A DNA stretch of 48,202 nt from the NCBI GenBank assembly GCA_947259335.1, contig CAMYMQ010000030.1, forward strand, positions 1 through 48,202. Direction: 5' to 3'. A program made the translations under genes and the position numbers. The notes beneath the pieces are model-generated. The model was given only the letters and a program-made list of their open reading frames with translations. It was not told the DNA's origin and did not search any database. Positions 1 to 48,202 of this stretch are shown here, piece by piece; position 1 is the stretch's first letter; each line of letters opens with the position of its first letter. This stretch comes from an uncultured Alphaproteobacteria bacterium. GTDB lineage: Bacteria > Pseudomonadota > Alphaproteobacteria > Bin65.

Positions 1-456
1 CGCGGGGTCGCGCTGGTCAGCGGTACCGACCGGCCGCCGGAGGCGCTGGACCGCCATATCGGCCGGCGCGCGGCGCTGGCGGCCTACGAGCAGGCCGGGG
101 TCGCCCCCGGAGACATCGACGTGGCCGAGGTCCATGACGCATCGGCCTATGCCGAGATCCAGCAGGTCGAGAATCTGGGCTTCTGCGCGTCGGGCGAGGG
201 CGGTCCCTTCACCGCGTCGGGGGCGACGGCGCTGGGCGGGTCGGTCCCGGTGAACCCCTCGGGCGGGCTGGTCTCCAAGGGCCATCCGATCGGGGCCACG
301 GGGATCATCCAGCTTCACGAGCTGGCGACCCAACTGCGCGGCGAGGCCGGCGAGCGGCAGGTCGAGGGCGCGCGCCTGGCCGCGGCGGAAAATGGCGGCG
401 GCTTCTATGGCGTCGAGGAGGCGGCGACGGTCGTGACGGTGCTCGAGCGGTCCTGA
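1..456 (+). CDS. Thiolase-like protein (SCP-x/acetyl-CoA acetyltransferase family), C-terminal part, 5' truncated by the window
   Basis: Frame open from base 1; motifs [38 protein letters not shown] typical of thiolase-like C-terminal domain; stop at 456. Confidence 0.88.
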
Positions 457-533
457 CGCGCCGGCGCCCGCCGGGCCGGAGGCCGACGGCAGAAAGGTGG
501 CCCTGTTCACGGAGTCGCTGTTCACGGGCGACC

Positions 534-1427
534 TTAGCCGTCGCGCACCTGCGCGAGCAGCCAGGCCTCCACCCTGTCCAGGATATCGCCATTGCCGGTC
601 TCGATCGGGAACATGTGACCGAAGCCGGGCAGGCCCCAATCCCGGTCGAGCGAAACGAAGTGGGCGCCCAGCGCTTCGGCGGTCCTGACGGAGGCCGAAG
701 CGGGAGATACGCGATCGTCGTCGACGGTCACGAACAGCACCGGAAGTCTGGCGACCGCGTCAACATTGTGGATCCGGAAGTCATCCTTCTCGTCCGGGCG
801 GCCGACGCCGAGCGCACCGTTGCGCAGCCGCGGGCCATACGGCACGAGCGAGGCGAAATAGGAGTCCAGGGCGTCCTTCGGAAACCGGTCGCCGCTGGCG
901 AGCCGCTGCTCCACGACCGCGCGGTTGCTGCGCACCGGCCTGTCCGGGTCCGCGGCCGGGACCGTCTGGACCGCGGTCCCGCCGTTGGGAAGGGGCGCCG
1001 ACGCAAGGGCCGCGATCGCGAGCACGGCGCCGGTGTCGGCCTCGGCGACTTTGTAGGCGACCGCAGCGCCGATGCTGTGCCCGATCAGGAATGCCGGACC
1101 CGTCTCCTGCACGAGCGCCGCGTGGGCGGCCGCGACATGGCCGATCGTCAGGTCGGGCAGGTCGTCCGGTGCGCAGCCCGAGCGGCCGCTTCCCGGCCAA
1201 TCCACGACGAAGCACCGCCAGCCTCGCGCCGCCAGCCGTCGCGCCCATCCGGGCGCCCCGCCGGGCTCCGTTGTCCACATGACGCCGGAATGGCTGCCGC
1301 CGTGGATGAGAACGAGGGGCGGCCGGTCAGCGGCATCGTCCAGCCCGGCCCATTCCTGCACGTACATGCGATAGGGATCGGGCCCGACGAAGAATTCCCG
1401 GACGAAGCGGCTGTCAGCGGTGTTCAT
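534..1427 (-). CDS. Alpha/beta hydrolase
   Basis: LVLIHGGSHSG oxyanion-type motif, nucleophile elbow GHSIGAA, C-terminal GFGHMFP histidine; 297 aa. Confidence 0.9.
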   Translation of the reverse strand: MNTADSRFVREFFVGPDPYRMYVQEWAGLDDAADRPPLVLIHGGSHSGVMWTTEPGGAPGWARRLAARGWRCFVVDWPGSGRSGCAPDDLPDLTIGHVAAAHAALVQETGPAFLIGHSIGAAVAYKVAEADTGAVLAIAALASAPLPNGGTAVQTVPAADPDRPVRSNRAVVEQRLASGDRFPKDALDSYFASLVPYGPRLRNGALGVGRPDEKDDFRIHNVDAVARLPVLFVTVDDDRVSPASASVRTAEALGAHFVSLDRDWGLPGFGHMFPIETGNGDILDRVEAWLLAQVRDG

Positions 1428-1534
1428 GACTCAAACCTTCGCCCGATGGGACGTTTGCAGGGATGCGGCCCCAGCCCGACGGCCCACCCCGACAGCCCAG
1501 CCCGACGGCCCAGGCAGGCCCGGACGACGGCAAC

Positions 1535-2827
1535 TCACCTCAGCAGGTAGAGGGTGATGACCGGGAACAGGGCGAGGATCAGCAGCCGGATCATGTCCGA
1601 GATCACGAAGGGCGTCACCCCGGCGAAGATGCGGTTGAGCTTGATCTCGGGCGCGAGCGCATGGAGCACGAACACGTTCATCCCGATGGGTGGCGTGATC
1701 ATGCCGAGTTCGACGACGACGACGTTGATGATGCCCCACCAGATCGGGTCGTAGCCGAGGTCCTTCACGATCGGCAGCACGAAGGGCAGGGTGATCAGCA
1801 TCGCCGAGATCGTGTCGAACACGGCGCCCAGCACGATGTAGATCGCCAGCAGGACGAGGATGATGAGCACCGGCGCCAGGTCGAGCCCCTTGACCCATTC
1901 GGTCAGGGCCGGCGGCACGTTCGATACGGTCATGAAATAGGTGAAGACAGACGCGCCGAAGATGATGACGTAGATCATCGCCGTTGCCGCAGCGCTTTCG
2001 ATCAGCGCGTTCCAGAACACCCGCCAGGACATCCGCCGGCGGGCGACCGCGAAGACAAGCGCCAGGATCGCGCCGAGCGCGGCGGCCTCGTCGACGGTCA
2101 CGATCCCGCCGTAGATGCCGCCGATGACGGCAATCAGCATGACGAGCGCCGCCCAGGCGCCCAGGGTGGCCTGCCAGCGTTCCCGCCAGCTTGCCCGTTC
2201 GCCGGGCGGCCCCGCCTCGGGATTACGGGCGAGATAGATTGAGATCGCGCTGAAATGGAAGAGGATCGCCATGGCCGCCGGGATCACCGCGGCGACGAAC
2301 AGGTCGAGGATATTCTCGCGGGTGATCACCGCGTAGATGATCATGATGACGGACGGAGGAACCAGGGCCCCCAGGGTTCCGCCGGCGGCAATGGTCCCGG
2401 CCGCGAAATGGGCGGCGTATCCGCGCTTGAGCATTTCCGGCAGGGCGACCCGGCCAAAGGTCGCCGCGGTCGCCGCCGACGAGCCGCAGATCGCGCCGAA
2501 CACACCGCAGCCGCCCATGGTCGCCATCGCCAGGCCGCCCCGGCGGTGGCCGACGAAGGCGTTGGCGAACCGGTAGATCTCGCCGGACAGGCCGCCCGCG
2601 GTGGCGAAGCTGCCCATCAGGAGGAACAGCGGGATGACCGCCAAGCCCGGATTCTCGATATTGCCGCTGATCTCGCTGATCATGGTCGAGACCGCGGGCC
2701 GCACGCCTTCCAGCAGGGCGTAGCCGCCCACGCCGACCGCGAACATGGCGACGCCGATGGGCACGTGCAGGAGGATCAGCAGGAAGGTGGCGCCGAGACC
2801 GAGCAGCGCGATCAGGAACGGATCCAT
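1535..2827 (-). CDS. dctM: TRAP transporter large permease (DctM family)
   Basis: 430 aa polytopic protein; PLFLLMGSFATAGGLS, GCGVFGAICGSSAATAAT, PPSVIMIIYAV, TPPIGMNVFVL are DctM hallmarks; next to DctQ and DctP genes. Confidence 0.95.
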   Translation of the reverse strand: MDPFLIALLGLGATFLLILLHVPIGVAMFAVGVGGYALLEGVRPAVSTMISEISGNIENPGLAVIPLFLLMGSFATAGGLSGEIYRFANAFVGHRRGGLAMATMGGCGVFGAICGSSAATAATFGRVALPEMLKRGYAAHFAAGTIAAGGTLGALVPPSVIMIIYAVITRENILDLFVAAVIPAAMAILFHFSAISIYLARNPEAGPPGERASWRERWQATLGAWAALVMLIAVIGGIYGGIVTVDEAAALGAILALVFAVARRRMSWRVFWNALIESAAATAMIYVIIFGASVFTYFMTVSNVPPALTEWVKGLDLAPVLIILVLLAIYIVLGAVFDTISAMLITLPFVLPIVKDLGYDPIWWGIINVVVVELGMITPPIGMNVFVLHALAPEIKLNRIFAGVTPFVISDMIRLLILALFPVITLYLLR

Positions 2828-2832
2828 GACGG

Positions 2833-3393
2833 TCAGCCGTTGCCGGCTTCGGCGTCGAGGGGGGCGCGGTCCGCTGCGTCAGCCTCCTCGCCCCGCACCA
2901 GGGCGGCGGCGAGACGAACGACGACGAGAAGCTGGACGAGGACCGTGAAGTAGAAGAGGACGGCCACGCCCTGCCACCACGGCCAGATCTTCATGCCGAT
3001 ATTTTCCGTGGTATCGCCGAGCTCGCGCAATTCCAGCGTCCATACCTGGAGCTGCCAGGCCAGGATGGCGAACATCGCCAGGGTGGCGAGGCCGCCGAAC
3101 AGTTCCAGGGAATTACGTCCGGGCCGCTTCATCAAATGGCCGAGGAAGCGAATCGTGACGTTCTGGCGCAAGGCCAGGGTCGCCGGCAGGCAGGACCCGA
3201 TGGCGACGGCGACGACCAGCTTGACCCAGTCGCGCACGCCCTCGATCGGCGCCGAGAACAGCCAGCGCATGGTCGCGTTGGCCAGAATGAGCACCGAAAG
3301 ACCCAAAAGGGCGAAAAGGCCGAGAACGGCGACGACCCGCGCCACGCGGATCGTCAACCGTTCGAGCCGTTCGAGCCCGTCGTTACGGCTCAC
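2833..3393 (-). CDS. dctQ: TRAP transporter small permease (DctQ family)
   Basis: 186 aa, about 4 TM segments; between dctP and dctM in the same operon. Confidence 0.9.
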   Translation of the reverse strand: MSRNDGLERLERLTIRVARVVAVLGLFALLGLSVLILANATMRWLFSAPIEGVRDWVKLVVAVAIGSCLPATLALRQNVTIRFLGHLMKRPGRNSLELFGGLATLAMFAILAWQLQVWTLELRELGDTTENIGMKIWPWWQGVAVLFYFTVLVQLLVVVRLAAALVRGEEADAADRAPLDAEAGNG

Positions 3394-3403
3394 GAAAGGA
3401 CGG

Positions 3404-4411
3404 TCACTTGCCGGCGCGGATCGCGGCCAGCTCGGCCTTAAGCGCGCTCAGCAGTTGCTTGCCCTTCGGGTGCTTCTTCACCCAGGCGTCGACCACCGGG
3501 GCCAGCGTCTTGTCCCAGCGGGCCTCCTCGGCGGCCGACTGGACCGTGACGGTGCGCTTGGGGTCCTTCGACCACTGGGCCTGGAGCTCGGCGTTGCGCT
3601 CGGCCGACATCCGGCCGAAGGCGAGCGACTGCGGCTCGCCACTGTGCTTGTCGAGCGCCGCGCGGGCCGCGGCGGGCAGGGCGGCATACTTCTTCTTGTT
3701 CATGAACAGGGCGAGGTTGACCGTGCCCAGCCGGCCGAAATAGTGGCTGGTGGTGACCTTCGAGACGCCGAAGTCGTGGACGGCGATCGGGTGGCCGGTC
3801 GTCCCGTCGATCACGCCTCGGCTGATGGCCTCGACGATCTTGGTGAACGGCATCGGCTCCGGCGCGGCGCCGAGCGCCTTGACGGAATCGACCATCGCCG
3901 GACCGACCGCGCGGATCTTCAGGCCCTTGAGGCCGTCCATGCTGGTGACCGGCTTCTTGGTGTGGAAGGTGTAGGGCGAACTGGTGAACAGGCCGATCAT
4001 GTAGAAGTCGTCATAGCCCTTGAGCATGCCCTTCTTGAGCATCCGCCATGCGGCGACCGACCCCTCGGTCGAGGTCTTGATGACGTTGGGCAGCTCGAAC
4101 ACCGAGTTGTCGGTGAAGCGGCCCGGCGTATAGGCGGGGATCGCCCAGGCGATGTCGGCGACGCCGTCCTGCACCATCTTGAGCTGACGGGCCGGATGAC
4201 GGCCGAGGGCGCCGTTCGGATACATCTTGAAGGCCAGGGTGCCCTTGGAATCCTTCGTCACCGCGTCAGCGAACGGCTTCATGACCCGCTGGAAAGTGAG
4301 CTCCTGCTCCGGCGTGAAGACGGCGAACTTGAGAGTCGTGGTTTGAGCCTGCACGGGTAATGCCGTCAGGGTCATGGCGGCCGCACCGGCCGCTATGAGA
4401 ACACTTCGCAT
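3404..4411 (-). CDS. dctP: TRAP transporter substrate-binding protein (DctP family)
   Basis: Signal peptide MRSVLIAAGAAAMTLTALPVQA; MDGLKGLKIRA and periplasmic DctP-type features; start set at 4411 behind an AGGAGGAA ribosome-binding site rather than the ORF-track start at 4450. Confidence 0.93.
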   Translation of the reverse strand: MRSVLIAAGAAAMTLTALPVQAQTTTLKFAVFTPEQELTFQRVMKPFADAVTKDSKGTLAFKMYPNGALGRHPARQLKMVQDGVADIAWAIPAYTPGRFTDNSVFELPNVIKTSTEGSVAAWRMLKKGMLKGYDDFYMIGLFTSSPYTFHTKKPVTSMDGLKGLKIRAVGPAMVDSVKALGAAPEPMPFTKIVEAISRGVIDGTTGHPIAVHDFGVSKVTTSHYFGRLGTVNLALFMNKKKYAALPAAARAALDKHSGEPQSLAFGRMSAERNAELQAQWSKDPKRTVTVQSAAEEARWDKTLAPVVDAWVKKHPKGKQLLSALKAELAAIRAGK

Positions 4412-4462
4412 CGTTTCCTCCTGCTGCGTTGTCGTTTTGTTGGGGCGCACGCGCCCGGGTGC

Positions 4463-5011
4463 TCAAAGGGTTTTGAGCTTCTCCGAGAAATCGGCCTGCC
4501 AGTCTGCCAGCGGTTCGAAGCTCGGGTGGCTGGCGATTGCCTCGTGGGTCTCCTCGGCGATCTCCTGGTCGGACTTGGTCAGATCGAGCGGGTCGATCCT
4601 GGGCTGGTCGACATACCAGGGCGTGTCGACGAAGATTTCGATCCGGTTGCGCTCGGGATCGCGGAAGTAGACCGACCAGGCGACGCCGTGACTGATCGGG
4701 TCGATGTCGGAAACGTCGGGCTCCCGGTCGAGGTTTTCCTTGAGGGCCCGCAGATCCTGAATCGATCCCGCCCGCATCGAAAGCTGGTTGACGACCATGT
4801 CGGTCGGCTCGCCCGTCCGGCCCTCCGCGAACACGACCTGATGGTGCTCTCTCGGGTTCCGCGACAGGAACACGATCTTGCGGCCCCGGGCAACGCCCCG
4901 GTCCGTCTCCTTGAACCCGAGGACACGCACGTAAAAATCGCGCATCTTCTCGAGATCGTAGACGTACAGGCCGACATGGCTGAAATCGAGATCTTTCGGT
5001 GGGCCGGACAT
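4463..5011 (-). CDS. VOC-superfamily protein, extradiol (catechol 2,3-)dioxygenase-like
   Basis: FSHVGLYVYDLEKMRDFYVRVLGF, HGVAWSVYFRDPERNRIEIFVDTPWYV give the His/His/Glu metal-ligand pattern of type I VOC oxygenases; internal start at 5011 preferred. Confidence 0.85.
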   Translation of the reverse strand: MSGPPKDLDFSHVGLYVYDLEKMRDFYVRVLGFKETDRGVARGRKIVFLSRNPREHHQVVFAEGRTGEPTDMVVNQLSMRAGSIQDLRALKENLDREPDVSDIDPISHGVAWSVYFRDPERNRIEIFVDTPWYVDQPRIDPLDLTKSDQEIAEETHEAIASHPSFEPLADWQADFSEKLKTL

Positions 5012-5105
5012 GGGACTCCGTCGCGTTCCGTGGGGTGGGCCGAAATGACAGCTGTGAGGGCCACATTTGAAGAGCGGTCCGGGGAGGTCAATGGCTTCCC
5101 AACGC

Positions 5106-5124
5106 CTGTCCGACATGCGGACAG
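5106..5124. promoter_or_regulatory. Inverted repeat CTGTCCG-N5-CGGACAG in a divergent promoter (candidate operator)
   Basis: Perfect 7-bp arms read directly in the 5012-5211 intergenic region between divergent genes. Confidence 0.4.
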
Positions 5125-5211
5125 TAGCAGGAGGCGGCTTGCATCGGGGCCGTCTCCCGCCGGAATGAACGCCCGCACGCGCTTGCCTGCACAGAACAGC
5201 ACGGTCCCTCC

Positions 5212-6741
5212 ATGCATCCCGTCGACTACATCTATCGTGGCCACCGCCTCAATCCCGACGCCGTTGCCGTCGAGGACGGCGCGCGCGGGCTCAGCTATTC
5301 CGACCTGATCGGGCAGGTCGAGGCGGTCGCCTGCGGGCTGCAGGCGCTGCTGCCGCGGCCCGGCGGTCGGATCGGTGTCTGCGCCTATAATACGATCGAG
5401 CATATGGTTGCGATCCTCGGGGTCTATGCCGCAGGCCATGTCTGGGTCGCCCTGAATCCGCGCAACGCGAAGCCGGAACTGGACCAGATCGTGGCGACGA
5501 CGGGCCTCGACGCGGTGATCGTCGACGAGGATTGCCTCGACAAGTTCGCCATCCCCGACGTGCCCGTGATCCTGGGGCGGACCACCGGCGCGGCCGAAAA
5601 CCGATCGCTGGCCGGCTTCGTGCACGACCATGCGGGCGCCCGGCCCCGGCTCAACACCCGGCCGCTCGACGCGGCCCAGACCATCAAGTTCACCGGCGGC
5701 TCGACCGGGCGGCCCAAGGCCGTCATTCAGCCGTACCGGGCGGTCAATACCTCGATCGCGACGTTCCTGCAGCTGTTCGGCTTCGATGCGGGCGACGTCA
5801 ATCTCGCCGCCGCGCCTCTGACCCACGGCGCCGCCCACTACATCATTCCGATCCTGGCGGTGGGCGGGCGGCACATCCTGATCGATCAGCCCAAGTCGGG
5901 CACCCTGATCGACGCGTTCGATCGGCTCGGCGGCACCACTGCCTTCATGCCGCCGACCATGATCTACAACATCCTCGGCGACCCGGCCGCCGGCAGCGCC
6001 GATTTCTCCCGCGTCCGCCACCTCCACTACGGGGCGGCGCCGATGGCGCCGGAGCGCATTCGCCAGGCGCTCGACGTCTTCCATGGCGGGTTGGAAGTGA
6101 TCTACGGCCAGACCGAAGCGCCGATGCTGATCACCGGGATGACGGCGGCCGAGTTCCGGGACGAACGCAACCTGCGCTCCGTCGGCCGCGAAACCCTGCT
6201 GATGCGCACCGCGATCATGGGCGAGGACGGCGAGATCATGCCGCCCGGCGAGACCGGCGAGATCGTGTGCCGGGGCGACCTGTTGATGTCCGGTTACCTC
6301 GACATGCCCGAGGCGACGGCGGAGACCATCGTCGACGGCTGGTTGCACACCGGCGATGCGGGCGAGATGGACGACCGCGGCTATCTCTTCATCCGGGACC
6401 GGCTCCGCGATGTCATCATCTCCGGCGGTTTCAACGTCTACCCCTCGGATGTCGAGGCGGCGATCCTCCAGCATCCCGCGGTGCATGACTGCATCGTCTT
6501 CGGGGTGCCCGACGACAAGTGGGGGGAGCGGGTCGAGGTCGCGGTGCAGGTCGCGCCCGACGCACCGTTCGACCCGGAAGCATTGCGGGCATTCGTCAAG
6601 GAGCGGGTCGGCTCGGTCAAGACGCCGAAGGCGGTTCACGTCTCCGACGACTTGCCCAAGAGCGGCGTGGGCAAGGTGCTGCGCCGGGAGGCCCAACGCC
6701 TGTTCGCGCCCAAGGACACGGCGGAGTCGAAGGACGCGTGA
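5212..6741 (+). CDS. AMP-dependent acyl/aryl-CoA synthetase (ligase)
   Basis: IKFTGGSTGRPKA P-loop motif, YGQTEAP, GWLHTGDAGEMDDRGYLFIRDRLRDVIISGGFNVYPSDVE, and C-terminal PKSGVGKVLRR lysine motif. Confidence 0.95.
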   Translation: MHPVDYIYRGHRLNPDAVAVEDGARGLSYSDLIGQVEAVACGLQALLPRPGGRIGVCAYNTIEHMVAILGVYAAGHVWVALNPRNAKPELDQIVATTGLDAVIVDEDCLDKFAIPDVPVILGRTTGAAENRSLAGFVHDHAGARPRLNTRPLDAAQTIKFTGGSTGRPKAVIQPYRAVNTSIATFLQLFGFDAGDVNLAAAPLTHGAAHYIIPILAVGGRHILIDQPKSGTLIDAFDRLGGTTAFMPPTMIYNILGDPAAGSADFSRVRHLHYGAAPMAPERIRQALDVFHGGLEVIYGQTEAPMLITGMTAAEFRDERNLRSVGRETLLMRTAIMGEDGEIMPPGETGEIVCRGDLLMSGYLDMPEATAETIVDGWLHTGDAGEMDDRGYLFIRDRLRDVIISGGFNVYPSDVEAAILQHPAVHDCIVFGVPDDKWGERVEVAVQVAPDAPFDPEALRAFVKERVGSVKTPKAVHVSDDLPKSGVGKVLRREAQRLFAPKDTAESKDA

Positions 6742-6888
6742 GATTCTGTCGCTGCTCCTGTCCACATCGTGAACAGTACCGCTCCCGGATTTGACCGGGC
6801 CGGGCAGGGCGGCAACCATTGCACCAGCGATACGGCCGGGACCGGGTGGAACACTCGGCGCCGCGCCCGGCTTTTAGGGAGCGAACCC

Positions 6889-7725
6889 ATGAACCGCCAT
6901 CCAGCAAATCCCGTTACCGAAGACGACGTCGCCGCCTATGAGCGCGACGGCGTGGTCTGCCTGCGCGGGCTGTTCGATCAGGACTGGTGCAGCCGCATGC
7001 ATGACGCCTCTGTCCGCTATATGGAAAGCGGCGCGGGCCGGAAGCGGGTCGTCGAACGGCCCGACGAGACCGGGCAATTTTATTCGAACGTGTTCATGTG
7101 CATGGAAAACGACGACTTCCTGGCGTTTCGCAACGAGTCACCGATCGCCGAGGTCGCCGCGACCCTGATGCGGTCGAAGGCCGCGCGTTTCTGGTACGAC
7201 CAGCTGTTCATCAAGGAGCCGATGACGGTGGCGCCGACCCAATGGCACCACGATCTGCCGTTCTGGCCCTTCTTGGGCGATCATGTCGTCTCCATCTGGG
7301 TCGCGCTGACCCCGGCGACCCGCGAGACCAGCGGCCTCGAATACATCGCCGGCTCGCACAAGTGGGGCAAGTTCTACCGTCCGGTCACGCCCGACGACGA
7401 CCCGGCCTTCGCCAACCCGGACCTCGAGCCGTGTCCGAACTTCACCGAGCGGCGCGACGATCCGTCCCTGAAATTCCTGTCCTGGGACATGGAGGCGGGC
7501 GACTGCGTCTGCCACCATCCGCTGACGGTCCACGGCGCCGGCGGCAACAAATCACAGACCCAGCGCCGGATCGGCCTGTCGCTGCGCTTCTTCGGCGACG
7601 ACGCCCGCTATGATCCCAAGCCCTATACCGTCAAACTGCCTTTCGAGCCGACCTGCGCCCCGGGCGAGCATCCCGACGACGACCGGCTCTTTCCCCTGAT
7701 CTGGGAACGGCAAGCCGCCGCCTGA
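6889..7725 (+). CDS. Phytanoyl-CoA dioxygenase (PhyH) family Fe(II)/2OG oxygenase
   Basis: WHHDLPFW (HxD), HHPLTVHGAGGN distal His, QRRIGLSLRF; internal ATG at 6889 with upstream AGGGAG preferred over 6769. Confidence 0.88.
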   Translation: MNRHPANPVTEDDVAAYERDGVVCLRGLFDQDWCSRMHDASVRYMESGAGRKRVVERPDETGQFYSNVFMCMENDDFLAFRNESPIAEVAATLMRSKAARFWYDQLFIKEPMTVAPTQWHHDLPFWPFLGDHVVSIWVALTPATRETSGLEYIAGSHKWGKFYRPVTPDDDPAFANPDLEPCPNFTERRDDPSLKFLSWDMEAGDCVCHHPLTVHGAGGNKSQTQRRIGLSLRFFGDDARYDPKPYTVKLPFEPTCAPGEHPDDDRLFPLIWERQAAA

Positions 7726-7751
7726 CCGTTTCCCCCGAGAGGAACCTTCGG

Positions 7752-8987
7752 ATGAACCAGATGATCGCCAGCCTTCCCGCGGAACCGACCCGCGACGATC
7801 TCGCGGCGCGGGCGCGCGCCCTGACGCCGGTGGTCGCCGAGCGGGCCGCGGAGGCGGAGACATTAAGGCGGCTGCCGCGGGAGACGGTCGCGGACTTCGA
7901 GGCGGCGGACCTGTGCAAGGTCTGGATACCCAAGCGCTTCGGCGGGCTGGAGTTGGATCTCCATACCGGTCTCGACACGCTGTACGAGGTCGCCCGCGGC
8001 TGCGCCTCCTCCTCCTGGTGCCTTACTGTCTGGCAGCAGCACAGCTGGATCGTCGCCCACTTTCCCGAAGAGGCCCAGCAGGAGACCCTGGGCTCCGAAC
8101 CCGACTTTCATGTCGGCGCCGTGCTGGCGCCGCGGGGCACGATCACGCCGGTTGAGGGCGGTTTCATCCTCGACGGACTGTGGCCGTTCGCATCGGGCTG
8201 CGAGCATGGCACCTGGATCCTGCTCGGCGCCCAGCGGGTCGACGAAGACGGCACGCCGCTGACCCTGGGCCGCGAAATCTTCGGCAATCCGGCGGCAGAC
8301 TCCCGGCTGTGCCTGGTGCCGATCGGCGATGTCGACATCAAGGGCGACTGGAACGTGGCCGGCCTGTGCGGCACGGGCAGCCACAGCATCGAGGTCCGCA
8401 ACCTGTTCGTGCCCGAGCACCGGACCCTGGTGATCGCCGACGCCGTCGAGGGCCAGGCGCCCGGACGGGCGTCCAACGACGGCACGTTGTTCGGCGCGAC
8501 CTACTATTCCTTCCTGCACACGGCCCTGTGTGGCCCCGCACCGGGCGTCGCCCAGTCGATGCTCGACTACATGCTGGGCATGGCCGGCAAGAAGATCGTG
8601 GCGCCGATGAACAAGGTGCAGAAGGACCTCGTGCGCACCCACCGGCAGGTCGCCGAGGCCGAGGCCAAGATCCAGATGGCGCGGCTGCTGCTGCGCGACG
8701 CGGCCGACAGAATCATGGAGGCGGCTGTGGCGGGACGTCCGCTGTCCGCCGAGGAGCGGGCGTTGTGCCGGCGCAACGGGGTGGTTTCGACGCACCTGTC
8801 CTATGAGGCGGGGGAGATCGTCTTTTTCGCCGGCGGCGGCTCTCAGCTCAATCTCAAGAGTCCGCTGCAGCGGTCGATGCGCGATCTGCACGCGATCAAG
8901 TCGCACTATTTCATGGATCTCGAGACGGCCTACGAGCTCAGCGGCATGACCCGGCTGGGCCTCGATCCCTACACCTACGTTTTCTAG
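7752..8987 (+). CDS. Flavin-dependent monooxygenase, oxygenase component of acyl-CoA dehydrogenase fold (HsaA / p-hydroxyphenylacetate hydroxylase C2-like)
   Basis: ARGCASSSWCLTVWQQHSWIVAHFPEEAQQE, GLWPFASGCEHGTWILLGA, GLCGTGSHSIEVRNLFVPEHRTL are typical of this group. Confidence 0.85.
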   Translation: MNQMIASLPAEPTRDDLAARARALTPVVAERAAEAETLRRLPRETVADFEAADLCKVWIPKRFGGLELDLHTGLDTLYEVARGCASSSWCLTVWQQHSWIVAHFPEEAQQETLGSEPDFHVGAVLAPRGTITPVEGGFILDGLWPFASGCEHGTWILLGAQRVDEDGTPLTLGREIFGNPAADSRLCLVPIGDVDIKGDWNVAGLCGTGSHSIEVRNLFVPEHRTLVIADAVEGQAPGRASNDGTLFGATYYSFLHTALCGPAPGVAQSMLDYMLGMAGKKIVAPMNKVQKDLVRTHRQVAEAEAKIQMARLLLRDAADRIMEAAVAGRPLSAEERALCRRNGVVSTHLSYEAGEIVFFAGGGSQLNLKSPLQRSMRDLHAIKSHYFMDLETAYELSGMTRLGLDPYTYVF

Positions 8988-9026
8988 GGCCTTTTCTAGG
9001 GCGTTTTCCAGGCCGATTTCTGGGGC
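8979..9026. repeat. Four degenerate tandem copies of a 12-bp unit (GTTTTCTAGGGC / CTTTTCTAGGGC / GTTTTCCAGGCC / GATTTCTGGGGC)
   Basis: Read directly; spans the convergent 3' ends of the hydroxylase and MarR genes. Confidence 0.7.
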
Positions 9027-9532
9027 TTCGGCGCCGCCGCGTCGTCGGCGTCGGGCGCTTCGAGGACCCGGATCAAGTCTTCGAGAAGCTCGTATGTTTG
9101 CTCCAGCCGCTCATCGCCGATCAGCCGGGTGATCTCGGCGTAACGGGCCTCGGAGATGGGCGCGGCGCTTTCGAACAGGGCACGCCCTTCCTGCGTCACC
9201 GAGATCACCCAGCTCCGCTGGTCGTTGTCGCCCGCCCGACGGGAGACCAGGCCGCGTTCCTCCAGGTTCTGGATGATGCGCGACAGGCTCGGCATCAGCA
9301 GGCAGCAGTCCTCGGCCAGCGCACTGAGCTGCATCTCGCCATTGTCGACGAGACCGCGCATCACCCGCCATTGCTGGTCGGTGAAGCCGTGGTCGCGCAA
9401 GTTCGGCCGGAAGCGGTTCATGACCGCTTCCCGGGCCCGCAGAAGCAGCATCGGCAGCGATCGGGAAAAGGCGCGCATCGGCTCCCGGGCCGAGGCTTCG
9501 GCCCGTTTTGCCGTCTGCGCCGCGCGGGTCAC
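8996..9532 (-). CDS. hpaR: MarR-family regulator, HpaR-like (homoprotocatechuate operon regulator)
   Basis: SLPMLLLRAREAVMNRFRPNLRDHGFTDQQWRVMRGL resembles the HpaR N-terminus; MarR winged helix with GLVSRRAGDNDQRSWVISVTQEG. Confidence 0.85.
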   Translation of the reverse strand: MTRAAQTAKRAEASAREPMRAFSRSLPMLLLRAREAVMNRFRPNLRDHGFTDQQWRVMRGLVDNGEMQLSALAEDCCLLMPSLSRIIQNLEERGLVSRRAGDNDQRSWVISVTQEGRALFESAAPISEARYAEITRLIGDERLEQTYELLEDLIRVLEAPDADDAAAPKPQKSAWKTP

Positions 9533-9540
9533 GAGTGCCC

Positions 9541-10404
9541 CTAACGCGGTTCGTCGATGACCGGGTTGGACAGGGTGCCGACGCCGGTCGCCTCGACCTC
9601 GACCACGTCGCCGGGCTTGAGGAAGACCGGCGGATCCATCGCGACCCCGGCGCCCGTCGGCGTGCCGGTCGAGATGATGTCGCCCGGCTTCAGCTCGGTC
9701 CAGGTCGAGATGTAGTGGACGAGGTAGCGGAACGGGAATGTCAGGTTGGCGGTGGTGTCGTTCTGCCGGACCTCGCCGTTGACCCGGGTGGTCACCTGCA
9801 GGTCGTCATAATCCTTGAACTCGTCGGCGGTCACCACCCAGGGGCCGACCGAGCCGCTCTTCTCGAAATTCTTGCCTTGGGTGACGTTGACCGTGCCGTG
9901 ACGGAGCCAGTCGCGCAACGTGCCTTCCTGGAGGCAGGTCAGCCCCGCGACGTGCTCCTCCATCCTGTCCTCGGGGATGCGCCGCCCGGCCTTGCCGATG
10001 ACGATGGCGATCTCGCCCTCGTAGTCGAACTTGTCCGATTCGGGCGGGCGCTGGATCGGCTGGCCGTGGCCGACCAGCGAGCCCGGCGTGCGCATGAAGA
10101 TGTTCGGGTATGTCAGCTTGGGCCGGTCGGCATATTCCTCGCTGCGGTTGGCGTAGTTGATGCCCACGCAGATGATCTTCTCCGGATACAGGACCGGGCG
10201 GCGGTATTCGATGTCCGACAGGGCGACGTCGCCGGACTGGCCGGCGGCCATGTCCTTGGCCTTGTCGAGCCCGCCGGCGCGGAGCAGTTCTAGGAAGCCG
10301 GGCGTGTCGCTCATGCGCGCGCCGAGGTCGACGATGCCGGTGCCGTCACCGGTAACCGCGCCGAAGGAGGTCTTGCCGTCGTGTTCGAATGTCAGGAATT
10401 TCAT
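9541..10404 (-). CDS. Fumarylacetoacetate hydrolase (FAH) family protein; possibly HpaG-like
   Basis: PEKIICVGINYANRSEE, DYEGEIAIVIGKAGRRI, ISTGTPTGAGVAMDPPVFLKPGDVVEVEATGVGTLSNPV are FAH signatures; start at MKFLTFEH. Confidence 0.92.
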   Translation of the reverse strand: MKFLTFEHDGKTSFGAVTGDGTGIVDLGARMSDTPGFLELLRAGGLDKAKDMAAGQSGDVALSDIEYRRPVLYPEKIICVGINYANRSEEYADRPKLTYPNIFMRTPGSLVGHGQPIQRPPESDKFDYEGEIAIVIGKAGRRIPEDRMEEHVAGLTCLQEGTLRDWLRHGTVNVTQGKNFEKSGSVGPWVVTADEFKDYDDLQVTTRVNGEVRQNDTTANLTFPFRYLVHYISTWTELKPGDIISTGTPTGAGVAMDPPVFLKPGDVVEVEATGVGTLSNPVIDEPR

Positions 10405-10461
10405 GCGTGGGTCCCCGGTCAATTCGGCGCGCGTGTTGACAGGTTCCGCGGCCCTCCGTAT

Positions 10462-10479
10462 TATTTAACATGTTAAATA
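10462..10479. promoter_or_regulatory. 18-bp perfect palindrome TATTTAACATGTTAAATA, candidate MarR/HpaR operator
   Basis: Read directly; in the intergenic region between divergent FAH (start 10404) and hpaF-like (start 10538), about 58 bp from each start. Confidence 0.75.
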
Positions 10480-10537
10480 GAGTAGCCGCACCCGTCAACG
10501 CCCATGAGCGGGCGAGCCGCACCCAGCGAGATCCATC

Positions 10538-10939
10538 ATGCCGCACTTCATCATCGAGCATTCGACCAACATCGCGGACAAGGTCCAGATCCCCGAGCTT
10601 CTCGAGAAATTGCACAACGTTGCCGTTGAGACGGGCGTTTTCCCGTTGGGCGGCCTGCGCAGCCGGGTGGTCCCGTGCGGCCAGTACCGCATCGCCGACG
10701 GCCATCCCGACAACGCCTTCGTCCACGTGTCGATGCGGGTCGGCTCCGGGCGCGAGCGCGAGACGTTGGTGGCTGCGTGCGAGCGAATCTTCGAGGTCAT
10801 CACAGACCACTTCGGGCCACTTCAGGATGCGGGCCCGTTGGCGCTGTCCTATGAGATCCGGCAGATGGACAAGGACCTCAATTTCCGGAAGACCAACATC
10901 CGGGAACATATGGCCAAGCGCGCCGGCAAGGAGGCCTGA
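10538..10939 (+). CDS. hpaF: 5-carboxymethyl-2-hydroxymuconate isomerase
   Basis: MPHFIIEHSTNI (N-terminal Pro), GGLRSRVVPCGQYRIADGHPDNAFVHVSMRVGSGR, LNFRKTNIREHM are HpaF-family features. Confidence 0.92.
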   Translation: MPHFIIEHSTNIADKVQIPELLEKLHNVAVETGVFPLGGLRSRVVPCGQYRIADGHPDNAFVHVSMRVGSGRERETLVAACERIFEVITDHFGPLQDAGPLALSYEIRQMDKDLNFRKTNIREHMAKRAGKEA

Positions 10940-10941
10940 GC

Positions 10942-12519
<1,578 letters not shown>

Positions 12520-12545
12520 TTTGATGGGGGCTCTCGCGTTCATCC

Positions 12546-12682
12546 CTTCCCCCTCTTCAGAGGGGGAAGTCCCGGAGCGAAGCGAAGGGGATGGGGGGGC
12601 CTTCCCACGGTCCCGCGGCGACGCACGGCACCCCCATCGACCGTACTGCGTACGGCCACTTCCCCCTCTGAAGAGGGGGAAG
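12546..12682. repeat. 137-bp intergenic element bounded by 25-bp perfect inverted repeats, each itself a hairpin (REP/MITE-like)
   Basis: CTTCCCCCTCTTCAGAGGGGGAAGT at 12546-12570 is the exact reverse complement of ACTTCCCCCTCTGAAGAGGGGGAAG at 12658-12682. Confidence 0.8.
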
Positions 12683-12723
12683 AGAACGGAAAACGTCCGC
12701 CAGGTTTGGAGCGGGGCAACCGC

Positions 12724-13026
12724 ATGAGCCTCTACAACGTCCAGAAGCTGATCTACCAGCTCAACCGCGACCCCAAGGTGCGCCAGCGGTTCGAGGCGGA
12801 TTCGGAATCGGTGATCGCGGAGTTCGAGTTCACCGATGAAGAACTCGGCGCGCTGCGCAAGCCGGACATCGGGCTGCTCTATGTGCTCGGGGTCAACGGC
12901 CAGCTGCTGATGCACTATGCCGCCCTGCACGGCTACGAGTGGAACGAGTATCTGGAAGCCATGCGCGAGGGCGTCCGCCAGCATGGCAAGGTGCGCGCCG
13001 GCGTTTACGCCATGTTGGAGAGCTAG
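12724..13026 (+). CDS. ligA: LigA-type small (alpha) subunit of extradiol ring-cleavage dioxygenase
   Basis: SLYNVQKLIYQLNRDPKVRQRFEAD, ELGALRKPDIGLLYVLGVNGQLLMHYAALHG match the LigA domain; ATG at 12724. Confidence 0.88.
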   Translation: MSLYNVQKLIYQLNRDPKVRQRFEADSESVIAEFEFTDEELGALRKPDIGLLYVLGVNGQLLMHYAALHGYEWNEYLEAMREGVRQHGKVRAGVYAMLES

Positions 13027-13029
13027 GGT

Positions 13030-13851
13030 ATGCCACTTGTCTTCGCGGGTGCGTCGAGCCATGCGCCGGGGATTACGGGGAGGGCCCATATGGCCGATCC
13101 GGTCGTGCGCGACGCCTTCTACGAAAGTTACGACCGGATGCGCGAGCAACTCGAGGCCGCCAGGCCGGATGCGCTGATCGTCGTTGGCGCCGAGCATTTC
13201 GCCAATTTCTTCATGAACAACATGCCGGCCTTCTGCGTCGGCATGGCGGATCATTACGAGGGCCCGATCGAGGACCCGGATTGGATCGGGATCAAGCCGA
13301 CACGGGTGCCGGGCGCGCCCGACCTGTCGCGGCGCCTGATCGAAAACGTCATGCAGGATGTCGACGTCGCCTGGGCCCAGGAGTGGAAATTCGACCACGG
13401 CATCATCGTGCCGCTCAACTTCCTGACGCCGCGCTATGACCTGCCGGTCATTCCGATCAACATCAACTGCCAGGAAGCGCCGCTGACCCCGCTGCACCGC
13501 TGCTGGACGTTCGGCCGAGCCCTGCGCCGCGCCTGCGACGCGATGGACGAGCGGATCGCGCTGGTCGGCACCGGCGGCATCTCCCATTGGCCGTGCACGC
13601 CGGATTCGGGCGTGATCAACGAGGAATGGGACCGCGATTTCCTCGACAAGTTCATCAACAACCGCAAGGACGAGCTGCTCGCCTATACCGACGAGGAGGT
13701 CTATCGCGACGCCGGCCACGGCGGTTTCGAGATTCGCACCTTCATCACGGTCGCGGCGGCCACAGAGGGCTCGACGGGCGACCTCATGTACTACGCGCCG
13801 ATCCCGATCTTCGCGGTCGGCTGCACCGTCGCGACCATGGCGGTCGCCTGA
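13030..13851 (+). CDS. ligB: LigB-type (class III) extradiol ring-cleavage dioxygenase catalytic subunit
   Basis: SSHAPG and GAEHFANFF metal histidines, GTGGISHWP catalytic His, GGFEIRTF Glu ligand region; 3 bp downstream of ligA-like gene. Confidence 0.9.
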   Translation: MPLVFAGASSHAPGITGRAHMADPVVRDAFYESYDRMREQLEAARPDALIVVGAEHFANFFMNNMPAFCVGMADHYEGPIEDPDWIGIKPTRVPGAPDLSRRLIENVMQDVDVAWAQEWKFDHGIIVPLNFLTPRYDLPVIPININCQEAPLTPLHRCWTFGRALRRACDAMDERIALVGTGGISHWPCTPDSGVINEEWDRDFLDKFINNRKDELLAYTDEEVYRDAGHGGFEIRTFITVAAATEGSTGDLMYYAPIPIFAVGCTVATMAVA

Positions 13852-13873
13852 CGGGCGGGATGGGAAGAGAACG

Positions 13874-14656
13874 ATGGACGGCGCGCGCACGACCGAAGAC
13901 CTGGCCAACCGGCCGGCCCATGTCTCCCCCGAGGAGTGGAACCTGCGGGTCGAGCTCGCGGCCTGCTACCGTATCTTCGACCATCTCGGCTGGACCGAGC
14001 TGATCTACAACCACATCACCGCGCGGATCCCGGGCCCCGAGACCCATTTCCTGATCAACCCGTTCGGGCTGACCTACCGCGAGGTCACCGCCTCGAACCT
14101 GCTCAAGATCGACCTCGACGGCAACAAGGTCGACGACAGCCCGTGGCCGGTGAACCCGGCCGGCTTCGTCATCCACGGCGCGATCCACGCCAACCTGCCC
14201 GATGCCCATTGCGTGATGCACACCCATACGACGGCGGGCATGGCGGTCGCGTGCAAGGCGGACGGGCTCGACTGGAACAACTTCTACTCGGCCCAGATCT
14301 ACAAGCAGGTCGCCTACCACGACTTCGAGGGCATCACCGTCAATCTCGAGGAGCAGGAGCGGCTGCTGGCCAGTCTCGGCGACAAGCGGCTCCTGATCCT
14401 GCGCAACCACGGCCTGTTGTCGTGGGGCGAGTCCATCCCCGAGGCCCTGGTGCGACTGTGGACCCTGCAGCGGTCCTGCGAGATCCAGCACGCCGCCGAA
14501 ACCTTGCCGGGCCGGTCGATCGAGCTGTCCGAGGAGGTCCGCCTGCAATGCGCCCGGGCCTCGCTCCAGTTCGATCCCAGATACGGCGCCGGCCGCGATG
14601 TGTTCGAAGCCTTGCGCCGGACCGTCGACGCCAGGGATCCGTCCTACAAGAACTAG
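13874..14656 (+). CDS. Class II aldolase/adducin family protein
   Basis: NHITARIPG, IHGAIHANLPDAHCVMHTHTTAGMAVA (metal His), LILRNHGLLSWG. Confidence 0.92.
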   Translation: MDGARTTEDLANRPAHVSPEEWNLRVELAACYRIFDHLGWTELIYNHITARIPGPETHFLINPFGLTYREVTASNLLKIDLDGNKVDDSPWPVNPAGFVIHGAIHANLPDAHCVMHTHTTAGMAVACKADGLDWNNFYSAQIYKQVAYHDFEGITVNLEEQERLLASLGDKRLLILRNHGLLSWGESIPEALVRLWTLQRSCEIQHAAETLPGRSIELSEEVRLQCARASLQFDPRYGAGRDVFEALRRTVDARDPSYKN

Positions 14657-14691
14657 ATCAGATCGAAGCCTTCCCGGGGAGAGAAACGCCG

Positions 14692-15795
14692 ATGACCCAG
14701 CGAACGAAACCGCCATTCCGCGCCGACCATGTCGGCAGCCTGCTGCGTCCGCAGCGCCTGACCGACGCCCGCGCCAAGGCCAAGGCCGGCGAGATCACCG
14801 CGGAGGCGCTCAGGGCGGTCGAGGACGACGCCATCCGCGAGGCGGTCGCCCTGCAGGAGGGCGTCGGCCTTCACGCCATTACAGATGGCGAGTTCCGTCG
14901 CGACTACTGGCATATCGATTTCCTGTCCGCCTTCGACGGGGTCGAGACGGTGTGGCCCGAACTGGTCAACCGGTTCACCACGGACGAACAGCCCCCGACC
15001 AACAAGGTCTCGGGCAAGGTCGGCCGGAGCAAGGGCATCTTCACCGACCATTTCGCCTTCCTCGCGTCGGTGACCACGGAGACCCCGAAGATCACCATCC
15101 CGGGGCCGGCGATGATCTACATGAGGCCGGGCCGGGCCGGCATCGACGCCGCCGTCTATCCCGACCTGGAGCCGTTCTGGGAAGACCTGTGCGCCGCCTA
15201 CCGGGCCGAGATCGACGGGCTCTACGCGCTCGGCTGCCGCTATCTCCAGATCGACGACGTCAGCTTCGCCTATCTGTGCGACGACAAGATGCGCCAGACC
15301 TATGCCGACCGCGGCGACGACCCGGACGAGCTGCTCGACCTCTATATCGACCTGGTCAACCGGGTCGTCGGCGGCCGGCCGGATGACATGGCGGTGTCGG
15401 TGCACATGTGCCGGGGCAATTTCAAGAGCGGCTGGGCCGCGCAGGGCGGCTACGAAAGGGTGTCCGAGAAGCTGTTCGGCGACATGAAGGTCGATGGCCT
15501 GTTCCTGGAGTACGACAGCGACCGCGCGGGCGGCTTCGAGCCCCTGCGCCATGTCGCCGACGACAAGATCGTGGTTCTCGGCCTCGTCACCTCCAAGGCG
15601 TCGGAGATGGAGTCCAAGGAGGACATCAAGCGCCGGATAGACGAGGCGACCAAATACGTGCCCCTCGACCGGTTGTGCCTGAGCCCCCAGTGCGGCTTCT
15701 CCAGTACCCACCACGGCAACGCGCTTACCATCGACGACGAAAAGCGCAAGCTCGCTTTCGTGGTGGAAACCGCCGCCGAGGTGTGGGGCAACTAA
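14692..15795 (+). CDS. MetE C-terminal-domain (cobalamin-independent methionine synthase-like) family protein
   Basis: FRADHVGSLLRP, HAITDGEFRRDYW, VHMCRGN (HxC), FLEYDSDRAG (Glu), LCLSPQCGFSST (Cys) keep the MetE Zn-ligand pattern; single-domain 367 aa. Confidence 0.88.
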   Translation: MTQRTKPPFRADHVGSLLRPQRLTDARAKAKAGEITAEALRAVEDDAIREAVALQEGVGLHAITDGEFRRDYWHIDFLSAFDGVETVWPELVNRFTTDEQPPTNKVSGKVGRSKGIFTDHFAFLASVTTETPKITIPGPAMIYMRPGRAGIDAAVYPDLEPFWEDLCAAYRAEIDGLYALGCRYLQIDDVSFAYLCDDKMRQTYADRGDDPDELLDLYIDLVNRVVGGRPDDMAVSVHMCRGNFKSGWAAQGGYERVSEKLFGDMKVDGLFLEYDSDRAGGFEPLRHVADDKIVVLGLVTSKASEMESKEDIKRRIDEATKYVPLDRLCLSPQCGFSSTHHGNALTIDDEKRKLAFVVETAAEVWGN

Positions 15796-15824
15796 TCCTG
15801 GCTTCACGATTCGCCTGATTCCGG

Positions 15825-15855
15825 CCCGCCTGTGCCATGCGCGCAGGCGGGTTTT
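15825..15855 (+). terminator. Rho-independent terminator after the ring-cleavage operon
   Basis: CCCGCCTG (15825-15832) and CAGGCGGG (15844-15851) stem followed by TTTT. Confidence 0.75.
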
Positions 15856-15949
15856 GCCATGCGCGGCATATTGGGGGCTTTCGCGCGGGGACAGTTTCAG
15901 GTTTATGAATATTAGAGGATGGTTATGGTGACGGCACGGCGCGCGACTC

Positions 15950-18862
15950 GTGCCAGGGCAGGGGGCTCCGGAACCGGCAGTGGGCAAGGGCGACAATTCA
16001 GACGGACGCGATCTCGATACGTCGCCGACAGTGGGCGACGAGGTCAAGACGACGACCTGCTACATGTGCGCCTGCCGGTGCGGCATCAAGGTGCACCTGC
16101 GCGACGGCAAGATCCGTTACATCCAGGGCAACCGCGATCATCCGGTGAACAAGGGCGTGCTGTGCGCCAAGGGTTCGGCCGGCATCATGCAGCACTACTC
16201 GCCGGCGCGGCTGACCAAGCCGCTCAGGCGGGTGGGCGAGCGGGGCAGCGGCGAGTTCGAGGAGATCGAGTGGGACGAGGCCCTTGGCCTCGCGACCGAC
16301 TGGCTCAAGGCGATCCGGGAGCGCGATCCGCGCGAACTGGCGTTCTTCACCGGCCGCGATCAGAGCCAGTCGCTGACCGGCTGGTGGGGGCAGCAGTTCG
16401 GCACGCCCAACTATGCCGCCCATGGCGGTTTCTGCTCGGTCAACATGGCGGCCGCCGGCATCTACACGATGGGCGGCGCCTTCTGGGAGTTCGGCGAGCC
16501 GGACTGGGAGCGGACCGAATATTTCATGATGTTCGGGGTCGCAGAGGACCACGATTCCAACCCGATCAAGATGGGCCTCGGCCGGATCAAGGCGCGGGGC
16601 GCCAAGTTCGTGTCGGTCAATCCGGTCCGCACGGGCTATTCGGCCATCGCCGACGAGTGGGTCGGCCTGCGTCCGGGCACGGACGGCCTGTTCGTGATGG
16701 GGCTGATTCACGAATTACTCAAGGCCGGCAAGGTCGATGCCGCCTATCTGTCGCGCTACACCAATGCCGGCTGGCTGGTGATCCGGAACCCGGGTGGCGC
16801 CGACGACGGATTGTTCCTGCGGGGCGACGACGGCGCGCCGATGGCGTGGGACCGGGCGCGCCAGCACGCCGCGCCCGCCCTCGACCCGGAGACGAAGCCG
16901 GCACTCAAGGGCCAATACGACATCGGCGACCGCACGGCGGTGCCGGTGTTCCAGATTCTCGCGGAACGCTATCTCGACGACCGCTACGCTCCCGATACGG
17001 TCGCCGGCCAGACCGGCATCGACGGCGCGACGGTGCGGCGCATCGCGGCCGAGCTCGCCGAGGCCGCCTTCGAGCGCGAGGTGGTGATCGAGCAGCCGTG
17101 GACCGACGCCTTCGGCCGCAAGCACGATCGCATGATCGGCCGGCCGGTCTCGATGCACGCGATGCGCGGCATCTCGGCCCATTCCAACGGCTTCCACACC
17201 TGCCGGTCGATCCATCTGCTGCAGCTGCTGCTAGGCAGCGTCGACTGCCCGGGGGGGTTCCGCTTCAAGCCGCCCTATCCCAAGTCTATCGAGGCGCTGC
17301 CCAAGCCGACCGGCCGCGCCAAGGACGTCCACCCCAACATGCCGCTGCCGGGGCCGCACCTGGGCTTTCCGCGCGGCCCCGAGGATCTGCTCGTCGGCGA
17401 GGACGGCACGCCGCGGCGGATCGACAAGGCGTTTTCCTGGGACGCGCCGCTCGCCGTCCACGGCATGATGCACGCGGTCATCACCAACGCCTGGAAGGGC
17501 GATCCGTATCCGATCGACACGCTGTTCATGTACATGGCAAACATGTCGTGGAACTCGGCGATGAACACCGCCGAGACGGCGCGGATGCTGACCGACAGGG
17601 ATCCCGACACCGGCGAATACCGCATCCCGCGGATCATCTATTCCGATGCCTATTATTCCGAGATGGTCGGTTATGCCGACCTTATCCTGCCCGACACGAC
17701 CTATCTCGAGCGCTGGGACTGCATGTCGATGCTCGACCGGCCGATCAGCCATGCCGACGGTCCGGCCGATTCGATCCGCCAGCCCGTGGTCGCGCCCGAC
17801 CGCGACGTCCGGCCGTTCCAGGACGTGCTGATCGACCTGGGCGCGCGGCTCGGCCTGCCGGGCCTGACCGGCGAGGACGGAACGGCGAAATATCCCGGCG
17901 GCTACCGCGACTATCTGGTCAACCACGAGCGCAAGCCGGGGTTGGGTCCGCTGGCGGGCTGGCGCGGCGCGGACGGGACCGAGAGCGGCAAGGGTGCTGT
18001 CAATCCCGACCAGATCGACGCCTATATCGCCAACGGCTGTTTCTGGAAGGGCAGGATCCCGGAAGAGGCGCGCTTCTTCAAGAACGTGAACCGCGCCTAT
18101 CTCGACTATGCGGTTGGCATGGGCTTCCTCGACGAGGCGACACCGATCGTCGCCCAGCTGTACTGCGAGCCGCTGCAGAAATTCCGGCTGGCGGCCCGCG
18201 GCCACGGCGACTACCAGCCGCCGGAGCGGCACCGCGCGCGGGTCGAGGCCCATTTCGATCCCCTGCCGATCTGGTATCCGCCCTTCGAGGACGCGGTCGA
18301 GGGGGTCGATGCGTATCCGCTCCACGCGCTCACCCAGCGGCCGATGGCGATGTACCATTCCTGGGGCTCGCAGAACGCCTGGCTGCGCCAGCTCCATTCC
18401 CGCAACGTCCTGTTCGTGCCGCGCGCCTGGGCGGCGGACAAGGAAATCGAGGACGGCGACTGGGTCTGGGTGTCGAGCCGCAACGGCCGGATCAAGGTCA
18501 AGGTCAAGCTGTCTGAAGGGGTCAACGGCGATACCGTGTGGACCTGGAACGCCATGGGCAAGCGGGCGGGGGCCTGGAACCTGTCGCCCGACGCCCCCGA
18601 GGCCCGCCAGGCCTTCCTGTTGAACAACCTGATCGACGACCTGCTGCCGGAGCGCGAGGGCGGTTACCGCTATTCCAACAGCGACCCGGTGACGGGGCAG
18701 GCGGCGTGGTACGACCTGCGCGTCTCAATCGAGAAGGCCGCCGCCGAGGAGGCCGGCGAGATCGCGCCCCAGGCGGCGCCGGTCAAGCGACCCCGAAGCT
18801 TGCCGCCGGCGCCTGACGAGTCGCGCTATGGCGAGACCTTCCGCGCGAGACGTCGCGCATGA
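15950..18862 (+). CDS. soeA: Molybdopterin oxidoreductase, sulfite dehydrogenase (quinone) catalytic subunit SoeA-like
   Basis: TCYMCACRCGIKV ... GVLCAKG [4Fe-4S] motif; GGFCSVNMAAAG (Cys Mo ligand region); 970 aa; followed by Fe-S and DmsC/NrfD-type membrane subunits. Exact start (GTG 15950 or downstream) uncertain. Confidence 0.85.
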   Translation: MPGQGAPEPAVGKGDNSDGRDLDTSPTVGDEVKTTTCYMCACRCGIKVHLRDGKIRYIQGNRDHPVNKGVLCAKGSAGIMQHYSPARLTKPLRRVGERGSGEFEEIEWDEALGLATDWLKAIRERDPRELAFFTGRDQSQSLTGWWGQQFGTPNYAAHGGFCSVNMAAAGIYTMGGAFWEFGEPDWERTEYFMMFGVAEDHDSNPIKMGLGRIKARGAKFVSVNPVRTGYSAIADEWVGLRPGTDGLFVMGLIHELLKAGKVDAAYLSRYTNAGWLVIRNPGGADDGLFLRGDDGAPMAWDRARQHAAPALDPETKPALKGQYDIGDRTAVPVFQILAERYLDDRYAPDTVAGQTGIDGATVRRIAAELAEAAFEREVVIEQPWTDAFGRKHDRMIGRPVSMHAMRGISAHSNGFHTCRSIHLLQLLLGSVDCPGGFRFKPPYPKSIEALPKPTGRAKDVHPNMPLPGPHLGFPRGPEDLLVGEDGTPRRIDKAFSWDAPLAVHGMMHAVITNAWKGDPYPIDTLFMYMANMSWNSAMNTAETARMLTDRDPDTGEYRIPRIIYSDAYYSEMVGYADLILPDTTYLERWDCMSMLDRPISHADGPADSIRQPVVAPDRDVRPFQDVLIDLGARLGLPGLTGEDGTAKYPGGYRDYLVNHERKPGLGPLAGWRGADGTESGKGAVNPDQIDAYIANGCFWKGRIPEEARFFKNVNRAYLDYAVGMGFLDEATPIVAQLYCEPLQKFRLAARGHGDYQPPERHRARVEAHFDPLPIWYPPFEDAVEGVDAYPLHALTQRPMAMYHSWGSQNAWLRQLHSRNVLFVPRAWAADKEIEDGDWVWVSSRNGRIKVKVKLSEGVNGDTVWTWNAMGKRAGAWNLSPDAPEARQAFLLNNLIDDLLPEREGGYRYSNSDPVTGQAAWYDLRVSIEKAAAEEAGEIAPQAAPVKRPRSLPPAPDESRYGETFRARRRA

Positions 18863-19602
18863 CCAGCCTGCCCAAACAGCCGTCGGCCAGGAAGCTCGGC
18901 CTGGTGATCGACCTCGACACCTGCGTCGGGTGTCATGCCTGCGTGGTCAACTGCAAGGAGTGGAATACCGGCGGCTACCCCGCCCCGCTGACCGACCAGA
19001 ACCCTTATGGCAAGGATGTCAGCGGCGCCTGGCTCAACCGGGTCCACACCTTCGAGGCGGGCGAGGGCGCCGACGGGCGGACGGTCCATTTCCCCAAGTC
19101 CTGCCTGCATTGCGAGGAGCCGCTGTGCGTCTCCGTGTGTCCGACCGGGGCCTCCTACAAGCGCAATGACGACGGCATCGTGCTGGTCGACGAAGACCGC
19201 TGCATGGGTTGCGGGCTGTGCGCCTGGGCCTGCCCCTACGGCGCCCGCGAGATGGATATGGGCGTGGGCGTGATGAAGAAGTGCACGCTGTGCATCGACC
19301 GGATCTACAACGAGAACCTGGATGAGGCGGATCGGGTGCCGGCCTGCGTCTCGACCTGTCCGGCGAGCGCCCGCCACTTCGGCGACCTTGGCGATCCGGG
19401 CTCGGCGGTCTCCCAACTGGTCGCCGAGCGGGGCGGCTACGACCTGATGCCGGAACAGGGCTACAAGCCGACCAACAAGTATCTGCCGCCCCGGCCGCGG
19501 CGCGACGCCACGACGGCCGGAAGCCGGCCCGAGCGGCTGGATGAGGCCAGGCCCGAGGGCGGTTTCCTGGGCTGGGTCGACCGGCTGCTGAGCGCGGTCT
19601 GA
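18859..19602 (+). CDS. soeB: 4Fe-4S ferredoxin-type electron-transfer subunit, SoeB-like
   Basis: CVGCHACVVNCK, CLHCEEPLCVSVCPTGA, CMGCGLCAWACPYGA, KKCTLCID...PACVSTCP cysteine clusters; overlaps the soeA-like stop. Confidence 0.88.
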   Translation: MTSLPKQPSARKLGLVIDLDTCVGCHACVVNCKEWNTGGYPAPLTDQNPYGKDVSGAWLNRVHTFEAGEGADGRTVHFPKSCLHCEEPLCVSVCPTGASYKRNDDGIVLVDEDRCMGCGLCAWACPYGAREMDMGVGVMKKCTLCIDRIYNENLDEADRVPACVSTCPASARHFGDLGDPGSAVSQLVAERGGYDLMPEQGYKPTNKYLPPRPRRDATTAGSRPERLDEARPEGGFLGWVDRLLSAV

Positions 19603-19605
19603 GCC

Positions 19606-20553
19606 ATGCATCCGGCCTATTCCGTCATTTTCTTCACAACGGCGTCGGGGGCGGGCTTCGGCCTGCTGACCCTTCTGGGCATCCTGGGCCCCCTGCAGCA
19701 GCTGCCGAACGACCGCTGGTTCGGCCTGGTGGCGCTGTTCGTCGCCTTCGCGCTCGCCGTCAGCGGCCTGTTGTCGTCGACCCTGCACCTGCGTAGCCCG
19801 TCGCGCGCGCGCTACGCCTTTTCCCAGTGGCGGTCGTCGTGGCTGTCGCGCGAGGGGGTGGCCGCGGTCGCGACGATGATTGTCGCGGGCGTCTTTGCGA
19901 TCGGCTGGGTCTTTTTCGAGGCGACCGCCGGCTGGTGGGGCGCGGCGGGGCTGCTGGCCGCCCTGGGTGCGGTCGTCACCGTGGCCTCGACCGGCATGAT
20001 CTACGCGGTGCTCAAGCCGATCCGCCAGTGGCACGACCCGCTGGTGGTGCCGGCCTATCTGCTGTTCGCGCTGGCGACCGGCGCGGTCTGGCTCGATGCG
20101 GTGGTGACGGTGCTGGCCCGAAACAACCAGGCATTGAGCCTGGGCGCCATTGTCCTGCTGGTCCTGGCCTGGGGCGTGAAGGCTGCCTACTGGAAGCGAA
20201 TCGACACCGGGCAATCGATCAGCACGCCCGAGAGCGCCACCGGCCTGGGCGCGCTCGGTCCGGTCAGCCTGTTGATGGCCCCGCATACCGAAGAAAACTA
20301 TCTTCAACGCGAAATGGGCTATCGCGTGGCCCGCAAGCATGCCGTCAAGCTGCGCGGGTTGGCCGTGATCGGCGGCCTGGCGCTGCCGGTGCCATTGCTT
20401 GTCGCCGGGTGGCTGCTGCCCGCGGTGCCGGGCTCGGTCTGCGCCGTCCTGGCTGCGTTGCTTGCAACCCTGGGTGTCCTGGTCGAGCGGTGGCTCTTTT
20501 TTGCCGAAGCACGGCATACTGTAACCTTGTACTACGGGCACCGTGACGGGTGA
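19606..20553 (+). CDS. soeC: DmsC-type membrane anchor subunit, SoeC-like
   Basis: MHPAYSVIFFTTASGAGFGLL start and multiple TM segments; directly downstream of soeB-like gene. Confidence 0.85.
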   Translation: MHPAYSVIFFTTASGAGFGLLTLLGILGPLQQLPNDRWFGLVALFVAFALAVSGLLSSTLHLRSPSRARYAFSQWRSSWLSREGVAAVATMIVAGVFAIGWVFFEATAGWWGAAGLLAALGAVVTVASTGMIYAVLKPIRQWHDPLVVPAYLLFALATGAVWLDAVVTVLARNNQALSLGAIVLLVLAWGVKAAYWKRIDTGQSISTPESATGLGALGPVSLLMAPHTEENYLQREMGYRVARKHAVKLRGLAVIGGLALPVPLLVAGWLLPAVPGSVCAVLAALLATLGVLVERWLFFAEARHTVTLYYGHRDG

Positions 20554-20653
20554 GGGCGTCGTATTACCTGTCCTGCAGTCTCCTGCTTGAAAAAAGAGGC
20601 CGAACCGTTATGAAAGCAGGCCGCACCAACGACACTCACTGCCGAGTAACAGC

Positions 20654-21043
20654 ATGATCGCGCTGGATAAGGTGGAAATCGAGGAACTCGAGCGCAACGC
20701 CGAATCGGCCTGCGCTTTGCTCAAGGCGATGAGCAACGAACGCCGCCTGATGATCCTGTGCCATCTGGCGACGGGCGAAAGCTCGGTCGGCGATCTCGAG
20801 CGCCGCGTGGGCCTCAGCCAGTCGGCCCTGTCCCAGCATCTGGCCGTGTTGCGCGAGAAGAAGCTCGTCGCGACGCGGCGCGAGGCTCAAACGATCTACT
20901 ACCGTCTGGCCAGCCGTGAGGCGGTGGCGATCATGTCGACCCTGTGGGACCTCTATTGTGGGGGCGCCGCGCCGCACGGCAAGGCCGGGGCGGCATCGAA
21001 GACGGTGCCCAAGCCGAGGGCCCGCTCCAGGGTGAAGGCCTAG
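20654..21043 (+). CDS. ArsR-family transcriptional regulator, SqrR/BigR-like (candidate persulfide sensor)
   Basis: KAMSNERRLMILCHL, GLSQSALSQHLAVLREKKLVATRREAQTIYYRL winged helix; Cys36 and Cys102 have the same 66-residue spacing as the sensing pair of SqrR/BigR. Confidence 0.85.
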   Translation: MIALDKVEIEELERNAESACALLKAMSNERRLMILCHLATGESSVGDLERRVGLSQSALSQHLAVLREKKLVATRREAQTIYYRLASREAVAIMSTLWDLYCGGAAPHGKAGAASKTVPKPRARSRVKA

Positions 21044-21139
21044 GCGCCCGCCCGCCGAGGTCCCCCGCCGGGGCCGCTTCTCGTCTCGACCGCATCTGTG
21101 CTACGCCTGCCGGACAGAGGCCCGCCACCGGAGGCATCT

Positions 21140-22291
21140 ATGAGCGGCTACACCATTCCCTGGGAAAGCGAGGACGTCGCGATCGCCCGTGACTCGGCCA
21201 GGCGCTTCTTCGAACAGGAGTTCGCCCCCAAGCTCGACGGCTGGATCCGCGCGGGCAAGATCGATCGCGACGCCTGGAACAAGGCGGGCGAGGCCGGCCT
21301 CAACTGCCCCAGCATCCCCGAGGAATACGGCGGCGCCGGCGGCTCCTTCGCGCACGAGGCCGCGATCATCGAGGAACTGGAGAAGTCCGGCGTCGGCATC
21401 AATTTCGGCCACGTCGTCCACTCGACGATCAATGCCCACTATGTCCTCGCCTACGGCACCGAGGACCAGAAGCGGCGCTGGCTGCCGAAGATGGCCTCGG
21501 GCGAGATGGTCACCGCCATCGCCATGACCGAACCGGGCACGGGGTCGGACCTCCAGGGCGTGCGGACGACCGCGCGCAAGGACGGCAACCAGTATGTCGT
21601 CAATGGCGCCAAGACCTTCATCACCAACGGCCAGCACGCCGACATGGTGATCGTGGTCGCCAAGACCGGCGACGGCAAGCCGTCGGAAAACATTTCCCTG
21701 ATCGCGGTCGAGACCGAGGGCGCGGAGGGTTTCCGGCGGGGCCGCAACCTGGAGAAGATGGGTTGCAAGGGCTCGGACACCTCGGAGCTGTTCTTCGACG
21801 ACGTCCGCGTGCCGCCCGAGAACATCCTGGGCGGAGAGGAGGGCCGGGGCTTCGTCCAGCTCATGCAGCAGCTGCCCCAGGAGCGTCTGGGGATCGCCGT
21901 GGCCGCCGTCGCGGCGATCGAGCGGGCCGTCGATCTCACCGTCGATTATGTCAAGGAGCGCAAGGCCTTCGGCCAGCGCATCCTGGACTTCCAGAATACC
22001 AAGTTCGTGCTCGCCGAGTGCAAGACCGAGGCCCATATCGCCCGCGTCTTCCTCGATAACCTGATCATGCGGCATCTCGACGGCGGGCTCGACACGGCCA
22101 CGGCCTCAATGGCCAAATGGTGGACGACCGAAAAGCAGAACGAGATCATCGACCGGTGCCTGCAGCTCTTCGGCGGCTTCGGCTACATGAACGAGTATCC
22201 GATCTCACGCATGTATACCGACGCTCGGGTCCAGAAGATCTATGGCGGCACCAACGAGATCATGAAGGAACTGATCAGCCGGACGCTGTGA
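21140..22291 (+). CDS. Acyl-CoA dehydrogenase
   Basis: AMTEPGTGSDLQGVRTTA, CLQLFGGFGYMNEYPISRMYTDARVQKIYGGTNEIMKELISR; ATG at 21140. Confidence 0.93.
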   Translation: MSGYTIPWESEDVAIARDSARRFFEQEFAPKLDGWIRAGKIDRDAWNKAGEAGLNCPSIPEEYGGAGGSFAHEAAIIEELEKSGVGINFGHVVHSTINAHYVLAYGTEDQKRRWLPKMASGEMVTAIAMTEPGTGSDLQGVRTTARKDGNQYVVNGAKTFITNGQHADMVIVVAKTGDGKPSENISLIAVETEGAEGFRRGRNLEKMGCKGSDTSELFFDDVRVPPENILGGEEGRGFVQLMQQLPQERLGIAVAAVAAIERAVDLTVDYVKERKAFGQRILDFQNTKFVLAECKTEAHIARVFLDNLIMRHLDGGLDTATASMAKWWTTEKQNEIIDRCLQLFGGFGYMNEYPISRMYTDARVQKIYGGTNEIMKELISRTL

Positions 22292-22304
22292 CGGAGGGAG
22301 AGGC

Positions 22305-23294
22305 ATGGCACCAACCGCCGCGAACGAAATTCCGGTCATCGACGTAAGCGGCCTGCAGGCCGCTGGCTTCGAGTCGGCCGCCGCCGACGTCGGGCGTCAA
22401 ATCGCGTCGGCCTGCCGGGACACGGGCTTTTTCTACATCGTCGGCCATGGCGTGCCGTCCGAGGTTGTCGACGGGGTGTTCGAGGCCAACCGGACATTCC
22501 ACGCTCGGCCCGACGAGGAAAAGCTGCCGATCAAGCTGAACAGCTGGCACCGGGGCTACCAGCCCATGGCGAGCACCAAGATGAACTCGTCTGCCCGCTT
22601 CGCGCCGGCGACCATGCCCAACCAGCTGGAATCCTTCATCATCCGCGACGAGGTGCCCGAGAGCGACCCGCGCTTCAAGCAGGCGCCCTTCATCGGCCCG
22701 AACCAGTGGCCCGGGGACGCTGTGTTCAGGGCCCAGGTCGAGACCTACCACGCCGCCTTGCGCGACCTGGCCTGCAAGCTCCTGCCCGGATTTTCCTGCG
22801 CGGTGGGCAACGCCGTCGACTATTTCGAACCCTTCTTCAATCCGGCGTCGACGACGCTGCGCCTGGTCCACTATCCGCCGACGCCGGAACAGGCGCCGCC
22901 CGATCATATCGGCATCTACCCGCACACGGACTACGGCTTCTTCACGATCCTGGCCCAGGACGACGTGGGCGGCCTGGAAATTCAGCGGATCGACGGCAGC
23001 TGGATCGACGCTCCCTACATCGAGGGCGCGTTCGTGATGAACATCGGCGACATCATGGCGCGCTGGACCAACGACGTCTTCAATTCGAGCCCGCACCGCG
23101 TCATCAACAAGTCGGCGAGCCGCGACCGCTATTCCGTGGCCCTGTTCTTCGATCCCAATTACAGCTCGATGATCGAGTGCCTCGACGAGTTCGCCGAGAC
23201 CGAGTCGGACATTCGCTACGAGCCGATCCGCTACCTCGACTATTATCGCGAGCGGATGGACAACAACCACCCCGACCGGGTTCCCGCCTACTGA
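22305..23294 (+). CDS. Isopenicillin N synthase-like 2-oxoglutarate/Fe(II) dioxygenase family protein
   Basis: IYPHTDYGFFTIL (HxD), SSPHRVINKSASRDRYSVALFFDPN (distal His, RxS). Confidence 0.92.
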   Translation: MAPTAANEIPVIDVSGLQAAGFESAAADVGRQIASACRDTGFFYIVGHGVPSEVVDGVFEANRTFHARPDEEKLPIKLNSWHRGYQPMASTKMNSSARFAPATMPNQLESFIIRDEVPESDPRFKQAPFIGPNQWPGDAVFRAQVETYHAALRDLACKLLPGFSCAVGNAVDYFEPFFNPASTTLRLVHYPPTPEQAPPDHIGIYPHTDYGFFTILAQDDVGGLEIQRIDGSWIDAPYIEGAFVMNIGDIMARWTNDVFNSSPHRVINKSASRDRYSVALFFDPNYSSMIECLDEFAETESDIRYEPIRYLDYYRERMDNNHPDRVPAY

Positions 23295-23412
23295 TCCCGC
23301 CCGTGCCGGGCAGCGCCGCCGCCTGCTCAGGCGGCATGGCCGCGCGGCCGCGCGGCATGCTAAGTCTGGCATCGACCCAGCTCAAACCGCCGCACCAAAG
23401 AACGACGCCGCC

Positions 23413-25761
23413 ATGACACCTGACAGCGACTTTCACACCACACCCGCCACCTACCATGTCGGCGAGTCGGCGCCCCGGCCGGAGGATGCGCGGTTGCTGC
23501 GCGGCGCGGGCTGCTACAGCGACGATGTCCATCTCGACGGGCAGGCTCACGGTGTTCTGCTGCGCTCGACGGTCGCCCACGGCACGGTCCGCTCGGTCGA
23601 GACGGCGGCGGCCCGGGCGATGCCCGGCGTGCTCGCGGTCTACACCGCGGCGGATCTGGACGCGGCCGGATACGGAGGCTTCAGGTGCGGCCTGCAACTC
23701 AAGAACCGGGACGGGTCGCCGCTGATCGCGCCCGTGCGCCCGGCGCTGGCGCGGGATCGCGTGCGCTTTGTCGGCGAGGGGCTGGCGTTCGTCGTCGCCG
23801 AGACCGTGGCCCAGGCCCGCGACGCCGCCGAGGCCATCGTGGTCGATATCGAGCCGCTGCCCGCCGTCGTCGACCTTGCGACGGCCGGGAAGGGCGATGC
23901 CGCCCAGCTCCACGACGAGGCGCCCTCCAACATCTCCCTGGACTGGGAATTCGGCGACGCCAACCCTGTGGCGGCGATCATCGCCGGGGCGGCCCATGTC
24001 ACGCGTCTGAGGATCGTCAACAGCCGGGTCACCGCCTCGCCGATGGAGCCGCGTGCCGCGGTTGCGGTCTGGGATGCGTCGGCGGACCGGTTCGTGCTGC
24101 GGGTCGGTTGCCAGGGCGCGTTCGGGCTCAGCCGCGGCCTCGCCAACATCTTGAAGGTCGAGCCAGGCCAGATGCAGGTGCTGACCCGCGACGTCGGCGG
24201 CTCCTTCGGCATGAAGGCGCCGCCCTATCCGGAATATGTCGTGGCGCTGCACGCCGCGCGCGACCTCGGCCGGCCGGTCAAGTGGCGCGACGACCGGACC
24301 GAGAGCTTCCTGTCCGACCAGCACGGCCGCGATTCGATCACCGAGGCGGAACTGGCGCTCGACAAGGACGGCAAATTCCTGGCGATCCGCGCCAACACGA
24401 TCGGCAACATGGGCGCCTATCACAGCACCATGGGCCCCCAGATCCCCACGATCAACATCATGAAGAACCTGCCCGGCGCCTATACGACCCCGGCGCTGCA
24501 CCTGACCGCCCAGTGCGTGTTCACCAACACCACGCCGCTCGGACCCTATCGGGGCGCGGGCCGGCCGGAAGGCGTGTTCGTGATGGAGCAGCTGATCGAC
24601 GCGGCCGCCCGGGAAACCGGCATCGACCCGGTCGAGCTGCGCCGGCGCAACTTGATCGATCCGGCCGCGATGCCCTACACGGCGGCCTCGGGCCAGCCCT
24701 ACGACAGCGGCGAGTTCGGCGCGATCCTCGAGCAGGCGGCGGCGGCGGCCGACTGGGACGGCTATGCCAAGCGGCGCGAGACGAGCGCCGCCGCGGGCAA
24801 GCTGCGCGGCCGGTCGCTGGTCTACTATGTCGAGGTCACTGCGCCCCAGGGCAAGGAGATGGGCGGGCTGCGCTTCGGCGAAGACGGCACGGTCACCGTC
24901 GTGACCGGCACCCTCGACTACGGCCAGGGTCACCGGGCGGCCTTCGCCCAGGTGCTGGGCGACAAGCTGGGTGTGCCGTTCGACCGGATCGAGCTGCTGC
25001 AGGGCGACAGCACGCAGCTGCTGACCGGCGGCGGCACCGGCGGATCGCGCTCGATCATGGCGAGCGGCAAGGCGATCCTCGACGTCTCCGACGCGGTGAT
25101 CGAGAAGGGGCGGGCGCTTGCCGGCCATTTCCTCGAGGCGGACACGGTCGACATCGAGTTCGCTGACGGCGCCTTCACCGTGGCCGGTACCGACCGCTCG
25201 ATCGGACTGCTCGACATCGGCGCGCGGCTCGGCGCGGGAGAGGCCGTGCCCGAGGGTCTGCCGGCGTCGCTCGACAGCGAACTGATGTCCGAGACCCCGC
25301 CGTCGGCCTTCCCCAACGGCTGCCACGTCTGCGAGGTCGAGATCGATCCGGACACCGGGACGGTGCACCTGGACCGATACACCGTCGTCGACGACTTCGG
25401 CACCCTGGTCAATCCGATGCTGGTGGAAGGCCAGGTTCACGGCGGCATCGTCCAGGGCATCGGCCAGGCGCTGATGGAGGAAGCCGTCTATGACGAGGAC
25501 GGCCAGCCGCTGGCCGGCTCCTTCATGGACTACGCCATGCCCCGCGCGGCGGACATGCCCGACTTCCACCTCGAATTCCATCCTGTCCCGGCGACGACCA
25601 ATCCGCTCGGCGCCAAGGGGTGCGGCGAGGCCGGCACGACCGGCGCCACGCCCGCGGTCATCAACGCCATCGGCGATGCGCTGGTCGCGGCCGGCGCCGA
25701 GCCGGTCGGCATGCCCGCGACGGCGGAGCGGATATGGCGGTCGCTGGCGGCGGCCCGCTGA
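23413..25761 (+). CDS. Xanthine dehydrogenase/aldehyde oxidase-family molybdenum-binding (large) subunit
   Basis: RDVGGSFGMK, GPYRGAGRPEG (form II-like active-site loop), VHGGIVQGIGQAL, GAKGCGEAGTTGATPAVINAI catalytic Glu motif. Confidence 0.92.
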   Translation: MTPDSDFHTTPATYHVGESAPRPEDARLLRGAGCYSDDVHLDGQAHGVLLRSTVAHGTVRSVETAAARAMPGVLAVYTAADLDAAGYGGFRCGLQLKNRDGSPLIAPVRPALARDRVRFVGEGLAFVVAETVAQARDAAEAIVVDIEPLPAVVDLATAGKGDAAQLHDEAPSNISLDWEFGDANPVAAIIAGAAHVTRLRIVNSRVTASPMEPRAAVAVWDASADRFVLRVGCQGAFGLSRGLANILKVEPGQMQVLTRDVGGSFGMKAPPYPEYVVALHAARDLGRPVKWRDDRTESFLSDQHGRDSITEAELALDKDGKFLAIRANTIGNMGAYHSTMGPQIPTINIMKNLPGAYTTPALHLTAQCVFTNTTPLGPYRGAGRPEGVFVMEQLIDAAARETGIDPVELRRRNLIDPAAMPYTAASGQPYDSGEFGAILEQAAAAADWDGYAKRRETSAAAGKLRGRSLVYYVEVTAPQGKEMGGLRFGEDGTVTVVTGTLDYGQGHRAAFAQVLGDKLGVPFDRIELLQGDSTQLLTGGGTGGSRSIMASGKAILDVSDAVIEKGRALAGHFLEADTVDIEFADGAFTVAGTDRSIGLLDIGARLGAGEAVPEGLPASLDSELMSETPPSAFPNGCHVCEVEIDPDTGTVHLDRYTVVDDFGTLVNPMLVEGQVHGGIVQGIGQALMEEAVYDEDGQPLAGSFMDYAMPRAADMPDFHLEFHPVPATTNPLGAKGCGEAGTTGATPAVINAIGDALVAAGAEPVGMPATAERIWRSLAAAR

Positions 25762-25779
25762 AGACGAGAGCCCCGGGTC

Positions 25780-26568
25780 CTAGAACAGGGGGCCCTTGTT
25801 GATCATGCCGCCGTCGACGGTGACAATCGTCCCGGTCGTATAGGCGGACAGGTCGGAGGCCAGAAAGGCGGTCATGTCGGCGATCTCGGTTGTGGTCGCG
25901 GCCCGGCCGAACCCCATCGGGGCCAGGAATTCGGTATACCGGTTCTCGTCGCCGAGCTGGTCGCGCGCGCCCTTCTTCATCATCGAGACGAGCTTTTCGG
26001 TCGCCACCGGGCCGGGATTGAGGCCGACAACACGCAGCCCGTCCTTGGGGCTGTCGCCGCCGAGCGCGCGGGTGAAGGCCATCAGCGCGGCATTGCCCGT
26101 GCTGCCGGCGATATAGTCCGACACGGGCTTCTCGCCGCCGTTGCCGATGATGTTGACGATCACGCCCGAGCCGCGTGCCTTCATGAAGCCGTAGAAGTGG
26201 CGGCACAGGTTGATGTAGCCGAATACCTTCAGGTCCCAGACCTTGCGCCACTGGGCTTCGTCGATCTCGTCGATCCGCCCCTTCGGGATCGCCCCGGCGT
26301 TGTTGATCAGGATGTCGGCGTCCCGGCAGGCCTCCGCGAGTGCGGTCTGGTCCGCGCTCTGGCTGAGGTCGACGGGAAAGATCTCGACCGACCCACCGTG
26401 TTCCCGCCGGATCTCGTCGCGGACCCGGGCCAGGTTCGCCTCGTTGCGCGCGGACAGGTAAAGGGCGCAGCCTTCGGCGCCGAACCGGTGGGCGACCGCG
26501 CGCCCGATTCCTTCCGACGCCCCCGTGATCACGGCCTTCCGGCCTTCGAGTCCGAGTTCCAGTGCCAC
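25780..26568 (-). CDS. SDR-family NAD(P)-dependent oxidoreductase
   Basis: AVITGASEGIGRAVA, NNAGAIPKG, GSTGNAALMAFTRAL (YxxxS-type region YIAGSTGNA), C-terminal VDGGMINKGPLF; GTG start at 26568 behind AGAGGTGA; the 814-aa ORF-track extension is not believed. Confidence 0.88.
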   Translation of the reverse strand: MALELGLEGRKAVITGASEGIGRAVAHRFGAEGCALYLSARNEANLARVRDEIRREHGGSVEIFPVDLSQSADQTALAEACRDADILINNAGAIPKGRIDEIDEAQWRKVWDLKVFGYINLCRHFYGFMKARGSGVIVNIIGNGGEKPVSDYIAGSTGNAALMAFTRALGGDSPKDGLRVVGLNPGPVATEKLVSMMKKGARDQLGDENRYTEFLAPMGFGRAATTTEIADMTAFLASDLSAYTTGTIVTVDGGMINKGPLF

Positions 26569-26673
26569 CGCGTCACCTCTTCGTTGCGTGCAGGGCCGCG
26601 CGGCTTGCATCGCCGTGCGAAGGCGGGCATCTAAGCGGTTCCGGGGAGTTGCTGGCAAGGAGTGGGAGCGGGA

Positions 26674-28761
26674 ATGGGCTATGCGATCGGCATCGACGTC
26701 GGCGGCACCTTCACCGACTTCCTGTTGCTCGACGATGCCGGCGAGGGCCGAATCTTCAAGGTTCTCTCGACCCCGGACGACCCGTCGGACGCCGTGGTCG
26801 CCGGCCTGGAAGAAATGGCGGCGGCCGACGGCCTGTCGCTGACCGCCTTCCTGGGGGCGGTCGGGCGTATCGTCCACGGCACGACGGTCACGACCAACGC
26901 GGTCCTGACCGGCAACACGGTGCGCACCGGACTGCTCGCCACGCGGGGCTTCCGGGACGCGCTCCAGATGCGCCGCGGCATCCGGGAGAAGCTCTACGAC
27001 AACAAGTTCCTGGCGCCGGTGCCGGTGGTGCCCCGCTGGCTTCGGCTGCCCGTCACGGAGCGGATCGACGAGACCGGCGCCGAAATTGAGCCCTTGAACC
27101 TCGGGGATGTCGACGCGGCGATCGATGCCTTCGAAGAAGCTGGCGTCGAGGCGGTCGCGGTCTGCTTCATGCACGCCTACGCCAATCCGGAGCATGAGCG
27201 GGCCGCGCTGGACCGCCTGCGTGCGCGGATGCCCGATGCCTATGTCTCGGCCTCGAGCGATGTGCTGCCGCAGGTCCGATTCTATGAACGGACCAGCACG
27301 ACGGTGCTGAACGTCGCCGTCGGCCCGATCCTCAAACGCTATCTCGATCGGCTGACCGGGCGGCTGGCAGAGAACGGATTCGGGGGCACGCTGCTGATCA
27401 TGCAGTCCAACGGCGGCGTCACGACACCTGAAGTCGCCACCGGGCTGGCCGCCTCGACCCTGCTGTCGGGGCCGGCCGCCGGCCCGATCGCCGGCCGGGC
27501 ACTGGCCGAGAAGCATGGGCGCGACAGCTTCATCACCATCGACATGGGCGGGACCAGTTTCGAGGCGTCGATGGTGCGGGGCGGCGCGCCGGCGATCACG
27601 ACCTCGGCGAGCGTCAACCGCTTCGCCATGGCGCTGCCGACCGCCGACATCAAGACGATCGGCGCGGGTGGCGGCTCGATCGCCTGGATCGACGGCGGCG
27701 GCCTGCTGCGCATGGGTCCGCAGAGTGCGGGCGCCAAGCCGGGTCCGGCCTGCTACGGCCTCGGCGGCGAGGCGCCCACCTGCAGCGATGCCAATCTGGT
27801 CCTCGGCTATCTCTCGGCGGGCTATTTCGCGGGCGGGCGCATCACGCTGGATACGGGCCGGGCCGAAGGCGCGATCCGTGCGGCGGTGGCCGAACCGTTG
27901 GGCATGAGCCTGGTCGAGGCGGCGGCGGGCATGTATCGGGTGATGAACGTCAACATGGCGTCGGCGATTCGCGAGATCTCCGTCGAGCGCGGCTACGACC
28001 CACGCGACTTCCCGCTGATCTGCGCCGGCGGGGCCGGAGCGATCCACGCCGCCATGATCGCCCGCGAACTCGGCATCGGCGAGATCGTCGTCCCGCGCGA
28101 AGCCTCCATCTTCTGCGCGTCGGGCATGATGCAGACGGACCTGCGCCATGATTACGTCCGTTCCTGCGCCGCGTCCCTGACCGCCGAGGGGCTGGATCCG
28201 GGACGTTTTTCCGGACTGTGGCAAGCCATGGCCGAAGAGGGCCGGCTAACGCTCACGGCCGAAGGCGTCGGGGCGGACCGGCAGCGGTTCGTTCCGGCCC
28301 TCGATCTGCGCTATCAGGGTCAGTATCACGAGGTGCGGGTCGAGGATGTGCCCCAGGCGGCAATCGACGGGTTCGATCTCGATGTCATCGCGAACCTGTT
28401 CCACGCGGCGCACGACAGGCTCTATGGTTATTCGCTGCAGGAGGAGGGAACCGGCATCGAGCTCGTGAACCTCCGCCTGACCGCCTTCGGCGTCACCGAC
28501 AAGCCGGGGTCGTCTCCCGAGCCGGAGGCCGGGGACGATCCATCGGCCGCCCGCAAGGGCCGGCGTCCGGTCTATCTGGCCGACCTTGGCGACTTCGCCG
28601 ACATCGACGTCTTCGACGGCGATCTCCTGCGCCACGGCAACAGGCTGGATGGGCCGGCCATCGTCGAAACGGTGGTGACGACGATCTTCGTGCCACCCGG
28701 CTTCGGTCTCAGCGTCGACGCCTGGCGCAACTGCATCCTGACCGATGGAGGAGCCGCATGA
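26674..28761 (+). CDS. hyuA: Hydantoinase/oxoprolinase subunit A family protein
   Basis: IGIDVGGTFTDFLLLD, HGTTVTTNAVL, IDMGGTSFEASMV, ICAGGAGAIHAAMIARELGI; 695 aa. Confidence 0.92.
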   Translation: MGYAIGIDVGGTFTDFLLLDDAGEGRIFKVLSTPDDPSDAVVAGLEEMAAADGLSLTAFLGAVGRIVHGTTVTTNAVLTGNTVRTGLLATRGFRDALQMRRGIREKLYDNKFLAPVPVVPRWLRLPVTERIDETGAEIEPLNLGDVDAAIDAFEEAGVEAVAVCFMHAYANPEHERAALDRLRARMPDAYVSASSDVLPQVRFYERTSTTVLNVAVGPILKRYLDRLTGRLAENGFGGTLLIMQSNGGVTTPEVATGLAASTLLSGPAAGPIAGRALAEKHGRDSFITIDMGGTSFEASMVRGGAPAITTSASVNRFAMALPTADIKTIGAGGGSIAWIDGGGLLRMGPQSAGAKPGPACYGLGGEAPTCSDANLVLGYLSAGYFAGGRITLDTGRAEGAIRAAVAEPLGMSLVEAAAGMYRVMNVNMASAIREISVERGYDPRDFPLICAGGAGAIHAAMIARELGIGEIVVPREASIFCASGMMQTDLRHDYVRSCAASLTAEGLDPGRFSGLWQAMAEEGRLTLTAEGVGADRQRFVPALDLRYQGQYHEVRVEDVPQAAIDGFDLDVIANLFHAAHDRLYGYSLQEEGTGIELVNLRLTAFGVTDKPGSSPEPEAGDDPSAARKGRRPVYLADLGDFADIDVFDGDLLRHGNRLDGPAIVETVVTTIFVPPGFGLSVDAWRNCILTDGGAA

Positions 28762-30530
28762 CCTCCGCAGCTGCCAATCCCGCAGGCGAAACCGCTGCCG
28801 TCGATCCGATCCTCGCGTCGGTGATCCAGCGGCGGTTGAAGTCGATCACCGAGGAAATGGGGCTGACGCTGCTGCGCACCACGCGCTCGCCGATCCTCAA
28901 CGAGGCGCGCGACTTCGTCACCGGTCTCTATGACGCCAACGGCGACATGTTGGAGCAGACCGAATACATCCCGGTCCTCGCCTTCGCGCTGCAGCCGGCC
29001 TGCAAGCAGGTCATTTCGTTCTTCGGCGACGACATCCATCCGGGCGACGTGATCCTGCACAACGACGTCTTCTCCGGTGGCAACCAGAACAACGACGTGG
29101 CCGTGTTCCGGCCGGTCTTCTGCGGCGAGACGCTGGTTGCCTGGTCGGCCTGCAAGGGGCACCAGGCCGATATCGGCGGCGCCGTCGCCGGCGGCTACAA
29201 CCCCGAGGCGCGGGAAGTCTGGCAGGAGGCGTTGCGCATTCCGCCGCTCAAGATCTATGACCGGGGCACCCTGCGCCGGGACGTCTGGGGCATGGTCTTC
29301 GCCAACATCCGCTATCCGATCGTCCAGGAGGACATCCGCGCCCAGATTGGAGGCACCGTGGTCGGCGAGCGCGGCGTCCGCGAGCTGGTGGACCGCTACG
29401 GTCTGGCCTCGTTCCTGGCCCACAAGGACTATCTGTTCGACCGCACCGAGGCGATGGTCGCCGCCGAGATCGCGGGCATCCCCGACGGCGTCTACAAGGG
29501 CCAGAGCACGGTCTATTACGACGGGGTCACGGACGGCAGCGAGATGCTGATCAACCTCGCCGTGACGGTGGCCGGCGACGCGGTGACCTTCGACTTCACC
29601 GGCACCGCGCCGCAGACGCCCGGCTTCGTCAACGCGCCCTTCTCGGCGACCGCCTCGGCGCTGATGCTGACCTTCCTGATGCTGATCAACCCCGATATTC
29701 CGCACAACGCGGGATTGTTGCGCCGGGTCAAGATCGTCAATCCCGAGGGCAGCTTCCTGAACGCGGCCTTTCCGGCGGCGACGACCTTCGGCAATTCGAT
29801 CACCGGGCCGACATCCGACGCCATTTTCCGCGCCTTCGCCGACGCGCTGCCGCACATGGTCTCGGCCGGCTGGAACCGGTCGCTCAACATCGGCATCACC
29901 GGCCACGACCCGCGCCGGGACCGGCCCTTCGTCGACATCCTGTTCCTGGCGCTCAAGGGCGGTTCCGGCGCGACCTGGCAGGCCGACGGTTACGACCATA
30001 TCGGCCTGATTAACTGCGCTGGCGGAATCCTGGCCCAGGACTACGAGATGTTCGAGATCCAGAACCCGGTGCGGCTCGTTCGCCACGAGTACGATCCGGA
30101 CTCGGCCGGCGCCGGGCGCTGGCGCGGCGGGGTCGGGACCGAGACCGAGTTCCGCATCGAAGGGGAGAAGGTCACCGCGGTCGCCTTCGGCGACGGGGTC
30201 GAGGAGGGGGCGCGCGCCTTCGGCTTGTTCGGAGGCCAGGACGGCAGCCTCAACACAGCGGTTTTCCGCCAGCCGGACGGCATCGAACGGGTGCCCAAGA
30301 CCAAGCAGATCGTCCGCGATATCCCCGGGGGCACGGTCTTCGTCCAGAAGGCGGGCGGCGGCGGCGGGTATGGAGACCCGAACGAGCGACCGCCCGAGGC
30401 GGTGCTGGACGACGTGCGCAACGGTATGGTCTCGGTCGAGGCCGCGCGGCGCGCGTATGGGGTGGTCATCGACGCCGAGACCCTGACGGTCGACGAGGCG
30501 GCGACCCGCGAGGCGAGGGGGCAGGCATGA
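28758..30530 (+). CDS. hyuB: Hydantoinase B/oxoprolinase family protein
   Basis: PILASVIQRRLKSITEEMGLTLLRTTRSPILNEARDFVTGLYD, GDVILHNDVFSGGNQNNDVAVF, C-terminal GGGGYGDP; ATGA overlap with hyuA. Confidence 0.93.
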   Translation: MTSAAANPAGETAAVDPILASVIQRRLKSITEEMGLTLLRTTRSPILNEARDFVTGLYDANGDMLEQTEYIPVLAFALQPACKQVISFFGDDIHPGDVILHNDVFSGGNQNNDVAVFRPVFCGETLVAWSACKGHQADIGGAVAGGYNPEAREVWQEALRIPPLKIYDRGTLRRDVWGMVFANIRYPIVQEDIRAQIGGTVVGERGVRELVDRYGLASFLAHKDYLFDRTEAMVAAEIAGIPDGVYKGQSTVYYDGVTDGSEMLINLAVTVAGDAVTFDFTGTAPQTPGFVNAPFSATASALMLTFLMLINPDIPHNAGLLRRVKIVNPEGSFLNAAFPAATTFGNSITGPTSDAIFRAFADALPHMVSAGWNRSLNIGITGHDPRRDRPFVDILFLALKGGSGATWQADGYDHIGLINCAGGILAQDYEMFEIQNPVRLVRHEYDPDSAGAGRWRGGVGTETEFRIEGEKVTAVAFGDGVEEGARAFGLFGGQDGSLNTAVFRQPDGIERVPKTKQIVRDIPGGTVFVQKAGGGGGYGDPNERPPEAVLDDVRNGMVSVEAARRAYGVVIDAETLTVDEAATREARGQA

Positions 30531-30940
30531 GCAAGGTCGCTGTCGACCATATCGGCGTGATCGTCGAGAACATCGAGGACGCGGTCGCAAGATACACGCC
30601 GATTCTGGGCCCGCCCGCCAAGCGGATCGAGCTGGAGGAGGTCGGCCTGAGGGTCGCCGAGTTCGAGACCGCCAACGTGACCATCGAGTTGATCCAGTAC
30701 GCCGGAGAGCAGGCCGAGTTCGCCCGCCAGGTGATGGGCGATGCGCAGGGGCTGAACCACATTTCGCTCAGGGTCGGCGACCTCGCCGCCAGCCTCGAAA
30801 CGGCGCGGGAGACGGGATTACGGGTCCAGGAGGGATTTCCCCGGCGCGGCGCCCATGGCGAGGTCGCCTTTTTCGAGCGCGATGCCGGAACCGGGCTGTT
30901 GCTCGAGTTCTGCCAGCCGGACGCCCGGTCCGACGACTGA
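30527..30940 (+). CDS. VOC-family protein, methylmalonyl-CoA epimerase-like
   Basis: VDHIGVIVENIEDAVARYTPILG, LNHISLRVGDL, GLLLEFCQP; ATGA overlap with hyuB. Confidence 0.85.
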   Translation: MSKVAVDHIGVIVENIEDAVARYTPILGPPAKRIELEEVGLRVAEFETANVTIELIQYAGEQAEFARQVMGDAQGLNHISLRVGDLAASLETARETGLRVQEGFPRRGAHGEVAFFERDAGTGLLLEFCQPDARSDD

Positions 30941-31012
30941 TATCCTGGCCGCCGTTAACCTTCGGGCAATCGGCGATCGCTAAGGTCCTGTCGGTATTAC
31001 GGAAATCACCGG

Positions 31013-31468
31013 GTGGGTACCTTGAAAGCCGAACACGAGTCCTATGCGCCGTTCGCGCTGGCCGCCGGCATGGATCGGCGCCGTCTTCCCGCTGAGGCGC
31101 GCCGGGGCCTGGTCATCGGGCCTCGGCAGCCCCGCGTCTGGCATCGGCTGGTCAGCCGCCTGAACTTCCGGGTCGAGAATCTCGGGCGGGGTGCCTCGAT
31201 CAGCGGCATCCGGCTGTCGCCCTTGCCGGCAGGGGCGCTGGTCGACTGGAACAAGTCGCTGCCGGCGGCGGTCGAGTTCAGGGGAGCCGGGCTGGTCATC
31301 ACAGGCGGCACCCGGCGGAGCATCCTGGACACGCTGGCGTCGGTGCGCCTCGCGCTGCCGCGGTCCGAAGCGGACAACCCGGAAATGGTGCTCGAGATCC
31401 TGATGCGGATCGATGGCACGGAGACGACGGCCGTAACCACGATCGGCCTCAGCGATTCGGCGCCCTAG
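31013..31468 (+). CDS. Hypothetical protein, 151 aa
   Basis: Intact ORF in a gap between supported genes; GTG start; no family recognised. Confidence 0.5.
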   Translation: MGTLKAEHESYAPFALAAGMDRRRLPAEARRGLVIGPRQPRVWHRLVSRLNFRVENLGRGASISGIRLSPLPAGALVDWNKSLPAAVEFRGAGLVITGGTRRSILDTLASVRLALPRSEADNPEMVLEILMRIDGTETTAVTTIGLSDSAP

Positions 31469-31477
31469 CCGGGAGGA

Positions 31478-31954
31478 TCAGGCGCCAACGGCGCCGTCGA
31501 GCCCGAGTGTCCCGTCGAGGCGCGCCCCGGTGAAATCGGCGCCGTCGATGGCGGCGCGGTGGAGGTCGGCCGCCGACAGGTCGGCATCGGTCAGGTCCGC
31601 GCCGCGCAGATCGGCGTGATTCAATTCCGCGCCTCCCAGACGGGCCCCGCGCAGCTTGGCGCGGGAGAGGATCGTCCGGTGCATAAAGGCGCCGGTCAGA
31701 TCGGCGCCCGTCAGGTCGGCGTCGCTGAGTTCCGCTCGGATCAACTCGACCCCGCGCAGCCGCGCACCCCTGAAATCGGCGCCCTGGAGCGTGAAGCCGT
31801 GAAAATGGCGGCCGTCGAGATCGCGGTTCCGGAAATCGGCGCGCCCGCCGCTTTTGCCGCTGCTGAGCAGCCAGGTCATGTGGCGTTCGAGAATGGTCTG
31901 GAACTCGTCGTCGTCGAGTTTAGCGGGAATGGCGGTCGGATCGGTTGAGGTCAT
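31478..31954 (-). CDS. Pentapeptide-repeat protein
   Basis: Tandem A(D/N)LXX repeats: GADFRGARLRGVELIRAELSDADLTGADLTGAF...GADLTDADLSAADL; start at internal ATG (MTSTDP) or 32011. Confidence 0.9.
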   Translation of the reverse strand: MTSTDPTAIPAKLDDDEFQTILERHMTWLLSSGKSGGRADFRNRDLDGRHFHGFTLQGADFRGARLRGVELIRAELSDADLTGADLTGAFMHRTILSRAKLRGARLGGAELNHADLRGADLTDADLSAADLHRAAIDGADFTGARLDGTLGLDGAVGA

Positions 31955-32187
31955 CGCGGTTCTGCCGTTGTTGCCGCCTTTCGGTTTAGCGCGGCTCGGG
32001 GCTGCGGGCAATCCGGGGGGCGGACCGGTAAGAAGAAATTAGGGAAAACAATGTCTAAATGCCGGTGCGACAGCAATTGCGTTGAAACCATGACGAAAGT
32101 GCGTATCTCTTTGACGATACAATCTGCGCGACAGGGGCGAATCTGTGGCCTGCTCAGTGTGTGTGAGACTTGCACAGGGCGCGTTCA

Positions 32188-33504
32188 GTGAGTGATCCTG
32201 TCATCGACAGGCCAGCCTCCGGCGCGGCGTCCCAGCCGCGCCGCAAAAGCGCTGTGGGCCGCTTCTTCAGCATATCCGCGAAGATCATCCTGCCGCTGGT
32301 CGTGATCGGCGTTGCCGGCTTTGCGTTCGCTTATCTTCGGGCGACCCGGCCCGAGGTCAAGACGGCGGCGATCGCCGAGCGCGTGTGGCTGGTCGGTGCG
32401 GTGACGGTCAAGACGACGACGGTCAGGCCGACGCTCACCCTCTATGGCAGGATCGTCGCCGGACGGGAAGTCGAACTGCGGCCCCTGGTGACCGGCCAGG
32501 TCATCGAGGTCGGCAAGAATTTCGCGGACGGGGGACTGGTGCGCAAGGGCGACACGCTCGCCGTCATCGATCCGTTCGAATACAAGGCCGCGGTTACCGA
32601 ACGGAAAGCCCAGCTCGTCGAGGCCCGGGCCAAGCTGCGCGAGCTCAGGGCCGATCTGGTCGCCGAAAAGGACATGCTCAAGTTCGACGAGCGCCAGATC
32701 GAGGTGCGGACCCGCGACCTGAGCCGACGCGAGGATCTGCTCAAGCGCAAGACCGGGACGGAGAAATCGCTCGACGATGCGCGCTATGCCCTGAACGAGC
32801 AGCAGCGCGCCCAGGCGAACCGCAAGAAGAACATCGCCTCGCTGGAGTCCCGCATCCAGCAGCAGCAGGCGATCATCGACAGGTCTTCGGTTGCGCTCAA
32901 GCGGGCCGAACGCGATCTCGAGGACACGCGGCTGACCGCGCCGTTCGACGGTATTCTTCGGGAAATCACGACGGCGATCGGCAAGAGGATCGGGGTCGGC
33001 GACAAGGTGGCGCGGCTGACCGACATCGGGCGGCTCGAAGCCGAGTTCCAGGTCACCGACGGCCAGTATGGGCGGCTCGTGTCCCGGGGCTCCGTCGTCG
33101 GACGCAAGGCGACCGTTATCTGGAAGACCGGTGACACGTCCTTGCGGTATCCGGCGACGATCAGGCGGGTGTCGGGGCAGGTGTCGAGCGACGCCGGCGG
33201 GATCAACCTGTTCGCCCGCCTCGACAGCACCGATCTGAAGACCGTGCTCCGGCCCGGCGTCTTCGTTCAGGTGGAGATCGCGGACAAGCCCTATGACAAG
33301 GTGATCCGGTTGCCGGACGAGGCGGTCCAGGACCACAAGACGGTCTATGTGATCGGGAAGGAACGCCTCGAGGCGCGTACGGTCGAGATCGTCGGCCGGA
33401 TCGAGAACGACGTGCTCGTTCGAGGCGACCTGAAGGATGGTGAGCGGGTCGTCGCTCGCATCTTCCCGGAGATCGGCCCGGGTGTCCGGGTGCGGGTTCC
33501 GTGA
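32188..33504 (+). CDS. RND efflux periplasmic adaptor (membrane fusion protein)
   Basis: TM near N-terminus; LYGRIVAGREVELRPLVTGQVIEVGKNFADGGLVRKGDTLAVIDPFEY lipoyl region, coiled coil, LTAPFDGILREI; start 32170 also possible. Confidence 0.9.
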   Translation: MSDPVIDRPASGAASQPRRKSAVGRFFSISAKIILPLVVIGVAGFAFAYLRATRPEVKTAAIAERVWLVGAVTVKTTTVRPTLTLYGRIVAGREVELRPLVTGQVIEVGKNFADGGLVRKGDTLAVIDPFEYKAAVTERKAQLVEARAKLRELRADLVAEKDMLKFDERQIEVRTRDLSRREDLLKRKTGTEKSLDDARYALNEQQRAQANRKKNIASLESRIQQQQAIIDRSSVALKRAERDLEDTRLTAPFDGILREITTAIGKRIGVGDKVARLTDIGRLEAEFQVTDGQYGRLVSRGSVVGRKATVIWKTGDTSLRYPATIRRVSGQVSSDAGGINLFARLDSTDLKTVLRPGVFVQVEIADKPYDKVIRLPDEAVQDHKTVYVIGKERLEARTVEIVGRIENDVLVRGDLKDGERVVARIFPEIGPGVRVRVP

Positions 33505-36500
33505 CCGGCACGGCGGAGCCGCCGGACGGTCCGCGTAACGTTCGCGCCAAGGCCGACCTGATCGGCCTGTTCACGCGTCATCCCACGGCGGCCAACCTGA
33601 TGATGGTCCTGATGATCATCGCCGGGCTGTTCGCCCTGTACAAGATGACCACCCAGTTCTTCCCGGACTTCGGCATCGACGTGGTCTCGGTCACCGTCGA
33701 ATGGCCGGGGGCGAGCGCGGAAGACGTGGACAACAGCATCGTCCAGCCGATCGACCGCGAGGTGCGCTTTCTCGACAACGTAAAGCGGGCCCGTTCCAAC
33801 GCCTTCGAGGGCCGGGCGGTGATCTCCGTCGAGTTCGAGCCGGGCACCGACATGCAGTCGGCGCTGGCCAACGTCGAGACGGCGGTCCGCCAGGTCACGA
33901 CCCTGCCCGAGGATTCGGAGACGCCGGTGATCAAGCGGATCATCCGCTATGACACCCTCAGTCGGCTGGTCATTTCGGGACCCTATTCGGAACGCTCGCT
34001 CAAGGAACTGGCCAAGCGCATTCGCGACGGCCTGCTGCGCCAGGGCATCGATAAGGTCGACATCGGCGGCGCGCGCAAGGAAGAGGTTCTCGTCGAACTC
34101 AAGCCGGAGACGTTGCGCCGGCTCGATATGAGCATCGACGATATTTCCAAGCGGCTGCGGGCAATCTCCCAGGATATTCCGTCCGGCGACCTGAGCGGGC
34201 GGGCGAAGCGCCAGCTGCGCAGCATCGGCGAGGCGAAGACCGCCCGCGAGGTCGGCAAGATCGAGATCAAGTCCCTGGCCGGCGGCCAGAAGCTGCTGCT
34301 GCGGGACATCGCGACGATTACCGAGGCCTTCGACGAGGACGGGCACGAATTCCGTCACAACGGTCAGCGCGCAATCGAGCTACACATACAGCGGTCGACC
34401 ACCGGCGACGCCCTGACGCTGTCCAACAAGGTCACGAAATATCTGGCCGAGTTGAAGCCGACCTTGCCGCCCAACATCACCGTCGTCCGCTTCGATGTTC
34501 AGGCGAATCTGATCCGCAGCCGCATCGGCCTGTTGCTGGAGAATGGCGCGACCGGGCTTCTGGTCGTGCTCATCATCCTGTTCCTGTTTCTGAACTTCAA
34601 GGTCGCCTTCTGGGTCGCGGTCGGGATTCCGGTCTCCTTGATGGCGACGCTGCTGGTCATGTGGGGCACAGACCAGTCGATCAACATGGTCAGCCTGTTC
34701 GGACTGATCATGGCGATCGGCATCATCGTCGACGACGCCATTGTCGTCGGCGAGCATTCCGAGGCGCTCAAGCGCATGGGCTACGACGCCCCCCTGGCGG
34801 CCGAAGCGGGCGCCCGGCGGATGGCGGCGCCCGTGTTCAGCGCCTCGTTGACGACCATCGCCGCCTTCCTGCCCCTGCTTTTGATCTCCGACATCATCGG
34901 CCAGATCATGCGGGCCATCCCGCTGGTGATCATCGCGGTGATCATCGCCAGCCTGGTGGAATGTTTCCTGGTCCTGCCCGGCCACATGCGCCACGCGCTC
35001 GCCGACAAGACCCGGGCAGGCGCGCGCCGGACCTGGGCGTCGCTGCCGGTTACCTCCCGGATCCTGCTGTTTCCGGGACGCCTGCTGGTTCTCGGCAAGC
35101 GCGGGTTCGACGCCGGTTTCGACCGGTTCCGTGACGGTCTCTTCCTCAAGGTCGTCCGGCTGGCCGTGCGCTGGCGGTATGCCACGGTATCGCTCGCCGT
35201 CGCGTCGCTGATCGTGTGCGTCGGGCTCGTCGTGGGCGGCCGTATCGCCTTCATCTTCTTCCCCAATCCAGAGGTCGACAACCTGTTCGCAAACGTCGAG
35301 TTCGCCTCGGGGACGCCGAGGGCGAAGACCGAAGCGATGCTCAAGGAGATGGAGCGCGCGATGCGCGCGGCCGAGCGCAAGCTCACCGATGGCAAGGGGA
35401 AATTGGTCTACGCCGCGGTCGAGCGACTGGGTACGCCCGTCGGGGTCAGCCCGGTCACGGCGCCGGTCGAGGGCGATCATGTCGGCGGCATCTTCGTTCA
35501 GATGATCCCGACCGAGAAGCGCGATATCACCGCCGACGAATTCGTCCGCGCCTGGCGCGCGGAGGTGAAACCGCTCGCCGGACTGCAGGTCTTCACGATC
35601 AAGCCGGCCCGGGGCGGGCCGCCGGGCCGGGATGTCGACGTGCGCCTGTCGGGGGCGGAGCCCGCCATCCTCAAGAAGGCGGCGAATGAACTGGTCCAGC
35701 TGATCAAGACCGTTCCGGGCGTAACCGACGTCGAAGACAATCTGCCGTATGGCAAGCGGGAGGCGCTGCTCGAACTGACCCCGCGCGGCAAGGCGCTCGG
35801 CTTCACCACGGAAACAGTCGGCCGCCAGATCCGCGATTCCTTCGAGGGATCGATCGCGCGCCGCTTCGGGCGCGGCGACGAGGAGGTGATTTTCCGGGTG
35901 CGGCTGGCCGCCGACGCGCGCGATAGCGCCACGCTGCATTCGCTCTACCTCAAGGCGCCCTCCGGCCAGTTCGTGCCGCTCGACACGGTGGTGACTATCC
36001 GCGAGAAGTCCGGCTTCGCCCGCATCAAGCGCGAGGCGGGTGCCCGCGAAGTGGCCGTCGTCGCCGACCTCAACACAGCCGTGAACACCACCGACAAGGC
36101 CCTGGCGACCCTGGAAGCCAAGGGTCTCAAGGAAATCGCCCGGAAATACGGCGTCGACTACCGGTTCGAAGGGCGCGCCCAGGAGCAGTCCCGGACCTTC
36201 AAGGACATGGGAATCGGCGCGCTGATCGGTATCGCGCTCATCTACATCATCCTGGCCTGGATGTTCGCCAGCTATGCCCGGCCCTTCGTCGTCATGTCGA
36301 TCATTCCGCTTGGTTTCGTCGGCACGGTGATCGGCCACATGTTGCTCGGCTTTGATCTGACCGTGCTCAGCCTGATCGCCCTGGTCGGTCTGTCCGGTAT
36401 CGTCGTCAACGACTCGATCATCCTCGTGACGACGATCAAGGAGCGGGTCGAGAACGGCGAGGACTGGTTCTCGGCGACCGTTCATGGCACCCGCGACCGG

Positions 36501-36746
36501 CTGCGCGCCGTCCTGCTGACTTCGCTGACCACCATCGGCGGCCTGGCGCCGCTGATGTTCGAGACCGATCTTCAGGCGCAGTTCCTGATTCCGATGGCGA
36601 TCACCCTGGTGTTCGGCCTGATGGTGACGACGCTGCTGGTGTTGTTCGTTATCCCATCGATGGTGGCGATCCAGGCCGATTTGGGGCGCCTGTTCGGCCG
36701 GAAATCCTATCTGAAGGGCGGCGCCCCGCAGGTCGCCGCGGAATAG
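33501..36746 (+). CDS. RND-family efflux transporter permease
   Basis: TRHPTAANLMMVLMIIAG, VEWPGASAEDVDNSIVQPIDREV, GIIVDDAIVVGEH; 1081 aa; GTGA overlap with adaptor stop. Confidence 0.95.
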   Translation: MTGTAEPPDGPRNVRAKADLIGLFTRHPTAANLMMVLMIIAGLFALYKMTTQFFPDFGIDVVSVTVEWPGASAEDVDNSIVQPIDREVRFLDNVKRARSNAFEGRAVISVEFEPGTDMQSALANVETAVRQVTTLPEDSETPVIKRIIRYDTLSRLVISGPYSERSLKELAKRIRDGLLRQGIDKVDIGGARKEEVLVELKPETLRRLDMSIDDISKRLRAISQDIPSGDLSGRAKRQLRSIGEAKTAREVGKIEIKSLAGGQKLLLRDIATITEAFDEDGHEFRHNGQRAIELHIQRSTTGDALTLSNKVTKYLAELKPTLPPNITVVRFDVQANLIRSRIGLLLENGATGLLVVLIILFLFLNFKVAFWVAVGIPVSLMATLLVMWGTDQSINMVSLFGLIMAIGIIVDDAIVVGEHSEALKRMGYDAPLAAEAGARRMAAPVFSASLTTIAAFLPLLLISDIIGQIMRAIPLVIIAVIIASLVECFLVLPGHMRHALADKTRAGARRTWASLPVTSRILLFPGRLLVLGKRGFDAGFDRFRDGLFLKVVRLAVRWRYATVSLAVASLIVCVGLVVGGRIAFIFFPNPEVDNLFANVEFASGTPRAKTEAMLKEMERAMRAAERKLTDGKGKLVYAAVERLGTPVGVSPVTAPVEGDHVGGIFVQMIPTEKRDITADEFVRAWRAEVKPLAGLQVFTIKPARGGPPGRDVDVRLSGAEPAILKKAANELVQLIKTVPGVTDVEDNLPYGKREALLELTPRGKALGFTTETVGRQIRDSFEGSIARRFGRGDEEVIFRVRLAADARDSATLHSLYLKAPSGQFVPLDTVVTIREKSGFARIKREAGAREVAVVADLNTAVNTTDKALATLEAKGLKEIARKYGVDYRFEGRAQEQSRTFKDMGIGALIGIALIYIILAWMFASYARPFVVMSIIPLGFVGTVIGHMLLGFDLTVLSLIALVGLSGIVVNDSIILVTTIKERVENGEDWFSATVHGTRDRLRAVLLTSLTTIGGLAPLMFETDLQAQFLIPMAITLVFGLMVTTLLVLFVIPSMVAIQADLGRLFGRKSYLKGGAPQVAAE

Positions 36747-36747
36747 C

Positions 36748-38829
36748 CTAGCCCGAGCGCAGGCGCCGGACGCCCTCGTCCTGTTCGAACAGGTAGAGGA
36801 GGGTGCGCAGGGCCTGACCGCGCTCGGAGGCCAGTTCCGGGTCGCGTTCGAGCGCCAATCGCGCGTCGGACCGTGCAATCTCCAGCAGATCCGCGTGGAC
36901 CGCGAGATCGGCGAGCCGGAAGACCGGCAGGCCGCTCTGCCGCGTCCCCAGAACCTCGCCGCCACCGCGCAGGCGCAGGTCTTCCTCGGCGATCCGGAAG
37001 CCGTCCTCGGTCTCGCGCATGATGTTCAGCCGGGCCTGGGCGGTCTGGGTCAGCGGCTTTTGGTAGAGCAGCAGGCAGGACGAGGCGCGTTCGCCCCGGC
37101 CGACTCTGCCGCGCAGCTGATGGAGCTGGGCGAGCCCGAAGCGCTCGGCGTGTTCGATGACCATGATCGTGGCGGCGGGCACGTCGACCCCGACCTCGAT
37201 GACGGTCGTCGCCACCAGGATGCGGGTCTTGCCGGCGGCAAACGCCGCCATGGCCGTGTCCTTCTCGGGGCCGGCGAGCTGCCCGTGGACCAGCCCGACC
37301 GCGTCGCCGAACCTCTGGCGCAGGGCTTCGTAGCGGTCGGTCGCCGCGGCGAGGTCCAGGATCTCCGAGTCTTCGACCAGAGGACAGACCCAATAGACCT
37401 GCGCCCCCTCCGCGATCGCCCGGCTGAGCGCGCCGTAGACGTCGGCGAGCCGGTCGACGGGCAGCGCGCGTGTGTCGACCGGCTTCCGACCGGCCGGCTT
37501 GTCGGTCAGCCGCGAGGCGTCGAGATCGCCATAGGCGGCGAGCAGGAGCGTGCGGGGAATCGGGGTCGCGGTCATCACCAGGATGTCGACCGCCTTGCCC
37601 TTGCCGCTCAGGGCCAGCCGCTGGTGTACGCCGAACCGGTGCTGCTCGTCGATGACCGCCAATGCGAGGTCGAGGAAGACGACGTCCTCAGAGAACAAGG
37701 CGTGGGTGCCGACGACGATATCGACCTCGCCGTGAACGATCGCGCGCAGCAGCTTGTCCCGCGCCAGCCCCTTGTCGCGGCCGGTAAGCAAGGCCACCCG
37801 CAGCCCCGTGCTCTCCGCCAGCTCGGCGATGGTCTTGTAATGTTGGCGGGCGAGGATCTCGGTCGGCGCCATCAGCGCCGCCTGGCAACCGGCCTCGATC
37901 GCGGTCGCCATGGCGAGGAAGGCGACGACGGTCTTGCCGCTGCCGACGTCGCCCTGGAGCAGGCGCAGCATGCGCGCGTCCTCGGCCATGTCGTGGCGGA
38001 TCTCGGCCAGGGCGGTTTTCTGGGAGGCGGTCAGGGTGAAGGGCAGGGAGGCGACGATCCGGTCAGAGAGCTTGCCGGTGCCCTTGACCGGCCGGCCGCG
38101 CAGTTTCCGCTGTTTGGCTCGCACGATCAGGAGCGCGAGCTGGGTCGCCAGGAGCTCGTCATAGGCCAGGCGTTTGCGCGCCGGTGTGTTGGGTTCGAGG
38201 TCGGTGGCAGATTCCGGCCGGTGAACCGCGTGGACGGCGTCCCGCCAGCGCGGCAGCGACGCTTTTGCGACATAGGCCGCGTCGATCCATTCCGGCAGGG
38301 ACGGCGCCCGGTCGACGGCCGCTGCGACCGCCTTGCTCAGTGTCTTCAGCGCCAGGCCGGCGGTCAGCGGATAAACCGGCTCGACCCGCTTGATCGCGTC
38401 GATCTCCTCGAGCGTGCCGACATGGTCGGGATGGGTCATCTGCAACCCGCCGCGATAGTCCTCGAGGAAGCCGCTGACGACCCGGGTCGCGCCGACCGGG
38501 TAGGTGCGCTGCAGGTAGTCGCCCTTGGCATGGAAGAACACGAGGGTGACGAAGCCGGTCTCGTCGGCGCACACGATGCGGTAGGGCGCCTTGCGGTTGC
38601 CGCCCGGCTGGTGGGCGTCGACGCGCACCGTCAGGGTCGCGGTGGTGCCAGCGCGCGCCTCGGTCACCTTGGGGGAATAGCGCCGATCGATCACCCCGGT
38701 CGGCAGATGCCACAGCAGGTCGACGACATGCTCGCCCGCCAGCCTCTCGATCAACGGTGCGAGCCGCGGCCCGATGCCGGGGAGCGCCTTGATCGGCGCG
38801 AACAGGGGGAAGAGTGGTTCCGGGCGCAT
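36748..38829 (-). CDS. recG: ATP-dependent DNA helicase RecG
   Basis: LPGIGPRLAPLIERLAGEHVVDLLWHLPTGVIDR, GDVGSGKTVVAFLA, VIDEQHRFGVHQR, QLRGRVGRGERAS; start at MRPEPLFPLF (38829). Confidence 0.95.
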   Translation of the reverse strand: MRPEPLFPLFAPIKALPGIGPRLAPLIERLAGEHVVDLLWHLPTGVIDRRYSPKVTEARAGTTATLTVRVDAHQPGGNRKAPYRIVCADETGFVTLVFFHAKGDYLQRTYPVGATRVVSGFLEDYRGGLQMTHPDHVGTLEEIDAIKRVEPVYPLTAGLALKTLSKAVAAAVDRAPSLPEWIDAAYVAKASLPRWRDAVHAVHRPESATDLEPNTPARKRLAYDELLATQLALLIVRAKQRKLRGRPVKGTGKLSDRIVASLPFTLTASQKTALAEIRHDMAEDARMLRLLQGDVGSGKTVVAFLAMATAIEAGCQAALMAPTEILARQHYKTIAELAESTGLRVALLTGRDKGLARDKLLRAIVHGEVDIVVGTHALFSEDVVFLDLALAVIDEQHRFGVHQRLALSGKGKAVDILVMTATPIPRTLLLAAYGDLDASRLTDKPAGRKPVDTRALPVDRLADVYGALSRAIAEGAQVYWVCPLVEDSEILDLAAATDRYEALRQRFGDAVGLVHGQLAGPEKDTAMAAFAAGKTRILVATTVIEVGVDVPAATIMVIEHAERFGLAQLHQLRGRVGRGERASSCLLLYQKPLTQTAQARLNIMRETEDGFRIAEEDLRLRGGGEVLGTRQSGLPVFRLADLAVHADLLEIARSDARLALERDPELASERGQALRTLLYLFEQDEGVRRLRSG

Positions 38830-38936
38830 TCCGGACTGAAGTTCGCCGCCGCCGGCAAGGAACCGGCTGACAGGGCCGTGGGCAGGGCCTATATGGTATG
38901 CCATTCACGCGCGCGATCAAGCCAAGGGAGAACCGC

Positions 38937-39218
38937 ATGTCCGACGAGGACCGCGAGCCGGCCTCGGTGCGCCGGAAACGTTTGCGGTTCCGGTCCTGGC
39001 ACCGCGGCACCAAGGAGATGGATTTGCTGATGGGTCCCTTCGCGGACGCCCGGATCGACGGGCTCGACGAGAGCCGGCTGGCGGAGCTCGAGGCGCTTCT
39101 GGCCGAACCCGAGCCGGATGTCTATGGATGGATCGTCGGCAACGCCGCGCCGCCCGCGCGCCTGCAGGGCACCGTGCTCGACCAGATCATCGACTTCCAC
39201 GCCACCAAGCATGCCTGA
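38937..39218 (+). CDS. sdhE: Succinate dehydrogenase assembly factor SdhE (DUF339)
   Basis: RSWHRGTKEMDLLMGPFAD (RGxxE motif), EPDVYGWIVG; between recG and mfd; ATG 38937 behind AAGGGAGA. Confidence 0.92.
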   Translation: MSDEDREPASVRRKRLRFRSWHRGTKEMDLLMGPFADARIDGLDESRLAELEALLAEPEPDVYGWIVGNAAPPARLQGTVLDQIIDFHATKHA

Positions 39219-42200
39219 CACCGTGACCCCGGCGGACGCCCGCCTCGACGGCATCGCGCTGGTCGCCGGCGCGCCCGAGGGAGTCGACGCGCTGTTTCTC
39301 GGCGCGGTCGCCGCCAATGGACGGACCGTCGTCCATGTCTGCCGCGACGACGCCCGCATGTACCGGCTGTCGGAATTCCTGCGCTTCTTCCATCCCGAGG
39401 TGAAGGTCCAGTCGTTTCCGGCGTGGGACTGCCTGCCCTACGACCGTGCGTCGCCGAATGCCGAGATCATGGCGACCCGCGCCGGCGTCCTGGCCCGGCT
39501 GACCCGCGTGCGCGACAAGGCGGGCGGGCGCATCGTGCTGACGACGGTCAGCGCCGCGCTCCAGCGCGTGCCGCCGCCCGAGACATTCGACGGGTCGATC
39601 CTGATCGCCGAGAAGGGCCAGCGGCTGTCGACCGAGACGCTCACGGCGTTTCTGACCGGGCAGGGCTATCGCCGCGCCGGGACGGTGCGCGAGCCGGGCG
39701 AATATGCCGTGCGTGGGGGCATCGTCGATCTCTTCCCGCCGGCGTCGGCCTATGCGGTGCGTCTGGATTTCTTCGGCGACGAGATCGAGAGCATCAGGCG
39801 GTTCGATCCCGCGACCCAGCGCTCGCTCAAGTCGGTACGGCGGGTCGCGTTGCTCCCGGTCTCGGAAATCGTCCTCGACGAAGCCCGGATCACCCAGTTT
39901 CGCGAGCATTACCGGGCCGCCTTCGCATCCGCGATCCATACCGACCCTCTCTATGAGGCGGTGAGCGCGGGCCAGCGGTTCCCGGGCTATGAACACTGGC
40001 TGCCGTTCTTCTTCAAAAAGATGGCGACGCTGTTCGACTATCTGCCGGAGACGGCCGCCGTGTCCCTCGACCACCAGGCCCAGGATGCGGCCTCGGCCCG
40101 GTTCGACCAGATTGCCGACTATTACGATGCGCGCCTGTCGTTCCTGCAGGCGGCGTCGAAGTCGGTGGGCAAGGGCGAGTTCGTCTACCGGCCGGTGCCC
40201 GCGGACAGGGCATTCGTAACCCCCGACGAATGGGCGCAATTGCTGGCGGATCGGTCGGCTGCCTCCTTCTCGCCGTTCTCGGCGCCCGACGATTCGGCGG
40301 TGGGCATCGTCGATCTGGGCGGTCGCGCGGCTGCCGGCTATGCCGGCGTGCGGGCGGATCCCAATGTCAACGTGCTCGACCAGGTGGCCGAGGACCTTGC
40401 CGACGCGCGTACGGCGGGCAACCGGGTTCTGGTCACGGCCCATACGCCGGGGTCTCGCGCGCGCATCGAGCAGTTGCTCGGGGATCACGGCCTGATCGCG
40501 CATCAGGCGGTGGAAACCTGGGCCGAGGTGCCGACCACCGGAAGTGCGCCGGTGTCGCTGGCGGTGCTGCCGCTCGACCGGGGCTTCCGGGACGGCCGGC
40601 TGTTGGTCGTCACGGAAGAGGACATTTTCGGCGAGCGGCTGGTTCGCCGTCCGCGGCGCCAGCAAAGGGGCCAGGACTTCCTTACCGAATTCTCCTCCCT
40701 GGAGACCGGCGACTACGTGGTCCACCTCGACCACGGCGTCGGCCGCTACGAGGGGCTGGAGGCGGTCACGGTCGGTGGTGCGGCACACGACTGCCTGCGG
40801 CTGGTCTATGACGGCGGCGACGTCCTGTTCCTGCCGGTCGAGAACATGGAACTCCTGTCGCGCTATGGCTCCGAGGACAGCTCGGCCCAGCTCGACAAGC
40901 TCGGCGGCGCGGGATGGCAGGCGCGCAAGGCCCGGGTCCGTAAGCGGGTCAAGGACATGGCCGACAAGCTGATCGCCATCGCCGCGCAACGCGAGCTGCA
41001 CAAGGGCGAGGTGCTGAACGCGCCGGCGGGGGCGTTCGAGGAGTTCGAGGCGCGTTTCCCCTTCGACGAGACCGACGACCAGCGCCACGCCATCGCCGAT
41101 GTGATTGCCGACCTCGAATCCGGGCGGCCGATGGATCGGCTGGTCTGCGGCGACGTCGGCTTCGGCAAGACCGAGGTCGCCTTGCGGGCGGCCTTCGTGG
41201 CGGCCATGTCCGGGGTCCAGGTCGCCGTGGCGGTGCCGACGACGCTGCTCGCGCGTCAGCACTACCGGACGTTCACCGAGCGGTTCCGGGGGTTTCCGTT
41301 ACGGATCGAGCAGCTGTCGCGCCTGACGGGGCCGAAAGACGCAAAATTGGTCAAGGCGGGCCTGACCGACGGCTCGGTCAATATCGTCGTCGGCACCCAC
41401 GCCCTGCTGGGCAAGAGCGTGAGTTTCGACAACCTCGGCCTGGTGATCGTCGACGAGGAGCAGCATTTCGGCGTCGCCCAGAAGGAGCGGCTGAAGGAGC
41501 TCCGCGCCGATGTCCACGTGCTGACGCTGACCGCGACGCCGATCCCGCGGACGCTGCAGCTGGCGCTGACCGGCGTGCGCGACATGAGCCTGATCGCGAC
41601 CCCGCCCGTCGACCGGCTGGCGGTGCGAACCTTCGTGCTGCCGTATGACCCGGTGGTCATCCGCGAAGCGCTGCAGCGCGAGCTCTTCCGCGGCGGCCAG
41701 ATCTTCTACGTCTGCCCGCGGATCGAGGATCTTGCCTTCGTCGCCGAGCGCGTCCGTGCCCTGGTCCCGGACACGACCCTGGCGGTCGCCAGCGGGCAGA
41801 TGCCCCCGGCCGAGCTCGAGGACGTGATGTCCAGCTTCTACAACGGCGACACACGGGTTCTGATCGCCACGAACATCATCGAATCGGGCCTCGACATACC
41901 ATCGTGCAACACGATCGTGATCCACCGCGCCGACCGGTTCGGTCTGGCGCAGCTCTATCAGCTCCGCGGCCGGGTCGGCCGGTCCAAGACCCGTGCCTAT
42001 GCCTATCTGACCCTGCCCGAGGACCGGCCCATCGGCCAGATCGCGATGCGCCGGCTGGAAGTGATGCAGACGCTGGACACGCTTGGCGCCGGCTTTACCC
42101 TGGCGAGCCACGACCTCGACATCCGCGGCGCCGGTAACCTGCTCGGCGAGGAACAGTCGGGCCATATCCGCGAAGTCGGGATCGAGCTGTATCAACAGCT

Positions 42201-42747
42201 TCTCGAAGAGGCGGTGGCACAGGCCCGATCCGGGGGCGACCGGGGCGAGGCGGGCGCGGCGGACGAAGAATCCTGGTCGCCGCAGATCAATGTCGGCACC
42301 GCCGTGCTGATCCCGGAGAGCTATGTGGAGGATCTGTCGGCGCGCATGGGACTGTACCGGCGGCTCGCACGGCTGATCGATGCCTCGGAGATCGACGGCT
42401 TTGCCGCCGAACTGGTCGACCGCTTCGGCCCGATGCCGGAAGAAGTGTCGAACCTGCTGGAAATCATCGCGATCAAGCGGTTGTGCATGCAGGCGCGCAT
42501 CGAGAAGGTCGACGCCGGACCCAAGGGCGCGGTTGTAGCCTTCCGCAACAACACCGTGCCGAACCCGGTGGGACTTGTGGATTTTGTCGCGCAGCAGGCC
42601 GGAACGGTCAGTGTTCGTCCCGATCACCGCCTGATCTACCGGCGCGACTGGACCAACGCCGACGCCAAGGTGAAGGGCGTCAAATATCTCGCGACCCAGC
42701 TTGCCGCGATCGCCGCAGCGGGCGAGGGTGCCGAAGCCGGCGCGTAG
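39211..42747 (+). CDS. mfd: Transcription-repair coupling factor Mfd
   Basis: FLTEFSSLETGDYVVHLDHGVGRYEGLE, CGDVGFGKTEVALRAAF, VIVDEEQHFGVAQKERLK, QLRGRVGRSKTRAYAYL; start at MPDTVTPAD overlapping the sdhE stop. Confidence 0.96.
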   Translation: MPDTVTPADARLDGIALVAGAPEGVDALFLGAVAANGRTVVHVCRDDARMYRLSEFLRFFHPEVKVQSFPAWDCLPYDRASPNAEIMATRAGVLARLTRVRDKAGGRIVLTTVSAALQRVPPPETFDGSILIAEKGQRLSTETLTAFLTGQGYRRAGTVREPGEYAVRGGIVDLFPPASAYAVRLDFFGDEIESIRRFDPATQRSLKSVRRVALLPVSEIVLDEARITQFREHYRAAFASAIHTDPLYEAVSAGQRFPGYEHWLPFFFKKMATLFDYLPETAAVSLDHQAQDAASARFDQIADYYDARLSFLQAASKSVGKGEFVYRPVPADRAFVTPDEWAQLLADRSAASFSPFSAPDDSAVGIVDLGGRAAAGYAGVRADPNVNVLDQVAEDLADARTAGNRVLVTAHTPGSRARIEQLLGDHGLIAHQAVETWAEVPTTGSAPVSLAVLPLDRGFRDGRLLVVTEEDIFGERLVRRPRRQQRGQDFLTEFSSLETGDYVVHLDHGVGRYEGLEAVTVGGAAHDCLRLVYDGGDVLFLPVENMELLSRYGSEDSSAQLDKLGGAGWQARKARVRKRVKDMADKLIAIAAQRELHKGEVLNAPAGAFEEFEARFPFDETDDQRHAIADVIADLESGRPMDRLVCGDVGFGKTEVALRAAFVAAMSGVQVAVAVPTTLLARQHYRTFTERFRGFPLRIEQLSRLTGPKDAKLVKAGLTDGSVNIVVGTHALLGKSVSFDNLGLVIVDEEQHFGVAQKERLKELRADVHVLTLTATPIPRTLQLALTGVRDMSLIATPPVDRLAVRTFVLPYDPVVIREALQRELFRGGQIFYVCPRIEDLAFVAERVRALVPDTTLAVASGQMPPAELEDVMSSFYNGDTRVLIATNIIESGLDIPSCNTIVIHRADRFGLAQLYQLRGRVGRSKTRAYAYLTLPEDRPIGQIAMRRLEVMQTLDTLGAGFTLASHDLDIRGAGNLLGEEQSGHIREVGIELYQQLLEEAVAQARSGGDRGEAGAADEESWSPQINVGTAVLIPESYVEDLSARMGLYRRLARLIDASEIDGFAAELVDRFGPMPEEVSNLLEIIAIKRLCMQARIEKVDAGPKGAVVAFRNNTVPNPVGLVDFVAQQAGTVSVRPDHRLIYRRDWTNADAKVKGVKYLATQLAAIAAAGEGAEAGA

Positions 42748-42756
42748 GCGTCGGGC

Positions 42757-43422
42757 TCAGGCGTCCGCGGCGGCCTCTTCGGCTTCCCGCGCCAGCGTCT
42801 CGAAGGCCTGAAGGAAGACGTCCGGGTCCTGCGCGCCCGAGACCGCGTATTTGCGGTTCAGGATGAAGCAGGGCACGCCGGAGACGCCCATCTTGCGGGC
42901 CATCTCGTCCTCGGCCTGGATTCGGTCGATATCCTCGTCGCTCGCCAGATAGGCGCGGGTCTCCGCTGCATCCATTCCGGCGTCCGCCGCGATCTCGACC
43001 AGGGTGTCGAGGTCCCCGATATCGCGCGCGTCCAGGAAATAGGCCTTGAACAGCGCTTCCACGACGGCGTCCTGCTTGCCCGCCTGGCCTGCGCGGTCGA
43101 TCAGCCGGTGGCTGTCCACCGTGTTGGGCTGCCGCTCGATGTTGCGGAAGGCGAAGGGCAGGCCTACGGACTCGCCGGCCTGGTTGATGGCGTCATAGAC
43201 GCGTCTGGCGCCGTCCTTGCCGCCGAACTTCCGCTCCAGGTGCTGGCGCCGGTCGGCGCCCTCGCGGGGCAGGTCCGGGTTGAGCTGGAAGGGCCGCCAG
43301 GCGACCAGCACGTCGACGTCTTCCGGCAGACGTGCCAGCGCGGCCTCGAACCGGCGCTTGCCGACGTAGCACCAGGGACAGACGGTATCGGAAACGATAT
43401 CCACCGTGATTTGCTTGCTCAT
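42757..43422 (-). CDS. DsbA-family oxidoreductase, FrnE-like
   Basis: VDIVSDTVCPWCYVGKRRFEAAL (CPWC), WRPFQLNPDLPREG, GVSGVPCFILNRKYAVSGAQ. Confidence 0.92.
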   Translation of the reverse strand: MSKQITVDIVSDTVCPWCYVGKRRFEAALARLPEDVDVLVAWRPFQLNPDLPREGADRRQHLERKFGGKDGARRVYDAINQAGESVGLPFAFRNIERQPNTVDSHRLIDRAGQAGKQDAVVEALFKAYFLDARDIGDLDTLVEIAADAGMDAAETRAYLASDEDIDRIQAEDEMARKMGVSGVPCFILNRKYAVSGAQDPDVFLQAFETLAREAEEAAADA

Positions 43423-43783
43423 GCGATTTCCAGCTGGTTCAGGCGTGTGTTCGGGAGCGGGGTGGACAGCCCCGCGTTTCGTGAGGATTTCACCATAGGG
43501 GTCCGTCGATGTCATCGGGTTCGGTTCCCGGCCGTTAGCCCGTCCTGCGCAGACACCGCGCCTCGCCGCGGACAGCCGCCCCAAGGTGGATTGGGCGCTG
43601 GGTTTCGCGCGCGGCGCGAAGGCTTCGGTCGAGACATGTATCTCGGTATTCGTAGCTATCCCATACGCTGGTGTATCCAACAATTTTCTTTGCCGTAGGG
43701 ATGTCTGCCAACTGCATGGATCGTATGGAACAGCGACTCCACCAGGTCCGTGGCGGGGCCGGGCGAAGGGGGGTGAAGGGCGG

Positions 43784-44263
43784 ATGCAACAATTGATCGG
43801 CGATCTCGGCGGGGTGCTCGACCAGCTCAATCCGCTGAGCCGGCAGAACCAGATCGTCTATCTCGTCTGGCTCGCCGCCTATGTCTTCACCGCCGGGGCC
43901 GTGTGGCGATGCGGCCGGCGCTGGCTGCGGCTGGTTTATCTCTTGGCGCTCCAGGTGCTTTCAGTCGGGCTCTTCGTTTCCCAGGCCAACATCTTGATTC
44001 TGGCCATTTACCTTTGGCAGGAATCCCTGGCTGTGGCGGTCGCCGCGATGCTGGCCGCGCTGTGGGCGTTCCGGACGCGTCGAAAGCGAAAGAAGACTGC
44101 AGCCCCTCGCCTGGAGCGGGGGCACCGCTCCGCCGCGCCCGCCACGGCGAAGGACGGACCGGTGACCGCGGTGATCCTGGCCGCCGAACAGGACGTTACT
44201 CTACAGCGCGAACAGGTCTCGGATGGTGGCAGAGAACCGGCGCCGGTCCTCAAACGCCCCTGA
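43784..44263 (+). CDS. Hypothetical small membrane protein
   Basis: Several hydrophobic segments then a basic RTRRKRKK stretch; ATG at 43784 behind GGTGAAGGG; no family recognised. Confidence 0.5.
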   Translation: MQQLIGDLGGVLDQLNPLSRQNQIVYLVWLAAYVFTAGAVWRCGRRWLRLVYLLALQVLSVGLFVSQANILILAIYLWQESLAVAVAAMLAALWAFRTRRKRKKTAAPRLERGHRSAAPATAKDGPVTAVILAAEQDVTLQREQVSDGGREPAPVLKRP

Positions 44264-44320
44264 TGGCGAGAAAGGCGTCCGACCTTAGCCTGGCCGTCTT
44301 CGCGCAACCAGTCCGCAGGG

Positions 44321-44410
44321 TGGCGGATGGGGTGGGATTCGAACCCACGAGACGCTTGCACGCCTGCCGGTTTTCAAGACCGGTGCCTTCAACCGCTCGG
44401 CCACCCATCC
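44321..44410 (-). tRNA. tRNA-Ser(UGA), class II, CCA encoded
   Basis: Reverse complement GGATGGGTGGCCGAGCGGTTGAAGGCACCGGTCTTGAAAACCGGCAGG...GTGGGTTCGAATCCCACCCCATCCGCCA; anticodon loop CTTGAAA, long variable arm, acceptor GGATGGG/CCCATCC, G73. Confidence 0.96.
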
Positions 44411-44572
44411 GTGCGGCGCGCACCTTAACGAGTCGGGGTGCTCAGTCCAAGATATCAAGCATTTCGGTGAATTGATTTGAAACACCTGGTCGCGATGAAA
44501 TGGAGGCCGATGCAATTTTAAATAATCTTTATGGGTTTAATATTCAGTTCAAGGTAGCATTTTCTTGTCACT

Positions 44573-44881
44573 TTACCTGCTGTCAGGAAGGTCCCGTCGA
44601 CAGAACCGACAAACCGTTGCTTGTGGTAGAATCATTTCAGCGCAATATGGACATGCTATGCGCTTTTCGGCCTCGGTTACATCTGCCGACATCCGGCCGT
44701 CTTGCTCAACCGGGCGATTGGTAAACGACCACACCAATGCTGCAACCCAGCCCAGAAATGTCCAGCCGAGAAGAAGATTAAGAGTAAAGATCGCGCCATA
44801 ATTGTGGTGGTCGCGTGCACCTGCGACAATGCTTGGAAGGAAATACGCGATCAGAAGGAGGATGATTAGGAAGAAGTCCAT
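44573..44881 (-). CDS. Superinfection-immunity (Imm_superinfect)-like membrane protein with C-terminal zinc ribbon
   Basis: MDFFLIILLLIAYFLPSIVAGARDHHNYGAIFTLNLLLGWTFLGWVAALVWSF matches the Imm_superinfect pattern; CPYCAEMILPQATVCRFCRRDL zinc ribbon; start at internal ATG 44881. Confidence 0.82.
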   Translation of the reverse strand: MDFFLIILLLIAYFLPSIVAGARDHHNYGAIFTLNLLLGWTFLGWVAALVWSFTNRPVEQDGRMSADVTEAEKRIACPYCAEMILPQATVCRFCRRDLPDSR

Positions 44882-45124
44882 TGCGTTCTGGTCGTTGCAC
44901 CGCGGCACTTCGGTTGGAACATCCCACGACGGATGCGATCTGGTTGTATTTATCAAACATTTTCGAAACTTTCGATGCTCAATGCAGTGCGCTCAATCTC
45001 GCCCTTCGTCCTCGTTGTGGGTGGGCAGACATCTGACGAACCATCTAAGAAGCCCGGCATTTTATTGACTTGATTGTAACGATCTGGGCTTAACTTCCGT
45101 CCTGTCACCGAGGGGTCGGGAGAC

Positions 45125-46510
45125 ATGGAAGACTGGCTTTCCCAAATCGAAGCCCACACGGGCCCGCGCTACCTTGCGATCGCCGATGCCATCGACGACG
45201 CCGTTCGGCGTGGCCAGCTCGGAACGGGCGAAAAGCTGCCGCCGCAGCGTGCGCTGGCCCGCCGCCTGGGCATCACGGTCGGCACGGTCACCCGCGCCTA
45301 TGCCGAGGCCGAGCGGCGCGGACTGGTCGCCGGCCAAGTGGGGCGGGGGACCTTTGTCGCCGACCGATCGGCGGCTGTCACCCCGACCGCGAGCGTGTTG
45401 TGGCCGGAGGGCGGCGAGGCCGACAGGTCGGGTCCCATCGATCTGGCCTCCGACAGTCCCGTGGTTGGCTTCGACGACGCGGAACTGGCGGGAAGTCTCC
45501 AGTCCTACGCCGAGACCGGCGGCTTTCGGGCGCTGCTCTCGGGCGCGGGCGGCGGGCCCAGTCCGTCCGAGGCGGCCGCCCTTGCCGCCTGGCACGCCGA
45601 CCTCAAGGACGCTCCGGACGCGCAGATCCTGCCGACCAATGGCGGCGACGGTGTACTGGTGGCCCTGCTGAAGACCCTGGCCCCGGCGAGGGGCACGGTG
45701 CTGGTCGAGGCCCTGGCAGGGCGGCCGGAGCGCTCCGCCCTCGACTATCTGGGCCTGCGCGCGAGCCCGGTGCAGATCGACGACGAGGGGATCATTCCCG
45801 AATCGCTCGAATTGGCCGCCTGGTCGAGCGGTGCCGGCATCCTTGTGTGCACTCCCGGTCTCCACGATCCGACCACGGCTACGCTGTCGGCCGAACGGCG
45901 CGCGGCGATCGCCGACATCGCGGAGCGTTTCGACCTGACCCTCGTCGAACTGGAAGGTCAGGCGCGGCTGCTCGACCGGCCGTTGCCGCCACTCACGGCG
46001 TTCGCGCCGGAGCGTACGGTCTATGTCGCCAGCCTGGCCTCGATCTTGGCGCCCTGGCTGGCGCTCGGCTATGTGGCGGCGCCGGAACCGCTGGCGGGCC
46101 GGATCGAAGACGGTGTTGCCCGGTCCGGTGTCGGGGCGCCGGCGCTGACCCGGGGCATCGCCGCCAGGTGGGTCGAGGATCGCTTCGCCCATAGCCTTCT
46201 GTCGCTTCAGCGCACCGAGGCCCGCTGGCGGGGCCGCCTCGCGAGATCGGTCCTGTCCGAGCATGCCTTTGCCGTACGCCAGGGCGGCCTGCGAGCCTGG
46301 GTCCGACCGCAGCGGCCGGACGGCTTCGATATTCCGGACCTGGCGGACCGGGCGTTGGCGGCCGGGGTGACGATCGTTCCCGCGGGCGCCTTCGAGATGC
46401 GTCGGGGCAGTCCGCCTGCGGCCTTCCGCCTGTCGCTCGGCGCCTGCGGCGGCCCAGCGCGGTTGCGTCAGGGGCTCGATACCTTGCTTTCCCTGTTCGA
46501 CGATCGTTGA
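45125..46510 (+). CDS. MocR-like GntR-family regulator with (degenerate) aminotransferase domain
   Basis: N-terminal wHTH GPRYLAIADAIDDAVRRGQLGTGEKLPPQRALARRLGITVGTVTRAYAEAERRGLV; C-terminal fold type I-like domain ending in VTIVPAGAFE. Confidence 0.88.
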   Translation: MEDWLSQIEAHTGPRYLAIADAIDDAVRRGQLGTGEKLPPQRALARRLGITVGTVTRAYAEAERRGLVAGQVGRGTFVADRSAAVTPTASVLWPEGGEADRSGPIDLASDSPVVGFDDAELAGSLQSYAETGGFRALLSGAGGGPSPSEAAALAAWHADLKDAPDAQILPTNGGDGVLVALLKTLAPARGTVLVEALAGRPERSALDYLGLRASPVQIDDEGIIPESLELAAWSSGAGILVCTPGLHDPTTATLSAERRAAIADIAERFDLTLVELEGQARLLDRPLPPLTAFAPERTVYVASLASILAPWLALGYVAAPEPLAGRIEDGVARSGVGAPALTRGIAARWVEDRFAHSLLSLQRTEARWRGRLARSVLSEHAFAVRQGGLRAWVRPQRPDGFDIPDLADRALAAGVTIVPAGAFEMRRGSPPAAFRLSLGACGGPARLRQGLDTLLSLFDDR

Positions 46511-46543
46511 CGCCCGCGCGTCCGCCGCCCGTAATCTGACGTC

Positions 46544-47332
46544 ATGGGGTTCTATCTCTCCAAGCTCGCCGGCTTGCTGGCCGATCCGATCAACCTGATC
46601 CTGCTTCTGTTCGGGATCGGCGTCGTGGCGCTCTGGTTCGGCCGCCGCAGGTTCGGGGGCTGGCTGGTGTCGATCGCCTTCCTACTCGCGATCGTGCCCA
46701 CCGTCCTGCCGGCGGGGCCCTGGTTGTTGCGGGCACTCGAGAACCGGTTTCCGTCTACTTCCCTGTCCTCGCCGCCGACCGGAATCATCGTGCTCGGCGG
46801 GTCGATGCAGCCGGGCCTGGCCGAGGACCGCCATGCCTTGGCGGTCAACGGCAACATCGAGCGGCTGATCGTGTTCGCGGAGCTGGCGCGCCAATTTCCC
46901 GAGGCCAAACTTGTCTATTCCGGCGGCACGGGCAGCCTGCTCGAGCCGGGTCTCCGCGAGGCGGACGCGGCAGCGCAGTTCCTTCACCGGCTCGGCGTCG
47001 ATCCGTCGCGCGTGCTGTTCGAGAGGAACTCGCGGAATACCTTCGAGAATGCAGTGCTGACCCGGCAGCGCGTTTTACCGGCCACCGGCGACCGGTGGCT
47101 GCTGGTGACCTCCGCCCGTCACATGCCCCGGGCTGTCGGGGCGTTTCGGCAGGCCGGCTGGACCGTCGACGCCTTCCCCGTCGACTACCGTACCCGCCGC
47201 GCCCTTAAGCCATGGAGAAACCTGCATTTCAGCGCCAGGCTGTCGGTTCTTGCCGCAGCGCTGCGGGAGTGGGTGGGGCTCGCCTTCTACTATGCCACCG
47301 GCAGGTCATCGGCGCTGTTTCCGGCGCCGTAG
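46544..47332 (+). CDS. YdcF/ElyC-like DUF218 membrane protein
   Basis: N-terminal TM segments; GIIVLGGSMQPGLAEDRHALAVNGNIERLIVFAELAR, LVYSGGTGS, ERNSRNTFENA, LLVTSARHMPRAV. Confidence 0.92.
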   Translation: MGFYLSKLAGLLADPINLILLLFGIGVVALWFGRRRFGGWLVSIAFLLAIVPTVLPAGPWLLRALENRFPSTSLSSPPTGIIVLGGSMQPGLAEDRHALAVNGNIERLIVFAELARQFPEAKLVYSGGTGSLLEPGLREADAAAQFLHRLGVDPSRVLFERNSRNTFENAVLTRQRVLPATGDRWLLVTSARHMPRAVGAFRQAGWTVDAFPVDYRTRRALKPWRNLHFSARLSVLAAALREWVGLAFYYATGRSSALFPAP

Positions 47333-47527
47333 AGCGACTGAATTTTCGGGAAGTCTTCACAAAAGGAACTGGTTGATCGCCTAATAAAACTATTCGATAA
47401 TACCTCAAGTCCCAGACGAGGGGATGAAGCCGAGAAGTAAAAACGTAAAGCAGACGACTGTCCCGGGCTTGGACTCCTTGTCATGCATTTAGGCGCCCGA
47501 TGTATTTGGTGCCGGGGGAATGGGGGA

Positions 47528-48202
47528 ATGAAGAAAATCCGCGCAATCATGCCCGCCATGGCGATCCTTGCGGGAACGGTCGGCGTCCTATCCGGATGCG
47601 CCTACAACACCGACGATCCGATGGCGATGGAGGGCAGGCCCTACAAGCCCTACATCGTCGGCTCGCCGTATCAGATCAACGGCAAATGGTACCGCCCGCG
47701 GGAGGACTTCTCCTACGACCGGGTCGGTGTCGCGTCGTGGTATGGCCCCGGCTTCGACGGCAAGCGCACCGCCAACGGCGAAACTTATGACATGGACCTG
47801 TTGACGGCGGCGCATCCGACCCTGCCGATGCCGACCCTGGTCAGCGTCAGGAACCTGGAGAACGGCCGCAGCGTCACGGTGCGGATCAATGACCGCGGGC
47901 CGTTCCACGGCAACCGTATCATCGACCTGTCGCGCCGCGCCGCCGAGGAACTCGGCATCAGGCGCGACGGCACCGCGCGGGTTCGGGTACAGGTCCTGAG
48001 GACCGCGAGCCTGCGCCTGAAGCGCAAGGCGCTGGCGGAACTCTACCGCATCGAGGAGATCGAACGCCGGCAGGAGGTCGCCCAGCAGATCCGCAAAAAG
48101 GAGACCGGCCGCAACGCCGCGGCCACACTCGCGGATATCGCGCCCGCATCGGCGCCGGCGCCCGGACGCGTGCCGTCCAGGCCGCGGGTCACGTCGGTGC
48201 CG
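47528..48202 (+). CDS. rlpA: RlpA-like septal ring lytic transglycosylase lipoprotein, 3' truncated by the window
   Basis: ATG at 47528 after GGGGGAATGGGGG; MKKIRAIMPAMAILAGTVGVLSGC lipobox; GVASWYGPGFDGKRTANGETYDMDLLTAAHPTLPMPTLVSVRNLENGRSVTVRINDRGPFHGNRIIDLSRRAAEELG; frame open to window end, absent from ORF track. Confidence 0.95.
   Translation, partial: MKKIRAIMPAMAILAGTVGVLSGCAYNTDDPMAMEGRPYKPYIVGSPYQINGKWYRPREDFSYDRVGVASWYGPGFDGKRTANGETYDMDLLTAAHPTLPMPTLVSVRNLENGRSVTVRINDRGPFHGNRIIDLSRRAAEELGIRRDGTARVRVQVLRTASLRLKRKALAELYRIEEIERRQEVAQQIRKKETGRNAAATLADIAPASAPAPGRVPSRPRVTSVP

Follow-up and report, generated by a model that had tools for sequence, protein, structure and literature searches.

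A MocR-type regulator with an erased PLP site in an uncultured alphaproteobacterium

The PLP site of GabR, with Lys312 and Asp279, is described as conserved across all MocR clusters (PMC6677901), and the Lys302-PLP linkage of EnuR is invariant across the 278 examined EnuR proteins (PMC8739950). The locus described here raises the question of what a MocR-type regulator can be once that site is gone. The window, a 48,202-nucleotide stretch of DNA from an uncultured Alphaproteobacteria bacterium (contig CAMYMQ010000030.1 of assembly GCA_947259335.1), contains a regulator gene (Table 1) that an earlier note made from the letters alone had read as MocR-like, with serine in place of the Schiff-base lysine and ELEG in place of the Asp/Tyr motif.

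Table 1. Positions in the window of the regulator gene, its domains and PLP-site residues, and the adjacent features; homologue counts refer to the alignment of the regulator with 151 homologues.
Feature	Positions	Strand	Remarks
MocR-type regulator gene, erased PLP site	45125-46510	+	ATG start, 461 aa
GntR-type wHTH, residues 15-80	45167-45364	+	PF00392; conserved columns all kept
Aminotransferase-fold (fold type I) domain, about residues 105-461	45437-46507	+	Profile, structure and fold matches
Gly199 (GGG)	45719-45721	+	Column of the PLP-stacking aromatic, Tyr/Phe/Trp in 138/151
Asp248 (GAT)	45866-45868	+	Column of the NPT-motif Asn, conserved in 135/151
Leu276 (CTG)	45950-45952	+	Column of the pyridine-nitrogen Asp in 148/151, Asn in 3
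Gln279 (CAG)	45959-45961	+	Column of the Tyr/Phe of EDDxY in 133/151
Ser306 (TCG)	46040-46042	+	Column of the Schiff-base Lys in 151/151
Ala313 (GCG)	46061-46063	+	Column of the phosphate-binding Arg in 144/151
Arg435 (CGC), retained	46427-46429	+	Substrate/effector-carboxylate Arg position, Arg in 150/151
ElyC/DUF218 (ydcF-like) gene	46544-47332	+	PF02698, NF007794; 33 bp downstream of the regulator
Divergent intergenic region	44882-45124	.	Half-site-like ATTGTAACGATC at 45073; operator copy not significant

Architecture of the regulator and the residues of its PLP site

A possible ribosome-binding site, GAGGGG, lies at 45110-45115, ahead of the regulator gene. Profile searches bear out the MocR-like identity. 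The GntR model PF00392 covers residues 16 to 78 (E 9.1e-14, Pfam), and the best full-length NCBIfam match is the EhuR/EnuR MocR model NF052286, at 313.1 bits against a curated cut-off of 480 bits. The C-terminal part of the protein matches PLP-dependent aminotransferases with solved structures, and the Pfam model Aminotran_1_2 gave no match at E 0.01. AlphaFold2 monomer models calculated from three to four input sequences are of moderate confidence (pLDDT 59, pTM 0.48), and their top Foldseek matches are PdxR (7zla) and GabR (4mgr), each over both domains with a probability of 1.00. These fold matches support the overall MocR architecture in models that are too weak for pocket detail. EnuR/EhuR-like regulators are the closest family. 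The ectoine-utilisation MocRs EnuR, EhuR and EutR (NF052286) share the GntR wHTH and the aminotransferase-fold domain with the regulator over its full length; the regulator differs from them in having no equivalent of the Lys302-PLP linkage, in scoring below the cut-off of their model, and in having no ectoine genes among the neighbours examined. At the sequence level the protein is thus a MocR by architecture that lacks the defining cofactor features, namely the Schiff-base Lys, the pyridine Asp and the phosphate Arg.

The two replacements reported earlier are both present. The codon at the Schiff-base position is TCG, encoding Ser306 within VYVASLASILAPWLALGY (residues 299-316), and the place of the pyridine Asp is taken by Leu276, second in ELEG within VELEGQARL (residues 274-282). 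When the regulator is aligned pairwise with MppQ, a PLP enzyme of solved structure, SLASILAPWLALG falls on SFSKTLGPGLRLG and VELEGQA on VEDDAYT; relative to GabR, Lys312 and Asp279 are replaced by Ser and Leu. PLP contacts were assigned to alignment columns from the literature on GabR and aspartate aminotransferase (PMC6677901) together with general knowledge of fold type I proteins. The regulator is the sole sequence in this alignment without the Schiff-base Lys, and since the 151 homologues, largely drawn from genome samples of the class and the phylum, were picked by similarity to the regulator, the invariance of the lysine describes the EnuR-like part of the MocR family rather than all MocRs. 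The protein has three lysines, at residues 37, 161 and 183, so that its C-terminal 278 residues hold no substitute, and the alignment places no other lysine in the Schiff-base position; such a lysine would, according to the earlier note, have overturned its reading.

The damage to the site is wider than the lysine and aspartate first reported. In addition to Ala313, Asp248, Gly199 and Gln279, conserved residues of the effector side are replaced (Tyr by Gly140 and Arg by Ala150), and bulky or charged newcomers occupy once-conserved columns (Trp311 and Arg353 each for Gly, and Arg390 for His). The glycine-rich loop is partly retained and keeps Gly173. Some PLP-fold proteins in which the lysine has been replaced still employ the cofactor, and persistence of the fold and of part of this loop would be compatible with PLP or PMP being held non-covalently. 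We nevertheless regard retention of a B6 vitamer as very unlikely, given that the pyridine Asp, phosphate Arg, stacking aromatic, Asn and Lys are all lost and no recognised PLP contact is left.

Distribution of the losses and placement among homologues

Column conservation was counted over 147 homologues. The regulator keeps 23 of the 23 wHTH columns conserved at 80% or more, where the median of the other sequences is 0.91. In the aminotransferase domain, 27 of 40 non-PLP columns at this threshold are kept; the median for the others is 0.92, and one homologue only scores lower. None of the PLP-shell columns is kept, whether the threshold is at least 80% (0/5) or at least 70% (0/8). Large hydrophobic core positions of the same domain are preserved at 50 of 55, inside the range of the homologues. 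Judging by these counts the loss of the PLP site is selective, not general. That covalent PLP binding has been lost while the predicted fold is kept is well supported by the agreement of alignment, lysine count, domain-wise conservation and fold search, and retention of the aminotransferase fold, as claimed in the earlier note, is borne out by the domain-wise conservation, the core positions and the PdxR and GabR matches.

The same counts bear on whether the gene is simply at an early stage of decay, with a dispensable product, an aminotransferase domain that is drifting, and a frame that is intact merely because the process is recent. The loss of 13 of the 40 strongly conserved non-PLP positions would fit such a history, as would occurrence in one genome on a long branch with no orthologue found and no clear operator of its own. 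However, general decay would not be expected to remove every PLP position while the rest is held, with the wHTH columns complete and nearly all core hydrophobic positions in place. The frame is open and used as a native gene would be: codon usage resembles that of the neighbouring genes in the regulator frame only (0.34 per codon, with -0.03 and -0.41 for the two alternative frames), and third-position GC is 0.83. In a crude simulation of unconstrained drift that started from a lysine-bearing paralogue, 27% of the runs still had an open frame at 90% identity, 5% at 70% and 1% at 36%. The open frame, the intact hydrophobic core and this simulation together make an old pseudogene unlikely, and we consider early decay improbable as well.

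The search for orthologues above 40% identity gave none in the organism's own genome, in the genus (1 genome), in the 11 genomes that make up both family and order, or in the overlapping samples of the class (385 genomes), phylum (399) and relatives (386). None was found either in the orders of the two best matches, in viral contigs, in a scan of close relatives in GTDB r220 (84,980 species) or in plasmids (tblastn). Scanned with profiles of narrower alignments, viral contigs yielded four weak relatives, of which one could be used for modelling. No lysine-less homologue was present among the homologue sequences inspected, and the suggestion that orthologues might share the loss therefore found no support, as no orthologue was recovered and every homologue keeps the lysine. 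The regulator's end branch in a tree of 152 proteins is 1.62 long, against a median of 0.42, and has no close sister; such a branch is as expected after release from PLP constraint. The large clade in which it is placed, a weakly supported position, also includes the lysine-bearing paralogue of the same genome, a 461-residue protein encoded at C402 with 36% identity to the regulator.

Neighbouring genes and the promoter

Downstream of the regulator the gene order is conserved. The elyC gene, possibly co-transcribed with the regulator, is followed by rlpA (named from its translation) within 46544-48202, and the elyC-rlpA order is common to the sister genera, in which elyC identity is 47-48% and apparent dacA and tmk genes come next. 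A MocR gene upstream of elyC is absent in the sister genera and present in this genome only, and so the regulator is probably a lineage-specific addition at a conserved cell-envelope cluster. This shared gene order also speaks against the contig being a contaminant or the sequence an artefact of assembly or sequencing. The regulator is known from one draft genome, which is 75.6% complete with 3.1% contamination, and an error of this kind has to be weighed for that reason; however, each of the TCG, CTG and GCG codons in the Lys, Asp and Arg columns differs by two or more bases from the standard codons of the residue it replaces, and all lie in one unbroken frame, so base-calling errors are no explanation, and we judge an artefact of any kind to be extremely unlikely.

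Ectoine genes are absent among the neighbours examined, the immediate ones being elyC, rlpA and, divergent from the regulator, a gene at 44573-44956 (minus strand, probable start near 44881) for a small superinfection-immunity-like membrane protein (PF14373). The latter ends in a CPYCAE...CRFC motif that resembles a zinc ribbon, and a tRNA-Ser gene (anticodon TGA) lies at 44321-44410 on the minus strand.

Within the class, EnuR-like MocR genes (L046, L047, L055, L074, L062 and L002 among others) share an upstream palindromic box resembling ATTGTATNGATACAAT, which scores above 5 bits in 38 of 40 thinned upstream regions and above 15 in many. In the regulator's own promoter a copy of this family box seemed to be present at 45073 (TTGTAACGATC), and by weight matrix the best score for the homologues' operator is 7.6 bits (P 0.15), which is not above chance. 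Autoregulation through the family operator is therefore not claimed. The lack of a significant copy also counts against reading the protein as a constitutive DNA binder, whose DNA binding is predicted from conservation of the wHTH. The sole perfect family box in the draft genome lies upstream of the paralogue, at C402:7191-7204 (ATTGTATCGATCCAAA), which gives rise to the idea that the regulator might cross-regulate this paralogue. The paralogue (L002, L188) stands beside divergent genes that read as FMN-binding/PaiB-like and PhzF-like proteins, and its locus resembles the PdxQ regulons of PMC5320631.

Possible action without the cofactor

Because essentially every PLP-holding residue has been lost, the regulator probably works without cofactor, and we infer that PLP is absent from the protein. 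With the site gone an internal aldimine could not form, and so the regulator should be blind both to PLP and to amine effectors. The fold-type-I aminotransferase domain would become a cofactor-free scaffold for dimerisation and positioning, with the dimer, head-to-tail in MocR regulators, presumably kept, while the wHTH would still bind DNA in a ligand-insensitive manner. After these changes the protein would bind DNA constitutively, most likely as a repressor or as a competitor. A fold-type-I homologue that has lost its PLP lysine and keeps the fold as a structural partner is the SPTLC1 subunit of serine palmitoyltransferase, which differs in being an enzyme subunit and not a transcription factor. 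A closer comparison is the Lys302His variant of EnuR, a MocR that dimerises via its aminotransferase domain; the variant cannot take up PLP and is a constitutive repressor (PMC8739950). The likeness lies in a MocR that is unable to incorporate PLP, and the difference in a single engineered change as opposed to a whole site erased in nature. In BioL, another MocR, changing the Lys to Ala de-represses the target (PMC12915131), and since repression is lost there the direction in which the loss of PLP acts is unpredictable from homology. Taken together, we favor with roughly even confidence the reading of the regulator as a MocR-derived, cofactor-blind factor that binds DNA constitutively and uses its aminotransferase domain as a dimerisation scaffold.

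A second possibility, in line with the PLP-independent ligand sensing that the earlier note named beside a constitutive dimerisation domain, is that the emptied cleft binds a new ligand non-covalently, anchored by Arg435, and that this ligand switches DNA binding. Arg435 is the usual carboxylate anchor and is kept, the fold core persists, and the conserved columns now occupied by Trp311, Arg353 and Arg390 look rebuilt and not simply randomised. Against such a sensor, most other residues of the effector side are gone, including those at positions 140, 150 and 390; there are no neighbouring metabolic genes that hint at a ligand, and there is no set of orthologues that shows a conserved new pocket. 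We therefore hold a PLP-independent sensor to be clearly less probable than the constitutive DNA binder, though a more serious contender than gene decay.

MocR regulators are described as PLP-dependent, and a literature search that extended to papers other than the main MocR reviews yielded no account of a naturally lysine-less MocR. The regulator described here would be a natural member of the family in which the whole PLP site is erased and the DNA-binding half is untouched. If this is true, an aminotransferase domain can persist for architecture alone or serve another ligand, and under the sensor alternative evolution can free a PLP-dependent sensor from its cofactor. On either reading the regulator offers a natural test of the contribution that PLP makes to dimerisation and DNA binding.
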